A stretch of DNA of 61,824 nucleotides from Desulfobotulus pelophilus (GTDB taxonomy: Bacteria > Desulfobacterota > Desulfobacteria > Desulfobacterales > ASO4-4). Position numbers and translations under genes: made by a program. A model generated the notes under the pieces. It saw only the letters and a list, made by a program, of their open reading frames with translations, searched no databases and was not told the DNA's origin. The DNA lies in the NCBI RefSeq assembly GCF_026155325.1, contig NZ_JAPFPW010000019.1:1-61824 (forward strand), read 5' to 3'. Positions 1 through 61,824 of the stretch are shown piece after piece (the stretch's first letter is position 1; each line of letters begins with the position of its first letter).

Positions 1-45
1 GTTCTTTATCCCACAGATTATATAGATAATAAAAATGGTCAGTTT

Positions 46-924
46 TTATCTCAATAACTCAAGTCCGAAACTTGAGTTTAAATGATAAAAAAGCAGATCC
101 ATATAAAAATCATCTCCGCCGACTTCCACGGGAACCTGCCGCCCGACAAAGGCAAAACCCTGCCCAAGTTCCAGAAGAAATTTTTCCAGATGCCCGATAA
201 GCTTATTTTCCAGCTCCGCTTCTTTACGGATTTCAGCCGTACCAAGAAAATCAAAGAGATATGGATCTTTGAAAATCTGACTGGCCATATCGGAATCATC
301 CGGCGGTAAAGTGGCTTCAAAATTATTGGCGCTCTGCCCGATTCTTTGATGCAGCTTGGTTTCTATCTGAAAAGACAAAACATCACGGCTCCAGCCATTC
401 TTCTGATTTTGTTCAACATACCAAATGCGTAATTTCATATCTTTCACTTTGTATAAAAGAAGCTGGTTGTTACGCCATGGTATTTGTGCAGCGCTGCGCT
501 GCACTATTTCTCTATCGGGCCAGCATTCAGCAAACTTACGCATATCCTTTAGATTTCTAACGGAAAAACCATTCATATCCGGAAACACCTCCCGTAAATC
601 AGTTGAAAGGCGATCAATGATTCTTGCTCCCCAGCCTGATTGCTCCTGCTTTTCCAGAATATCACGACCAATATCCCAGTACATGAGAATCTGGGCAGCA
701 TTGGCAGACAAAACCGCTTTCAGCCGTTCCGTTTTTACCCGCTGCTTAATCTGCTTTAAAAAATTCGTATAATCACCGGGTAACTCCATCGGGGCAGCAG
801 GAACCGGCATAATAACATCTGCATTCTTACCCTTATCCCGCCTTTTTCTCTCACTGTCTTCACTGTGTTCCGTGGCTTTACCCAGTTTAGGCCCGCTGGT
901 ATCCGTTTGAGCTTTCTTTTTCAT
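46..924 (-). pseudogene. YhcG/DUF1016 PDDEXK-type nuclease, C-terminally truncated
   Basis: The 292-residue product has a lysine- and charge-rich N-terminus of about 50 residues, then a DUF1016 N-terminal domain (about 55-175, with the block GFSVRNLKDMRKFAE), then the start of the PDDEXK nuclease-like domain ending in DDFYMDLLFYHL. In intact family members, as I know them, that strand is followed by a second strand carrying the E-x-K half of the active site; here the frame instead runs through a palindrome and stops 10 residues later. The catalytic core is therefore incomplete and the protein is probably inactive. YhcG-like proteins are predicted nucleases often found among restriction and other defence genes. 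It lies directly downstream of a second DUF1016 fragment on the same strand. Confidence 0.8.
56..78. repeat. Palindrome at the YhcG truncation junction
   Basis: Perfect 9-bp inverted repeat, AACTCAAGT and ACTTGAGTT, around a 5-bp centre (CCGAA). It begins exactly where homology of the minus-strand YhcG frame ends, so the last ten residues of that ORF are translated from the palindrome and the sequence beyond it. This looks like the end of an inserted or recombined element whose remainder lies outside the window. No transposase is visible. Confidence 0.55.
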
Positions 925-925
925 C

Positions 926-1267
926 TTACAGGCTCCTTACATCAAGGCTTGCTTCCCATTCGGCATGAGCTTTTTCCGCAGAAATCCGAGACAGTGTCTC
1001 GGAAATTGGCATAGACAAAGATTTAACAGGTATGGCCTGTTGAATCTCAATATAACCGACATAAAACTTCCGCATTAATTCCAAATTATCGACGGAAAAT
1101 CCTTTGCCCAGCTTGTACGTCAATCTCTCTGATACATTTTTGAGCAAATTTTTTCCATATTCCGCTCGAACAGAACCGCTTTGCTGATATTCCACAATAT
1201 ACCGGCCAAACAGCCAGTTCCGCACCACCAATGCAATATCCACCGGCCGCGCAGCCTGACTCTGCAT
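926..1267 (-). pseudogene. DUF1016 N-terminal domain fragment
   Basis: The 113-residue ORF contains the characteristic DUF1016 N-terminal segment (VRNWLFGRYIVEYQQSG, then a block ending in NLELMRKFY) but lacks a nuclease domain. After about residue 92 the sequence no longer resembles the family and stops at 926. The usual N-terminal helices before residue 8 are also missing. It sits one base upstream of the next YhcG relic on the same strand, so the two may be remains of a tandem pair. It is probably non-functional; a small stand-alone domain cannot be excluded. Confidence 0.65.
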
Positions 1268-1395
1268 AGTTGTTTCCCATAAAAAAAGTTTGCGGACACC
1301 ATTTTTTTATGGAAAAAAAGGGTATGATTACAAATATAGTCTTTTCTTTGCACAGGTGATGGCTTGCAATACATGGACAGAAAGGCTGGTGGATT

Positions 1396-1644
1396 TTGAT
1401 TGACAGATTTATTCTGCTGAAACAACAGCTGAATGCAAAACAACCCAAGCCATGCCACAGATGCGGGCTTCATTATGAGGACTCCAAAAAGGTCTGTCCG
1501 CACTGCGCAGGACTTTCGGAAAGGGAGCTTGAAGCACTGATTCAAAGAAAAAAAGCCATGATAAGGGGCAATGTATGGCACATGCTTTGGGTTTTTGGAG
1601 CACTGTCCGCTTTTTTCATCCTGCTTTTCTGGCTTGTGAACTAA
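1396..1644 (+). CDS. Zinc-ribbon, single-pass membrane protein
   Basis: An 82-residue protein of unknown role. Residues 20-38 hold two CxxC pairs (CHRCG and CPHC), a zinc-ribbon arrangement; residues 61-81 form one strongly hydrophobic C-terminal segment (WHMLWVFGALSAFFILLFWL) predicted to cross the membrane, leaving the ribbon in the cytoplasm. The start is TTG at 1396, preceded by AAAGG and GGTGG. It is followed after 138 bases by isocitrate dehydrogenase on the same strand, but co-transcription is not obvious. No specific function can be assigned. Confidence 0.65.
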   Translation: MIDRFILLKQQLNAKQPKPCHRCGLHYEDSKKVCPHCAGLSERELEALIQRKKAMIRGNVWHMLWVFGALSAFFILLFWLVN

Positions 1645-1782
1645 AACCATATCCGGCCTGGTTCCAGGGACGGATGGTCGTGGTGTTCAGAAATTGTAAT
1701 CCGTCTCTGTGTGTGCTAATTTTTTCAGGTCGGCGGCGGCCGAAAGCCTTTCCTTTTAACCCAGAAATCACCGAGGCGGAAT

Positions 1783-4008
1783 ATGACCACCCAGAAAATA
1801 ATCTATACAGAAGTAGATGAAGCACCGGCCCTGGCAACCCATTCACTACTCCCCATCCTGCAGGCCTATACATCCTGGTCCGGTGTTACAATCGAAAAAA
1901 AGGATATTTCCCTTGCCGGTCGCATCATCGCAAATTTTCCCGAGAAACTGAACCCGGAGCAACGCCAGCCCGATGATCTGGGCGAGCTGGGCCAGCTCTG
2001 TCTGCAGCCGGATACCAATATCATCAAACTGCCCAATATCAGTGCTTCCATTCCCCAGCTCAAAGGCGCCATCCGGGAACTGCAGGAACAGGGCTATGAC
2101 ATCCCGGATTATCCTGACGAACCCCTCAATGATACAGAAAAAAAACTTCAGGAGCGCTACGCTAAAGTACTGGGCAGTGCCGTGAATCCCGTTCTGCGGG
2201 AAGGCAACTCCGATCGCCGGGCTCCAGCAGCAGTGAAACGTTTCGGACAGAAAAATCCCCACCGTCTGATGAAACCATGGCCTCAGGATTCAAAATCTCG
2301 GGTGGCCTATATGAACGATGGCGATTTCTATGGCAGTGAAAAATCCATGACCATGGATCAGCATTGCAGGGTACGGATTGAATTTGTGGGTGAGGACGGA
2401 AAGATACAGATTCTGAAAAAAGAAATGCCCCTTCTGGCCGGAGAGGTGGTGGATACCGCTGTAATGAATGTGGCAAAGCTTACATCCTTTTTTGCCGCTC
2501 AGATGGCTGCAGCCAAAAAGGAAGGTTTGCTTTTCTCCCTGCACCTGAAGGCTACCATGATGAAAATATCCGACCCCATCATGTTCGGCCACTGTGTTTC
2601 CGTTTACTACGAAGATGTTCTGACCCGTCACGCTGCCGTACTGAAAAAGCTTGGCATCAATGTCAACAATGGTTTTGCCGACATAGAAGTCCGTCTGGAA
2701 AAGCTGCCTGAGGCACAGAAAGACGCCATCGAAACAGATATCAAAGCCTGCTACGGGAATAACTGCAGGCTTGCCATGGTGGACTCCCGCCATGGTATCA
2801 CCAACCTCCATGTTCCCAATAATATCATTATAGATGCCTCCATGCCGGTATTTATACGGGACGGCGGCCGCATGTGGGGGGCAGATGATGAACTCCATGA
2901 CACCATCGCCGCCATTCCGGACCGAAGCTATGCCACCATCTATCAAAAAGTCGTGGAAGACTGCCAGACAAACGGTGCCTTTGATCCGGCCACCATGGGA
3001 TCTGTGGCCAATGTGGGGCTGATGGCTCAGAAAGCTGAAGAATATGGCTCCCACGACAAAACTTTTGTGGCACCGGGGCAGGGCAGCATACGTCTTGTAA
3101 GCGAAGAAGGGGTCATCCTGCTGGAGCAGACGGTGGAAGAAGGAGACATCTTCCGCAGTTGCCAGACCAAGGATGCGCCGGTCAAAGACTGGGTGAAACT
3201 GGCCGTCAGCCGTGCCCGTGAGGCAGGTACCCCCGCCATTTTCTGGCTGGATGAAAACCGTGCCCATGACCGGGAGCTGATAACTAAAGTAAAACGGTAT
3301 CTTTCTGATCACGATACCAAGGGTCTGGATATCCGGATCATGAATCCTGTGGCTGCCATGGACTTCAGCCTGGAGCGTATCCGCAGGGGTGAAGACACCA
3401 TCTCCGTAACTGGCAATGTGCTGCGGGATTATCTCACCGATCTTTTTCCCATTCTTGAAATCGGTACCAGCGCCAAAATGCTTTCCATCGTACCCCTGAT
3501 GAACGGCGGAGGACTATTTGAAACGGGAGCCGGTGGTTCAGCACCCAAACATGTGGAACAGTTTCTACGGGAAGGCCATCTGCGCTGGGATTCTCTGGGA
3601 GAATTCTGCGCTCTGGTACCCTCCTTCGAACATATCCATAAAATATCTGGCAATGACAAGGCTCGCCTGCTTGCCCTTACCTTGGATCAGGCCATCGGAA
3701 AATTTCTGGAAAAGGGTAAATCCCCCTCCCGTAAGGTGGGAGAACTGGATACCCGGGGCAGCCATTATTATCTGGCCCTCTACTGGGCCGAAAGCCTCGC
3801 AGCCCAGACGGAAGATGAGGCACTGGGAAAACGCTTTGCCAAAGTGGCAAAGGATCTTTTGGATAAGGAAGAAACCATTATTAACGAATTACAAGATGCT
3901 CAGGGAAAAACCATGGACATTGGCGGCTATTTCCATCCGGATAAGGCGAAAACGGCTGCTGCCATGCGGCCCAGCCCCACCCTCAACGCCATTATCCATG
4001 CCATCTGA
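1783..4008 (+). CDS. icd: Isocitrate dehydrogenase, NADP-dependent, monomeric type
   Basis: The 741-residue product matches the monomeric (about 740-residue) isocitrate dehydrogenase family end to end and is unrelated in fold order to the 45-kDa dimeric enzyme. It oxidises isocitrate to 2-oxoglutarate and CO2 with NADP in the cytoplasm. Recognisable segments include an N-terminal [17 protein letters not shown] block, the central region around residues 180-215 ([20 protein letters not shown]) and the C-terminal GGYFHPD block. The ATG at 1783 has a GAGG ribosome site. In sulfate reducers it can serve an oxidative citric acid cycle or supply NADPH and glutamate. A good terminator follows. Confidence 0.95.
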
Positions 4009-4033
4009 TCAGGGCCCTGTAAAAACTGAATCC

Positions 4034-4070
4034 GGGCCGCAGGCATCAAGAAGGTTCCTGCGGCCCTTTT
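4034..4070 (+). terminator. Intrinsic terminator after icd
   Basis: Perfect 10-bp stem (GGGCCGCAGG with CCTGCGGCCC), a 13-base loop and a TTTT tail. It lies 25 bases after the icd stop and just before the stop of convergent thiC. Confidence 0.85.
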
Positions 4071-4081
4071 CATTCCCTCCA

Positions 4082-5386
4082 TTAGTCCTGAAGCTGAATG
4101 TCCTTGCCTTCCCGGATGCGATTCATATTACGCACGGCACACATGCGACCGCACATGCTGCAGGAATCCTCATGCTCCGGCATGGATGAGGCCCGATAAG
4201 CCCTTGGTTTGTCGGGGTCCATGGCAAGGTTGAACATGGTTTCCCAGTCCAGGGCCGCTCTGGCACGGCTCATGGCATCATCCCATTTCCTTGCACCGGG
4301 AATTTTTTTGGCTATGTCGGCCGCATGGGCGGCAATGCGGGCGGCAATGATGCCTTCTTTCATGTCATCCAGATCAGGAAGACGAAGGTGTTCCGCAGGG
4401 GTAACATAGCAGAGAAAATCCGCACCGCTGGCAGCGGCAATGGCTCCGCCTATGGCGCTGGTGATGTGGTCATAGCCCGGTGCCACATCCGTGACCAGCG
4501 GTCCCAGTACATAAAAGGGTGCACCGTGGCAAAGGCGCTTTTCCATCATCATGTTACCGGCAATTTCATCCATGGCCATATGGCCGGGACCTTCGATCAT
4601 GACCTGCACATTGCGCTCCCAGGCCCTGCGGGTCAGTTCCCCTAAGGTGATCAGCTCCTGCACCTGACAGGCATCCGTGGAATCATTCAGGCAGCCGGGA
4701 CGGCAGGCATCCCCAAGACTCAAGGTCACATCATGGGCCTCGCAGATTGCAAGCAGCCTGTCGTAATGCTCGTAAAAGGGATTTTCCGCATCATTGAGCT
4801 GCATCCAGGTATACAGAAGGGATCCGCCCCGGGATACAATACTGGTGATGCGCTCATTTTTTTTGATTTTTTCTGCGGTTTCCCGGTTGAGGCCTGCGTG
4901 GATGGTGAGAAAATCCACCCCGTCTTTCACATGGGTTTCCACCACCCGGAAAAACTCATCCACGGTGATGTCTTTGATATTTTTATCGTAAAAGCCCACG
5001 GCATCATAAATGGGTACCGTACCGATCATGGCGGGGGATATTTCCACAAGGCGTTTCCGGAATTCCTGTGTCTTACCAAAACAGGACAGATCCATGATGG
5101 CTTCGGCTTTGAGTTTCAGGGCAAGATGAACCTTTTCCATCTCCACTTCCACATCAGAACAGTCCTTGGAAATACCCAGATTCACGTTGATCTTGGTGCG
5201 AAGACCTTCACCCACACCTTCGGCACTTAAATGTTTGTGGTTTTTATTGGCAGGAATGATGATCCGGCCCTTTGCCATCAGCGCCATGAGGCGTTCCGGG
5301 GCCATGCCCTCTTTTTCGGAAACCGTACGGATTTCCGGGGTAAGAATGCCCTTTCTCGCTGCGTCCATCTGTGTGGTGTATGTCAT
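4082..5386 (-). CDS. thiC: Phosphomethylpyrimidine synthase ThiC
   Basis: A 434-residue radical SAM enzyme that converts aminoimidazole ribotide to HMP-P, the pyrimidine half of thiamin. It is the short form of the family, without the long N-terminal domain of the enterobacterial protein. The [11 protein letters not shown] block and the C-terminal cluster-binding cysteines are clear. The cysteines are C409, C412 and C416, spaced CX2CX3C rather than the CX2CX4C I know from the longer enzymes. It is the last gene of the thi operon, 2 bases after thiE. ThiC has a close paralogue, BzaF (5-hydroxybenzimidazole synthase); the thiamin context favours ThiC. Confidence 0.93.
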
Positions 5387-5388
5387 GT

Positions 5389-6450
5389 TTATCTTCCTTT
5401 TTTAGACAGAATGTTTCTGATTTCTCTTATTTTTCCGCCAATATCCTCAGCTCCCGTAATTTCCGTGACAAGACAGATGCACCTTGCCCCGCGTATTGCC
5501 ACCTCATGGATGTTGTGGGCCTTGATGCCACCAATGGCCACAAAGGGCAGGGGGATGTTGTTCACCACATGCTCAAGATAGGCCAAACCCACGGGATCGC
5601 AGACATCCTTTTTAGTACGGGTTTCAAAAATGGGACCGACGCCGATGTAATCTGCTCCGGAAGCAAGGGCGGCGGCGGCCTGTTCCGGACTGTGGGTGGA
5701 AAGCCCGATGGCCATGGTTTCACCCACAAGCTCCCTTACGGCAGAAACGGGCCAGTCATCCTGACCGATGTGCACACCATCCGCACCCACCATAAGGGCA
5801 AGGTCCACATCATCGTTCACTACAAGTTTAGCTTCGTAATCTTTTGTTATTTTTCTTATTTCCTTACACTCTTCGTATTTTTCGCGAAGGTTTTTTTCCT
5901 TTTCCCTGTACTGCACAAGACGGATGTCCGCTTCCATCATCTGTCGCACCACCTCCATATTGGATCTTCCCCTGGAATGCTCCGATGCGGTAATGGCATA
6001 GATATCCGTATTCAGAATATGTTTGCGGTTTTCAGGAATCAGGGTCTCCAAAATACGCTTTTCCAATCCATAGGTCTCAAAGCGGCACCGCTCAAAAAAA
6101 AGGGACAATTCCGGCATGGAAAGGGCAGCGGCCTGCTCTTCAAGGCTTCTCAGTGCTTCCTGTACCCGTTTGCAGTTGGCCACAGCCACATCTGTCATGC
6201 CGGATCTGTTTATGGGCGGACCGTTCTGGGAAATCACAAAACCCGGATCCGTTTCACTGTTTCTGGCTTTCACAGCCTTTACAGCAAGAGCGGCCGTATT
6301 TTTACGAATGCTGTGCCGGAGGTTACGCAGGGCTTTGGAAAGAGAAGCCTCTTCTGGTACAAAACGCAGAAGATCCTCCAGCACACGCAGCCCTTCGCAG
6401 CAGCGATTTAAATTGGCATCCATGATGCGGTAAAGGGAAGAAGGATTCAT
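5389..6450 (-). CDS. thiE: Bifunctional ThiD2-ThiE: HMP-P kinase domain and thiamin-phosphate synthase
   Basis: Two domains are visible in 353 residues. Residues 1-140 match the ThiD2 family (N-terminal [20 protein letters not shown], later [13 protein letters not shown]), known as an HMP-P kinase fused to or standing in for ThiD. Residues about 150-353 are a ThiE TIM barrel: QYREKEKN for pyrophosphate binding, [25 protein letters not shown] and FVAIGGI. The protein would phosphorylate HMP-P and join HMP-PP to the thiazole phosphate. No separate thiD is in the operon, which fits. The start overlaps the thiF stop by 4 bases (ATGA), implying translational coupling. Confidence 0.9.
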
Positions 6451-7088
6451 GGGTTTATCTCCTTGGATGTCAGGCTTCCTATGAGGTATTTCAAAATGAT
6501 GTCCGCCTGCATGGCTGCGGCAATGCCCACCCTGGGTGACATGGGAGGAATCCCTGTTTCCGAAGGTGTGCGCCCGTCCCCCACCACAACAATATTCTTT
6601 CCGAAGGTCGACACCCTGATTCCTTCGGGATCGCCATAGCCGCCAATGCCGGATGCCGCCACAATGAGCCTTTTATCAGGGGAAAGCGCTTCCACCAGCA
6701 TGGCTTTGGCAACGGCATCATCCAGGGCTTCCACCACCAGTTCACAGTCTTGAAAAATGACCGTCAGGTTATCTGGTTCAAGACAAATGAAGTGGACTTT
6801 CATATCCAGTGCGGGATCAATTCGTAAAAGGTTTTCCTTTAGGGCTTCCACCTTGGGTCGGCCCACCTGATCGGCAAAATAGAACTGACGATTAAGGTTG
6901 GAGGGGGTAACCCGGTCACAATCTGCCACCACCAGAGAGGCTATGCCAGAACGGGCCAGATGGCAGGCCACATTGGAGCCGAGTCCTCCCGCACCAGCTA
7001 TGCCAACACAGGTCTTCTGCAGCCGTTCCCGGCAGTGATCGGGCAGGTAGGTGGCAAGGCCCTGACGGAAAAGATTGTCATGGGTCAT
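6447..7088 (-). CDS. thiF: ThiS adenylyltransferase ThiF
   Basis: A 213-residue E1-like enzyme that adenylates the C-terminal glycine of ThiS so it can accept sulfur for thiazole synthesis. The nucleotide-binding GIAGAGGLGSNVA loop (near residue 30) and the following acidic and RQF segments (SNLNRQFYFADQVG) are intact. It is the short ThiF form found in anaerobes with ThiH. I chose ATG at 7088, which overlaps the thiH stop by 4 bases and has GGGAGA 7 bases upstream; an in-frame ATG at 7103 is the alternative. It belongs to the thi operon. Confidence 0.9.
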   Translation of the reverse strand: MTHDNLFRQGLATYLPDHCRERLQKTCVGIAGAGGLGSNVACHLARSGIASLVVADCDRVTPSNLNRQFYFADQVGRPKVEALKENLLRIDPALDMKVHFICLEPDNLTVIFQDCELVVEALDDAVAKAMLVEALSPDKRLIVAASGIGGYGDPEGIRVSTFGKNIVVVGDGRTPSETGIPPMSPRVGIAAAMQADIILKYLIGSLTSKEINP

Positions 7089-8209
7089 GCGCTTTTCTCC
7101 CATGAATCCATGGGCCTCCAGTCCTGATAAACGGGCTGGTATCCCTTATTCTTGATAGCCACAGCCATTTCTTCCACGGAACGTTCATCGGAAATATCAA
7201 ACTGACCTGTACCCGAATCTTTTTCACTGTGCCCGCCCACGGCCGTGCTTACACCCGCCGACATCTTTGTAACACCAAGGCCCATAATGTTGTCCCTGAA
7301 CTCTTTTCTCTCCCTTGTGGATATGGAAATGCCGCATCTGGGCATAAAAATTCGCTGTGCCAGAAGAATCTGTACAAAATCCGCATCACTGACCTCACAG
7401 GCCGGTGAATAACTTCCTGCATGGGGTCTCATTCTGGGCAGAGCAAGGCTTACTTCCACTTCCGGGTAACTTTTCTGCAACCAGTCCGCATGAAGGCCTG
7501 TGAAAAAGGCATCCCTTTGCCAGTCATCAAGCCCCAGCAGAGCACCCACATTCACCATGCGCATGCCTGCCATGCAGCCCCGTTCCGGTGCATCCAGCCT
7601 GAAATGGTAATCTTTTTTCGGCCCATAGGGATGAAGGGTTTCATAGAGGGTTTCGTTATAGGTTTCCTGATACAGGGTAAGGCCGTCCACACCTGCGTCC
7701 ACCATGCGACGGTAGGTATCTGTATCCATGGCATAAATTTCTATGGCAATGGAGCTGAAATGTTTCTTAAGCTCTTCGCAGCAGGCCCCAATGTAGGCGG
7801 GTGTGGCAATTTTTGGAGCATCACCCGTAAGGATGAGAATATGTTTTAAACCGTCTGCGGCAATCAGGCGGGCTTCTTCTCCCACTTCTTTCAGGGAAAG
7901 CTGTTTTCTGGAAATGGAATTAGAACATCCGAAGCCACAGTATACGCAGCCGTTGGTACAAAAATTGGAAAGATACATGGGCGTGAACAGCTGTATGGTT
8001 CTACCGAAATGCCTTGTGGTGAGGTCCCTTGCCTTCACAGCCATCTGTTCCAGAAAAGGCCTTGCCGCAGGGGACAGAAGGGCAAGAAAATCCTCTGATC
8101 CACAGTTTTCCCTTGAAAGGGCACGCCATACATCCCTCTGGCTAAAGGATACTGTTATTTTTTGAATGTCTTCCTTTTCATATGATGCCAACAGGTCATA
8201 AAAACCCAT
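7085..8209 (-). CDS. thiH: 2-iminoacetate synthase ThiH
   Basis: A 374-residue radical SAM enzyme that cleaves tyrosine to dehydroglycine (2-iminoacetate) and p-cresol, supplying the glycine-derived part of the thiazole ring under anaerobic conditions. The cluster motif is CTNGCVYCGFGC (CX3CX2C, near residues 83-90). The oxygen-dependent alternative, ThiO, is absent here, as expected for an anaerobe. An AGGAG ribosome site precedes the ATG at 8209. It is separated from thiG by an unexplained 322 bases, unlike every other junction in the operon. Confidence 0.94.
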   Translation of the reverse strand: MGFYDLLASYEKEDIQKITVSFSQRDVWRALSRENCGSEDFLALLSPAARPFLEQMAVKARDLTTRHFGRTIQLFTPMYLSNFCTNGCVYCGFGCSNSISRKQLSLKEVGEEARLIAADGLKHILILTGDAPKIATPAYIGACCEELKKHFSSIAIEIYAMDTDTYRRMVDAGVDGLTLYQETYNETLYETLHPYGPKKDYHFRLDAPERGCMAGMRMVNVGALLGLDDWQRDAFFTGLHADWLQKSYPEVEVSLALPRMRPHAGSYSPACEVSDADFVQILLAQRIFMPRCGISISTRERKEFRDNIMGLGVTKMSAGVSTAVGGHSEKDSGTGQFDISDERSVEEMAVAIKNKGYQPVYQDWRPMDSWEKSA

Positions 8210-8531
8210 GGATTGCTCCTTTGTAATTGTTCAACACATTTGATTCAGAAATTCAGACATTGTAATTCCAGCCGTTTTGTACCATTGCAAGGCACCTTGG
8301 GGTCATACTGCCTGTGACGGCGAGTCTTACTGCTTCCGGACAGGAAAAGAAGCTCCTTAATCCGACACTTAAAATTCATAGGTCTTTTGGTTCCCGTCAA
8401 AGGCCCGGGTCTTTCAGCTTGAGGTCGGATTGTGTCACGGCCCAATAGTCTGCGTGTCTGTTCATCGGCCTGATAGCTATGCTCCATAGCCATCGAAGAT
8501 GGTGCTGAACAGGTATGCTTCTTTTGATCAT
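8210..8531. other. Gene-free interval inside the thi operon
   Basis: This stretch lies between thiG and thiH, in an operon whose other junctions are 0-4 bases or overlap. It has no start with a plausible ribosome site. The longest minus-strand frame (82 codons, 8245-8493) is arginine- and lysine-rich with the segment TRRHRQYDPKVPCNGTKR and resembles no protein I know. I see no clear terminator. It may be an inserted element or gene remnant. Confidence 0.4.
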
Positions 8532-9335
8532 TTAAGAAAGAAAGCCCGTAAGGGGAGAAGAGGCAAAAGCCCTGTCCGGTGAAACAGCTGCTTCTCCAGC
8601 AAGATAGGCCTTTCTTCCCGCAGCTACTGCCCAGCCAAAGGCTTTCGCCATGGATACAGGATCGCCAGCTCCGGCTATGGCCGTGTTCACAAGACAGGCC
8701 GCAGCACCCATCTCCATGGCTTCACAGGCCTGAGAAGGCTTACCAATTCCCGCATCCACAATGATGGGCAGGGAAATTTCTTCAATGAGAATCCGCAGCA
8801 TTTCTTTTGTCTGGAGCCCACGATTACTGCCTATGGGAGCACCAAGGGGCATGACTGCCGCAGCACCCGCCGAAACAAGACTCCTTGCAATCATAAGGTC
8901 CGCATTCACATAGGGCAGCACAACAAAACCTTCTTTTGCCAGAATTTCCGTGGCTTTTACCGTTTCATAACCATCGGGCAGGAGATAGCGGTTGTCTGAT
9001 ATCACTTCTATCTTGATCCAGTTGCCGCAGCCCATAGCCTTGGCCAGACGGGCAATGCGTACGGCTTCCTCCGCCGTTCTTGCTCCGGAAGTATTGGGCA
9101 GAAGTCTCATATTGGAAGGAATATGCTTCATGACATTGTCCGTTGAAGCATTCAGATCCACCCGGCGCAGGGCAACGGTGATGACCTCGCTGCCCGATGC
9201 GGCCAGCACACCGGGAATGAGGGTATCGGAAGGGTATTTTCCCGTACCCACAAAAAGACGGGAGGAAAGGGCTTCGCCTCCTATCAGCAAGGCATCCTTT
9301 GCTGGAGAAATCAAACAGGGATCAGAAAAATTCAT
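8532..9335 (-). CDS. thiG: Thiazole synthase ThiG
   Basis: A 267-residue TIM-barrel enzyme that assembles the thiazole phosphate from deoxyxylulose phosphate, 2-iminoacetate and ThiS-thiocarboxylate. Family segments seen: the N-terminal [12 protein letters not shown], the [12 protein letters not shown] block, the phosphate-binding [10 protein letters not shown] and the [11 protein letters not shown] region. The start is ATG at 9335, one base after the thiS stop; the longer frame would read back into thiS and is unlikely. It is the second gene of the riboswitch-controlled operon. Confidence 0.95.
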
Positions 9336-9336
9336 T

Positions 9337-9537
9337 TCACCCACCTCCCACAAAGCGCAGTATTTCTACCTGATCCCTGCTGTTAAGAAAGGTTTCGGAA
9401 AAACGTTTTTTTTCGATAATGAGGCCGTTCAGCTCTACCACCACCGTATCCGGTTTCAGCTTTTTGGACTGAAGCAAGGCAAGAATATCCGTTTTTTTTT
9501 CCATCATTTCTTCTCTGCCATTAACGATAATCTGCAT
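9337..9537 (-). CDS. thiS: Sulfur carrier protein ThiS
   Basis: A 66-residue ubiquitin-like protein whose C-terminal diglycine (ending RFVGGG here, one Gly beyond the usual pair) is adenylated by ThiF and converted to a thiocarboxylate that donates sulfur to the thiazole. The N-terminal MQIIVNGRE strand and [10 protein letters not shown] segment are typical. A GGAGG ribosome site lies 7 bases before the ATG. It is the first gene after the TPP riboswitch. Confidence 0.93.
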
Positions 9538-9696
9538 GGTGCATCCTCCACGGGTAGGCCTTCCTTACGAGTAAAAACGGAACATAAAGAGGGGTTTTTA
9601 ATGGGGCTAGGGGAGGAAAGGAGGGAAAGCTTTTCTGGGAGGGTATGGGGCCTGGGTTGTCTCGGACAGGCCTTTTTTGGTTTTTGTACTCAACAA

Positions 9697-9727
9697 AAAC
9701 AAAAAGGGCCTGCCAAAGGCAAGCCCT
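9697..9727 (-). terminator. Riboswitch-controlled intrinsic terminator
   Basis: On the minus strand a 9-bp stem (GGGCTTGCC with GGCAGGCCC, one G-U pair) is followed by TTTTTGTTTTTG. It lies between the TPP aptamer and thiS, the position of an attenuator. The aptamer 3' flank contains GCAAG, which could pair with the CTTGC of the stem as an antiterminator when TPP is low; that pairing is inferred. Confidence 0.8.
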
Positions 9728-9776
9728 GAAGAGACCTTCTACCGGATGCATGTATATGGTGCACCCTTGCTCTTTT

Positions 9777-9867
9777 TCGCTTCCCTACGGCAGTATGAAC
9801 TGCTTCAGGTTCCAAGGGTCGGATCTTTTTATGATCCCTCTCAGCCTCTTTAAGGCTCCCCCAGCAA
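9777..9867 (-). promoter_or_regulatory. TPP riboswitch (thi box)
   Basis: The conserved thi-box segments occur in order on the minus strand: GGGGGAGCC, then GGCTGAGAGGG, then GACCCTTGGAACCTGA, then a CAGTTCATACTG arm and CCGTAGGGAAGC. P1 is closed by TTGCT with AGCGA. Binding of thiamin pyrophosphate would favour the downstream terminator at 9697-9727 and shut off thiS-G-H-F-E-C. Confidence 0.95.
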
Positions 9868-9886
9868 TCAAAATGTAACGGGTAGG

Positions 9887-9915
9887 ATATAATAATTTTT
9901 TTACAACAAAGTAAA
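9887..9915 (-). promoter_or_regulatory. Predicted sigma-70 promoter of the thi operon
   Basis: On the minus strand TTTACT (9915-9910) is separated by 17 bases from TTATAT (9892-9887), placing the start about 15 bases before the riboswitch. The -35 box is weak, so the exact site is uncertain. Confidence 0.5.
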
Positions 9916-9929
9916 GCTTATTTTTTACC

Positions 9930-9981
9930 AGTAAAAAAAACGGAACCTAAACCTATCCACTTCAGTTTTAGATTCCGTTAT
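9930..9981 (-). terminator. Intrinsic terminator after the 22-residue ORF
   Basis: On the minus strand a 13-bp stem (AACGGAATCTAAA with TTTAGGTTCCGTT, one G-U pair) is followed by a run of eight T. There is no U-run in the plus orientation. It begins 9 bases after the stop of the small ORF at 9990-10058 and also insulates the thi promoter from upstream transcription. Confidence 0.8.
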
Positions 9982-9989
9982 GATTATTT

Positions 9990-10058
9990 TCAGAAGTTAA
10001 AGTATCTTTCTATGAAATTATTGCGACCAAAAAAGCCTTTAAAAAGTTTCAGTATCAT
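9990..10058 (-). CDS. Possible 22-residue basic, phenylalanine-rich peptide
   Basis: An unusually well-signalled tiny ORF. ATG at 10058 is preceded, at 6 bases, by GAGGAG (10070-10065); the frame of 22 codons starts MILKLFKGFF and finishes IERYFNF before TGA; an intrinsic terminator starts 9 bases later. Six of 22 residues are Phe and the net charge is about +3, so an amphipathic, membrane-associating peptide is plausible. Promoter candidates on the minus strand are TTGACA (10156-10151) with ATGTTA after 17 bases, and a TATAAT at 10079-10074 that would start inside the ribosome site. It is divergent from rsmE. No function is known to me; the length alone makes chance occurrence possible. Confidence 0.5.
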   Translation of the reverse strand: MILKLFKGFFGRNNFIERYFNF

Positions 10059-10190
10059 TTTACTCTCCTCATCATTATATAGTCACTTTGACCCATTGTT
10101 TTTTGCATTGCACCAAAAACCTGACAGTAACATAACCTTTATTATGTTTGTGTCAACAAATATTTTTACAATTAACCAAAAAGGTGATCC

Positions 10191-10901
10191 TTGAATTTAC
10201 TTATTGTGCACCCCAACGACTTTATATCGGAAAATATGGTATCCATATCCGGTCCAAGGCTCCATCATATAAGAAACATATTGAAAACGGATATAGATCA
10301 AAGCCTTGCCATGGGTATTCTCAACGGTTCAATAGGTACGGGTATTCTGGCTAGCAGAAATGAAAGCAGGGATCTGTTTCAGGTACAGTTTTCAAGTCCG
10401 CCTCCACCGGCCTTAAACGTAACTCTTATCCTCGCCCTTCCTCGTCCCAAGGTATTCAGGCGCATTCTTCAATCCATTACCAGCCTTGGAGTGAAACACA
10501 TTATTCTTCTCCATGCCTTCAGGGTTGAAAAAAGTTACTGGCAAAGTCCGTTTCTGTCTGACACCTCTATTTTTACGCAATGCATCAAAGGTCTTGAACA
10601 GGCTAAGGACACAATGGTACCCTTTATTCAGATGGAAAAAAAATTCAAACCCTTTGTTGAAGATCAACTGCCCCTTCTTCTGAAAGATAAAAAAGGATAT
10701 ATTGCACACCCATATTGCGAATCCTCTTTTGGTAATCCTGAACCCCCTGCCGTTGTTGCCATTGGTCCTGAAGGTGGATTTATTCCCTACGAGGTCCAAT
10801 TACTGGAAAAAGCAGGTATGCAGTCCTTTTCCATGGGTGCACGTATCCTTACAACAGAAACAGCCGCATCCGTTCTTCTTTCACGATTTCTTCCTTTTTA
10901 A
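10191..10901 (+). CDS. rsmE: 16S rRNA m3U1498 methyltransferase RsmE
   Basis: A 236-residue SPOUT-class methyltransferase that methylates N3 of U1498 in 16S rRNA using SAM. The N-terminal PUA-like part (residues 1-70, with the RLHHIRNILK motif) and the C-terminal SPOUT knot (AIGPEGGF near 192-199, then LGARILxTETA-like GARILTTETAAS) are intact. The start is TTG at 10191 with AAGGTGAT upstream; the first ATG in frame would remove conserved sequence. Confidence 0.93.
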   Translation: MNLLIVHPNDFISENMVSISGPRLHHIRNILKTDIDQSLAMGILNGSIGTGILASRNESRDLFQVQFSSPPPPALNVTLILALPRPKVFRRILQSITSLGVKHIILLHAFRVEKSYWQSPFLSDTSIFTQCIKGLEQAKDTMVPFIQMEKKFKPFVEDQLPLLLKDKKGYIAHPYCESSFGNPEPPAVVAIGPEGGFIPYEVQLLEKAGMQSFSMGARILTTETAASVLLSRFLPF

Positions 10902-11056
10902 TCTGAAACAAAATCATTTTTTTAAGTTTCCTTGTAAAAAAAACAAAAATAACTATCTTTTTTTTAATCTCTTGGATGTTATTGTCTGGTTGATTACACA
11001 AAAATAATATCCAGCCTCCTCTTCACCCAGCCATTCTCACGTTGAAGGAGATATTC

Positions 11057-11500
11057 ATGAGCTACATTAAGATTCGTTTTGGATCGGAATTTGATCAGTC
11101 CCGAAGCTGCGGAGGTTCCGTTTCAGAAATGTTCACTTCCGTAAATCCCATGTTTTCCGTTGGCCAGAGAAGGTGGAATCCTTCCATGGATATTTATGAA
11201 ACAGAAGATCATATTATCATTCTTGCGGAAATTGCTGGTGTTGAAAAAGAAAATCTTGAACTGGAAATCAGCCATAAGGCCATACGTATTCATGGAACGC
11301 GTAATTGTAAAATATCCATGTCAAATACCACCTACAGACTGGCGGAAATATTTTATGGTTGTTTTGAGAGAGTCCTTTTCCTGCCCACAACCATAGATAC
11401 GGAAAAGGTCAGTGCATCCTACACCAATGGTTTTCTGGAAATTAACCTTACCAAAAAAAATTCCCGAAATATTCACCGCGTTGAAATTCAGTCCGATTAA
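11057..11500 (+). CDS. Small heat-shock protein, Hsp20 family
   Basis: A 147-residue alpha-crystallin-type chaperone that holds unfolding proteins. The domain starts about residue 40 (NPSMDIYETEDHIIILAEIAGVEKENLELEI) and ends with the characteristic strand before the C-terminus (ASYTNGFLEINLTK). The usual C-terminal I-x-I/V motif is not obvious. ATG at 11057 has AAGGAG 6 bases upstream. It lies 29 bases ahead of lon and probably shares its transcript, a sensible pairing of holdase and protease. No CIRCE or sigma-32 box was recognised. Confidence 0.9.
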   Translation: MSYIKIRFGSEFDQSRSCGGSVSEMFTSVNPMFSVGQRRWNPSMDIYETEDHIIILAEIAGVEKENLELEISHKAIRIHGTRNCKISMSNTTYRLAEIFYGCFERVLFLPTTIDTEKVSASYTNGFLEINLTKKNSRNIHRVEIQSD

Positions 11501-11529
11501 ACATTTGATATACTATCCGGAGGTGAGCG

Positions 11530-13953
11530 ATGCAGGAGCAGCAGCCGTCCCTGGAACTGAGCCAGGAAAAATTACCCGAAATCTTACCCATTCTTCCCCT
11601 TCATGACGTGGTCCTTTTCCCTAAAATGGTGCTGCCGCTGGTTGTACGTCAGGAACAGTCCGTACAACTGATTGATGAAGTAATGGGTAAAGACCGAATT
11701 GTCGGATTTATTGCCGTTAAAAAAAATAAAGATAAAGGAAATCCTTTCACTTCACCCGAAGAACTCTATGAAACAGGTTGCGGTGCCATCATATTAAAAA
11801 TGGCCAAAGGAGAGGACAATCGTGCCCAGCTTCTCGTTCAGGGTATCAGCCGCTTTTCCCTTAAGGAATACAACGCCCATAATCCCTACCTCGTTGCCAA
11901 TATCCGGCAGATAGAAGAACCGGAAACCAAAGGCAAAGAAATAGATGCCCTTACTTCCAATCTGCTTGACCTTTACATACAGGTTGTGGAGCTTTCTCCC
12001 GGTCTTCCGCAGGAAATGGCTCAAATGGCCAGAAACATTGATGAGCCCGGTGTTCTTGCGGATATGATTACCTCAACTATCAATACGAGCCATGAAGAAA
12101 AACAAAAAATCCTTGAAATTACGGACCTTAAAAAACGACTCAGGGAAGTCACTAAGATTGTTAATTATCAGCTTGAAATTCTCAAAATTGGTTCCAAAAT
12201 TCAGACGCAGGTAAAAGAAGATATGGGCCAGAAGCAAAAAGAATTTTATCTGAGACAACAGCTCAAGGCCATTCGGGATGAACTGGGTGAAAGTGATGAA
12301 CCCACAGTTGAAGTGGATGATTACCGCGCTAAGATAGCAGAAAAAAAACTTTCCGAAGAAGCCAGAAAAGAAGCGGAAAGGGAGCTGAAACGTCTTTCCA
12401 GAATGCACCCATCTTCTGCAGAATACAATGTTGTTACAACCTATCTTGACTGGATGGTGGCCCTGCCATGGGGTCATTCAACGGAAGATATTATTGATAT
12501 TAAAAAAGCCAGAAAAATTCTGGATGATGATCACTATGGACTTGAAAAGGCAAAAAAACGCATACTTGAATACCTCGCTGTCCGTAAACTGAAACCGGAT
12601 TCCAAAGGCCCCATACTCTGCCTTGCCGGACCTCCCGGAACGGGAAAAACATCCCTTGGTCGATCCATAGCCAAAGCTTTGGGCAGGGAGTTTGTTCGCA
12701 TGGCCTTAGGAGGCGTACGCGATGAGGCTGAAATAAGGGGTCACAGAAGAACTTACGTAGGTGCACTCCCCGGAAGAATTATCCAGGCACTACGAAGGGC
12801 CGGAACGGATAACCCCGTATTTATTCTTGATGAAATAGATAAGCTGGGCAATGATTTCAGAGGAGATCCATCATCCGCCCTGCTTGAAGTACTGGATCCG
12901 GAACAGAATCATTCTTTTGTGGATCATTACGTTGATGTACCCTTTGATCTCTCCAAGGTTATGTTCATCACAACGGCTAATGTGCTGCATACCATACCAC
13001 CGGCACTGAGAGACCGCATGGAAGTTATTGAACTTTCCGGGTACACGCTGGATGAAAAAGTAAAAATATCAAACAGATATATTATACCCAGACAGAGAAA
13101 AGCCCATGGCATCAATGCCAACCAGATAACCTTTACCAATGGTTCCGTACGTCATATTATTGAAGATTATACCCGTGAGGCAGGACTTAGAAATCTTGAA
13201 AGGGAAATTGCCTCCATATGCAGAGGCGTGGCAAGCCGCATAGCGGAAGGAGAAGCGGAAAACGTTTCTATTAACGTGATGAATATTCCCAGATACCTGG
13301 GACCTAAAAAAATTCATAACGAGGTGAATACCAACATCAAGGTTCCAGGGGTTGCCGTGGGACTTGCATGGACTCCTGCCGGTGGTGATGTGCTGGTCAT
13401 TGAGGCCAAAGCCATGAAAGGGAAGGGGAAACTCACCCTTACGGGACAGCTGGGGGATGTCATGAAAGAATCTGTATCCGCAGCCATGAGTTTTATAAAG
13501 GCAGATGCATCCCGTCTTCAGATTCCAGAAGACTTTTTTGAAAATCATGATCTTCACATCCATGTACCTGCCGGTGCTATTCCAAAAGACGGGCCTTCAG
13601 CAGGGGTAACCATGCTCACAGCCATAACCTCTCTGGCAACGGGCAGAAAAGTGAACCAGAACCTTGCCATGACCGGAGAAATAACCTTGCGGGGTGAAGT
13701 GCTTCCCGTAGGCGGTATTAAGGAAAAGGTACTCGCCGCACACAGAGCGGGAATAAGAACGCTGATTCTTCCCAAATGGAACGAAAAAGATACGGAAGAA
13801 ATACCTAAAAAAATCAAAAAAGAAATTATTTTTTACTTTCCGGATAAAATGCTGGACGTTCTGGATATCGCCCTTGAAAAAGGGGAAAATATAAAAAAGG
13901 AAACATCAAAAGAAAAACAAAAGCCACCCAGAAAACCGGCAGAGAACAAATGA
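11530..13953 (+). CDS. lon: ATP-dependent protease Lon
   Basis: An 807-residue cytoplasmic AAA+ serine protease. Order of domains: N-terminal substrate-binding LON domain (about 15-210), coiled linker, AAA+ module with Walker A GPPGTGKT from G367 and Walker B FILDEIDK, and the C-terminal peptidase with the Ser-Lys dyad S690 (in KDGPSAGV) and K731 (in GGIKEK). A short lysine-rich tail follows. GGAGGTGA precedes the ATG. It is convergent with gyrB, with a shared terminator between. Confidence 0.98.
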
Positions 13954-13971
13954 CGTATTCATAACCAACAA

Positions 13972-14010
13972 TAAAAGCCCGCACCCAAAAACAGTGTGCG
14001 GGCTTTTATT
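13972..14010. terminator. Bidirectional terminator between lon and gyrB
   Basis: AAAAGCCCGCAC pairs with GTGCGGGCTTTT around a short loop; T-rich tails occur in both orientations. It serves lon on the plus strand and gyrB on the minus strand. Confidence 0.9.
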
Positions 14011-14029
14011 ATTTCCTTCATGTATTGTA

Positions 14030-17589
<3,560 letters not shown>

Positions 17590-17935
17590 TTTTTTCTCCG
17601 CTTTATTTGCCTTTGTTTTTATTTTTTACATTTTTGCAAAAAACCTCTCTTTTTTACCAGCCTTTTTTTCTTTTTACAATTTTTGTTTTTTATTCTTTTC
17701 TTATTTAATAAAAACTCATAATAAGCTTTAGTCTTTTTTGTTGAAAGAGTATATAAATAGCTGTTATTTTTTCATTTTAGTCCTTTTTTTATTGTTTTTT
17801 ACTCTCTTTTGTTCTGTTGAAAAAACATAACTTTTAGGTTCTTTTTTTTATTTGTTTAAAACCCGTATGGTTTTGAACATATAGTATCTGGATTTTTTTG
17901 TTCTTCGACAAAAGATGGTTGATAATTATTGTATC
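17590..17935. other. AT-rich interval upstream of dnaN
   Basis: A long, strongly AT-rich stretch, with T runs on the plus strand (A runs on the coding side of dnaN). It should contain the dnaN-gyrB promoter. I find no convincing TTATCCACA-type DnaA boxes, so I do not call it an origin. A 31-bp imperfect palindrome lies at 17851-17881. Confidence 0.5.
17851..17881. repeat. Palindrome, copy 1 (related to 40155-40184)
   Basis: GTTTAAAACC and GGTTTTGAAC flank a 5-base centre, with one mismatch in the arms. Read from 17851 it begins TTTGTTTAAAACCCGT and aligns almost base for base with the core of the perfect palindrome at 40151-40188. It could be an operator or a small repeated element. Confidence 0.5.
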
Positions 17936-18475
17936 CTACCTGTCTTGGGTTGAACGTTTAACCCAGGCCTTCATATCTGAAAATGTTTGTTTCCATTCAT
18001 CAGACGTTCGTATGGAAACAAATTCTGTAAAAAGTTGATCAATAAATTCATAGGTTTTTTGAATAAGTAAAAATTTTTCTAAAACAGCACCCTCTAACTC
18101 ATCATTTTCATGAACAGAAGCCGTTTCCGGTGTTTTTAGGCTGGAAAAGCCAAGATGTTCCCCTTTAAGAATAAAGCTCCACTCATGTTCTCCAGAAATC
18201 ATGATCAGTTGCATTTCCATGACCACAGCACCTTTTTTAAGGGCTACCATAGCTTCTTCTAAACCAGCTGCGTCTCCTTTGATGGTAAGGGTTTCTATAC
18301 GGTCATCTCCATAGCGATTCTGCAGTACTACCCTGTTTCCAAGCCGGAAATCGGATATTTCTTCATGGACTTTGCTGGCCTGATCAGGATTGGTTTCTGA
18401 AAGAAACCAGAGCCATGTAAGGAATTCCTGACCAACAAAACTGAAACGATTATATGCAACGGCGATATCAAGCAT
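17936..18475 (-). CDS. RdgC-like protein, C-terminal half
   Basis: A 179-residue protein that matches the layout of the C-terminal half of RdgC: an early FLTWLWF segment, a strand pair near RVVLQNRYGDDRIETL, then EAMVALKKGAVVMEMQLIM (compare the EAGKVVTKLAL region of E. coli RdgC), and a terminal helix near FLLIQKTYEFIDQLF. This is my pattern comparison, not an alignment score. It is in the same reading frame as the upstream gene, separated only by TAA, one codon (ATA) and its own ATG, with GGAG as ribosome site. RdgC binds DNA as a ring and modulates RecA. Confidence 0.6.
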   Translation of the reverse strand: MLDIAVAYNRFSFVGQEFLTWLWFLSETNPDQASKVHEEISDFRLGNRVVLQNRYGDDRIETLTIKGDAAGLEEAMVALKKGAVVMEMQLIMISGEHEWSFILKGEHLGFSSLKTPETASVHENDELEGAVLEKFLLIQKTYEFIDQLFTEFVSIRTSDEWKQTFSDMKAWVKRSTQDR

Positions 18476-18478
18476 TAT

Positions 18479-19096
18479 TTACTCCGAAAAACGTACGGGG
18501 CTGAGGGTGGTAAAGGCATCTTTCTGGGTATCCGTTATATTTTTAGTAAACATGACTGCTGTGTACGGAAATATGCGGATAAGCTGACGTTCAAAGGTTT
18601 TTAAGAAAAGGGTTTCCACCTCTTCACTGGCGGCTTTCTGGCTGGAAAAAAAATAGGCCTCTCCCGCTTCCATGTCCCATAAAAAATCATAGATGCTGGG
18701 GGTGGCAGGAATTCTCAGTAAAAGAGAGGCCTCTATGTCTTCTTTGAGAGCTTTTTTTTCATTTTTGGATAAAAAATCTTTTCCTGATTCCTGAAGACGT
18801 TTCTGTGTTTCCATTATAACCAGTTTTTTTAATATTTTGGATGGAATAGCTTTTTTGTCAATTCTCAGACAAAACAAAATAAAATTTCCAAAAACAATTG
18901 TTTTTTCTGAAAAATCAGATAAGTAGTGAGATTCAAAGGGAGTCCATCCGCTGGTAAAAAGAGCGGCAGGGTCTTCTATTTCTGGAAAACGGTTGCTGTG
19001 AACTCTGTCTCTTATGCTTTCAAGGGAAAGATTTTCATGGTTTCCTTCTACTCGATACCTTGTCAGTGCTGTGGATGAAGAAAGCAGGGCCATAAA
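18479..19096 (-). CDS. RdgC-like protein, N-terminal half
   Basis: A 205-residue protein similar to the N-terminal half of RdgC, notably the segment from IPSKILKKLVIMETQKRLQE through EKKALKEDIEASLL, which parallels the lysine-rich region of E. coli RdgC, followed by a strand like WDMEAGEAYFFSSQKAASEEVETL. The start MALLSSSTALTRYRVEG at 19096 has GGAG upstream and fits the family; a longer frame to 19177 has no support. It probably acts with the following ORF as two parts of one RdgC-like DNA-binding protein. Confidence 0.7.
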   Translation of the reverse strand, partial: FMALLSSSTALTRYRVEGNHENLSLESIRDRVHSNRFPEIEDPAALFTSGWTPFESHYLSDFSEKTIVFGNFILFCLRIDKKAIPSKILKKLVIMETQKRLQESGKDFLSKNEKKALKEDIEASLLLRIPATPSIYDFLWDMEAGEAYFFSSQKAASEEVETLFLKTFERQLIRIFPYTAVMFTKNITDTQKDAFTTLSPVRFSE

Positions 19097-19230
19097 ACTC
19101 CATATATTCTGGAAACTAATTCCTGGATGATGTGTTAAAAGTTTAAAAAAACAGGAATATTTTGATATATTCTCCATATTTTACTATCATGGATTCATAT
19201 AAAAAGCACCTATGAAAAACAGGAAATCAA

Positions 19231-19683
19231 ATGAGTATACATACCTGTGTAAACCCCGGCAGAGGCGTTGATTCCATTCCCTTTGGTTCCGATGAAAAGT
19301 TTGTTGTAGCATCCTTGGGTTTGGCAGATTTTACTGATTTAATTAAAGAAAAAACTCTGGGAAGTACAAAGGTACTGTATTATTTTGATAGAGGAATTAC
19401 GTTTTATTTTGATGAAGAAGATGGGTACCGTCTTGGCTGTATAGAGGTGGAAGGTTTTTCTATTTTCATGTTTGATCAGAATGTAGCCCGTATTTCTAAG
19501 GAAGAACTGAAAAACGTGCTAAGGAAAAATGGAATTGAAGACTGGTATGAGGATAATGATGAAGAACAGGAAGCCCTTACGTCAGATTCTCTGGCGGCAA
19601 CTTTTTATTTTGAGTTTAACACCCTTATTTCTGTCCAGATAGGGGTGTGTACGGATCAGGAAGAAAATCCGATATGGCCGTAA
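19231..19683 (+). CDS. Uncharacterised 150-residue protein before the EndoQ-UvrD fusion
   Basis: I do not recognise the family. The product is acidic, soluble, with no signal peptide or membrane segment. It shows alternating strand-like blocks (KVLYYFDRGITFYFDEEDGYRLGCIEVEGFSIFMF), an acidic stretch near residues 110-120, and a final strand (FNTLISVQIGVCTD), suggesting a small alpha/beta fold. It ends 6 bases before the fusion helicase on the same strand, so the two are probably co-transcribed and may be functionally linked. It is divergent from the RdgC-like pair. Confidence 0.7.
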   Translation: MSIHTCVNPGRGVDSIPFGSDEKFVVASLGLADFTDLIKEKTLGSTKVLYYFDRGITFYFDEEDGYRLGCIEVEGFSIFMFDQNVARISKEELKNVLRKNGIEDWYEDNDEEQEALTSDSLAATFYFEFNTLISVQIGVCTDQEENPIWP

Positions 19684-19689
19684 GGGGAT

Positions 19690-22600
19690 GTGAAAATTAT
19701 GAAATTTATAGCAGATCTGCATATACATTCAAAATTTTCCATGGCAACGGCCTCCTCTCTGGATCTGGAGCACCTTTATATTTCCGCACAGGAAAAAGGT
19801 ATTTCGGTTATTGCCACCGGAGACTGTACCCACCCTGGCTGGTATGAAGAACTGAGTACTAAGCTTGTTCCGGCAGAATACGGGTTGTATGCCCTGAAGA
19901 ATGAAATAGCTTCTGACCTGGACTCTCTGGTTCCTCAAGGATGCAGGCGGGAAGTACGCTTTATGCTTTCTTCGGAAATCAGTTGTATTTACAAAAAGAA
20001 TGGCAAGGTAAGAAAAAACCATAACCTTGTTTATTTTCCAGACCTTGCGTCCGTAAAGAAATTCAATACCCGCCTGGGCCGTATGGGTAATATCGTTTCG
20101 GATGGCAGACCTATTTTGGGTTTGGACAGTCGTGATCTGTTAGAAATGGTATTGGAAACCCATACCCACGCTTTTCTTATTCCTGCCCACATATGGACTC
20201 CATGGTTTTCTCTTTTAGGATCCAAATCAGGTTTTAACCATATAACTGATTGTTTTGGTGATCTTACCCGTCATATTTTTGCTGTGGAAACAGGCCTTTC
20301 ATCAGATCCTGCCATGAACTGGCGGGTTTCTTTTCTTGATGATTTTTGCCTTGTATCAAACTCTGATGCCCATTCTCCGGGTAATCTGGGAAGGGAAGCC
20401 AATATACTGAATACGGATTTCGATTATATGGGTATTTACAATGCCCTTAAATATAAGGATCCGGAAATGTTTTTGGGAACATACGAATTTTATCCCGAAG
20501 AGGGTAAGTATCATCTGGATGGGCACAGAAAATGCGGTGTCCGTTTTTCTCCGGAGGAGTCCATGGGCCTTGGTGGTATCTGCCCTGTCTGTGGAAAACC
20601 TCTTACCCTTGGTGTTTTATATAGAGTGTGTGAGCTTGCGGACCGAAAAAATCCGGATACGAGCCGAAAAATACCTTTTCACAGTATTGTTCCTTTAAAA
20701 AATATTCTTTCGGAAATTCATGGGGTTGGACCTAAGACCAAAAAGGTTCAGGCAAGTTATGAACAAGTTTTAAAAAAATGTGGTTCAGAACTTTCCGTTC
20801 TTTGGGAAAAAGATAAGTATGAACTAAAAAGCCTGGGGATTCCTCTCCTCGATGAGGCAATTGTAAGAGTGAGGGAAAATCGTATTTTTCTTGAAGGAGG
20901 ATATGACGGTGATTACGGAAAGGTGAAAATCTTTTCCAGCGAAGAAAAAAATGATCTTCTTCCCCAAAAAAAATTTTTTCCCCTTCAGGAAGAAGCAAAG
21001 GGGGAACAGAAAAAAACTGAAAAATATACAAACCAAAAAATAAAAGGGCTTATAAAAGACTGTTCCCGGACCAGAAAGGAAGAAAAAGCCGTTTTACAGC
21101 TGAATGATGAACAGGAAGCAGCGGTGCATTACACCCATGGCCCTTCTTTGATCATTGCGGGACCCGGAACGGGTAAGACAAGAACCCTTACCTGTAAAAT
21201 AGCCAGGATGGCAAAAAAAGCTGACGTGAGTAAAGGGGTTGTTCTGGCCATAACCTTTACCCGAAAAGCTGCTGAAGAGATGAAGGAAAGACTGGATAAT
21301 CTTGGTGTAGACGAAGGCAACGTTCTGGTTCAGACCTTTCATGGTCTGGGGTATGAAATTCTTGAGGAATCAGGAGAACAAATTCAGCTTGCGGATCGGA
21401 ATGTATACGAATTTCTGATCAGACAGACTATCCGGAAAAGTGGGTTGAACATAAATGTTCATTCGGCAAAGCAAAGAATATCAGATGTAAAAAAAATGAT
21501 GTTCACAGGCGCGGTTCCAGACAATGAATCTTTTTTTCTGCTTACAAGCTATGAAAAGGAGATGAATGCTGCGGGAATGATGGATTTTGATGATCTGGTC
21601 ATAAAAAGTATTGAATGTTTAGAAAAGAAAAAGTCGTTTTATGAAAAATTCATAAAACGATTCACAGCTGTCTGTATAGATGAATATCAGGATCTTGATG
21701 CGGCCCAGTATCGTCTTGTTAAGCTGATGACAAAGGATATCAGTAAAATAACAGCCATAGGAGATCCCAATCAGTCCATTTACGGTTTCAGGGGTGGAGA
21801 CTCCTTTTATTTTGATCAGTTTCGGAAAGACTGGCCGGGCACGAAACTGTTCAGACTTACCCGTAACTATCGTTCATCAGAAAATATTCTCAGTACGGCA
21901 TGGAAGCTGATGGAAAGCAGTTCTGAAGACAGTTCTCTGAAGGTTATTTCTGGCATTCCAGGCAGACCGGTTGTTTTAAAAGTCTGTTCCGATGAAAAAA
22001 AAGAGGCGGAATGGATCGCAGATTGCATACAAAAAGGTATTGGTGGAACTGGTCACCATGCCATTTATGCGGGAATGGATGACCATGAAGGTGATCGTTT
22101 TGGTTTCTCTGATATAGCTGTTCTGGTGAGAACCCGAAAACAGATGGATATTATAGGGGATGTTTTTTTAAAAAAGGGAATTCCCTTCCAAACAGGATCA
22201 GAAAAATCTTTACAGGAAAATGCAGTTGTTAAAGAAATAATTGCCGCCTTCCGTATTCTTTCAGGTCAGGCGATGGTGTGGGATCTTTTTTCTTTTTCTT
22301 TTGGCATACCATGTAAAGAAAGCTGGATACAAAAACTGTGGGAAGAAAATCCTCTGCTGTCTTTTCATATGGAAAAAAAAGAAATGGGTTCATTAAACAA
22401 AAAAATAAGTGCTTTAACAAAGATGTACCATTCTTCCAGAGATAGTATTCAGCTTATGGAAGCTGTTCTCGACGAGGTGGATCCGGAGAAAAAGAAGAGA
22501 GATGATTTGTTTGTTGCTGCTTTGTTAAAGAAGGCGGAAAAGAAGGATCCGGCTGCATTTTTGAAAGAAATTTTTTTAGAAAAAGAGATTGATACGGTCA

Positions 22601-22938
22601 GCGAGAAGGCCGAAAAAGTAAGTATGATAACCCTTCATGCATCTAAAGGCCTGGAATTTCCAATGGTTTTTATGCCCGGTTGCGAAGAAGGTTTTCTGCC
22701 CCACCGTAAAGGAGGGAAAAGTCTTGATGAAGATGAGGAAAGAAGGCTTTTCTATGTGGGTATAACCCGTGCTGCTTCCAGTCTCTGGCTAAGCTGGGCA
22801 AAAAGAAGGCGGATTTTTGGGAAAAGTGAGGAGAGAATGATCTCACCTTTTGTTCGTGATATTTTGTTTCTGCTTGCGGAAGAAAAAGAGAGAAAGGCAG
22901 TGAAAGAGAAAAAAGATGGACAGATGCGACTATTTTAA
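19690..22938 (+). CDS. EndoQ-like PHP endonuclease fused to UvrD/PcrA-type helicase
   Basis: A 1082-residue, two-enzyme fusion. Residues 1 to about 400 match endonuclease Q: PHP metal-site motifs DLHIHS (6-11), ATGDCTHPGW, PAHIWTPW and NSDAHS, then a zinc site with C282, C298 and C301, then a helix-hairpin-like GVGPKTKK. EndoQ nicks DNA 5' of deaminated bases and abasic sites. Residues about 475-1082 are an SF1A 3'-5' helicase: Walker A GPGTGKT (491-497), DEYQD (664-668), GDPNQSIYGFRGG, LTRNYRSS, TLHASKGLEF and VGITRA. The fusion could unwind from the nick it makes. All key residues are present. Confidence 0.88.
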   Translation: MKIMKFIADLHIHSKFSMATASSLDLEHLYISAQEKGISVIATGDCTHPGWYEELSTKLVPAEYGLYALKNEIASDLDSLVPQGCRREVRFMLSSEISCIYKKNGKVRKNHNLVYFPDLASVKKFNTRLGRMGNIVSDGRPILGLDSRDLLEMVLETHTHAFLIPAHIWTPWFSLLGSKSGFNHITDCFGDLTRHIFAVETGLSSDPAMNWRVSFLDDFCLVSNSDAHSPGNLGREANILNTDFDYMGIYNALKYKDPEMFLGTYEFYPEEGKYHLDGHRKCGVRFSPEESMGLGGICPVCGKPLTLGVLYRVCELADRKNPDTSRKIPFHSIVPLKNILSEIHGVGPKTKKVQASYEQVLKKCGSELSVLWEKDKYELKSLGIPLLDEAIVRVRENRIFLEGGYDGDYGKVKIFSSEEKNDLLPQKKFFPLQEEAKGEQKKTEKYTNQKIKGLIKDCSRTRKEEKAVLQLNDEQEAAVHYTHGPSLIIAGPGTGKTRTLTCKIARMAKKADVSKGVVLAITFTRKAAEEMKERLDNLGVDEGNVLVQTFHGLGYEILEESGEQIQLADRNVYEFLIRQTIRKSGLNINVHSAKQRISDVKKMMFTGAVPDNESFFLLTSYEKEMNAAGMMDFDDLVIKSIECLEKKKSFYEKFIKRFTAVCIDEYQDLDAAQYRLVKLMTKDISKITAIGDPNQSIYGFRGGDSFYFDQFRKDWPGTKLFRLTRNYRSSENILSTAWKLMESSSEDSSLKVISGIPGRPVVLKVCSDEKKEAEWIADCIQKGIGGTGHHAIYAGMDDHEGDRFGFSDIAVLVRTRKQMDIIGDVFLKKGIPFQTGSEKSLQENAVVKEIIAAFRILSGQAMVWDLFSFSFGIPCKESWIQKLWEENPLLSFHMEKKEMGSLNKKISALTKMYHSSRDSIQLMEAVLDEVDPEKKKRDDLFVAALLKKAEKKDPAAFLKEIFLEKEIDTVSEKAEKVSMITLHASKGLEFPMVFMPGCEEGFLPHRKGGKSLDEDEERRLFYVGITRAASSLWLSWAKRRRIFGKSEERMISPFVRDILFLLAEEKERKAVKEKKDGQMRLF

Positions 22939-22959
22939 ACAGGGATTGTCGGTGAAATA

Positions 22960-23553
22960 ATGATTAAAAGGGAAATAATAAAAAAATACGGAAAAGTTTT
23001 TTCCCTTGTTTCTCTGTTTTGTCTGTTTTCAAGTACCTGCTTTTCAGACATCTATATGTATGTGGATGAAAAAGGTGTTGTCCGTTTTACCAATGCACCA
23101 ACGTCATCCAGATATAAGGTTTTTTTAAAAGAAGAGGGGGGAGACAGAAATGATAGCATGGGTCCTCTTACTTTTTACGATGAAAATATAAAAATTGCAG
23201 CCGACTACCATGGGATTGATCCGCTTCTGGTCAAGGCTGTTGTGAGGGTGGAATCTTCCTTTAATCCCCTGGCCGTTTCGCCCAAGGGGGCAAAAGGACT
23301 GATGCAGTTGATGCCCTCTACCATTAAAGATCTTGGTGTTAAAGATCCCTTTAACCCAAGGGAAAATATTATGGCTGGAACCCGTTATCTGCGAATGATG
23401 CTGGATGTTTTTGATCAGGATACGGAGCTGGCCCTTGCAGCCTATAATGCTGGTCCTTCCAATGTAAGAAGATATGAAGGCGTACCTCCTTTCAGGGAAA
23501 CTCAGGATTATATAAGAAGGGTTTTTTCTTTTTGGGAGGAATACAGCAGATAA
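22960..23553 (+). CDS. Lytic transglycosylase with DUF4124 and SLT domains
   Basis: A 197-residue periplasmic enzyme that cleaves peptidoglycan. Residues 1-29 are a signal peptide (lysines, then VFSLVSLFCLFSSTCFS); 30-50 are a DUF4124-type segment (DIYMYVDEKGVVRFTNAPT); about 75-190 are the SLT domain with catalytic E98 in RVESSFNP, followed by SPKGAKGLMQLMPST and ALAAYNAGP. It starts 21 bases after the helicase gene and may be co-transcribed, although the functions differ. Confidence 0.92.
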   Translation: MIKREIIKKYGKVFSLVSLFCLFSSTCFSDIYMYVDEKGVVRFTNAPTSSRYKVFLKEEGGDRNDSMGPLTFYDENIKIAADYHGIDPLLVKAVVRVESSFNPLAVSPKGAKGLMQLMPSTIKDLGVKDPFNPRENIMAGTRYLRMMLDVFDQDTELALAAYNAGPSNVRRYEGVPPFRETQDYIRRVFSFWEEYSR

Positions 23554-23590
23554 AAACCAAGGGGTATGGGATCTGAAAACCCCTTGGCTC
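23553..23590. terminator. Terminator between the transglycosylase gene and ilvE
   Basis: CCAAGGGG pairs with CCCCTTGG. On the minus strand the stem is followed by TTTTTAT, a good terminator for ilvE; the plus-strand tail (CTCCTTT) is weaker. Confidence 0.75.
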
Positions 23591-23595
23591 CTTTA

Positions 23596-24657
23596 TTATA
23601 TTTTTTCAGTCCACTGAAAAGGGTCCTTTTTTTCTCCGTACTGAATGGCTGTAATTTCATCAAAAAGCATGGATGCAACCGGACCGGCTGTACCTTTTTG
23701 AATGGTGAGAACCCGGTCTTCATACCGGATGGTACCCACAGGAGAGATAACAGCAGCGGTTCCTGAGCCAAATGCTTCGCTAAGCCATCCTTTCTCGTGG
23801 GCATCACAGATTTCATTCATGGAAATACGTTTTTCAGAAACGGCAATCCCTTGTTTTTTGGCCATCTGAATAACCGTATCTCTGGTTATACCGGAAAGAA
23901 TACTCCCGTTGAGGGCAGGAGTTACAATGGTATTATTGATGACAAAAAAGATATTCATGGAGCCCACTTCTTCCACATAACGGTGTTCTTTTCCATCGAG
24001 CCACAGAACCTGGGTGTATCCCTCACGCTGGGCTTCTTCCGATGCATAAAGGCTGGCAGCATAATTACCTGCGGTCTTGGCTTCACCAACCCCACCGGGT
24101 ACGGCTCTTACATAATCAGAAGTAACCCATATTTTAACGGGATTGAAGCCTTCGGGGTAATATGCACCGACTGGTGACAATATGATAAAGAAACGGTATG
24201 TGTGGGAGGCCCGGATACCCAGATAAGGGTCGGTTGCAATAATGGCGGGGCGGATGTAAAGAGAAGTTCCCCGGCTGGAAGGAACCCATTCTCTGTCTGT
24301 CCGGATCAGATCTTTCAAATGTTCAAGCACAGTATCCGTATCTATTTCAGGAATACACATGCGTTTTGCAGACCGGTTGAAACGATTGAAGTTGTCTCTG
24401 GCCCTGAAAAGTTGAATGGTATCGTCTGGACATCTGTATGCTTTTAACCCTTCGAATATGGCCTGTCCATAATGCAATACCGTGGTGGAGGGAGGAAGGG
24501 AAAAATTTCCGTAAGGAACGATACGACTGTCATGCCAACCCTTTTCCCGGTTGTAATCCATAAGAAACATATGGTCCGTAAACTGGGTTCCAAAGCTGAG
24601 CTGGCTGTCTTCAGGTTTGGTTTTAGGGGTTTGGGTGGATGTAAAGGATACTTTCAT
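23596..24657 (-). CDS. ilvE: Branched-chain amino acid aminotransferase
   Basis: A 353-residue PLP enzyme (class IV fold) that interconverts leucine, isoleucine and valine with their 2-oxo acids. It is of the longer type: the FGTQFTDHMF start region, LHYGQAIFEGLKAYR, the PLP lysine in GEAKTAGNYAAS, and the cofactor phosphate segment near SGITRDTVIQMA. I prefer ATG at 24657 (GGAGAGG upstream) over the ATG at 24708. Monocistronic by appearance, with a terminator after it. Confidence 0.93.
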   Translation of the reverse strand: MKVSFTSTQTPKTKPEDSQLSFGTQFTDHMFLMDYNREKGWHDSRIVPYGNFSLPPSTTVLHYGQAIFEGLKAYRCPDDTIQLFRARDNFNRFNRSAKRMCIPEIDTDTVLEHLKDLIRTDREWVPSSRGTSLYIRPAIIATDPYLGIRASHTYRFFIILSPVGAYYPEGFNPVKIWVTSDYVRAVPGGVGEAKTAGNYAASLYASEEAQREGYTQVLWLDGKEHRYVEEVGSMNIFFVINNTIVTPALNGSILSGITRDTVIQMAKKQGIAVSEKRISMNEICDAHEKGWLSEAFGSGTAAVISPVGTIRYEDRVLTIQKGTAGPVASMLFDEITAIQYGEKKDPFQWTEKI

Positions 24658-24840
24658 CAGGGTTGCCTCTCCAGCTTTTGATGGCTTTTTTGAATGGTTA
24701 ATACCCATGGGATGGCTTGCGTCCTGTTATATACGTGTTTTTTCAGCCCGGAATCAAGATGGACTTTTGTCTTTTTATTGATTGAAACCCGAAAAAAGAT
24801 TCTGCATAAAAATCAAATACAGTGTAAGGAGATGTTTTTT

Positions 24841-25641
24841 ATGATCGATCAGGAGTTTAAGAATCAGGCTGTCCCTGTCCAGTTAACCCGAGACAGCCGT
24901 TTTTGCTTTGACTGCCACCCGGGAGTTTCCTGTTTTACGGATTGCTGCCGGAAGATAAATATCATGCTGACCCCCTATGATATTATCCGGATGAAAAACC
25001 GTCTGGATATCTCATCGGATGAATTTCTGGCGGTCTATACAGAACCCAGAATTCTTGAAAAGACAGGCCTTCCCGTACCCACAATGCGTCTCCTTGATGA
25101 CGAAAAACAGTCCTGTCCCTTTGTGCGGGATGAAGAAGGATGTCTTATTTATTCTGATCGCCCCAGTGCCTGTCGGTACTATCCCATAGGAATGGCTACG
25201 CGCAGTCATGTTGAGGAGACAGGAGATGATTTTTTCTTCATGATCAATGAGGATCGCTGTAAGGGGCATCAGGAGGAAAAAGAATGGACTGTTGGAGAAT
25301 GGCGTATGGATCAGGGCGTAGACAAACAGGATATGTTCAATGAAGGCTGGACAGAGCTTGTTGTAAGGAAAAAAAGTTTTGGTATGACCATGGATATGAC
25401 CGAGAAAAGCAGGAAGTTGTTTTTTATGGTCTGTTATAATATTGACGGGTTCAGAAGATTTGTGTTTGAGTCTGATTTTTTAAAAGTCCACACGATCAGT
25501 GAAGACATTGTTGAAAAAATAAAAAAAGATGAAATAGCACTTCTTCAGTTCGGATTTGACTGGTTACGTGCGTTGTTGTTCCAGCTGGATCCGGAAGGTA
25601 GGTTTACCCCTAAAGAGGGCAGAAAGGTCACGGCAGACTAG
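24841..25641 (+). CDS. YkgJ-family cysteine-cluster protein
   Basis: A 266-residue member of the YkgJ/zinc- or iron-chelating cysteine cluster family, whose role is unknown. Cysteines lie in CFDCHPGVSCFTDCC (near residues 22-36), SCPFV, EEGCLIYSDRPSACRYYP and RCKGH, the usual family pattern (a CPFL/CxIYxxRPxxCRxYP-like core). Such proteins are thought to bind a metal or Fe-S centre. ATG at 24841 has AAGGAG 9 bases upstream; the long upstream extension is unlikely to be translated. A strong terminator follows. Confidence 0.88.
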   Translation: MIDQEFKNQAVPVQLTRDSRFCFDCHPGVSCFTDCCRKINIMLTPYDIIRMKNRLDISSDEFLAVYTEPRILEKTGLPVPTMRLLDDEKQSCPFVRDEEGCLIYSDRPSACRYYPIGMATRSHVEETGDDFFFMINEDRCKGHQEEKEWTVGEWRMDQGVDKQDMFNEGWTELVVRKKSFGMTMDMTEKSRKLFFMVCYNIDGFRRFVFESDFLKVHTISEDIVEKIKKDEIALLQFGFDWLRALLFQLDPEGRFTPKEGRKVTAD

Positions 25642-25684
25642 ATTTGCCGACAACAACTTTTATATAGTTTTGAAATTTATAGGA

Positions 25685-25716
25685 GTCCCCATCAGAAAAG
25701 ATGGGGACTTTTTTTA
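25685..25716 (+). terminator. Intrinsic terminator of the YkgJ-family gene
   Basis: Perfect stem GTCCCCATC with GATGGGGAC and a tail of seven T, directly abutting the stop codon of convergent dapA. Confidence 0.88.
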
Positions 25717-26763
25717 TCAGGGTTTCAGGTAATCTTCTGTGTAATAAAGGTCTGACCAGCAGGCAGGATTTGTCAGGCGTTCTTTGATATCAACGTTAAA
25801 AAATTCTCCCGCAGGGTTCAATATGGCAGGATTTTTTTCATGAACCTCCCGTGCTGTAGCCAGGACATAATTAAAACCTTTTTGGGTCATTTTACCCAAT
25901 GGTTTTCGGCAGGGTCCGGAAGGCATACCGAGAAGTTGCATCAGGGTTTTAAGGGCCAGGGGATTGCGTGCTCTGCAGGCAACGGGACCATAGGGTGTTT
26001 CTTCCTGTGTTGTGACCGTAACCAGGCGGAAGAGGGGTTCTATGTCGGAAAGAATCTGCTGGGCTCTTTCCGTTTCACCCTTTCCGAGACAATAGGTCAT
26101 CTCCGTTACAGCTGCAGGTACAACATTGGAGGCAACAGAAATAATACCCGATGCGGCAATATAAGGATCTGTCATCATAGGAAAAGTAAGGGCGTCATCA
26201 CCGGAAAAAATAAAAAAATCTTTACCGCAGCACTCACGGGTCCGACGCATGTTTTCCATATTTCCGGTAGCTTCCTTCACGCAGCGTACGTTTTTGTATG
26301 TCTTGTGAAGGATGGCGATGTCTTCGGGAAACATCTGTGCTCCCGTTCGGCCGGGTATGATGTAGGGAATGATATCCATATCCGGAAAGGCCTGTGCTAT
26401 GGGACCAATATATTCTCGACGGATTTCAAGGGAGCTGGGGCCGTTATAGTAGGGATCCACAAGGAGAATGGCATCTACGCCACAGTTGGCTGCATGCTGG
26501 GCAGCATGCAGGGATTCCGTTGTATTGTTACTGCCGGCTCCGGCAATACAAAGAGCTTTCTTTTTGCATTTGGAAGCAACGGTTTTTATGACGGTATTGT
26601 GTTCTTCCCAGTTCAGGGTCGGGCTTTCTCCTGTGGTACCCACTGCAAGAATGCCCGTAACTCCGCATTGAAGCTGAAAATCGACAAGATGTTCAAGCCC
26701 TTTGTAGTCAACGGCATTATGGAACATAGGTGTGACGAGCGCGGTATAACAGCCTGTGCGCAT
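25717..26763 (-). CDS. dapA: 4-hydroxy-tetrahydrodipicolinate synthase (DapA family), long form
   Basis: A TIM-barrel Schiff-base lyase that condenses pyruvate with aspartate semialdehyde on the lysine pathway. Seen: VGTTGESPTLNWEEH, the catalytic tyrosine Y134 in the IIPYIIPGRTG segment, the Schiff-base lysine K163 in CVKEATGN, and the GDDALTFPMM loop. At 348 residues it is about 55 longer than typical DapA, with an extra C-terminal region ending in WSDLYYTEDYLKP. Other members of the family (N-acetylneuraminate lyase and others) share these motifs, so the substrate is probable rather than certain. Confidence 0.85.
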   Translation of the reverse strand: MRTGCYTALVTPMFHNAVDYKGLEHLVDFQLQCGVTGILAVGTTGESPTLNWEEHNTVIKTVASKCKKKALCIAGAGSNNTTESLHAAQHAANCGVDAILLVDPYYNGPSSLEIRREYIGPIAQAFPDMDIIPYIIPGRTGAQMFPEDIAILHKTYKNVRCVKEATGNMENMRRTRECCGKDFFIFSGDDALTFPMMTDPYIAASGIISVASNVVPAAVTEMTYCLGKGETERAQQILSDIEPLFRLVTVTTQEETPYGPVACRARNPLALKTLMQLLGMPSGPCRKPLGKMTQKGFNYVLATAREVHEKNPAILNPAGEFFNVDIKERLTNPACWSDLYYTEDYLKP

Positions 26764-27262
26764 CTGAATCTCCCTTCTGTGCGAAATATCCGAAAAAGAT
26801 ACTATATAAGGATAAAGGTAAGGGTCTCTGTTTCGGGTGAAGTTTGCCTTCCTGTCCGCCTACCATAGATTTGACGCTTTGACAATATTTAACCCTTTGG
26901 GAATACAGCAAAGATAAATAGTCTTGACATAAAGGGACAGCCCATATTAACGAAAACCGTTCGATTGGTTTTTTGTTTTATGATGAATAATCATAAAAAA
27001 ATTTATTTCATTCTGTATGGCAGGTCTGATAAGTGAGGGTTGTATCCGGTTTGTCGATTTGTGAAGGCTACATAAGGTTGGGGTGAGTGAGGTCAGGCAA
27101 AAAGGTGGATGGCCGAAGCGGGTTCGAGTCATCTTCGATTTGCAGGTTGAGCGGAAAAAAGAATTATATGGGCTGCCGGTTTGCCAGGAAAGCAGTGGTT
27201 TTTAAAAAAACAGGCTTGTTGGCTTGAAAGATATTTCTTTAAACATGTAAAGGGTGGATGCT
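26764..27262 (+). other. Intergenic region between dapA and the first dsr-linked gene
   Basis: About 500 bases without a gene between divergent units. A TTGACA at 26922-26927 with an AT-rich -10-like ATATTAA about 17 bases on could be a plus-strand promoter, but a weak AAAACC/GGTTTT hairpin with a T-rich tail follows directly (26953-26977). No other structure is convincing. Confidence 0.35.
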
Positions 27263-27886
27263 ATGCAGAAAGCACAGAATGCTGAAGAATATATTGCGAT
27301 GCAGCGAGCCTCGCTGGCCGGTAACTCAGAATGCGGTGCGAGTCATTATAATCTTGCCGTAGCACTGATGGGCCAGAAAAAATATGAAGAAGCCGAGTCC
27401 CATCTTCACGAAGCTGTTTCGTGCAGCCCGAATCTGGCGGAGGCTTTTGTTCAGCTGGGCGCTATCTGTCTTCAGAGAGGGGATGCGGAAGGGTGTCTTC
27501 ACTACAACAAGCGGTCCATAAAGGCCCGCGCAGGATTTGCACCGGGCTATGCAAATATAGGATATCTTGAACTTCAGAACGGTAATATTGATGAAGCCAT
27601 TAAGAATCTTCAAAAGGCCATTGTTTTTAATTCAAAACATGTTCAGGCTTATACCACCCTGGCTTCCGCCTATCTCATGAAAGGTCTTATGGATGAAGCC
27701 ATTGAAATATGTTTAAAGAGTATTGAGATCGAACCTGATTTTCCCATCAGCTATAATAACCTTGCCGTGGCTTATCTTGAAAAGGGTGAGTACGCCAAGT
27801 CCATAGAAAATGCCGACAAGGCAGGGTCGCTTGGGTATACAGTGGCGGAAGGCCTGTTAAAAGAACTTGAGCCCTACAGACAATAG
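27263..27886 (+). CDS. Tetratricopeptide-repeat protein ahead of dsrAB
   Basis: A 207-residue soluble protein built mainly of TPR units from about residue 25 to 195: successive blocks such as HYNLAVALMGQKKYEEAESHL, AFVQLGAICLQRGDAEG, GYANIGYLELQNGNIDEAI, AYTTLASAYLMKGLMDEAI and SYNNLAVAYLEKGEYAKSI. TPR arrays bind protein partners. ATG at 27263 is chosen over GTG at 27254 because AAAGGG sits better before it. It is followed by an uncharacterised gene and then dsrAB on the same strand, so a role in making or placing the sulfite reductase is a fair guess, not shown. Confidence 0.85.
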   Translation: MQKAQNAEEYIAMQRASLAGNSECGASHYNLAVALMGQKKYEEAESHLHEAVSCSPNLAEAFVQLGAICLQRGDAEGCLHYNKRSIKARAGFAPGYANIGYLELQNGNIDEAIKNLQKAIVFNSKHVQAYTTLASAYLMKGLMDEAIEICLKSIEIEPDFPISYNNLAVAYLEKGEYAKSIENADKAGSLGYTVAEGLLKELEPYRQ

Positions 27887-27947
27887 TTTCCAGAGCAGGC
27901 AAAAAGTATGCTTTGGATATGCGCCGGACCTTATTTCGGAAAAGAAA

Positions 27948-29066
27948 ATGGCTATATACCAATATGGTATTGCAGGTGTCACGGACAGCCTTCATCCGGA
28001 GGACTCTTCGTATACTCATTTACTGCCATCCAATCGAGAGTTGACCGGAGCTTCTGACAGTGTGGGGTGCGGCCTTTTTCTGGAGGGAGTCGGCAGATTT
28101 GTAGAAAATCATATTATTGATCTGGAAAAAGTTTGCGGAGAAAAAATCAGCAATGTGAGGGTTACCCTTGAAAAGCATGGCGCATTTTACCACCCCTGCC
28201 GGGTTACTCTGAATAATCAGTGTGCCCTTTCTTTTGTGGTGAATGGTGCGGTTACGGAAGAGGGTATCCGGGTCATGCACTCGGAAGAAAAATCCCTCAG
28301 GCTTCTTTGGGATAAAAAAATTAACAATATTCCAGAGCTTCTTTTTTCGGAAGAAGGCTTGCTTTCCGATGGCCACCGGGTTTCTTTTTTTTCAGCAACA
28401 TGGTTTGACGATTTTTATGAGTTTCACTGGTCTTTTGACGGAAAAGAGCTGGCAATATCCGTATGGGAAGACAATGATAAAAAAAAGTCCCTTTCTTCAG
28501 GGCAGGTTTTCGATCTTTTTCGCAAAGCAGCCCGTATTTTAAGTTCTGCCTACGATTTTGATCATTTTCATCAGATATTTCCCTGGCATCATGCGGCCGG
28601 TGATTTTGTGGTACGTTCCGTTGGCGATTATGTGGATGTTCGCCTGATAACGGTACGCCAGTACACAAGTCTTTTTGGTACGGATCCGGAACATGCTGAT
28701 ATGTCAGACCGAATGGACTGCATGTTTTATTTTTTATGGAATCTGCTTCTGCGCATGCGCCTTGATCGCCTTGATGGCATTGGTGAGCTGATCTGGGCAC
28801 CTGAAGAAATTGTTGTTCCCTGCATCCGTGGTTTTTTCGATGCCTTTGTTGAAAAAGCCGTTCATCGGGAAGATATTTCTATGGTTCTGGGGGTTTTTCA
28901 ACAGATTATCGAATCCATGGGTAAAGATGGTCTTTTTGAAATCCATGAGGATATTCTTTCCGTCTACCATCCCGAATCTCCGGAAAGGATTCTTATGGGT
29001 GAGAATCTGAGGGCTCATTCAGATCTGGTTTTTGATAGTATTATGAGCGAACCGGTAATAAAATAA
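27948..29066 (+). CDS. Uncharacterised protein between the TPR gene and dsrA
   Basis: A protein of 372 residues from ATG 27948 (GGAAAAG upstream); a TTG at 27867, overlapping the TPR gene, would add 27. I recognise no domain. It is soluble and mixed in charge, without a signal peptide, membrane segment or cysteine motif. Notable stretches: VTLEKHGAFYHPCRVTL, SFFSATWFDDFYEFHWSFDG, and a helical region near FYFLWNLLLRMRLDRLDG. Its position before the sulfite reductase genes suggests a link to sulfite reduction, but a strong promoter between it and dsrA means the two need not share a transcript. Confidence 0.75.
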   Translation: MAIYQYGIAGVTDSLHPEDSSYTHLLPSNRELTGASDSVGCGLFLEGVGRFVENHIIDLEKVCGEKISNVRVTLEKHGAFYHPCRVTLNNQCALSFVVNGAVTEEGIRVMHSEEKSLRLLWDKKINNIPELLFSEEGLLSDGHRVSFFSATWFDDFYEFHWSFDGKELAISVWEDNDKKKSLSSGQVFDLFRKAARILSSAYDFDHFHQIFPWHHAAGDFVVRSVGDYVDVRLITVRQYTSLFGTDPEHADMSDRMDCMFYFLWNLLLRMRLDRLDGIGELIWAPEEIVVPCIRGFFDAFVEKAVHREDISMVLGVFQQIIESMGKDGLFEIHEDILSVYHPESPERILMGENLRAHSDLVFDSIMSEPVIK

Positions 29067-29192
29067 TGATGACAGGGGAATAAAAATACAAGATGGGGAT
29101 AGTCTTTGGGAGGAAAGAATCAAGATAGAGGGTTTTTGGAGAAAAATTGATAAATAAGAGCTATCGGTTTTGAAGAAAAAAACCCTTTTTTA

Positions 29193-29221
29193 TTGACAAT
29201 CATGCGTTCACATCCTATATG
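29193..29221 (+). promoter_or_regulatory. Strong sigma-70 promoter of dsrAB
   Basis: TTGACA (29193-29198), 17-base spacer, TATATG (29216-29221). A transcript from about 29228 has a leader of some 125 bases before dsrA. The near-consensus boxes fit a very highly expressed respiratory enzyme. Confidence 0.75.
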
Positions 29222-29354
29222 ATCCATCTTTGAACAGACATGAAACAGGCGGTTTTTTGATAAAGAAATAAGAAACATTTTATGTTTCGGAGTTATGGTG
29301 AGTTCCCCTTGACTGTACGTCAGGATTGTAAATCTTTTACATGGAGGTAAGGTA

Positions 29355-30674
29355 ATGGCAAAACACGAAACTCCGTTGTTGGACCAGCTGGAGTCTGGCC
29401 CCTGGCCGAGCTTCGTCTCCGACATGAAGCTTGAAGCTGAAGTCCGTGCCAAGAATGAGGCTGGCATTGAATTTCAGATTCCGGTAGATGCTGTGGATGA
29501 CCTGCTGGGTGTTCTGGAACTTTCTTATGTACACGGCCGTACCCACTGGAAACATGGGGGTATCGTTGGTGTATTCGGTTATGGTGGTGGTGTTATCGGT
29601 CGTTATTGCGACCAGCCGGAAATGTTTCCCGGCGTTGCCCACTTCCACACCGTTCGCGTGGCGCAGCCTGCTGGTAAGTACTACAAGGCAGACTATCTGC
29701 GTCAGCTCATGGACATCTGGCAGATGCGCGGTTCCGGCATGACCAACATGCATGGTTCCACGGGTGATATTGTTTTCATTGGTACCCGTACCGAGCAGCT
29801 GGAAGAAATCTTCTATGAACTGACCCATAATCTGAATACAGACCTTGGTGGTTCCGGTTCCAACCTGAGAACCCCTGCGGACTGCATTGGTTCTTCCCGT
29901 TGTGAATTTGCCTGCTATGACACCAATGGTCTGTGTCATTTCCTCACCAATCTGTATCAGGACGAGCTGCACCGTCCCGCTTTCCCCTACAAGTTTAAGT
30001 TTAAGTTCGACGGGTGCCCCAATGGTTGCGTTGCCTCCATTGCACGCTCTGACATGAGCTTTATCGGTACCTGGAAGGATGATATCCGTATTGATCAGGA
30101 AGCTGTTCAGGCGTATATCGGTGGTGAGATTGCTCCCAACGGTGGTGCTTTTAAAGGCCGTGACTGGGGTGCTTTCGATATTCAGAAAGAAGTCATTGAT
30201 CTCTGCCCCACCGAATGTATGTGGATGGAAGGCAAAGAGCTGAAAATCGACAACAAAGAGTGCAACCGCTGCATGCACTGCATTAACGCCATGCCCCGTG
30301 CCCTGCGCGTAGGTAAGGATACCGGTGTTTCCATTCTGGTAGGTGCCAAGGCCCCCATTCTGGATGGTCAGCAGATGGGTTCTCTTCTGGCTCCCTTTGT
30401 TGAAGTCAATCCCGAAGATGATTATGCTGCTGTTACGGAAGTGATTGAATCTATCTGGGATTGGTGGATGGAAGAAGGCAAGAACCGTGAGCGCCTTGGC
30501 GAGCTTATCCGCCGTGCCGGTTTCCAGAAAATGCTGGAAGTTACCGGTATTAAAGCGGACGCCCGTCACGTCAGCGAACCCCGCTGCAACCCCTACATCT
30601 TCTGGAAAGAAGATGAAGTACCCGGTGGCTGGGAGCGTGACGTCAAGGAATACAGAAAACATCATAAGCGCTAA
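29355..30674 (+). CDS. dsrA: Dissimilatory sulfite reductase subunit alpha
   Basis: The 439-residue alpha subunit of the cytoplasmic DsrAB enzyme, which reduces sulfite with electrons passed via DsrC. Siroheme/[4Fe-4S] cysteines are in place: C177 and C183 (CX5C, in DCIGSSRCEFACYDT) and C221 and C225 (CX3C, in DGCPNGC). An inserted ferredoxin domain spans roughly 284-312 (CPTEC, then ECNRCMHC). The ribosome site is GGAGGTAA before the ATG at 29355. It is followed by dsrB after 18 bases. Confidence 0.99.
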   Translation: MAKHETPLLDQLESGPWPSFVSDMKLEAEVRAKNEAGIEFQIPVDAVDDLLGVLELSYVHGRTHWKHGGIVGVFGYGGGVIGRYCDQPEMFPGVAHFHTVRVAQPAGKYYKADYLRQLMDIWQMRGSGMTNMHGSTGDIVFIGTRTEQLEEIFYELTHNLNTDLGGSGSNLRTPADCIGSSRCEFACYDTNGLCHFLTNLYQDELHRPAFPYKFKFKFDGCPNGCVASIARSDMSFIGTWKDDIRIDQEAVQAYIGGEIAPNGGAFKGRDWGAFDIQKEVIDLCPTECMWMEGKELKIDNKECNRCMHCINAMPRALRVGKDTGVSILVGAKAPILDGQQMGSLLAPFVEVNPEDDYAAVTEVIESIWDWWMEEGKNRERLGELIRRAGFQKMLEVTGIKADARHVSEPRCNPYIFWKEDEVPGGWERDVKEYRKHHKR

Positions 30675-30692
30675 GAAGGGGAGGGATATTCC

Positions 30693-31841
30693 ATGGCTTT
30701 TGTATCCTCTGGTTATAATCCGGCTACTCCGATGGAAAACCGGATCACAGATATAGGTCCTCGTCACTTTGAAGAGTTTTATCCTCCGGTCATCAAGGCC
30801 AATAAGGGTAAGTGGCTCTACCATGAAATCATTGAACCCGGTGTTCTGGTGCATGTTGCCGAAAGCGGAGATGAAATTTATACCATCCGCTGCGGTGGTG
30901 CCCGCCTGATGTCCGGTACCCTGATCCGTGAAATCTGCGATATTGCCGACAAACACTGTGATGGCTACCTGCGCTTCACCACTCGTAACAACATCGAGTT
31001 CATGGTGGATTCCAAAGATAAGGTTGAAGCCCTTAAGGCTGACCTGAAAGACCGCAAGTTTGCAGGCGGATCCTTTAAATTTCCCATCGGTGGTACGGGT
31101 GCAGGTATTTCCAACATCGTCCATACCCAGGGCTGGATCCACTGCCACACGCCTGCCACGGATGCTTCCGGTACCGTGAAGGCAACCATGGATGAAGTTT
31201 TCACGGATTTCCAGGACATGCGCCTTCCTGCCAAGCTGCGTATCGCCATGGCCTGCTGTCTGAATATGTGCGGTGCCGTTCACTGCTCTGATATTGCCAT
31301 CCTCGGTTACCACAGAAAACCGCCGATGATTGACCATGAGTATCTGGATAAGCAGTGCGAGATTCCTCTGGCCATCGCCTCCTGCCCCACGGCGGCCATT
31401 AAGCCAGCCAAGCATGAGCTGCCCGATGGTACCAAGGTAAACTCTCTGGCCATCAACAATGAGCGCTGCATGTACTGCGGTAACTGCTATACCATGTGTC
31501 CTTCACTGCCCATTTCTGACACCGAAGGCGATGGTATCGTTCTCATGGTGGGTGGTAAGATTTCCAACCGCATCAACCCTCCCAAGTTTTCCAAGGTTGT
31601 TGTGGCCTTCATTGAAAACGAAATGCCCCGCTGGCCCACAATGACTCAGGTTATCCGCCGCATGGTGGAAGCCTATGCCAGTGATGCCAGAAAATACGAG
31701 CGCGTTGGTGACTGGGCCGAGCGTATCGGATGGGAGCGTTTCTTTGAGAAGTGCGAAATCGAGTTTACGCACCACCTGATCGATGATTTCCGCGATCATG
31801 CATACTACACCTGGCGGCAGACCACCCAGTTCAAGTTCTAA
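30693..31841 (+). CDS. dsrB: Dissimilatory sulfite reductase subunit beta
   Basis: The 382-residue beta subunit. Cysteines for the siroheme-coupled cluster are C151 (in [10 protein letters not shown]), C188/C189 and C193 (in [11 protein letters not shown]). The ferredoxin domain has CPTAA and [12 protein letters not shown] near 230-270. In the known enzyme the catalytic siroheme is bound at the alpha-beta interface with ligands from beta. The ribosome site GGGGAGGG precedes ATG 30693. A terminator-like hairpin follows the stop. Confidence 0.99.
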
Positions 31842-31864
31842 GAGCTGAGTCTTTTGCTTCAAGA

Positions 31865-31900
31865 GGCCGGTATCTTTCAGATACCGGCCCAAACTTTTTT
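31865..31900 (+). terminator. Terminator-like hairpin between dsrB and dsrD
   Basis: A perfect 10-bp stem (GGCCGGTATC with GATACCGGCC), a 5-base loop, then CAAAC and six T. It sits inside what is usually treated as one dsrABD operon. The spacing of the T run makes it a probable partial terminator or an mRNA end protector that lowers dsrD relative to dsrAB. Confidence 0.75.
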
Positions 31901-31916
31901 CTTACGGAGGCGTACA

Positions 31917-32159
31917 ATGGCTCTTCCTGAAAATGCAAAAGAGATGGTTCTGGATTACATTGAAAAAAAATCCAAAACCAAATCCAAGTTTTACCTGAAA
32001 GATTTTTATACTATTTTTCCCGAAGAGGGTCCCCGGACCGTAAAAAACTTCATCAATAAGATGGTTGGTGAAGGTATTCTGGAGTACTGGTCTTCCGGTT
32101 CGTCCACCATGATTGGCCTCAAAGGTGCCGGCAAGCAGGCAGGCGCTGAGGGCGAATAG
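31917..32159 (+). CDS. dsrD: Sulfite reduction-associated protein DsrD
   Basis: An 80-residue winged-helix protein found beside dsrAB in sulfate reducers. In the literature I know it was proposed to bind DNA and later reported to activate DsrAB. The start MALPENAKEMVLDYIEKK and the KDFYTIFPEEGPRTVKNFINKM block are typical. ATG 31917 has ACGGAGG upstream. It follows the dsrB hairpin by 16 bases and is translated separately. Confidence 0.95.
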   Translation: MALPENAKEMVLDYIEKKSKTKSKFYLKDFYTIFPEEGPRTVKNFINKMVGEGILEYWSSGSSTMIGLKGAGKQAGAEGE

Positions 32160-32197
32160 TTGTATCTTTCTGCTTTTTGAACGGAGCAACCAGCTTC

Positions 32198-33619
32198 ATG
32201 CGTTACGATATTCCCCGCATTACCATTTCTGCCTTACGGGGCGGGTCCGGCAAAACCATTCTTTCCATTGGACTTGCCGCAGCCTGGACCCAGGCTGGAA
32301 TGAAGGTGGCTCCCTTTAAAAAAGGTCCGGATTATATTGATGCCGGCTGGCTGGCTTTTGCTACTGGCCGGCATTGTTATAATCTGGATACCTATTTGTG
32401 CGAACCCGATGTGGTTCGCACATCTTTTTTTCGCCACAGCCAAAAAACCGATATAGCCCTTATTGAAGGAAACAGAGGGTTATACGATGGCATTGATCTG
32501 GCAGGAAGCACATCCACGGCAGATATTGCCAAGCTTGTCGATGCACCTGTTCTTTTGTGTCTGGACGTAACCAAAAGTACCCGCACCATGGCCGCTCTGG
32601 TTTTGGGATGTCTGCATTTTGATCCGGAAGTGCGTATCTGCGGGGTTATTTTAAACCGTGTTGCAGGAACACGCCACGCCGGAATTCTTACCAAAACCAT
32701 TGAACATCATACAGGTGTTCCGGTTCTGGGAGCGATTCCCAAATTAAGGGAGCAGGATTTTCCTGAGCGTCACATGGGACTCGTTCCTTCTCAGGAGCAC
32801 GGGTGGGCATCCCATTCCATACGCACAGCTGCTGCCGTTGTGAAGGAACATGTTGATCTCGAGCGACTTTTGAGGCTGTCACAACCAACGGTTTTACGGA
32901 ATCCAGAGAAGAACAAATCTTTTCACAAAGCCATTACTACGGAAGAAAAACCGGTTACAATTGGTTTTATAAAAGATGCGGCCTTTCAGTTCTATTACCC
33001 GGAAAATCTTGAGGCACTGGAAGAAGAGGGTGCTGTTCTGGTACCCGTCAGCAGCTTAGAAGATGGGAGGCTGCCTGATATTGATGCCCTTTACATAGGT
33101 GGCGGTTTTCCAGAAACCCATGCGGCGGCTCTGGTAGGGAATGCCAGTCTGAGAAAAGAAATTCTGGAAGCGGCTAATAATGGACTTCCCATTTATGCGG
33201 AATGCGGGGGTCTTATGTATCTGGGGGAGGCCCTGGTTCTGGACGGGACTTGCTACCCCATGTGCGGGGTTTTTCCCGTGCGTTTCGGTTTCAGTGAAAA
33301 ACCCCAGGGGCATGGATATGTTCGGGTTACGGTGGATGGCGACAATCCCTTTTATCCTAAAGGGCTCAGTATATTGGGCCATGAATTCCGTTATTCCCGG
33401 GTAGAGGCCATTGAGGAGGGGATACCTATGGCTTTTTCCATGGGGCGCGGTGTCGGGATTGGAAAAGGTCGGGACGGGCTTGTCTTCCGTAATACCCTTG
33501 CAGCTTATACCCATATTCATGCCATGGGAACACCTCAGTGGGCACCGTCTCTGGTTGCACAGGCTCGTTTATTCCGCGCTTCAAAAGAGAAGGCAACAAG
33601 TCTGTCAGATACAAAGTAA
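32198..33619 (+). CDS. dsrN: Cobyrinate a,c-diamide synthase family protein, DsrN-like
   Basis: A 473-residue CbiA/CobB-type amidotransferase: an N-terminal P-loop domain (SALRGGSGKT, KKGPDYIDAGW) and a C-terminal class I glutamine amidotransferase domain with the nucleophile cysteine in YAECGGLMYL. The family amidates carboxylates of cobyrinate. Next to dsrAB this homologue is called DsrN and is thought to amidate siroheme to the siroheme amide of sulfite reductase; location supports that, although a cobalamin role is possible. ATG 32198 fits the family start better than an upstream TTG. Confidence 0.88.
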   Translation: MRYDIPRITISALRGGSGKTILSIGLAAAWTQAGMKVAPFKKGPDYIDAGWLAFATGRHCYNLDTYLCEPDVVRTSFFRHSQKTDIALIEGNRGLYDGIDLAGSTSTADIAKLVDAPVLLCLDVTKSTRTMAALVLGCLHFDPEVRICGVILNRVAGTRHAGILTKTIEHHTGVPVLGAIPKLREQDFPERHMGLVPSQEHGWASHSIRTAAAVVKEHVDLERLLRLSQPTVLRNPEKNKSFHKAITTEEKPVTIGFIKDAAFQFYYPENLEALEEEGAVLVPVSSLEDGRLPDIDALYIGGGFPETHAAALVGNASLRKEILEAANNGLPIYAECGGLMYLGEALVLDGTCYPMCGVFPVRFGFSEKPQGHGYVRVTVDGDNPFYPKGLSILGHEFRYSRVEAIEEGIPMAFSMGRGVGIGKGRDGLVFRNTLAAYTHIHAMGTPQWAPSLVAQARLFRASKEKATSLSDTK

Positions 33620-33685
33620 GGTTCCCGCAAACAGGCAGGTCGGGTCAGTTTTAATTATGATGACCTGATACTGTCATGTGAAGAT

Positions 33686-33719
33686 AAAAAAAGGGTACTC
33701 CTGCATGAGGAGCACCCTT
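33686..33719 (-). terminator. Terminator of the cytochrome c3 gene
   Basis: On the minus strand GGGTGCTCCT pairs with AGGAGTACCC (one G-U pair) and is followed by seven T. The plus orientation has no U-run. Confidence 0.82.
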
Positions 33720-33787
33720 CATTGATTACGACACCTGATCCCCCTCGTTTCCCCACTTCCCCTCAGGATCGCACTGCCGTTAATGCA

Positions 33788-34228
33788 TCAGTTTGTATGA
33801 CACTGGTTGCACATTACCGGAGCAATGCGCTCACCCTTATCCCTGTTAAACTGGGCATGGCAGGTGCGGCAGTTGTCATGCATGGCTTCAGCATGGAAAT
33901 CGAGTTTCGGAGTCTGATCTCCTCTGGCTCTCTGGCCGGGAATGCTATGGCACGCGGCACAGGACTGTACGGGGTCACCCATTACCAGTTCAAGGGGTTG
34001 TCCCTTGTCATCATGGTGACAGTCTCCACAGGAAATTCCATAATCTTCAGCATGTTTTTTGTGGGTGAATGTTACAAGGGGTCTCTGATGTTCTTCGTAG
34101 ATGGGTGTTTTCATCTGAATGACATCATCAACGTCGGTTTTACCCTGCGCTGCCAGCGCTATGGCTGCAGCACAAAGAAAGGTTGCCGAGGCGGCAAGGA
34201 TGATGATCAGTTTTCTTTTTTGTTTCAT
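33788..34228 (-). CDS. Tetraheme cytochrome c3 (class III)
   Basis: A 146-residue periplasmic cytochrome. Residues 1-27 are a signal peptide (lysines then LIIILAASATFLCAAAIALAA). Four CxxCH heme sites follow: CGDCH, CAACH, CRTCH and CNQCH, with extra histidines (FTHKKH, HAEAMH) as distal ligands, matching the cytochrome c3 family. It carries electrons from periplasmic hydrogenase or formate dehydrogenase to membrane complexes. AGGAGG precedes the ATG. It is transcribed away from the dsr genes and has its own terminator. Confidence 0.93.
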   Translation of the reverse strand: MKQKRKLIIILAASATFLCAAAIALAAQGKTDVDDVIQMKTPIYEEHQRPLVTFTHKKHAEDYGISCGDCHHDDKGQPLELVMGDPVQSCAACHSIPGQRARGDQTPKLDFHAEAMHDNCRTCHAQFNRDKGERIAPVMCNQCHTN

Positions 34229-34291
34229 AAAGCCTCCTGTATTAGGGATGGGAATAAAAGGTTCTTTGCGGCGAGGGGGCCGGAAAAAACC

Positions 34292-35053
34292 TTATGATGA
34301 ATGACCTGCACTGTCTGGATTTTTCTGATCCAGAGATTGTCGCTGAAAAATACGGGCCCCGAGAATGCTTACTTCATAAAGCAATACGAGGGGTATGGCC
34401 ATCATGATCTGTGTAACCACATCCGGAGGTGTCAGGATGGCGGCCATTCCAAAAAAAAGAAGAAGGGCATACTTGCGGTTTTTAGAAAGAAATTGATGTG
34501 TTACAATTCCCATTTTTGCCATGGCTGTAAGAATAAGGGGCATTTCAAAAACCAGACCGAAAGCCAGAAGCATTTTGCTGGAAAAAGAAAGATACTCTTT
34601 CATCGCGGGCAGGGCCTGAATATTTTCCGTGGCAAAGCCCAGAAAAAATCGAAAGCCCCATGGAAAAACGATAAAGTAACCAAAAAAAGCTCCTCCAAGG
34701 AAAAAGAGAACAGAAAGAAAAATAATGGGTATCAGAATTTTTTTTTCTGTTCGGTATAGTCCGGGAGAAACGAACAGCCAGAATTCAGTCAGGATATAGG
34801 GTGATGCAAGAAGAAGCCCCCCGAGCAGAGCCACTTTCAGATAGGTGAAAAAAGCTTCCGGGAGTCCTGTAAAAATAAGGGTGGACCCTGTTGTGCCCAT
34901 AGCTTCCTGAAGAGGGGCTACGAGAATAAAAAAAAGCTCTTCTTTGAACCCGTAACAAATGAGAAAGCCGACGGTTATGGCGATGATACAGCGGACCAAT
35001 CGTTTTCTGAGTTCTGTAAGATGATCCATAAGGGAGAGAGACTCATCCTTCAT
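34292..35053 (-). CDS. tatC: Sec-independent protein translocase TatC
   Basis: A 253-residue membrane protein of the twin-arginine translocase, with about six membrane segments and the N-terminal LMDHLTELRKRLVRCI, which is the TatC signature; the SPGLYRTEKK loop that contacts signal peptides is also present. It recognises RR signal peptides. The ATG at 35053 overlaps the end of tatA by 11 bases. The Tat-dependent DsrO in this window is one likely substrate. Confidence 0.95.
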   Translation of the reverse strand: MKDESLSLMDHLTELRKRLVRCIIAITVGFLICYGFKEELFFILVAPLQEAMGTTGSTLIFTGLPEAFFTYLKVALLGGLLLASPYILTEFWLFVSPGLYRTEKKILIPIIFLSVLFFLGGAFFGYFIVFPWGFRFFLGFATENIQALPAMKEYLSFSSKMLLAFGLVFEMPLILTAMAKMGIVTHQFLSKNRKYALLLFFGMAAILTPPDVVTQIMMAIPLVLLYEVSILGARIFQRQSLDQKNPDSAGHSS

Positions 35054-35279
35054 GGCGGCTTTCTTTATCCTTATTTTTCTCCGGTGCATCAATGGCCTGT
35101 GGTTTCTTAGCGGGATCTGCCTCCGCATTCAGGGCATCTTTAAAATCTCTGGAGGCCGTTTTAAACTCACCAAAGGCTTTTCCCAGGGAGCGGGCAAGAT
35201 CCGGTAGCTTTTTAGGTCCGATCACAATCAGTGCCACGGCAAGGATCACTAGAATTTCAGGCATGCCCAAACCAAACAT
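35043..35279 (-). CDS. tatA: Twin-arginine translocase subunit TatA/TatB
   Basis: A 78-residue protein: one N-terminal membrane helix (PEILVILAVALIVIGP), the FGLGMPE start, the hinge KKLPDLARSLGKAFGEFK and a charged tail. The fold is shared by TatA and TatB; the sequence alone does not separate them, and as the only such gene here it may serve both. GGAGG precedes the ATG. It is co-transcribed with tatC. Confidence 0.93.
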   Translation of the reverse strand: MFGLGMPEILVILAVALIVIGPKKLPDLARSLGKAFGEFKTASRDFKDALNAEADPAKKPQAIDAPEKNKDKESRHEG

Positions 35280-35298
35280 GGATTCCTCCCTTTTTCAT

Positions 35299-35324
35299 AA
35301 AAAAATACGGCCATTGCCGTATTC
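35299..35324 (-). terminator. Terminator between sfsA and tatA
   Basis: Minus strand: AATACGGC pairs with GCCGTATT, followed by a T run. It separates sfsA from the tat genes although all run in the same direction. Confidence 0.75.
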
Positions 35325-35379
35325 ATTCAGCGTATATTATTAGCTTTTCCGGTATTTCCTGTCAAGTATGGCTTACTTT

Positions 35380-36093
35380 TTATAGGAAAACCGGCAGGGG
35401 CTGATGAAGGGAAATACCTTCCAGATTTATGCGTACATCATAACAGATAATTTCCACACCCCTTGCATGGGCTATCCGCAGCGATGCGGCGTAGGCGGGA
35501 TCTATGGTTTCAGCAGGACAAAACCCGGAAGCATCTTCTCTTTGTACAAGGAAAAAAACAGCCGCACGATGACCACTGTCCACGAGCATGGCAAGCTCTT
35601 CCATGTGTTTTTTTCCCCGTGCGGTTACGGCATCGGGAAAGGCGGCAAGTCCGTTAATGATTTGCGTACAGTTTTTCACCTCAACAAAGCAGTTTTTTTG
35701 AACCGGGTCCGACAGGAGGATATCTAGGCGAGCATTTTGCGTGACGGCTTCCCGTTTAAGGGATTGATAACCTGCGAGTTCGGGCACAAGCCCTTTCTCT
35801 ATGGAACGGGAAACGAGATTATTGGGTATCTGGGTATGAATTCCCACAAGACTTTCTTTCATCTGAATAAGGTACCATGTGTACGAAAGTTTTCTTGACG
35901 GGGATGGATCATGGGTAACCCATACCGGACGACCCGGCTCACTGCAGTGAGTCATGGCTCCTGAGTTGGCGCAGTGAGCCGTAATCCTTTCTCCCGTATC
36001 CAGAAGAATATCTGCCAGAAAACGCTTGTAACGTTGAATCAGAGTTCCTCTGAGGAGTGGTGGCCATAGGATAAGTTTTTGCTCTGAAGCCAT
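35380..36093 (-). CDS. sfsA: SfsA family protein
   Basis: A 237-residue member of the SfsA family (sugar fermentation stimulation protein), a predicted nucleic-acid-binding protein with a nuclease-like fold. Seen: LIQRYKRFLADILLDTG at the start, HCANSGAMTHCSEPG, the core DILLSD and CFVEVKNCTQ, typical acidic and lysine positions of a PDDEXK-like site, and FPDAVTARGKKHMEEL. Its cellular function is not established. It is divergent from the NfeD gene. Confidence 0.93.
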   Translation of the reverse strand: MASEQKLILWPPLLRGTLIQRYKRFLADILLDTGERITAHCANSGAMTHCSEPGRPVWVTHDPSPSRKLSYTWYLIQMKESLVGIHTQIPNNLVSRSIEKGLVPELAGYQSLKREAVTQNARLDILLSDPVQKNCFVEVKNCTQIINGLAAFPDAVTARGKKHMEELAMLVDSGHRAAVFFLVQREDASGFCPAETIDPAYAASLRIAHARGVEIICYDVRINLEGISLHQPLPVFL

Positions 36094-36178
36094 GATCCAC
36101 CTTTCCGGTATGGGCTCTTCATGGTACTATCCGTCTGGTTTTCATACGATAGCCGGAACCAAAGGGCAAGGAGGGAAT

Positions 36179-36634
36179 ATGGCTTTGTTTGAGCCTTGGC
36201 ATGTGTGGATTGTTCTGGGCATTGCGCTGGTGGCCGGAGAAATGTTTACCTTAGGTTTTTTTCTGGCCTGTTTTGGGCTTGGAGCCTTTGCAGCCGCTTT
36301 TTTCTCTTTTTTGGGCATGGGGCTTGTTTTTCAGATTTTTATTTTTTCTGTGATGACATTTTTCTGTGTTTTTGCGGTTCGTCCCTTTCTTTTACGTTTT
36401 TCGTCGGGAAACAGTCGAAAGATTCAAACCGGGGTGGCGGCTCTTGTTGGAAAAACGGCTGTTGTGCTGGAAGCCTTTGGCGGCCCGGAAAGTCACGGAA
36501 AGGTAAAAACAGGGGGAGATGTATGGAGAGCCAGATCAAAGGACGGATCTTTTTTTTCTGAAGGAGATCTTGTTGTTATAGAATCGGTCAGTGGAGTAAC
36601 CCTTGAGGTTCGTGCTGTCCCAACAACCGCATAA
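36179..36634 (+). CDS. NfeD-family membrane protein
   Basis: A 151-residue protein with two to three N-terminal membrane segments (WHVWIVLGIALVAGEM and a long hydrophobic block to about residue 70) and a C-terminal OB-fold NfeD domain (GVAALVGKTAVVLEAF, then GGDVWRARSKDG). NfeD proteins pair with SPFH proteins in membrane microdomains, and an SPFH gene follows after 11 bases. ATG at 36179 has GGAGGG upstream; the in-frame extension to 36092 is not supported. Confidence 0.92.
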   Translation: MALFEPWHVWIVLGIALVAGEMFTLGFFLACFGLGAFAAAFFSFLGMGLVFQIFIFSVMTFFCVFAVRPFLLRFSSGNSRKIQTGVAALVGKTAVVLEAFGGPESHGKVKTGGDVWRARSKDGSFFSEGDLVVIESVSGVTLEVRAVPTTA

Positions 36635-36645
36635 GGAGAACTTTT

Positions 36646-37629
36646 ATGGAACCGCTGTTAATGATCGTTGGATTGCTGGCGCTGTTTGTCATTGTTTTTG
36701 CAATCAAAGGGCTGAAAATCATTCAGCAGGCCGAAACCATGATAGTGGAAAGGCTGGGCCGGTTTCACAGGGTGCTGGACAGCGGTATTAACATACTCTG
36801 GCCCTTTCTGGATCAACCCCGTCAGATTCACTGGCGGTACGTAACCCAGGATAATACGGGAGAGCGCCGTGTTACCATTACCAAGCTTACGGATCGCATA
36901 GATCTGCGTGAGACGGTGTATGATTTTCCCCGTCAGAATGTTATTACAAGAGATAATGTGACCATGGAAATCGATGCACTTTTGTATTTTCAGGTTACGG
37001 ATGCCATTAAAGCGGTTTATGAGGTTGCCAACCTTCCCCAAGCCATTGAAAAACTGACCCAGACAACTCTCAGAAACGTGGTCGGTGAAATGGATTTCGA
37101 TGAATGTCTGGCTTCCCGTGAGGTCATTAATACCAAGTTGCGCAGTATTCTGGATGATGCCACAGATAAATGGGGGGTAAGGGTCAGCAGGGTGGAGCTT
37201 CAGGACATAACGCCGCCGGCAGAAGTTCAGGAAGCCATGGAAAAGCAGATGAGGGCGGAAAGGGACAGAAGGGCAGCTATTCTCAAGGCGGAAGGTGAAA
37301 AAAGAGCTGCTATCCTTGAGGCAGAAGGCGAAAAAGAAGCAGCCATTAACCGTGCGGAAGGGGAGAAACGAGCTACTATCCTGGAGGCCGAAGGTGAGGC
37401 TGAGGCCCGGTATAAAATTGCTTCTGCTGAGGCCATGGCCATCTTGAAGCTTGTGGAGGCTTTCAAGGACAGGCCTGGGGATCCGGCTAATTATCTCATC
37501 GCCGTACGTTATATAGAAGCCCTGAAAGAAATGGCAGAAGGAAAAGAGAATAAGATAATTTATCTTCCCTATGAGGCAAGTAATTTCCTTGGTTCCATTG
37601 GTGGTATCAGGGAGATGTTCAAGGCATAA
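36646..37629 (+). CDS. SPFH/Band 7 stomatin-like protein
   Basis: A 327-residue slipin-type scaffold: one N-terminal membrane anchor (LLMIVGLLALFVIVFAI), an SPFH domain (about 30-200: ETMIVERLGRFHRVLDSGIN, then DVxLDDxT-like RVELQDITPPAEV), then a coiled region of near-repeats AEGEKRAAILEAEGEKEA between about 215 and 260, and a conserved C-terminal tail. Such proteins oligomerise into membrane domains with NfeD. AAGGAG precedes the ATG. The pair forms a two-gene operon. Confidence 0.95.
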   Translation: MEPLLMIVGLLALFVIVFAIKGLKIIQQAETMIVERLGRFHRVLDSGINILWPFLDQPRQIHWRYVTQDNTGERRVTITKLTDRIDLRETVYDFPRQNVITRDNVTMEIDALLYFQVTDAIKAVYEVANLPQAIEKLTQTTLRNVVGEMDFDECLASREVINTKLRSILDDATDKWGVRVSRVELQDITPPAEVQEAMEKQMRAERDRRAAILKAEGEKRAAILEAEGEKEAAINRAEGEKRATILEAEGEAEARYKIASAEAMAILKLVEAFKDRPGDPANYLIAVRYIEALKEMAEGKENKIIYLPYEASNFLGSIGGIREMFKA

Positions 37630-37679
37630 GGATTACAGCCGGAACCCTCGGGGCTATCTGCGAAAAGGAAATAAAATCT

Positions 37680-38495
37680 GTGAATTTATCTGAAATTTCA
37701 GCTATTCCGGAAAAAATAAGGGCAAAGGTTCAGGTGAATCTTCCCTTCCGTATGCGGGATCTCTACATGGAAAGTTTCCTTGCCATGGGGTTGAACCCTG
37801 AAATAGGCCTGGATGCTGTGACTTTGGACAGTATGGATATGCAGGAAATAAAGGCTGTTGCCAGGGCCTTTCAAAACAGGGGAAGAAGGATTACGCTCCA
37901 CGGACCATTTATGGATTTATCCCCCGGGTCGCCGGACCCGGCCATCCGCAGGGTTTCCATGGAAAGAATGTTGCAGCTGCTGGAAGTCGTTCCTGTTTGT
38001 AAGCCTCTTTCCGTTGTCTGCCATGCAGGGTGGGAAAGACGGCGGTATGACTGGATTCAGGACGAATGGTATGACAGGTCCGCAGCTTTCTGGAAAGACA
38101 CTGCCGTTTTGTTGCGAAAAAGGCAGTGTCGGCTTCTGCTTGAAAATGTATATGAAGAAAGCCCGCAGGACCTTCTGCGGCTTCTGGAATATCTGCGCTC
38201 CGAAGATGTAGGCGCCTGTCTGGACACAGGGCATCTGTTTGCATTTGGATCCGGCGGACTTACGGAATGGGTTCGTGTGCTTGGTAGTTTTGTGGGAGAA
38301 GTTCATCTACACGATAATATGGGTGACAAGGACTCGCATCTGCCCCCTGGGCAGGGTAGAATCGATTTTTCTTCTTTACCGGCTTTGTTTCGTCAACAAT
38401 CCGGATTTCCAGTTATTACCCTGGAACCCCATGAAAGCAAGGATCTGTTGCCATCCCTGGAATGGGTGGCACGGGAACTCAAGGATTTTGTATAA
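37680..38495 (+). CDS. Sugar phosphate isomerase/epimerase family protein
   Basis: A 271-residue TIM-barrel protein of the xylose isomerase-like/AP endonuclease 2 superfamily. Metal-site segments: RRITLHGPFMDL, SVVCHAGWE, LLLENVYEE, GACLDTGHLFAFG, EVHLHDNMGDKDSHLPPGQG and TLEPHES. The combination of E, D/H, H and E is intact, so it is probably an active metal-dependent isomerase, but the substrate is not known. The start is GTG at 37680 with AAAAGGAA upstream. It follows the SPFH gene by 50 bases. Confidence 0.85.
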   Translation: MNLSEISAIPEKIRAKVQVNLPFRMRDLYMESFLAMGLNPEIGLDAVTLDSMDMQEIKAVARAFQNRGRRITLHGPFMDLSPGSPDPAIRRVSMERMLQLLEVVPVCKPLSVVCHAGWERRRYDWIQDEWYDRSAAFWKDTAVLLRKRQCRLLLENVYEESPQDLLRLLEYLRSEDVGACLDTGHLFAFGSGGLTEWVRVLGSFVGEVHLHDNMGDKDSHLPPGQGRIDFSSLPALFRQQSGFPVITLEPHESKDLLPSLEWVARELKDFV

Positions 38496-38519
38496 TTCAA
38501 ATTCAATATTGATCGCAGA

Positions 38520-38550
38520 CCAAGGGCATGTCTTCAGGACATGCCCTTGG
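38520..38550 (+). terminator. Strong hairpin between the isomerase gene and rhlE
   Basis: A perfect 13-bp stem (CCAAGGGCATGTC with GACATGCCCTTGG) and a 5-base loop lie between convergent genes. No strong U-run follows in either direction (TCTGTCT on the plus strand), so termination may be incomplete. Confidence 0.7.
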
Positions 38551-38580
38551 TCTGTCTAGCCGCCTTGGCTGCAGACTGGT

Positions 38581-39891
38581 TTATCGGGAGAAAGCAGGCC
38601 TGCGGGAAGCTTTTGATTCGTTTTTGCGCCGTGATTTTGTCTTTTCTCTGGAAGCCTGTTTTCTTGCCTCCCTTTGTTGCACGAGTTCAAGAATTTCTCG
38701 ATCTGCCCTTTTTTCACTGGATTTATTGCCCGGCCGAAGCAGAATATGGGCTGGAAGGTCATCGTCTTCCGTAAAGCCATCTACTTTTTTGACCGGTATT
38801 TTTTGACCAAGTAATTGTTCAATGGCTTTCAGGCTGGCCTTTTCTTCACTGCTGACAAAGGAGATGGCTATTCCGCTGGCCCCCGCCCTTCCTGTGCGAC
38901 CGATACGGTGTACATAATCTTCCGCAATTCCGGGTATATCAAAGTTCACAACAAAAGGCAGATGGTCGATATCAAGACCCCTTGCAGCAACATCCGTTGC
39001 CACAAGAACGCGGATATCATTATTTTTGAAGGCCGAAAGGGTTCGTGTACGCACGGATTGGCTTTTATTTCCATGGAGTGCGGCAGTCCGTATACCATGG
39101 TTTGCCAGTTTTTCAGCCAGCTTGTTTGCGCCGTGCTTCGTGCGGGAAAAAACCAGAACCTGGGTCGAGGCCTCCTGGCTTAGAAGGTGAAGAAGGAGGG
39201 CCCTTTTGTTTTCTCTGGCCACCATATGGACCCTCTGGCTGACGGACTCGGCAGCGGTCTTTTCGGGTTCAATTTCAATATGGGCAGGGTCCTGCAGCAT
39301 TGTTGCCGCCAGCTTTTTGATTTCGCTGGAATAGGTGGCAGAGAAGAGCATGGTTTTGCGTTCAGAGGGAAGCAGTTTCCGTATTTCTGTAATAGCTTTA
39401 CTAAAGCCCATGTCCAGCATTCTGTCGGCCTCGTCTAAAACAAAAAACTCGATGTGGGAAAGACGGAGGTGGCGGTTGCCGGCAAGATCCAGGAGGCGGC
39501 CCGGTGTGGCAACAAGAATATCAATCCCTTTTTTGAGCTTCTCAATCTGCGGGGGAAGACTGACTCCACCGTAGACTACCGTACAGCGAAGGGAGGTTCT
39601 TCTTGCATAGGCCTGAATACATTCTCCTACTTGAAGAGCCAGTTCCCGTGTAGGAGTAAGAACCAGAGCACGTGGATGTTTCAGGCGGTTTGGCTGCTGG
39701 CTGAGGAGTTCAACCATAGGAAGGGCAAAAGCATCGGTTTTACCTGTGCCTGTCTGGGCTCTGGCAAGAAGGTCTCTGCCATGAAGGATTGCTGGAATGG
39801 CAAGGTTTTGAATGGGGGTCGGCTTTGTATAACCTTTGTCCCGAATGGCTTTCATCAGTTCGGGGCGAAGACCAAGGTGATCAAATGTCAT
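38581..39891 (-). CDS. rhlE: DEAD-box RNA helicase RhlE-like
   Basis: A 436-residue ATP-dependent RNA helicase. Motifs in order: the Q motif (GYTKPTPIQ), AQTGTGKT, PTRELALQV, the DEAD box in VLDEADRMLDMG, SAT, then VLVATDVAARGLDIDHL and HRIGRTGRAG. The C-terminal tail (after about residue 385) is rich in arginine, lysine and glutamate, as in RhlE-type proteins that act on ribosome assembly or mRNA decay. It belongs to the RhlE group by overall pattern; exact function is inferred. Confidence 0.93.
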   Translation of the reverse strand: MTFDHLGLRPELMKAIRDKGYTKPTPIQNLAIPAILHGRDLLARAQTGTGKTDAFALPMVELLSQQPNRLKHPRALVLTPTRELALQVGECIQAYARRTSLRCTVVYGGVSLPPQIEKLKKGIDILVATPGRLLDLAGNRHLRLSHIEFFVLDEADRMLDMGFSKAITEIRKLLPSERKTMLFSATYSSEIKKLAATMLQDPAHIEIEPEKTAAESVSQRVHMVARENKRALLLHLLSQEASTQVLVFSRTKHGANKLAEKLANHGIRTAALHGNKSQSVRTRTLSAFKNNDIRVLVATDVAARGLDIDHLPFVVNFDIPGIAEDYVHRIGRTGRAGASGIAISFVSSEEKASLKAIEQLLGQKIPVKKVDGFTEDDDLPAHILLRPGNKSSEKRADREILELVQQREARKQASREKTKSRRKNESKASRRPAFSR

Positions 39892-40377
39892 AGCTGAATG
39901 GGTTCTTTTCTCTAGTGGATTTGTTTGGATTCTGTATAAAAGTAACGGAATAGGACTCGGACGGCACAGGATATATACTAAAAAGAATGGATTGTCTCAT
40001 AAAATCAAACGGCCTGTATGGCCGTTTTTCATATAAGAAGCAAAGCTGTCCCAGCCGTCTCCTGAGAATCAATCATTGTATATCATATTGAATTTTTAAG
40101 TAAGGCTTTAGTTTTTATAATAGATATGAACATCTTTTCCGTTCCTTGCAAGGCTTTGTTCAAAACCCATGGGTTTTGAACAAAGCCTATGATGCCCCTA
40201 TGCTTTGGTGCCCTGTGTCAGGTCTTTTTAGAACGGTCATAATGAATGGACTTGCAAAAGCATCGCAATACGTCAGCATACAATATATGAAAGTGAGTTT
40301 CGGCAATGTTGAAAACCCCTATGCAGAGTAGTCGGCGGCAGTGATCAGGTTGTTTGTAAAGCCATTACAATTCAATA
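39892..40377. other. Intergenic region rhlE-ycaO
   Basis: No gene is convincing. It holds an intrinsic-terminator-like hairpin at 40007-40029 on the plus strand (AAACGGCC with GGCCGTTT, then TT) and a 38-bp perfect palindrome at 40151-40188. A 61-codon plus frame across the palindrome has no ribosome site. Confidence 0.5.
40151..40188. repeat. 38-bp perfect palindrome, copy 2
   Basis: AGGCTTTGTTCAAAACCC, a central AT, and the exact reverse complement, with no spacer. No base is mismatched over 38 bases. The inner 30 bases resemble the imperfect palindrome at 17851-17881. It lacks a U-run in either direction, so it is not a standard terminator. A dimer-bound operator or the end product of a fold-back event are possibilities. 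Confidence 0.75.
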
Positions 40378-42042
40378 TTATCTATGGGTACGTAGGTTTT
40401 TCAGGCCGGACAGGGGAGTGTTTATAAGTTTTTCATAACGGGTAAATAACCTTTTATTGACGGTTGAAAACCTGTCGAAATCTCCCACTATCTCCAGGCC
40501 GGGAACGAGGCTGCGCACAACGGGAATACGCAGATCAGACCGGGTTATGGGTACATGGATAGGGGTATATCCGTTGGCGGCAAGGCATTGTTCCACACGG
40601 TCAAGATCTGCCGCAGGATTGGATGTTGAAAAGTCAGGAAGGTCTTCCAGTTTAATGAGGGGCATTTCAGAATCCGGTCTTTGCGTGGATGGCCCTGGAA
40701 AAGGCCATGGTGTTTCTGTCATGGCAGCGAGCAGGGCACGTTTGCCATAAAGGTGAGAGCCTGTGCCACGGATAACTTTGCCATTTTCTGCTATGACAAG
40801 ACACCGATAGGAGGGAATGCCGAACTCTGTTGTGATATCTTCGAAAAAAGGGTAGATTCCATGCTTGCGGTAAGCATCAAGAACCCTTTTAATTTGAGGG
40901 TCTTGAGAATAAATTTGAAAGCAGTTTGATGGGTTGTGGGGCATGGTTGCCTCCGCATCTCTTTCAATAACTTCCAGGAGGCCGGCAAGTCTTGCTCCCT
41001 CTTCGGAGGCCCCTGCTGCAAGCCCTGTTGATCCCAGAGCCGTAAAAAGCTGGATTTCCGGAAGATTGGAGAACAGCAGCACGCACTGCACGGGTACAAG
41101 GCAGGAAAGCCTGCCTTCTGAGGTTATTTTCTGACCGGGCATCCACCAGATTGCTTCATCAGGAAAGGGGGCTTCGAGAAGCAGATCATTGGGGTTGAGG
41201 GCTTCTGCAGAGTTTTGCTTAAGTTCAGAGAAAGAGGCTTTCTGTATGGGGGTTGGGAGGAGTCTGTGGCCGATATGATCTTTTTTTACATCGGCAAAGG
41301 CGCTGATTCTTTCTGCTGCTTCCATGATGCAGGCAGCCCTCGCAGTCTCGACGGAAAAACCTCTTCCATAGCTTGTCTGTTTGCCGGTGAGTCTTTGTTC
41401 ATATCCTGGAATATCAATTTTTCTATCCAGATCCCATTCGCGAAGAAGGGCTATGGGGCTCAGGGATGCCATATGGCGTTTTTCTGATGTCATTAGTTTT
41501 GTATGGTTTTGCAGGCGTTCGGATGCCGCATAAAAAACGTCCAATGGCCCGGGCATGGGTGGGGCCGGTATGGCTTTCTGCGGTATGGCATCAATGGTAA
41601 GGGGGTTCAGGGGAATATCGGGCCCGGACAGTTCCGGAGCGGGCAGTTTGTCCATAGCTGTAGGGTCTGGGGTCTGCAGGTGGAAGATATTTTGGCGGAA
41701 AAGTTCTATCCAGGCGGTTCTGCTGTCAGAAAAAGTCGATCGAAGATAGGCCAGAGGAGATTTTCCGGGAGGTAGTTTTTCCGGAAGAACCCATGAAGCA
41801 CCGGACGCTTGAGAGGCTTCTTTCATGGCGAAAAGCAGAAAAGGGTCTTGTTGCATGGTTGATCTGTCTTCATCAGAAAGTGCCAGAATGTTTTCGAGGA
41901 GAAATCCCCTGAGAAAAGCGTCTTCGGGACGTTGTTTGCACAGCTTGACCAGATTTTTGAAAATGGGTTCTGGAAAAGGAGCGGGCCTGAAATAACCTGT
42001 GGCGGCTTCTGTTGTCTTGTGCTGCATGATAAAATGAATCAT
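40378..42042 (-). CDS. YcaO-family protein beside the dsrMKJOP operon
   Basis: A 554-residue YcaO-domain protein. Residues 1 to about 190 are a helical, unrecognised N-terminal region; the YcaO domain follows (about 225-540): SYGRGFSVETARAACIMEAAERI and LLEVIERDA carry the ATP/Mg-binding ExxxER motifs. The third motif, usually E-x-x-Q, reads TETPWPFPG here, so the Gln is missing. YcaO enzymes use ATP to activate amide backbones (azoline or thioamide formation) or assist in methylthiolation of ribosomal protein S12. No TfuA or peptide substrate gene is next to it. It is divergent from the RsbRD-dsrMKJOP operon. The role is unknown. Confidence 0.85.
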   Translation of the reverse strand: MIHFIMQHKTTEAATGYFRPAPFPEPIFKNLVKLCKQRPEDAFLRGFLLENILALSDEDRSTMQQDPFLLFAMKEASQASGASWVLPEKLPPGKSPLAYLRSTFSDSRTAWIELFRQNIFHLQTPDPTAMDKLPAPELSGPDIPLNPLTIDAIPQKAIPAPPMPGPLDVFYAASERLQNHTKLMTSEKRHMASLSPIALLREWDLDRKIDIPGYEQRLTGKQTSYGRGFSVETARAACIMEAAERISAFADVKKDHIGHRLLPTPIQKASFSELKQNSAEALNPNDLLLEAPFPDEAIWWMPGQKITSEGRLSCLVPVQCVLLFSNLPEIQLFTALGSTGLAAGASEEGARLAGLLEVIERDAEATMPHNPSNCFQIYSQDPQIKRVLDAYRKHGIYPFFEDITTEFGIPSYRCLVIAENGKVIRGTGSHLYGKRALLAAMTETPWPFPGPSTQRPDSEMPLIKLEDLPDFSTSNPAADLDRVEQCLAANGYTPIHVPITRSDLRIPVVRSLVPGLEIVGDFDRFSTVNKRLFTRYEKLINTPLSGLKNLRTHR

Positions 42043-42372
42043 TTTATTTCCTTATTATTTGCTCTTGTTTGATCCTTGAGATAAAAAGAGAAGTCTTTTT
42101 CAGGCTGCATGGAAAAATGGAAAAAAGATTTTGTCTGTTTTTATCAAAATGCCAAATAGACGCGATCCTGAACCTTGAAGACTACCTATCACCTCTCCGG
42201 AATTCCTGAAAGAAAAAGCCTCTTTTCAAAATGGAGACGCCGTGGAACTTGGGAGCTGAAAGATGATTTTATGAACTATATATAGTGGGTGGAGCAGTTT
42301 TAAGTCGCGTATGGTGTGTTGGTGAAAGGGTTTTTTCCAGTAAGGGATAAGTCCTTATTTTTGCTTTTATTC
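42043..42372. other. Intergenic region upstream of ycaO and the dsrM operon
   Basis: A 330-base divergent regulatory region without a gene. It should contain the minus-strand promoter for the YcaO gene. A TTTATGAAC at 42268-42276 also occurs in two other intergenic regions of the window (57994 and 59166). No further structure is clear. Confidence 0.4.
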
Positions 42373-42401
42373 TTGACATATAAAGGAGGCATCGAGTATA
42401 A
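42373..42401 (+). promoter_or_regulatory. Strong sigma-70 promoter of the RsbRD-dsrMKJOP operon
   Basis: TTGACA (42373-42378), 17-base spacer, GTATAA (42396-42401). A start near 42408 gives a leader of about 78 bases that includes a hairpin before the ribosome site. Confidence 0.75.
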
Positions 42402-42444
42402 GTCGCCATTCATGATGATAAGTCATTCAGGACCGCTGTCAGGG

Positions 42445-42472
42445 GCCTGCAGGCACCCAACAGCCTGCGGGC
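42445..42472 (+). promoter_or_regulatory. Leader stem-loop next to the first ribosome site
   Basis: GCCTGCAGGC pairs with GCCTGCGGGC (10 bp, one G-U) around an 8-base loop. The 3' arm ends directly before AGGAG, the ribosome site of the gene at 42486. It may protect the mRNA 5' end or affect initiation. Confidence 0.55.
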
Positions 42473-42485
42473 AGGAGATTGAAAA

Positions 42486-43079
42486 ATGGATTGGAAGGTA
42501 TTGCTGGGCGATTATAGGGAAAAAATGGCAGAGCGGTGGGTGGATCTTGTGGTAAGAACCTATCCTGCCAAACGAAGTCAGTCTTTTTTTCTGAATGAAA
42601 AAGATCCTTTTTCAAATCCCGTGGGACACACTCTGCGTACAGCCCTTCCGGACGTTTTGAACGCTCTCATTGACGGGGCAGAAGATTCGGTCCTTGAAAC
42701 AATGCTCGATCCTGTTATCCGGGTCCGTGCTGTGCAGGAATTTACGGTCAGGGAAGCCATTACTTTTGTATTTTATTTAAAAGATCTTGCCCGTGAGGTT
42801 CTGAAAAATTCAATAACTGAAAAAGATAACGCACCGCTTTATGCCTTTGATAAGCGTGTGGATGATCTTGCCCTTGTGGCCTTCTCTTTATATATGGGAT
42901 GCAGGGAACAGATCTGGTCCTTTAAATCCCGTCATGTTGTGGAAAGAAGTATCAATCTGCTGGAAAAGGCGGATATCCTCTGTGAGGTCGAAAATTTAGG
43001 TGTGGACATTCTGCCCCAGCGAATTTTCCGGCGGATGCAGAAGGATGCGGCAGCTAAAAAATCGGCCATCACCCAGTAG
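42486..43079 (+). CDS. RsbRD N-terminal domain protein preceding dsrMKJOP
   Basis: A 197-residue soluble, mostly helical protein with an RsbRD-type N-terminal domain (sensor globin-like fold, seen as KMAERWVDLVVRTYP and the EFTVREAITFVFYLKDL helix). In sulfate reducers a protein of this type commonly precedes dsrMKJOP. It has two well-separated cysteines but no redox motif. Possible role: sensing or assembly of the Dsr complex. AGGAG lies 8 bases before the ATG. The gene is first of the operon, with 222 bases before dsrM. Confidence 0.82.
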   Translation: MDWKVLLGDYREKMAERWVDLVVRTYPAKRSQSFFLNEKDPFSNPVGHTLRTALPDVLNALIDGAEDSVLETMLDPVIRVRAVQEFTVREAITFVFYLKDLAREVLKNSITEKDNAPLYAFDKRVDDLALVAFSLYMGCREQIWSFKSRHVVERSINLLEKADILCEVENLGVDILPQRIFRRMQKDAAAKKSAITQ

Positions 43080-43250
43080 GTTTGTAAAAAGTCTTGCTTT
43101 TTTCTTTCATAAGAAGAAAAAGACTGAACGTGCGTAAATTTCGAGTAAATGCGGACCTTGTTTGCAGGAGGGTCCTGTTTATAGGGGGTTAATGGCAGCG
43201 GGCGGGAGTTCAGGCCCCGGGCAACCGTTGCCGGCAGAATCAATTTTGGA

Positions 43251-43266
43251 CCGGAGGTAACTCCGG
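43251..43266 (+). other. Intercistronic hairpin with GUAA tetraloop
   Basis: CCGGAG-GTAA-CTCCGG, a 6-bp stem capped by a GNRA-type tetraloop, lies 35 bases before dsrM in a GC-rich 222-base gap. It probably influences mRNA processing or stability at the 5' end of the dsrMKJOP message. Confidence 0.5.
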
Positions 43267-43301
43267 ATCGGTGTTTCTTGCCGAAGAGAGAGGTAGTGTC
43301 C

Positions 43302-44294
43302 ATGAATCAACACCTGCTTTATTCCCTTGCGGCGGTACTGGTTCTCGGTTTGATCGGCTATGCCGGTGGAAACGGGATGCCCTATCTGTTTGGGGTTGTG
43401 ATACCCTATGCCGCCATGGTGCTGTTTTTTGCAGGATTCGCCATGCGGATGCTGGGCTGGGTAAAATCCCCTGTCCCCTTCCGTATACCGACCACCTGCG
43501 GGCAGCAGCAATCTTTTTCCTGGATCCAGCACTCAAAATACGACAACCCTTCGGATGGAAAAGGTGTTGTGGTACGTATGCTGCTGGAGATTTTTCTTTT
43601 CCGTTCTTTGTTCCGCAATACAAAAAATGAGATACGGGAAGGAAAAATCGCTTATAACCTGGAAATCTGGCTCTGGCTGTTTGGTCTTGTTTTCCATTAT
43701 TCCTTCCTTGTGGTTTTGGTAAGGCACCTTCGTTTTTTTCTGGAGCCTTTGCCTGCACTGCTGGTGGTGGTGGAAACTCTGGACGGTATTTTGCAGATCG
43801 GGCTTCCCGGTGTGATGCTGTCTGGTTTTATGCTGCTGGGGGCGGCTCTTTTCCTGTTCGCACGCAGGGTTGTGATTCCTCAGGTGCGGTACATTTCCCT
43901 TACGGCAGACTATTTCCCCATTCTGCTGATTGCAGTGATTGCGGCAACGGGCATTCTTCTGCGGTACTTTACCAAGGTGGATATTTTCATGGTAAAACAG
44001 ATGACCATGGGGCTTGCCACTTTCAGTCCTGTGGTGCCTGAAGGCATTGGTGGTCTTTTCTATGCCCACCTTTTCCTTGTCTGTGTACTGTTTGCTTATT
44101 TTCCCTTCTCAAAATTAATGCACTCCGGTGGTATTTTCTTAAGCCCCACACGGAATTTGGCCAACAACAGCCGGACTGTACGTCATGTCAATCCCTGGAA
44201 TCCCGAGCTGAAGTTCGTTACCTATGCGGATTATGAGGACGAATTCAGAGAGAAGATGATCGAGGCCGGCCTGCCGGTGGAAAAGAAGGAGTAA
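43302..44294 (+). CDS. dsrM: DsrM, cytochrome b subunit of the DsrMKJOP complex
   Basis: A 330-residue membrane protein of the nitrate reductase gamma/NarI type with six or so hydrophobic segments and histidines that ligate two b hemes (for example WLFGLVFHYSFLVVLVRHLRF). It would exchange electrons between the menaquinone pool and DsrK. ATG at 43302 has GAGAGG upstream; the track from an upstream TTG is not needed. dsrK begins 3 bases after its stop. Confidence 0.95.
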   Translation: MNQHLLYSLAAVLVLGLIGYAGGNGMPYLFGVVIPYAAMVLFFAGFAMRMLGWVKSPVPFRIPTTCGQQQSFSWIQHSKYDNPSDGKGVVVRMLLEIFLFRSLFRNTKNEIREGKIAYNLEIWLWLFGLVFHYSFLVVLVRHLRFFLEPLPALLVVVETLDGILQIGLPGVMLSGFMLLGAALFLFARRVVIPQVRYISLTADYFPILLIAVIAATGILLRYFTKVDIFMVKQMTMGLATFSPVVPEGIGGLFYAHLFLVCVLFAYFPFSKLMHSGGIFLSPTRNLANNSRTVRHVNPWNPELKFVTYADYEDEFREKMIEAGLPVEKKE

Positions 44295-44297
44295 ACA

Positions 44298-45914
44298 ATG
44301 GTCGATATTCCCAAAGCGGATGAATTGATCCAGATCGACAACGCACCGGGCAAAGAGTGCTGGATGGATGTTCCACCGGATCTGTCCGAAGGAAGGTTCT
44401 GTTACCCGGCCAAGCCTAAGACTCTGGAATACTTAGGGCTTCCCAATGCAAGGGTCTGGAGTCCCGCGGATGAAGACTGGCAGCTGCCTGCGGACTGGCA
44501 GAAAATTGTTCATGAAGGTTTCAAGGAGAGGCTGGATAAATACCGTTCTCTGAAAGTGTTCATGGATATCTGCGTTCGCTGTGGTGCCTGTGCGGATAAA
44601 TGTCATTTTTATATTGGCTCCGGTGATCCCAAGAATATGCCCGTCCTCAGGGCTGAACTGCTGCGTTCTATTTACCGCAATGATTTCACCATGGCTGGTA
44701 AGATACTGGGACGTATTGCCGGTGCCAGAAAACTGACCCCTCAGGTAATTAAAGAGTGGTTCAGTTATTTCTATCAATGTACGGAATGCCGCCGTTGTTC
44801 CGTGTATTGTCCTTACGGCATTGACACGGCAGAAATAACCATGATGGCCCGTGAGCTTTTGAACCTTCTGGGTCTCAACATTAACTGGATCAAGGATCCT
44901 GTTGCCAACTGTTCCCGCACGGGGAACCATCTGGGAATTCAGCCCCAGAACATGGTGGAAATCATTGATTTCTTTTGTGATGACATTGAGGAAATCACTG
45001 GTGTCAGGCCCAATCCAACCTTTAACCGTAAGGGTGCTGAGGTTCTCTTCATTACCCCTTCCGGTGATGCCTTTGCCGATCCAGGTACCTATACCTATAT
45101 GGGGTATCTGATGCTGTTTGAGGCTATTGGCCTTGATTATACCATTAGCACCTATGCTTCGGAAGGTGGTAACTTCGGCCTGTTCACATCTTCCGATATG
45201 ATGAAAAAGATCAATGCCAAAATGTACCATGAGGCCAATCGTCTTGGTGTCAAGTGGATTCTTGGTGGAGAATGCGGTCATATGTGGCGCGTTATCAACC
45301 AGTATATGGATACCATGAACGGTCCTACGGGTCCGAAAATGGAGACTCCCAAATCTCCGATTACGGGAACGGTCTTCAACAATGCAGCCTCAACAAAAAT
45401 GGTGCATATTGCGGAATTTACCGCCGACCTGATCCGTAATGGCAAGCTGAATCTCAAGCCCGGTCGCAACGATCACCTCAAGGTGACCTATCATGATTCC
45501 TGCAACCCGGCCCGTGCCATGGGAATGCTGGATGAGCCCCGTTATGTGCTGCAGAATGTTTGTAATAATTTTTATGAAATGCCTGAAAACACCATTCGGG
45601 AGCAGACGTTCTGCTGTGGTTCCGGCTCCGGTCTGAATACGGAAGAAATTATGGAAATCCGTATGCGTGGTGGCCTGCCAAGGGCCAATGCCGTTAAGCA
45701 TGTTCACGATAAGTATGGTGTCAATATGCTTTCCTGTGTCTGTGCCATTGACCGCGCTGTTCTCCCTCCGCTGATGGATTACTGGGTGCCGGGTGTGGAG
45801 GTTACGGGCCTGCATGAACTGGTGGGCAACGCCCTGGTCCTTGACGGCGAACATGCAAGGGAAACCAACCTTCGTTTTGAACCCTTAGAGAATGCGGAGG
45901 GTGCAGATGAGTGA
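44298..45914 (+). CDS. dsrK: DsrK, HdrD-like iron-sulfur subunit
   Basis: The 538-residue cytoplasmic catalytic subunit, related to heterodisulfide reductase HdrD. Two [4Fe-4S] ferredoxin motifs (CVRCGACADKC and CTECRRCSVYCPYG) are near residues 90-180; the CCG domains that bind the special cluster are seen as GGECGHMWR, SCNPARAMG and FCCGSGSGLN in the C-terminal half. It is thought to reduce the DsrC trisulfide. AAGGAG precedes the ATG. The end overlaps dsrJ. Confidence 0.97.
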   Translation: MVDIPKADELIQIDNAPGKECWMDVPPDLSEGRFCYPAKPKTLEYLGLPNARVWSPADEDWQLPADWQKIVHEGFKERLDKYRSLKVFMDICVRCGACADKCHFYIGSGDPKNMPVLRAELLRSIYRNDFTMAGKILGRIAGARKLTPQVIKEWFSYFYQCTECRRCSVYCPYGIDTAEITMMARELLNLLGLNINWIKDPVANCSRTGNHLGIQPQNMVEIIDFFCDDIEEITGVRPNPTFNRKGAEVLFITPSGDAFADPGTYTYMGYLMLFEAIGLDYTISTYASEGGNFGLFTSSDMMKKINAKMYHEANRLGVKWILGGECGHMWRVINQYMDTMNGPTGPKMETPKSPITGTVFNNAASTKMVHIAEFTADLIRNGKLNLKPGRNDHLKVTYHDSCNPARAMGMLDEPRYVLQNVCNNFYEMPENTIREQTFCCGSGSGLNTEEIMEIRMRGGLPRANAVKHVHDKYGVNMLSCVCAIDRAVLPPLMDYWVPGVEVTGLHELVGNALVLDGEHARETNLRFEPLENAEGADE

Positions 45915-46308
45915 TAAATTGAAAGTCCTTGCGGGGCTTGTCGTTCTGGCGGTCCTGATTACGGTTCCCTTCTGGCTGAATGCCGGTAAGACTGGTGAGG
46001 TACCGGAGGTGGTCATTGCGGATGCTGCCAAAAAAGCTGGTGCCTGTGTGGAGTCAAAAGAGTGGATGGCTGCCAACCATATGATCCTGCTGGATACATG
46101 GCGGGATACGGTGGTTCGTGAAGGCAAGCATATCTATGTGAATGAAAGCGGGCAAGAGTTCAATATGAGCCTTTCTTCCGGAGAAAATTCCTGCCTGGGT
46201 TGTCACACGTCCACAGCGGAATTCTGTGACCGCTGTCATGACTACACCGGAGTGGGTACCCTCTACTGCTGGGATTGCCACATAGACCCGACAAAGGAGA
46301 ATAAGTGA
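45907..46308 (+). CDS. dsrJ: DsrJ, triheme cytochrome c
   Basis: A 133-residue periplasmic cytochrome held by an uncleaved N-terminal membrane segment (LKVLAGLVVLAVLITVPFWL). Three CxxCH sites: CLGCH, CDRCH and CWDCH. DsrJ is known for one heme with an unusual Cys ligand; the lone C47 near the N-terminus (KKAGACVESKE) is a candidate. The start ATG 45907 overlaps the dsrK stop by 8 bases; its GGAGG is inside dsrK. Confidence 0.95.
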   Translation: MSDKLKVLAGLVVLAVLITVPFWLNAGKTGEVPEVVIADAAKKAGACVESKEWMAANHMILLDTWRDTVVREGKHIYVNESGQEFNMSLSSGENSCLGCHTSTAEFCDRCHDYTGVGTLYCWDCHIDPTKENK

Positions 46309-47102
46309 TGAAGGAAAGCAGACGCAAGTTTCTGAAAATAGCCGGTGTTTCCGCCATCGGTATCGGAACGGGTTCTGTGCTGACTGCCTTTGCCTCTTCG
46401 GGTTCGAAGGATGAAAAGGCTGCGGAAACCGCAGGTGCCCGGTTTAAAAAGAGACCCGAGTCCCTTACGGCTGGGCACTGGGGTATGGTGATTGATATTC
46501 GCAAAATTGATGCGGACCTTGCGGCAGAAATCCAAAAAGCCTGTCACAGCATACACAATGTTCCCGATATTGAGGGGAAGCAGGAGCTGAAGTGGGTATG
46601 GCCTTCGGACTTCAAGCATGTTTTCCCCATGCAGGAAAACCGTTATCTCTCTGAAGAGCTTAAGAAAGCTCCTGTTCTTGCCCTGTGCAATCATTGTGAG
46701 AATCCTCCCTGCGTACGGGTATGCCCCACCAAGGCTACCTTTCAGCGCGAAGATGGCATTGTCATGATGGATTTTCATCGCTGCATCGGCTGTCGTTTCT
46801 GTATGGCAGGCTGCCCTTACGGTGCCAGAAGTTTTAACTTCAGGGATCCAAAACCTTTTATCAAGGAAATGGATCCCATGTATCCCCATCGTATGATTGG
46901 TGTTGTGGAAAAATGTAACTTCTGCGATGAGCGCCTGGCCAAGGGCCAGATGCCCGCCTGCGTGGAAGTGTCCAGGGGTGCCATTCTGTTTGGTGATCTG
47001 GATGATCCCAACTCCAATGTCCGTAAGGCCCTGAAAGCCAACACGACCATCCGACGGAAACCGAGTCTGGGTACCGGCCCTTCCGTCTACTACATTGTGT
47101 GA
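46308..47102 (+). CDS. dsrO: DsrO, periplasmic ferredoxin-type iron-sulfur protein
   Basis: A 264-residue protein with a twin-arginine signal (ESRRKFLKIAGVSAIGIGTG), so it is exported folded by the TatAC system encoded at 34-35 kb. It has four [4Fe-4S] motifs typical of DsrO/NrfC-like subunits, including CNHCENPPCVRVCP, CIGCRFCMAGCPYG and CNFCDERLAKGQMPACVE. It links DsrJ and DsrP. The start ATG overlaps the dsrJ stop by one base (TGATG). Confidence 0.96.
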   Translation: MKESRRKFLKIAGVSAIGIGTGSVLTAFASSGSKDEKAAETAGARFKKRPESLTAGHWGMVIDIRKIDADLAAEIQKACHSIHNVPDIEGKQELKWVWPSDFKHVFPMQENRYLSEELKKAPVLALCNHCENPPCVRVCPTKATFQREDGIVMMDFHRCIGCRFCMAGCPYGARSFNFRDPKPFIKEMDPMYPHRMIGVVEKCNFCDERLAKGQMPACVEVSRGAILFGDLDDPNSNVRKALKANTTIRRKPSLGTGPSVYYIV

Positions 47103-47109
47103 GGTGACC

Positions 47110-48261
47110 ATGCTGGAAAAAGCGATCAAAGGAAGCAGTAAATACTGGATATGGATCGCCTCCCTGCTGCTTGTCATCGGGGTGGCGGGACTTGCCTGGA
47201 TGAAGCAGCTGGACCAGGGGCTTGTCATCACCGGCATGAGTCGGGACGTGACCTGGGGCTTTTATATTGCTCAGTTCACCTTCCTTGTGGGTGTGGCCGC
47301 AGGGGGGGTTATGCTGGTTCTTCCCTATTATCTCCACGACTATAAGGCCTTTGGCAGAATTACCGTTCTCGGTGAGTTTCTGGCCATTGCCTCTATTATC
47401 ATGTGTTTGCTTTTCATTATTGCAGACATGGGTTTTCCTTCCCGGCTGATGAACGTGATCTGGCATGCCAGCCCGGATTCCATGCTTTTCTGGGATATGA
47501 TCGTTCTTAACGGTTATCTACTCTTGAATATCCTTGTGGGTTGGAATGTACTTGAAGCGGAACGTAACGGTGTTCCAGCCAAAAAGTGGGTGAAAATTCT
47601 CGCTCTTATTTCCATTCCATGGGCCTTTGGTATCCATACGGTGACAGCGTACCTGTACTGCGGTCTGCCCGGAAGGGGTTTCTGGCTTTCTGCCATTATT
47701 GCTCCCCGCTTTCTGGCCTCCGCCTTTGCAGCAGGCCCGGCTTTCCTGATTATTCTGGCTACGATTCTTAAGAAAACCACAGGTTTTGATTCTGGCGACA
47801 AAGCCTTGCGGACCCTTTCCAAAATAGTCTGCTATGCTCTCATTGCCAATGTGTTCTTCTTTATCTGTGAAGTATTTGTGGTCTTCTACAGCCAGAATCC
47901 GGAACATATGGATCACTTTATCTATCTGTTCTGGGGTACGGGGAATCTGGTACCCTTCATGTGGGCATCCATGATTCTCATGGTGACGGGGATTGTTCTG
48001 CTTCTGATACCGAAATACAGAAATAACCTTTCTCTGCTGCCATGGATCTGTGGAATTGTTTTCATCGGTACCTGGCTGGATAAAGGGCTCGGTTTTGTTA
48101 CGGGCGGTTTTGTTCCCAACCCACTGCATGAGTACACAGAATATGCGCCAACGGCTTTGGAGCTGGTGATCAGCATGGGGATTTTTGCTACAGGTTTCCT
48201 TGTGCTCACCCTGCTCTTTAAGATGGTTGTGGGTGTTAAAAAGGAAGTTGGGGATTATTAA
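47110..48261 (+). CDS. dsrP: DsrP, NrfD-like integral membrane subunit
   Basis: A 383-residue NrfD/PsrC-family protein with about ten hydrophobic segments, for example WIWIASLLLVIGVAGLAW, FLVGVAAGGVMLVLP and FGIHTVTAYLY. It probably binds menaquinol on the periplasmic side and passes electrons to DsrO and DsrJ. It ends the operon; a strong terminator follows. The start ATG 47110 lies 7 bases after the dsrO stop and has GAGGTG upstream. Confidence 0.96.
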   Translation: MLEKAIKGSSKYWIWIASLLLVIGVAGLAWMKQLDQGLVITGMSRDVTWGFYIAQFTFLVGVAAGGVMLVLPYYLHDYKAFGRITVLGEFLAIASIIMCLLFIIADMGFPSRLMNVIWHASPDSMLFWDMIVLNGYLLLNILVGWNVLEAERNGVPAKKWVKILALISIPWAFGIHTVTAYLYCGLPGRGFWLSAIIAPRFLASAFAAGPAFLIILATILKKTTGFDSGDKALRTLSKIVCYALIANVFFFICEVFVVFYSQNPEHMDHFIYLFWGTGNLVPFMWASMILMVTGIVLLLIPKYRNNLSLLPWICGIVFIGTWLDKGLGFVTGGFVPNPLHEYTEYAPTALELVISMGIFATGFLVLTLLFKMVVGVKKEVGDY

Positions 48262-48331
48262 TAGTCTTCGGCGGGTATCCGTAATCGTTTGAAGGCTGTA
48301 TGACGGGTGCCGTTGTGTAAGGTATTAAAGG

Positions 48332-48359
48332 AGGGCTGCGTAAGCGGCCCTCTTTTTTT
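48332..48359 (+). terminator. Terminator of the dsrMKJOP operon
   Basis: GAGGGC pairs with GCCCTC (with inner GC/GC pairs and a bulge) and is followed by seven T. Confidence 0.88.
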
Positions 48360-48902
48360 GTGTTTACCCGGCAAAACCGGCGTTCCGCCAACTTGAGAAA
48401 TGGAATGCCATCAGCGGGGGAATCTCTCAAGTGCAGACATAAAAAGTTCGATATTTATCAGTATGTGAGATGAGACAGCAGCCGTATGGACTTTTCTGTC
48501 CGTGGGAGGTTTCGTAAGGAAGTGGAAAAGAGGGGAAATAAACCTGAACTTTGTATGGCAGCCCTATAAACACTGTACAGTGAAAGAGGCAGAACCTGTG
48601 CTCAGCACTCCGTCTCTGCAGAGAACTCTGTTATTTCGTTGGCAAGACAGGCAAGGCGTATAGGATCGGTATTGTCCCTTGTTTCTGTTCCATTTTTTAT
48701 TTTTGTGAAGAGGCAGGGGTTTCCGTAGAGAGTGTTGAAAAACAGCGTCGGAGTTTTGCACCTGCGTTTTGGCAGGTGCGGAATGAATTGTACTCGTAAG
48801 AGATCTACCTGTTAACAGGGAGGATATTTTCTTGACGCTTGTGCATGCCTCTTTCCTGTGTCAGAATAGAGAAAGAAACTTCACATAAAGGAGGGGTTTA
48901 TA
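48360..48902. other. Gap between dsrP and rubredoxin
   Basis: About 540 bases without a supportable gene. There is a hairpin at 48757-48779 (GCACCTGC with GCAGGTGC) without a U-run. A TTGACG at 48832-48837 may be the -35 box for rubredoxin but no good -10 is at the right distance. Confidence 0.4.
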
Positions 48903-49061
48903 ATGGTAAAATACGAGTGTCCCTGTGGTTATGTGTATGATCCTGCCGAAGGTGACCCCGGTAATGGTATAGCAGCGGGAACGGCCTTTGAAGATCTTCC
49001 TGACGATTGGGTCTGTCCTGTCTGTGATGCGGAAAAAGAGTTTTTTGAAAAGGCAGATTGA
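48903..49061 (+). CDS. Rubredoxin
   Basis: A 52-residue iron protein that carries one electron in the cytoplasm. The four iron-binding cysteines are C6 and C8 (in [11 protein letters not shown]) and C38 and C41 (in [10 protein letters not shown]). The first pair is spaced C-P-C, one residue between instead of the usual two. The rest ([21 protein letters not shown]) is standard. AAAGGAGG lies 8 bases before the ATG. In anaerobes rubredoxins supply oxygen- and superoxide-detoxifying enzymes; no such partner is adjacent. Confidence 0.92.
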
Positions 49062-49135
49062 AAAAGTGGTGTGGCAGAGCATTTTGCTTTCCACCAGAGG
49101 TTTCCCAGGCCCTTTGAGCCGAAAGGGAAGAACAG

Positions 49136-49169
49136 AAAAAGGAGGCATCCGGTTGGCTCCTCCTTTTTT
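49136..49169 (+). terminator. Terminator of the rubredoxin gene
   Basis: AAAAAGGAGG pairs with CCTCCTTTTT around a 13-base loop, giving a run of six T. It ends about 30 bases before the FKBP start. Confidence 0.75.
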
Positions 49170-49200
49170 CTTATTCAGACCGACCGGAAATGGATGTCAG

Positions 49201-49629
49201 ATGCGCAAGGCGGAAAAAGGCGATCAGGTTCAGGTTCATTATACAGGAACTTTTCCTGAAGGAGAGGTTTTTGATTCTTCTGCAGGTAAGGAGCCCTTAC
49301 GTTTTGAACTGGGCGGTGGTCAGATGATTCCCGGCTTCGATGCCGCTGTGCATGGGATGGCCGTGGGAGAGAAGAAAACCATCACCCTGCCGCCGGAAGA
49401 AGCCTATGGCCCCAGTAATCCTGAGCTTGTGGCTGTTTATGAAAAGAGCCTTTTCCCTGAAGGGATGGAGCTTGAGGAGGGAATGCTTTTGGAAAGCCGG
49501 ATGGAGGATGGAACGGTTATACCGATCCGTATTGCCGCCATTGATGGTGAAAATGTGACAGTCGATGCCAATTTCCCCATGGCAGGTAAAACCCTGGTAT
49601 TTAACCTTGAGCTGGTATCTATCAGCTGA
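49201..49629 (+). CDS. FKBP-type peptidyl-prolyl isomerase (SlyD/SlpA-like)
   Basis: A 142-residue protein-folding enzyme. It has the FKBP start KAEKGDQVQVHYTGTF, the block EVFDSSAGKEPLRFELGGGQMIPGFDAAVHGM and the inserted SlyD-type flap (about 70-120) with chaperone activity in relatives. The histidine-rich metal-binding tail of E. coli SlyD is absent. ATG 49201 is used; upstream in-frame sequence belongs to the rubredoxin terminator. Confidence 0.93.
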   Translation: MRKAEKGDQVQVHYTGTFPEGEVFDSSAGKEPLRFELGGGQMIPGFDAAVHGMAVGEKKTITLPPEEAYGPSNPELVAVYEKSLFPEGMELEEGMLLESRMEDGTVIPIRIAAIDGENVTVDANFPMAGKTLVFNLELVSIS

Positions 49630-49676
49630 TTTTTCAGCCGGTAGTGAAGGTTCGGTTATTGACAGGTCAATTCAGA

Positions 49677-49720
49677 AAGCGCCGTTTTTTCCGTCCGGGA
49701 AGTGCGGCGCTTTTTTTAGG
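49677..49720. terminator. Terminator between the FKBP gene and lpxC
   Basis: AAAGCGCCG pairs with CGGCGCTTT with a T-run on the plus strand. The lpxC stop codon lies in the tail. It works best for the FKBP gene; for lpxC the U-run is poor. Confidence 0.75.
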
Positions 49721-50582
49721 TTGGGGTGACGGTTTCCCAGCAGGAACGGTTTTTAAAGAATTCTGTGATGAAATGATGATTGAAAAGGTGTCCGGATTTA
49801 ACGGTTTTGATATGTCCGCGTATGGGCATGCCGATCAGGGAAAAGTCGCCGATGCAGTCCAGAAGCTTATGCCGGACAAATTCATCCGGGAAGCGCAGTC
49901 CCCCTTCGTTGATCACTTCCTCACCACTGACCACCACCGCCGTTTCCAGAGAACCTCCCCGTCCCAGGCCCAGCTGTTTCATCATTTCTACTTCGTGCAG
50001 AAAACCAAACGTTCTTGCAGGCGCAATTTCTGAAAAAAAATGATCTCCACCAAGATCAATACTGATGGTTTGCCGTCCAATGATCGGGTTTGGGAATTCT
50101 ATGGTACAGGTAATGCGGAAGCTGTTATCTGGATAGGCACCCACAAACTTGTCTCCATCGGCTATTTCAATGGGGTGGGTGACAATGAAGTGGGAGCAGG
50201 GGGCTGACTGGGCAATAATACCGGTTTCTCGAATTTTATCCGCAAATACAATGGCACTTCCATCCATGATGGGCATTTCGTAATTATCGAGTTCAACACG
50301 GGCATTGTCGATGCCCATACCGGCAAAAGCTGCCATCAGGTGCTCAATGGTAGAAACGATAACCCCGTTTTCTCCGATGACCGTAGCAAGGCTGGTATCC
50401 ACCACACGGCTGAAAAGGGCTGGGATTCCCTGCGTTCCGGGTAGATCGGTCCGGAAAAACCGGATTCCGTGGTTTTCCGGAGCTGGCTTCAGGGTGAGTG
50501 TGGCATTCTTACCGGAGTGTACACCAATGCCGTAACAGGAAATGGGAGCTCTGAGAGTTTGCTGACGGGTTCGAATGGGCAT
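49716..50582 (-). CDS. lpxC: UDP-3-O-acyl-N-acetylglucosamine deacetylase LpxC
   Basis: A 288-residue zinc hydrolase that commits UDP-acyl-GlcNAc to lipid A. Zinc and catalytic sites are present: EHLMAAFAGMGIDN (first His), and RHKLLDCIGDFSL (His and Asp), then SGHLFNHHF. It confirms an LPS-bearing outer membrane. ATG 50582 gives the family start (RTRQQTLRAPISCYGIGVHSGK); upstream sequence in frame has no family match. The ribosome site is weak. Confidence 0.95.
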   Translation of the reverse strand: MPIRTRQQTLRAPISCYGIGVHSGKNATLTLKPAPENHGIRFFRTDLPGTQGIPALFSRVVDTSLATVIGENGVIVSTIEHLMAAFAGMGIDNARVELDNYEMPIMDGSAIVFADKIRETGIIAQSAPCSHFIVTHPIEIADGDKFVGAYPDNSFRITCTIEFPNPIIGRQTISIDLGGDHFFSEIAPARTFGFLHEVEMMKQLGLGRGGSLETAVVVSGEEVINEGGLRFPDEFVRHKLLDCIGDFSLIGMPIRGHIKTVKSGHLFNHHFITEFFKNRSCWETVTPT

Positions 50583-50706
50583 AATTATCCAGTAAAGTGA
50601 ACGTTGTTGTGGCTTGCATCCTTGCAAATGACAGAGTATTAAACCATAAACTCTTTGTGAAAATCCATAACTTTTATTGTTATATGGAAAAAGAAAGACA
50701 ATCAAT

Positions 50707-52248
50707 ATGCTTGCAAGGAGCTGCTGTGCTGCCGTAGTGGGCGTTGATGCCATACCTGTGAACGTGGAAGTTGATGTGGGAAGAGGGCTTCCTGTTTTTC
50801 AGATAGTGGGATTACCGGAAACAGCTGTTCGGGAGAGTCGGGACCGCATTCGGACCGCGTTGCGGAATGGTGGCTATGGTTTTCCCAAAGGGCGTATTAC
50901 GGTGAATTTGTCTCCTGCAGACATCCGGAAAGAGGGCACCGGGTTTGATCTGGCCATTGCACTGGGAATCCTTGCCGCTTCAGGTCTCCTTCCGATGGAG
51001 GCTGTGGCTTCTCATCTGGCACTGGGCGAGTTATCCCTTGATGGGAAAGTCAATCCTGTGCGGGGTGCCCTTGCCGCATCCGTCCTTGCAGATCCGGTTA
51101 CGATTCATGGAATTCTTGTACCTGTGGCCAATGCGGCGGAAGCGTCGGCCTCGGGTAAAATTCCTGTTTTTGCCGTACAGAGCCTTGGAGATGCGGCGGA
51201 TCACCTCGCAGGTCGCAGGATTCTGGAAGCCAGAAAGCCTGTAGATTTTTCCCGGCTGTGCTGGTGGGCAGAGGATGCGGATTTTCGGGACGTAGCAGGT
51301 CAGCAACATGCAAAAAGAGCCCTTGAAATTGCCGCTGCCGGTAATCATAATATATTGATGAGTGGTCCTCCCGGATCGGGTAAAACCATGCTGGCTCGCC
51401 GTATCCCCGGTATTCTTCCTCCTTTATCCTTTGAAGAGGCACTGGAGACGAGCCGTATCTATTCTGCTGCAGGACTTCTGAATTCCCGGACGGGTCTGGT
51501 GGTGAAAAGACCTTTCCGGGCTCCCCACCATACCATCAGTGATGCGGGGCTTGTAGGTGGCGGCAGCCATCCTCGTCCGGGAGAAGTCAGTCTTGCTCAC
51601 CATGGCGTTCTGTTTCTGGATGAATTTCCGGAATTCCGGAAATCCCTTTTGGATCTGCTGCGGCAGCCCCTTGAAGACCGGATGCTTACGGTATCAAGGG
51701 CCGCCTATACGGTTCGTTTTCCTGCGTCCATCATGCTGGTGGCTGCCATGAACCCCTGTCCCTGTGGATATGCGGATGACCCGGAGGGCAGGTGTCGATG
51801 CCAGACCTTTGCCATTGACAGATACAGGGCTCGAATATCCGGACCTCTTATGGACAGAATGGATATACAGATAGAAGTTCCTTCCCTGTCTTATGGTGAT
51901 ATCCGGCGTGCCGGTGAGGGAGAGTCATCGCTTACGATAAGGGAGCGTGTGATCCATGCGAGAGAGCTGCAGGAGCTACGCTTTTCACAGAAAAAATATT
52001 CCTGTAATGCTGCCATGGATGCCCCGGCCATACGTGAGTTTTGCAAAACAGGCGCGGAAGGTGATCAACTTCTGGCCAGGGCGGCTGATAGGCTCCATCT
52101 CTCTGCCCGGGGAATTTCCCGTGTTTTGAAAATTGCCAGGACCATAGCTGACCTTGAAGAATCTCAAACTATTGAATCCTGTCATCTTGCGGAAGCCGTA
52201 CAGTACAGGCGCCTTTCTCCGAATGATGGAGATGGTTTCGGGAAATAA
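50707..52248 (+). CDS. comM: YifB/ComM-family Mg-chelatase-like AAA ATPase
   Basis: A 513-residue protein: an N-terminal Lon-protease-like S5 domain (about 1-170, without a protease dyad), an AAA+ module with Walker A GPPGSGKT and Walker B VLFLDEFPEF, and a C-terminal Mg-chelatase domain with a CPCG zinc-like pair. ComM is known as a helicase that promotes branch migration during natural transformation; the role in an anaerobe is inferred. ATG 50707 follows GAAAG. It is divergent from lpxC. Confidence 0.93.
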   Translation: MLARSCCAAVVGVDAIPVNVEVDVGRGLPVFQIVGLPETAVRESRDRIRTALRNGGYGFPKGRITVNLSPADIRKEGTGFDLAIALGILAASGLLPMEAVASHLALGELSLDGKVNPVRGALAASVLADPVTIHGILVPVANAAEASASGKIPVFAVQSLGDAADHLAGRRILEARKPVDFSRLCWWAEDADFRDVAGQQHAKRALEIAAAGNHNILMSGPPGSGKTMLARRIPGILPPLSFEEALETSRIYSAAGLLNSRTGLVVKRPFRAPHHTISDAGLVGGGSHPRPGEVSLAHHGVLFLDEFPEFRKSLLDLLRQPLEDRMLTVSRAAYTVRFPASIMLVAAMNPCPCGYADDPEGRCRCQTFAIDRYRARISGPLMDRMDIQIEVPSLSYGDIRRAGEGESSLTIRERVIHARELQELRFSQKKYSCNAAMDAPAIREFCKTGAEGDQLLARAADRLHLSARGISRVLKIARTIADLEESQTIESCHLAEAVQYRRLSPNDGDGFGK

Positions 52249-52458
52249 TCCCGTAAAAATGAGGGTATGACCCCATAGACACGGAACGCTGTTTATGTAA
52301 AAGAATAGTCAACCTCTTTTAGAAGGAGCGTTCCTCCACACGCTCCGGAAGATTCTTAACCGGACTCCCCCGCCTTCCGGATCTAAGATCTTCTTGGCAA
52401 ACCCCTGTTGAAGGAGTTTGTTCTTTTGTGGACAGACTCCTCAACCCCCGTAGCTTGA

Positions 52459-52505
52459 GAAAACGGCCTGATATCCTGCAGCATAAAGGATGTCAGGCCG
52501 TTTTC
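52459..52505 (+). terminator. Long hairpin downstream of yifB/comM
   Basis: A 19-bp stem (GAAAACGGCCTGATATCCT with AGGATGTCAGGCCGTTTTC, one G-U pair) and a 9-base loop. The right arm ends TTTTC but no longer U-run follows. It lies 210 bases after the yifB stop, in an otherwise gene-free region (52249-52655). Confidence 0.65.
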
Positions 52506-52655
52506 TGTGCAAGCCATAAAAAATATTCCAACCATTCAATTTATTGTTGATTCTTTCTTTATGAGCTGATAACCAAATAAATCATTACTGGCCATTTAGG
52601 GCTGCATACGGGGGTGCAGCGCATCAAAAACCTTGAGAGCGGTGTGGAGGGCAAC

Positions 52656-52802
52656 ATGCTGGCAAGAAGAAGCGTTGAGGAGGAAACGCAGGTTAACGAT
52701 GTGCAGGACCGGCAGGATGAGTGTTTCTGGAACTGGTTGGAATGTACGGAAAGAGCCATGGGAGAGGCTCTGGAAGACACAAAGAAAAGAAAGGCCCGAT
52801 AA
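52656..52802 (+). CDS. Possible 48-residue acidic protein
   Basis: ATG at 52656 has a perfect GGAGG 5 bases upstream; the product (MLARRSVEEETQVNDV, ending ALEDTKKRKAR) is short, charged and helical, with no known domain. It is followed 15 bases later by another small ORF. Only the ribosome site and coding-like composition support it. Confidence 0.4.
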   Translation: MLARRSVEEETQVNDVQDRQDECFWNWLECTERAMGEALEDTKKRKAR

Positions 52803-52817
52803 TTTTTCCACTTGGGA

Positions 52818-53192
52818 ATGGAAATAACGGGTTTTTGTACGGGGCTATTGCAAGGCCTACAGGTTTCCGGTAAAGCTTTCTGTGGAAATGAAAATGACAT
52901 ACCGGAGACAGTGGACGTGATATTCTATAAGTATGCAACCATACAGTGCACGGACAGTGGGGTTTTTCTGTTCATGGACAATGAAATTGAAGTACCTACC
53001 ATGGGTAATTGTACATGGTTACGACAGTTTGAACCAGGGCAGCGGAATGAGGCTTTTTCCTTTGCCATTCGATGGACTCTTGTAAAGGTCAGTGAAATCT
53101 TACTTTCCGTAACGGGTAAAAGGCAGATACGGCTTCTTTATATCCGTGATCCTGAAGACAAGACACGTCCGTACAAGAGCCGATTCTGGTAA
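52818..53192 (+). CDS. Possible uncharacterised 124-residue protein
   Basis: An unrecognised ORF beginning MEITGFCTGLLQGLQ. Four cysteines are spread through the first half (GFCTG, AFCGN, IQCTD, NCTWL), and later segments are strand-rich. There is no strong ribosome site before ATG 52818. The N-terminal cysteine spacing has a faint resemblance to Rap1a/Tai-type immunity proteins, but there is no signal peptide and the similarity is too weak to use. Confidence 0.4.
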   Translation: MEITGFCTGLLQGLQVSGKAFCGNENDIPETVDVIFYKYATIQCTDSGVFLFMDNEIEVPTMGNCTWLRQFEPGQRNEAFSFAIRWTLVKVSEILLSVTGKRQIRLLYIRDPEDKTRPYKSRFW

Positions 53193-53221
53193 AAACAAAG
53201 ATTTGTTTTGGGTAAGAAACG

Positions 53222-53277
53222 AAAAAGAGTCCGGAATTGTATGATGCCATAAGGCTCATAGAATTTCCGGACTCTTT
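53222..53277 (-). terminator. Terminator of the phaE-phaC operon
   Basis: A perfect 13-bp stem (AAAGAGTCCGGAA with TTCCGGACTCTTT). On the minus strand five T follow. The loop is about 28 bases. Confidence 0.82.
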
Positions 53278-53311
53278 GTTTTCCCTCACAGTAAAAGATC
53301 ATGGAGTTCTG

Positions 53312-54421
53312 TCAGGCAGCGGCACAGGTTTGACCTTTGGTCGTTTTGGCTTGTCTGTCCCTTTTTTTCAGCCAGTCTGCAATGGCAGGAACAAAGGCCT
53401 GCTGGCAGCTTCCGCTAACGTAAATGCCGATGTGGCCCGTATCCAGGCATATATCACGGGTATCGCGGCTTCCGGTGGATTCTCCCAGATTTCTGGCGGC
53501 TTCCGGTGGAACGAGATGGTCATATCGGCCATAAATATTGAGCAGGGGCATGGTTACAGCTTTCAGGTTCACTGTTTTGCCACCCACAACCATTCGGTTT
53601 TCAATAAGTTTGTTTTCCTGATAACAGTCCTTGATAAACTGATGGAAGGTTGCACCCGGTACATCCGGACTGTCAAAAATCCATCTTTCCATGCGGATAA
53701 AATCTTCTACGAAGGTTTTTCTGTGCATGTTTCTAAAAAATCCTACATACTTATCCATCATGAGCCGGGACGGGTTCAGCATGAGGAAACCCAGATTCAT
53801 GACATCACCCGGAATATTACCCCAGGCCTGCACCATGGCGTCTGGATCCAGATTTTTCATCCATACGTGGAGGAGACCGGATTCATGATCGAAACGGGAA
53901 GGTGTGACGGTGGTGATCAGGGTTTTGACCTTTTCAGGGTGAAGTGCTGCATAGATAAGGGAGAATGTTCCTCCCATACAGACTCCCATCAGGTGTAGGG
54001 CTGAGACCTGATGGCGGTGGCAGATGAAGTTGATCATTCTGTCCATATATCCATTCACGTGGTCATCAATGGTCAAATACTGATCTTTGGCTTCCGGGTA
54101 TCCCCATTCCAGCAGGTATACCTCAATGCCTTTGGACAGAAAGTTTTGGATTACGCTGCGCTCGGGCTGAAGATCCAGCATGGTTTCTCGATTGATGAGG
54201 GCATACACTATAAAGACCGGTGTGCTGAGGCCAGGACCTGAAGGAGGCATATAATGCTTGAGCCGGACCCTTCCTTCCTGATGCACAAGCTCAAAAGGTG
54301 TGGCAGCGAGGTCCGTATTCAGCCTGCCCGTGATTACACCTATGGACTCCCTTGCATAGCCCATGGTACGGCTTGCCTGACTGAGGTTCTGGAGAAAATA
54401 GTTTTGTATGGTATTATCCAT
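53312..54421 (-). CDS. phaC: Class III polyhydroxyalkanoate synthase PhaC
   Basis: A 369-residue catalytic subunit that polymerises (R)-3-hydroxyacyl-CoA into storage polyester. The lipase-like box is GVCMGG with nucleophile C148; the later Asp (GRYDHLVPP) and His (DTGHIGIYVSG) complete the triad. Its length matches class III PhaC, which needs PhaE, encoded immediately upstream with an 8-base overlap. PHA storage is known in several sulfate-reducing genera. Confidence 0.95.
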   Translation of the reverse strand: MDNTIQNYFLQNLSQASRTMGYARESIGVITGRLNTDLAATPFELVHQEGRVRLKHYMPPSGPGLSTPVFIVYALINRETMLDLQPERSVIQNFLSKGIEVYLLEWGYPEAKDQYLTIDDHVNGYMDRMINFICHRHQVSALHLMGVCMGGTFSLIYAALHPEKVKTLITTVTPSRFDHESGLLHVWMKNLDPDAMVQAWGNIPGDVMNLGFLMLNPSRLMMDKYVGFFRNMHRKTFVEDFIRMERWIFDSPDVPGATFHQFIKDCYQENKLIENRMVVGGKTVNLKAVTMPLLNIYGRYDHLVPPEAARNLGESTGSRDTRDICLDTGHIGIYVSGSCQQAFVPAIADWLKKRDRQAKTTKGQTCAAA

Positions 54422-55175
54422 TTTGAGAAGTCTCCGCTTGGATCACTGGGTTTTTGGAACAGATTTCTTTTATCTCAGCAATTTCTTTTTTCATCGTGTA
54501 CACATCCATATAGAGGGCTTCCATAGATGTTTCCGATGGAAAGCCGAGGTATCTGCCAGCTTCATGGCTGATTTCTTTGAGGGTAGTTTTGAGGTGCCCC
54601 AGGGTGGTGATTACATTGGCCAGCGCCCGGGTGTAATGGCCCGAATGAAACTGTTCATGATAGGCCTTCTCCAGATCGCCTACAGTTTTTTCATATACCT
54701 TGGATAATTGTTGAAAATTGCCTTCCTGAATGAGTTCCAGAATATCCTTGCCTGCCTGCTGAAGTGTTTTTTCTACGGGAATCCCCATATAATACAGAAA
54801 CTCAAGCAGGTTAACCTGAAAGGCAGCCATGCGATCCAGAACCGTATCCATTCGTTCCTGATGTTCCCGAATCAGTCCCAGCCTCGGGATTCGAAAAGGG
54901 TCCATCAGCAGTGTTTTGCTGAGGTTGCGGATGGCATTGAATCCTTGGGTGTCTATTCCATGAAAACCTTGGCTTTTCATGGAAAGAAAGAGAGCATCCA
55001 TTTCCTTGCTTGTTTTTTCGTAGAACGTGAGTGCCGTAAGATCATTTGTTTTCCACATTTCTCCAAAGCCGATGATCTGCTCCCGCATGGCATCCATGAA
55101 CTCGAAGGGGAGTTTTGCGTCCGGAAAGGAAAAGGGGAAAAATGATGAAAAATCAGCTCGATGTTGCCCTGTCAT
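54414..55175 (-). CDS. phaE: Class III PHA synthase subunit PhaE
   Basis: The 253-residue partner of PhaC. It is a helical protein with the family's central region (FRIPRLGLIREHQERMDTVLDRM, LEFLYYMGIPVEKTL) and a C-terminal coiled helix (ALYMDVYTMKKEIAEIKE). PhaE activates PhaC. ATG 55175 has AGGTGAT upstream. It overlaps phaC by 8 bases, so the two are translationally coupled. Confidence 0.93.
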   Translation of the reverse strand: MTGQHRADFSSFFPFSFPDAKLPFEFMDAMREQIIGFGEMWKTNDLTALTFYEKTSKEMDALFLSMKSQGFHGIDTQGFNAIRNLSKTLLMDPFRIPRLGLIREHQERMDTVLDRMAAFQVNLLEFLYYMGIPVEKTLQQAGKDILELIQEGNFQQLSKVYEKTVGDLEKAYHEQFHSGHYTRALANVITTLGHLKTTLKEISHEAGRYLGFPSETSMEALYMDVYTMKKEIAEIKEICSKNPVIQAETSQNG

Positions 55176-55276
55176 TGTGATCACCTGAATAAAGGGTTGT
55201 GGGTTGCTTTAATAAACTGTCTGTTCTGTTTGTTGCTTGATTGTCTCTTAGGGTGGCAGAACCGAAAGGGGTTCTG

Positions 55277-56224
55277 TCAGCCGATAATCCAAACGGCCTG
55301 CTGTTTCGCCATTTCAATCAGTTTTTCGCCGACTCTTCCGATAAAGAAGTCCTGAACCCTGGAAATCCCTCTGCGGCCAACAAAAATAGTTCCCCACTTT
55401 TCTTTTTCGGCCGTATCCAGAAGACCAAGAGAGCGGCTCATATATCCTTCAATTATGGCGGTATCGATATTTTTAGCATGGACTCCCCGTTCTTTCAGTA
55501 TCTGAACTGCTTTGTCCAGTGCGGGGTTCATTTTGTTTTTGTGTATACGGCTCTGGTCAGTAAAAAGTAACTCCGCAGGATCCATGCTGGCTGGGTAGGG
55601 ATAGAAATTGCCACTAATGGGATTGATGGAGCGTGCGACGTGGCGGAGATGGATTTGCTTATCTGTTCCGGCAAAAAGACTGGATGCCATACGGATGGAG
55701 CGTCTCGAACCGTGGGAATCGTCAAAACCGATAAGAATATGGCGGGTTTCGGGGTTTTCTCCCACAAGAACCAGCGGGATGGAATGGATTCGGGAAACGA
55801 GTTTTCTCGCCACACTGCCGAGGGGCAGGCGGGAAAGGCTGGAAAACCCCGTGCGGCCTGCTATCAGTCCGTTGTAGCCATCCATGCTTTCGGAGACAAT
55901 GTCACGGGTGACACCTGTCTTTCTTCTCTGAATCTTGATTTGTACCTTTTCCAAGGGAAAGCCCGCTTCGATAAAGAGACTACGGATTTTTTCCATGGAG
56001 CTTGTAAAAAATCTGTTTTGCCTATGTCTCCATTCATTCATGCTTTCCTGCTGGGGATGGATCTGAGGTTCCGGATCAATATCCCAGAAGGATTCAGGCA
56101 TGTCGTATTCCACAAGAAAAAGAACAATTTCGCACCGGTCACTGGGAAGAACTGCCGCTGCATAACGGGCGGCAGCAACAGAAGCATCGGAACCGTCAAT
56201 GGCAATAAGGTACTTGTGTTTCAT
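55277..56224 (-). CDS. Tandem-domain universal stress protein
   Basis: A 315-residue protein made of two UspA domains (about 1-145 and 155-315). Domain one: YLIAIDGSDASVAAARYAA, ending GSVARKLVSRIHSIPLVLVGE, a nucleotide-binding-like GxxxxR signature. Domain two: ILIGFDDSHGSRRSIRMAS, ending FIGRVGEKLIEMAKQQAVWI. The role is stress survival, otherwise unspecified. ATG 56224 with AAGGGGG upstream is preferred to the ATG 51 bases earlier. It is upstream of phaE but probably a separate transcript. Confidence 0.93.
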   Translation of the reverse strand: MKHKYLIAIDGSDASVAAARYAAAVLPSDRCEIVLFLVEYDMPESFWDIDPEPQIHPQQESMNEWRHRQNRFFTSSMEKIRSLFIEAGFPLEKVQIKIQRRKTGVTRDIVSESMDGYNGLIAGRTGFSSLSRLPLGSVARKLVSRIHSIPLVLVGENPETRHILIGFDDSHGSRRSIRMASSLFAGTDKQIHLRHVARSINPISGNFYPYPASMDPAELLFTDQSRIHKNKMNPALDKAVQILKERGVHAKNIDTAIIEGYMSRSLGLLDTAEKEKWGTIFVGRRGISRVQDFFIGRVGEKLIEMAKQQAVWIIG

Positions 56225-56583
56225 ACAATCCCCCTTGCTGAAATGGTTGGGTTGTTTCGTAGGGCTGTATTCCATGTTTGCACAGGGTATGCCATGGGGA
56301 TCAAAAACAGTAAGGGAGTGGAAGGTCTTTTTTTCATAAGTCTTTGATTCGGAATGATTGAACAGAGTTTTTGTTTTTCTAAACGGGAAACCACTTTATG
56401 AGATGAGTAAGGATAAGATGTCGGATTGTTGAGTTTTCCTGTTCGCAGGGATAGGATAGTGGTGATGATAGGATAAATGACGGGGAGAAGTCGACAGATA
56501 CGGATGGTGTGTGATTAGAAGCGGAGGGGTTATTTGTCAGGTTTTTTAACAGAGTGTAAAGGCTGTTTGGCCGTTGCAGGGGG
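56225..56583. other. Gap between the stress protein gene and the diguanylate cyclase gene
   Basis: About 360 bases with no gene. It should contain the minus-strand promoter for the stress protein gene. I see no hairpin with a U-run after the cyclase stop and no repeat. Confidence 0.35.
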
Positions 56584-57834
56584 TCAATTTTCTTCGACTC
56601 GGTTTTTGCTCAGGATCTTTGCCCGGTAAAGGGCAGCATCCGCTCTGTCAAGAAGGGTCTGGGCCTCTGTTTCATCATCGGGAATCCGGGCACTTACACC
56701 GATACTTATGGTCAGATAGGGAGCCACCGGGGAATGATCATGGCGGATGGCCAGTTTCTGAACCTTCTGCAGAATACTGTCAGCAATCATGGCAGCCTGC
56801 TTTTTTTCCGTATTGGGAAGTAAAAGGACGAATTCTTCTCCTCCAAAACGTGCCGGGAGGTCCGAAGGTCTGCGGCTGTGGGCTTTCAGAATACCGGCTA
56901 TGGATTTCAGGCATTCATCGCCGGCGGGATGTCCATAGTTGTCATTATATGTTTTAAAATTATCCACATCTATAAAAAGCAGGGCAAGGGAGTCGCCGGA
57001 GCGTGCGGCTTTACGCCAGTTTCGTCTCAGGCTTTCATCAAAATGCCGACGATTGGCAAGGCCCGTAAGCGGATCGGAAAGTGACAGCCGGGTGAGTTCT
57101 TGATTGGTATATCGTAGACGTAGGGTATCCACCTTTTTCATCTGGGCTGCGACATATTCCTTCCGGTGCCGATATTCCATCTGGTAGCATCCGACAAGGC
57201 ATACGAGAATGGCTGTTGCCAGTATAAAAATGCTGTTGATTTTCGCAGCCGTTGGCATGGAAAATACGAAAGGAAGAGATACGGCATAGGCCGTAAAGAT
57301 AAGCAGACAGGCTGCAAGGGCCAGATGAAACCGGATGCGGGTGGCAATGGTTATGAAAATAACGGAAATAAGAATCCCCGTATGATAGTGGGCGGAAATG
57401 GGGGCTTTGCTGAGCGTAAGAAAGAGAAGAATGGCGAAGGTTCCTGTCAAAAGGGCCAGAACCATAAGAATGTCTGCGTGGTTCGGTATGGAAGGGCTGC
57501 GGATAAGAATGAGGATTCCTGCACATATGGGAGTAACGGCAAAAAATCTGATGGACCAGGCTGTTTTGTAGATATCCGGGAGAAGAAAGTAATCAGCAAT
57601 GGCATAAAGGAGAAAGAGGAGCAGGGCTCCTGCACCTAAGAGAGGAAACAGTTTCTTTTGTTGCCTTGCTTCTTTTGCCCTGTATGCGTTTTCCAGAAGA
57701 TCCGGAAAACGAAGCGGGTGAAAACCTTTTTCCAAAGTGGATAAAAGGGCTTTTTCCACGGAGATAAGGTCTTCATGGGATAGAAGAGAGTCTCTATCGG
57801 CAGCTTTGAAGGGCGTGTTTTTTTTCATAGTCAT
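56584..57834 (-). CDS. Membrane-anchored GGDEF diguanylate cyclase
   Basis: A 416-residue protein with an N-terminal region of six predicted membrane segments (about 60-225) and a C-terminal GGDEF domain (about 250-416). The active-site loop is RFGGEEFVLLLP, a functional GGEEF form, preceded by SLALLFIDVDNFKTYNDNYGHPAGDECL. It makes cyclic di-GMP. No EAL domain is present. Three TTTATGAAC-like 11-bp repeats lie about 160 bases upstream. Confidence 0.93.
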   Translation of the reverse strand: MTMKKNTPFKAADRDSLLSHEDLISVEKALLSTLEKGFHPLRFPDLLENAYRAKEARQQKKLFPLLGAGALLLFLLYAIADYFLLPDIYKTAWSIRFFAVTPICAGILILIRSPSIPNHADILMVLALLTGTFAILLFLTLSKAPISAHYHTGILISVIFITIATRIRFHLALAACLLIFTAYAVSLPFVFSMPTAAKINSIFILATAILVCLVGCYQMEYRHRKEYVAAQMKKVDTLRLRYTNQELTRLSLSDPLTGLANRRHFDESLRRNWRKAARSGDSLALLFIDVDNFKTYNDNYGHPAGDECLKSIAGILKAHSRRPSDLPARFGGEEFVLLLPNTEKKQAAMIADSILQKVQKLAIRHDHSPVAPYLTISIGVSARIPDDETEAQTLLDRADAALYRAKILSKNRVEEN

Positions 57835-58199
57835 TTGAATATAGCATGGAAAATAAGGGAAATAAACGGTCTTTTCTCCTTAGCCCGTCCGTCTTTTTGC
57901 GATACGGCTCCGTCGTTTGCCGGTAAGGAAGGCCGGGGTGTTCAGATTGTTTCCGGGAGGTGGCAGAAAGCTTGAGTGTGAAAGGCGGGAATATTTATGA
58001 ACTTTTTATGAACAGGAAATGAACATGCCGGTGAATTGCATAGCAGACTTCATGTTGGCAGCCACACCGCATGGACAGTTCCTCCATATTGTCTTTATTC
58101 CAGACGAATTGCATTTCTGTGGCCTGAGGGGTTTTTGCTTTGCCATGGGAGGAATTCCTGGCAGACGTTGTTGGAAGAGTCCTTCCATCATTTGTTTTA
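57835..58199. other. Gap between mscS and the diguanylate cyclase gene
   Basis: About 365 bases. No supportable gene; small frames on both strands lack ribosome sites. It contains the phased direct repeats described at 57994-58024. Confidence 0.4.
57994..58024 (+). repeat. Three ATGAAC repeats phased at 11 bp
   Basis: ATGAAC occurs at 57997, 58008 and 58019, exactly 11 bases apart. The first two units are TTTATGAAC; the third is GAAATGAAC. Direct repeats at helical spacing are typical of binding sites for PhoB/OmpR-type response regulators. The site is about 160 bases before the cyclase start. Confidence 0.5.
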
Positions 58200-59021
58200 T
58201 CAGTACTGATGGATGGTGTGCGGGTGGACGTCCTGTTGGGGATAGGGAATGGAAATACTTTCTTCGTCGAAACGTTTTTTAATGGCCTCATTCAAGGCAA
58301 AGAGAACGGACCAGTAATCCGAACTGTTCACCCACGGACGGACGGAAAAGTTCAGGCTGCTGTCGCTAAAGACAGGGCGATGAGGGGGGGCGGGTTCTGG
58401 AAGAAGTCGGGCTTCTTGTTCCAGTACTTCTTTTATGATTTTTTTGACCTTATCAATGTCTTCCTTGTAGCTTACTCTGAATATCATGTCCACCCTTCTG
58501 GTCCCTGTCACAGAATAGTTAATAATATTATCTCCCGTCAGCCTGGCATTGGGTACAAGAACCTTCTTGTTGTCCGGCGTTGTCAGCTCCGTTGTAAATA
58601 TGCCGATATTCTGTACCGTACCGGCAGTGCCACCGCCTTTAATATAGTCTCCCACGCGAAAATGACGGAAAACAATCATAAGCACGCCTGCAGCAAAGTT
58701 GGATAAGGAGCCCTGAAGAGCGCGACCGACGGCCAGACCGGCGGCACCGATAATGGCAATAAAGGAAGCGGTCTGAACACCCAGTTTGCCCAGTGCTGCA
58801 ATGATGACAAAGGTCAGGATGCCAAAATAAACGATACTGGTGAGAAATCCGGAAAGGGTAGGATCTGTTTTTGATTTTTCCATGGTCTTCTGCAGAACCC
58901 TTCGTATGGATCCTGCAATGATACGGCCAATAATGAGAATAGTCAGAGCAGCCAGAACCCGTAAGCCATAGAGGGCCAGAAAACCCTGAACCTGAAGAAA
59001 TATGGAATCAACCGTTGCCAT
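58200..59021 (-). CDS. mscS: Small-conductance mechanosensitive channel, MscS family
   Basis: A 273-residue inner-membrane channel that opens under osmotic downshift. Three N-terminal hydrophobic segments end in the pore helix (FIAIIGAAGLAVGRALQGSLSNFAAGVLMIVF), followed by the beta domain (RVGDYIKGGGTAGTVQNIGIFTTEL) and the mixed cytoplasmic domain. Length and order match E. coli MscS. GGGAG precedes the ATG. Confidence 0.95.
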   Translation of the reverse strand: MATVDSIFLQVQGFLALYGLRVLAALTILIIGRIIAGSIRRVLQKTMEKSKTDPTLSGFLTSIVYFGILTFVIIAALGKLGVQTASFIAIIGAAGLAVGRALQGSLSNFAAGVLMIVFRHFRVGDYIKGGGTAGTVQNIGIFTTELTTPDNKKVLVPNARLTGDNIINYSVTGTRRVDMIFRVSYKEDIDKVKKIIKEVLEQEARLLPEPAPPHRPVFSDSSLNFSVRPWVNSSDYWSVLFALNEAIKKRFDEESISIPYPQQDVHPHTIHQY

Positions 59022-59462
59022 GTCTTCTCCCTATGAAAATAGTCAATAGCTGGATGTAGCGATTCTGCTGAAAGATACAAAAATTATGGACATGTTATGG
59101 ACAATGGCAATGAATTTAAGGTCGACTGTCTGATGGTCTCATGAAAACATGTTCAAAAGTAGTCGTTTATGAACATCCCTGCCGTCGGGTAGACGAAAAG
59201 ATTTCGATCGTATGGGGTTTGAAAAAAATGGGAAAGGGGCCGCATGCTATCAGATAAGGAGTGGAGAGTGCAGGCAGAAACCATTCCCTGAACGGATATG
59301 GATGAGACGGTGTGGTTATTTCTATATTGACAAGGTGATAGGGCTTTTTGAGGAAGTGGCAGGAAGGGATAAGATCAGACACCGGGAGCGTGGAGATCCT
59401 GCCTCATCCGGGTGGGGATGCGCGGTCTCTCGGCTAAATGACGGTGGCTCTACCGGCGGGTA
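59022..59462. other. Gap upstream of mscS
   Basis: About 440 bases without a gene. A small inverted repeat at 59149-59176 (ATGTTCA and TGAACAT) includes TTTATGAAC (59166-59174), the motif also seen at 57994 and 42268. It is about 145 bases before mscS. No terminator for the acetyltransferase gene was found. Confidence 0.4.
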
Positions 59463-60017
59463 TCAGGCCTGTCGTATGGGGAGATGCCTGTAGCAGATGT
59501 AACGATCAATGGCGGGCTTCATGGGATCCGAAAAAGTTTGTTCAAATCCGCATTTTTCAAGAATATGCGCGGAAGCAAGATTTCCTCTGGCTGTGCGTGC
59601 GCGTATATGGGAAACGTCCGGATGGGAAAAGGCCCAGTTCATGAGAGCAGGAACAGCTTCGCTGGCAAACCCATGGCTCTGCCACTGCGGCAGTGTCGCA
59701 TAACCGATTTCAACGCCACCATGAGCATCGGGCGGTTCCATAAAGCCGCAGCTGATAACCAGAATATCCAGATAGGGTCTCTGAAAAAGGCCATGCCATA
59801 AATACCATCCGACTTTTTCAGGGTGGAGATGAATCTGTTTAAGGAACCAGGGTTGTAAGGGAATAAGACTTGCGGGAGGCCAGCCTTCGGGAATTTCCGC
59901 ATTTAATAAGCGGGAAAGCTGGGCAGATGAGGTTTTTTCCGCTTTCATCAATTCCGGTGTAAGCGCCACAAGACGCATTCTTGGTGTATGGATTGAAAGT
60001 AAGGAAGACAGATTCAC
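59463..60017 (-). CDS. GNAT-family N-acetyltransferase, RimJ/RimL type
   Basis: A 184-residue acetyl-CoA-dependent transferase. It starts TPRMRLVALTPELM as in the RimJ/RimL group, has EIGYATLPQWQSHGFASEAVPALMNWAF (acetyl-CoA loop), then TARGNLASAHILEKCGFEQT. Substrate unknown (protein N-termini or small molecules). The ATG overlaps the end of the DsbA-family gene by 4 bases, so the two are translationally coupled. Confidence 0.88.
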   Translation of the reverse strand: MNLSSLLSIHTPRMRLVALTPELMKAEKTSSAQLSRLLNAEIPEGWPPASLIPLQPWFLKQIHLHPEKVGWYLWHGLFQRPYLDILVISCGFMEPPDAHGGVEIGYATLPQWQSHGFASEAVPALMNWAFSHPDVSHIRARTARGNLASAHILEKCGFEQTFSDPMKPAIDRYICYRHLPIRQA

Positions 60018-60613
60018 AATAGCGATGCCTGTTTGAGGATATTGTGCAATGTTTTTTCTGCGGGGAGTCCTGCAAAGGGTGGCATGCCGGGAACCACAAA
60101 AGTGGGTGTTATGCGAATATGTCGTTCTGCAGCCTCAATGGCAGCGGTACGAAGTCTGGATTCAAACCGGCCTTCGTCTATGGCGGTGTCCATGGTTTCT
60201 GGATCAAGGCCCTGCTGGTTGGCGATATTCCGTAGAACTTCAGGGTTTCCTATATTCTGATTATGGCAGAAAACAGCTTCAAACAAGGCGGTGTGAAACG
60301 GGTCAAAAAGTCCCTCATCCCTTGCGAATTCAGCAGCCCGGATAGCCCTGCCTGAATTGACCATGGTGGTTGTCTCGCAGAAATGGATCCCATAGGGTAG
60401 GGCTTTCTGATTGATTTTACGAGTGAAGGCAAGGGTGTCCAGACCTGGATATTTTTTTGTCAGCATCAGGCCGGAAGGAGGTGTTTCCGGATGTAGTTCA
60501 AGGGGAATCCAGAGGGGGATAACCTTGAAATCTTTTGACAGTGTTGTCAGCATAGCCTTTGCCAGATAGCAGTAAGGGCAGGCAAAATCCGAAAAAACTC
60601 GTAACGCAGACAT
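60014..60613 (-). CDS. DsbA-family protein, FrnE-like
   Basis: A 199-residue thioredoxin-fold protein with an inserted helical domain. CPYC near residue 13 (FSDFACPYCYLAK) is the redox motif. The C-terminal part has TPTFVVPGMPPFAGLPAEKT, a cis-proline region. No signal peptide, so it acts in the cytoplasm, as FrnE-type DsbA proteins do. It may be a disulfide isomerase or related to 2-hydroxychromene-2-carboxylate isomerase. It precedes the acetyltransferase gene in one operon. Confidence 0.88.
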   Translation of the reverse strand: MSALRVFSDFACPYCYLAKAMLTTLSKDFKVIPLWIPLELHPETPPSGLMLTKKYPGLDTLAFTRKINQKALPYGIHFCETTTMVNSGRAIRAAEFARDEGLFDPFHTALFEAVFCHNQNIGNPEVLRNIANQQGLDPETMDTAIDEGRFESRLRTAAIEAAERHIRITPTFVVPGMPPFAGLPAEKTLHNILKQASLL

Positions 60614-60696
60614 GCCTTTTTCTCCATAAAGTGGATCAGGTTTGTTTGCTATACCATAACGGGCGTCATCCCTGTAAGAATGGGCTGTCTATGGCG

Positions 60697-61149
60697 TCAG
60701 GCTGCTGAAACATTCTGGTACCGCAGTGCGACAGCGCCTGTCAGTAGAATCAAGATATTGATTCCGTAGCCAATCATGGTGGAACAGAGGGTAATGAGGA
60801 GGTTCAGGAAGATAAAAAAGAACCCGTACAACCCCTGTCCAGGATGGATCTCTAAGGGTGAAATGTCAAAAGGAACGGCAATGCTTCCGGGATAAAGACC
60901 TACAAAAAAAAGAAGATCGAGGAATACAAGTGCCATGGCTGCCTTGACGGCCCAATCCTTGCGATTCCATACGGCACGCCATAGGAAGAGCAGCGGCAGG
61001 GTTGTTAGGACATGCTTGATTCCCAGAATGGGTTCTACGATAAGGGGGTTGGCAAAAAGCCAGAAAACGGCTTTCAGGAGCAGCAATAGTCCCAAGAGCC
61101 ATAAAGAAAAAGGGTATTGGGGATAAAGTCTTGTTCGGTAGGGTTTCAC
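60697..61149 (-). CDS. Uncharacterised four-segment membrane protein
   Basis: A 150-residue hydrophobic protein with about four membrane segments (FSLWLLGLLLLLKAVFWLFA, VLTTLPLLFLWRAVW, AAMALVFLDLLFFVGLYPG and FFFIFLNLLITLCSTMIGYGINILILLTG). I recognise no family. I use GTG at 61149, which has AAGGAG 7 bases upstream; an ATG at 61263 would add 38 residues of unlikely composition. It is 83 bases ahead of the DsbA-family gene on the same strand. Confidence 0.7.
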   Translation of the reverse strand: MKPYRTRLYPQYPFSLWLLGLLLLLKAVFWLFANPLIVEPILGIKHVLTTLPLLFLWRAVWNRKDWAVKAAMALVFLDLLFFVGLYPGSIAVPFDISPLEIHPGQGLYGFFFIFLNLLITLCSTMIGYGINILILLTGAVALRYQNVSAA

Positions 61150-61790
61150 AAAAGACTCCTTCTTCGGGTATGGGCTGGCCGACTGGCCAGGAGCGGTCTT
61201 TTTTACTGACTGCCGAGAATCTACCCGATTCTTGGCCAGTAGGCAACGGTTCAAAAAAACCATTTCACAAAAGAAGCTATCCGCCTCAGGGTGAGATGCT
61301 CAGTAAAGTAAGTGACCGCAGTGAAGGCCATTCCACTTTCTGTGCTTCAACGGACGTGACGGGGCGGGTACAGTTTATGTCTGTGTCTTGTTGGCTGAAA
61401 TGGCTGAAGACCTTATTTATATGAAAGGGTGGCCCCGTAAATCCGGAATGGCTTTCATGTTACAATTGTTATTCTTCCCCAGGGTGGAGGCATCTTCCTG
61501 GCTGGAAAGATCCAAAGTGTCCGAAGGCATCCATTCTTCAGCATTATGTCAAGGTGACGGTGCTTGTAGAAAAAACGATGACGAATGAAAGAGGCTCCTT
61601 TATATTTCAACAGAATTCCAATATAAAGTAAGGACAATTCTGCTTGTTCTGTCTTTTGGAATAAAGGCGGAGTGTGAGAATGGAAAAGAATGGGAACGCA
61701 TGAAATGCAAATGTACCCGCTTTTTGCATGTGAGAAAAGACTGTTTTTTTAATGGTTTGTAAAAAAGAGAAAAAGAGTTGAAAAAAGTAA
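61150..61790. other. Right-hand intergenic region
   Basis: About 640 bases with no supportable gene. Small frames on both strands lack ribosome sites. It contains only AT-rich stretches near the end and the promoter described separately. Confidence 0.35.
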
Positions 61791-61819
61791 TTGACACGGC
61801 AGTCTGAAATGGGTAGTTT
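61791..61819 (+). promoter_or_regulatory. Promoter running off the right edge
   Basis: TTGACA (61791-61796), 17-base spacer, TAGTTT (61814-61819). A good -35 and right spacing suggest a strong plus-strand promoter, for example for a stable RNA or operon just beyond the window. Confidence 0.5.
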
Positions 61820-61824
61820 ACGCC

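What the first reader, a model, noticed from the sequence alone, without database searches (positions are those of the whole stretch)
9930..10156. A possible unannotated 22-residue gene with its own ribosome site and terminator
On the minus strand between rsmE and the thi operon, GAGGAG, ATG, 22 codons, stop and a 13-bp terminator with eight T follow in exact order. The peptide is basic and rich in phenylalanine, as for membrane-active small proteins or type I toxins. The terminator has no other gene to serve, which is the strongest hint that a transcript exists.
Basis: partly seen in the sequence, partly recalled or inferred. Interest (0 to 1): 0.62.

Follow-up and report, generated by a model that had tools for sequence, protein, structure and literature searches.

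The report
Conserved 22-residue small protein gene
A tiny bacterial gene for a 22-amino-acid peptide appears to be real, because two related species keep a similar peptide and its ribosome site at the same spot while much of the surrounding DNA has changed; what the peptide does is not known.

Summary
The mini-gene (minus strand, 9990-10058, MILKLFKGFFGRNNFIERYFNF) is there as described: SD GAGGAG, ATG, 22 codons, TGA, and a 12-13 bp hairpin with a T-run. It is very probably protein-coding. Both other species held from its genus (Desulfobotulus; one is D. alkaliphilus ASO4-4) encode a full-length, ungapped homologue (12 of 22 residues identical) at the same place, divergent to rsmE. TTGACA, a 20-bp element at the expected RNA 5' end, the SD and a terminator hairpin are there too. 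Differences fall 8/2/12 on codon positions 1/2/3. The two congeners differ at 1 of 69 ORF bases, against 10 of 22 in part of the 5' UTR and 32 of 94 downstream. No homologue was found outside the genus.

The toxin reading is not supported: net charge is +3 here but -1 in congeners, no transmembrane segment is likely, amphipathicity is not above shuffles, and no antisense promoter was seen inside the ORF. It is not a leader of the thi operon, which lies on other contigs in congeners. Best reading: a genus-restricted, monocistronic gene for a small soluble or peripherally membrane-bound peptide with a conserved promoter-proximal element. Its function is inferred only.

The parts
10129..10156 (-). 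sigma-70-type promoter TTGACA-16-TATGTT of the small gene
   Evidence: TTGACA is in 3 of 3 species; 16-nt spacer to TATGTT, TAAATT or TAATTT read by eye. The segment as a whole is not well conserved: 14 and 17 of 33 positions differ between window and congeners
10099..10118 (-). conserved element TTTTGGTGCANNGCAAAAAA at the expected 5' end of the RNA (operator or 5'-UTR element)
   Evidence: invariant except NN in 3 of 3 species; the only mismatch-free copy in each genome; no stable RNA hairpin
10065..10070 (-). Shine-Dalgarno GAGGAG
   Evidence: AGGAG in 3 of 3 species
9990..10058 (-). 22-codon ORF, MILKLFKGFFGRNNFIERYFNF, stop TGA
9933..9979 (-). intrinsic terminator, 12-13 bp stem with T8
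   Evidence: sequence, fold z -3.77
10191..10901 (+). RsmE-family gene, divergent neighbour of the small gene in 3 of 3 species
9765..9872 (-). TPP riboswitch of the downstream thi operon; a separate unit, not part of the small gene

Best explanation
A real, monocistronic small-protein gene of the genus Desulfobotulus. Shown by sequence comparison: a conserved reading frame, TTGACA box, 5' element and SD, a strong terminator-like hairpin after the stop in each of three species, and a fixed place divergent to rsmE. Inferred: RNA polymerase with the housekeeping sigma factor starts near 10122 and makes an RNA of about 190 nt ending at the T-run near 9933. Its first ~25 nt carry the conserved element, most likely a DNA operator or a protein/sRNA-binding site that sets expression. 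Ribosomes translate the 22-residue peptide from the strong SD. The peptide, with conserved MI....KG...RN.FIE..FNF, is most likely a soluble or peripherally membrane-bound peptide that binds and modulates a larger partner, as many characterised bacterial small proteins do (recalled). Confidence in 'real translated gene' is about 0.9; in 'partner-binding modulator, not toxin' about 0.5. The score given is for the gene-level statement plus the broad mechanism.
For: Full-length homologues, 12 of 22 residues identical, in 2 of 2 congeners at the syntenic place. E 0.0138 and 0.0145 for one genome each, plus the syntenic location. Profile E 6e-14 to 2e-12, no second convincing copy (the three loci built the profile, so these E-values are circular). 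No gap in 69 nt; differences at codon positions 8/2/12; pS 0.74, pN 0.25; substitution score reached by 1 of 5000 column permutations. Between the congeners: 1 of 69 ORF bases, silent, vs 10 of 22 in the variable UTR and 32 of 94 plus 6 gapped positions downstream. TTGACA, element and SD kept. Hairpins after the stop: z -3.77 (window), -4.43 and -4.52 (D. alkaliphilus), -5.19 and -6.23 (G002). Neither the TPP riboswitch nor thi genes are next to it in congeners.
Against: Only three species, and two carry the same peptide, so there are effectively two independent sequences. If permutations that create stops are left out, the test is 1 of 185, so part of its strength is the open frame itself. 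Window against congeners, the ORF differs at 22 of 69 bases, while the 5' element differs at 2-3 of 25 plus 3 gapped positions, so the most conserved block is not the ORF. The promoter segment outside TTGACA is poorly conserved. No RNA, ribosome or mass-spectrometry data. No convincing homologue in 386 other genomes of the order. No partner, domain or fold supports any function.
Confidence: 0.6

Rival explanations
1. A regulatory small RNA (or dual-function RNA) in which the RNA, above all its conserved 5' element, is what matters, and the ORF is secondary.
For: Window against congeners, the 5' element is more conserved than the ORF (2-3 differences in 25 positions plus 3 gapped, against 22 in 69) and sits at the expected RNA 5' end; the unit is short and ends in a terminator.
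Against: The ORF evolves like a coding sequence (8/2/12; permutation 1 of 5000) and between the congeners it is the best kept block (1 of 69) with conservation falling off after TGA. The 199-nt RNA folds no better than shuffles (z 0.02) and the element makes no consistent hairpin. No Rfam family other than the separate TPP riboswitch reaches its gathering score.
Confidence: 0.15
2. A type I toxin: a small membrane-active peptide held silent by an antisense RNA.
For: Size, Phe content and positive charge of the window copy.
Against: Charge -1 in congeners; best 19-residue Kyte-Doolittle mean 0.06 (window) and 0.24 (congeners); helical moment within shuffles (0.19 and 0.34 of shuffles as high). 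No + strand promoter-like site inside the ORF. One convincing copy per genome.
Confidence: 0.1
3. A leader peptide and attenuator controlling the gene downstream (Phe codons, then a hairpin with T-run).
For: ORF directly followed by a terminator; 6 Phe codons in the window copy.
Against: The downstream thi operon has its own TPP riboswitch, and the TPP riboswitch is on other contigs in both congeners, where the next long ORF is convergent. Phe falls to 4 of 22. I did not search for an antiterminator structure.
Confidence: 0.03
4. A chance ORF between two regulatory regions.
For: 36 SD-preceded ORFs of 15-50 codons occur in window 1-23000, so one such ORF means little by itself.
Against: Full-length peptide kept at the syntenic place in 2 of 2 congeners, with coding-type substitutions.
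Confidence: 0.03

Closest known systems
Bacterial small proteins encoded by independent short ORFs (<50 aa), as found by ribosome profiling and conservation in E. coli (recalled as a class)
   Same: Short ORF with strong SD, own promoter and terminator, conserved among close relatives
   Different: No sequence or profile match over a cut-off to a described family; no partner known
Type I toxin peptides (listing and abstract starts seen: PMC6563280, PMC8309996)
   Same: Short peptide on a short mRNA
   Different: Not hydrophobic enough for a transmembrane helix, charge not conserved, no antisense promoter seen inside the ORF, one convincing copy per genome
Pfam DUF6648 (PF20353)
   Same: The congeners' peptide aligns end to end with model positions 19-40, E 0.018
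   Different: 15.4 bits against a cut-off of 27; 22 aa against a 182-position model; the window copy does not match; most likely chance
Amino-acid biosynthesis leader peptides with attenuators (recalled)
   Same: Short Phe-containing ORF, then a terminator
   Different: No conserved downstream gene; the neighbour is convergent in congeners

Membership tests
Small protein-coding gene (sORF) | Reading frame conserved across species with coding-type substitutions | tested here: met
   2 of 2 congeners, 8/2/12 by codon position, permutation 1 of 5000, or 1 of 185 among stop-free ones
Small protein-coding gene (sORF) | Ribosome binding site and start/stop kept | tested here: met
   AGGAG, ATG and TGA in 3 of 3 species
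Small protein-coding gene (sORF) | Transcript and translation observed | not testable with these tools
   No RNA-seq, Ribo-seq or proteomics at hand
Type I toxin-antitoxin | Hydrophobic, transmembrane-type peptide | tested here: not met
   Best 19-residue Kyte-Doolittle mean 0.06 and 0.24
Type I toxin-antitoxin | Antisense or trans small RNA antitoxin | tested here: inconclusive
   No + strand promoter-like site inside the ORF; the only one listed, 10121-10148, points to rsmE; a trans RNA cannot be excluded
Type I toxin-antitoxin | Growth arrest on overexpression | not testable with these tools
   Bench test
Leader peptide/attenuator | Same downstream operon in relatives | tested here: not met
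   TPP riboswitch on C5 (G001) and C33 (G002), the small gene on C4 and C14; no thi gene in the 20-kb stretches
Pfam DUF6648 | Score over the curated cut-off | tested here: not met
   15.4 bits against 27
Rfam RNA families | Score over gathering threshold within 9930-10156 | tested here: not met
   only the TPP aptamer at 9765-9872 passes

The most novel reading that the evidence does not exclude
A genus-specific peptide gene whose 20-bp promoter-proximal element, found without mismatch once per genome, forms a locus-specific control circuit, for example the peptide or a partner protein binding its own element to couple this gene with the divergent rsmE-hsp20-lon stress and ribosome-modification cluster.
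Probability: 0.1. Interest if true: 0.5.

Novelty: new member of a known kind. Interest (0 to 1): 0.33.

Why it matters
Genes of this length are often missed by annotation (recalled; whether this one is annotated was not checked). It was found by reading the sequence and then held up in comparison: at 22 codons it is near the lower limit of what conservation can show. It gives a well-bounded target in a sulfate-reducing genus. One knockout, tag or Ribo-seq track would settle expression, and the single-copy 5' element gives a handle on its regulation. If the function remains unknown it is one more orphan small protein, hence the moderate score.

Tried and rejected
Tried: direct DNA homology: 2 of 58 genomes matched, the window's own and a 28-base piece in G033, so the conservation is not visible to plain DNA search. 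Peptide search: 13 of 58 genomes at E<=10, 14 rows; the 11 rows other than the three syntenic ones were read one by one, and none has both an aligned start codon and an aligned stop. Profile search in 389 order genomes: 25 genomes at E<=0.1, 22 of them outside the genus. The best of these, G170, E 0.0058, is about what 386 genomes give by chance, and it has no SD or aligned ATG (read). The other weak rows were not read. Genome-contig scan by peptide: 138 stretches matched, none confirmed; it also missed the D. alkaliphilus copy that one search then found, so it is a weak negative. Scan by pattern TTGGTGCANNGCAAAA...GGAG...ATG: 25 stretches; only L076 (D. alkaliphilus) continues into the peptide. 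Phages: no match.

Upstream of four rsmE orthologues outside the genus (G048, G053, G019, G036; 39-45% identical), the first ~700 nt showed no similar ORF (SD-preceded ORFs listed, the rest by eye).

Rejected: an N-terminal extension. The frame is open upstream in congeners (70 residues) but the window has an in-frame TGA; the 5' element also reads SG(W)FWCxAK in the ORF frame, but its codons hardly vary at third positions, so the constraint looks to be on DNA/RNA. UTR lengths from TCAGG to ATG of 66, 66 and 69 nt are all multiples of three; I take this as chance. Selenocysteine at that TGA was considered and dropped by eye, without a test.

Rejected: a hairpin made by the 5' element (z 0.04, 0.18, 0.58 and three different folds). 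Rejected: a second conserved sORF at 19529-19642 (noted as possible); it is another frame of a longer conserved coding stretch that I had not masked. The first alignment was spoiled by one locus in the wrong orientation and was replaced. A first fold of the G002 3' side (z -1.95) was cut inside the hairpin; the whole stretch was folded later.

Papers: only search listings and abstract starts were seen; none was opened. Nothing listed there was about this gene; no wider claim of absence is made.

Full report
WHAT IS THERE. On the minus strand between the RsmE-family gene (10191-10901, +) and the TPP riboswitch of the thi operon (9765-9872, -) lie, in order: a promoter-like TTGACA-16-TATGTT (10156-10129), TTTTGGTGCAATGCAAAAAA (10118-10099), SD GAGGAG (10070-10065), ATG (10058), 22 codons, TGA (9992-9990), and a 12-13 bp hairpin with eight T (9979-9933). 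The terminator folds at -16.2 kcal/mol, better than all 200 shuffles.

WHERE IT COMES FROM. The window is G000:C19. Its genus mate G001 carries the gene on contig C4 of 205,226 bases; the pattern scan found the same stretch in Desulfobotulus alkaliphilus ASO4-4, contig NZ_VLLC01000003.1 of 205,226 bases (sequence agreement). So the window is a species of Desulfobotulus; which one was not determined. G002 is unnamed.

IS IT CONSERVED. A 22-aa query is near the limit of search, yet the protein search over 58 genomes put full-length 1-22 matches at E 0.0138 and 0.0145 in 2 of 2 congeners. Both lie immediately divergent to the rsmE orthologue (61-62% identical). Both read MIINFLKGIITRNEFIEEHFNF against MILKLFKGFFGRNNFIERYFNF. 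DNA search alone finds neither. In the 20-kb syntenic stretches the ungapped score is 66 and 66; 100 shuffles of the peptide scored at most 45 on the D. alkaliphilus stretch. Of 36 SD-preceded ORFs of 15-50 codons in window 1-23000, five were scored as lying outside the long ORFs I had listed. This one was best; three were nested starts of one frame that proved to overlap a conserved coding stretch I had not masked, and one scored no better than its shuffles.

IS IT CODING. Window against D. alkaliphilus: 69 aligned bases, no gap, 22 differences, by codon position 8/2/12; the same counts against G002. pS is 0.74 and pN 0.25. Shuffling the alignment columns reached the observed amino-acid similarity in 1 of 5000 cases, or 1 of the 185 that made no stop codon. 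Between the two congeners the ORF has one silent difference in 69, while the variable part of the UTR has 10 in 22 (plus 3 gapped positions) and the 3' side 32 in 94 (plus 6 gapped). Upstream, conservation comes in blocks: the SD, the 20-bp element, and TTGACA. The rest of the promoter segment is poorly kept: 14 and 17 of 33 positions differ between window and congeners. The limit is that G001 and G002 have identical peptides, so there are two independent sequences, not three.

THE UNIT. TTGACA is in 3 of 3, with a 16-nt spacer to TATGTT, TAAATT and TAATTT (read by eye). The expected RNA starts at about 10122, so the conserved element sits at its 5' end. Each genome has exactly one copy without mismatch; further copies at two mismatches (5 over the three genomes) compare with 3 matches of the reversed control pattern, so no regulon is visible. 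The element forms no consistent hairpin. After the stop each species has a different strong hairpin followed by T-rich sequence: z -3.77 in the window, -4.52 in D. alkaliphilus and -6.23 in G002. In the congeners it stands between the small gene and a convergent 248-codon ORF and may serve both.

WHAT IT IS NOT. It is not a good type I toxin: charge +3 here but -1 in congeners, no transmembrane-like stretch, helical moment within shuffles. No Pfam, NCBIfam, PHROGs or PADLOC family passes a cut-off and no PDB sequence is close (best E 0.81); the one weak Pfam match, DUF6648, is far under its cut-off.

RANGE. No convincing homologue was found outside the genus: 389 genomes of the order, the three known loci included; the genome-contig collection by two scans; phages. 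The scan missed even the D. alkaliphilus copy, and needs an exact pattern, so both would miss diverged copies of so short a gene: 'genus-restricted' means 'not found elsewhere by these'.

MECHANISM. Shown by comparison: a conserved, selected reading frame with a conserved SD, 5' element and TTGACA box, and a terminator hairpin. Inferred: transcription from about 10122 to 9933, control through the 20-bp element, translation to a 22-residue peptide, and action through a partner protein as a soluble or peripheral peptide. The last step rests only on the class behaviour of small proteins (recalled) and on the lack of toxin features; I hold it at about 0.5, and the existence of the gene at about 0.9.

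VERDICT. It is a new, orphan member of a known kind, the conserved bacterial small proteins.

Noticed in passing
window 9705-9872, minus strand: TPP riboswitch aptamer (76.1 bits) followed by a strong terminator-like hairpin (9727-9705) before thiS: an ordinary riboswitch with what looks like its expression platform.
   Followed up: partly
window 19468-19683, plus strand: A 71-codon ORF (MFDQNVARISKEELKN...PIWP) before the long ORF at 19690 looks conserved in both congeners by eye; an out-of-frame sORF inside it mimics conservation.
   Followed up: partly
L020 (G048), divergent strand upstream of rsmE: In another family of the order a rsmE orthologue also has a TPP-riboswitch-like sequence on the divergent strand about 640 nt away, with an HU-like gene between (read by eye, not scanned), so a rsmE-thi neighbourhood may be old and lost in the two congeners.
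   Followed up: no
L097 8953-9699 and L096 9924-10670: A 248-codon TTG-start ORF with an N-terminal hydrophobic stretch is convergent to the small gene in both congeners; the L097 copy has no Pfam match at E<=1.
   Followed up: partly
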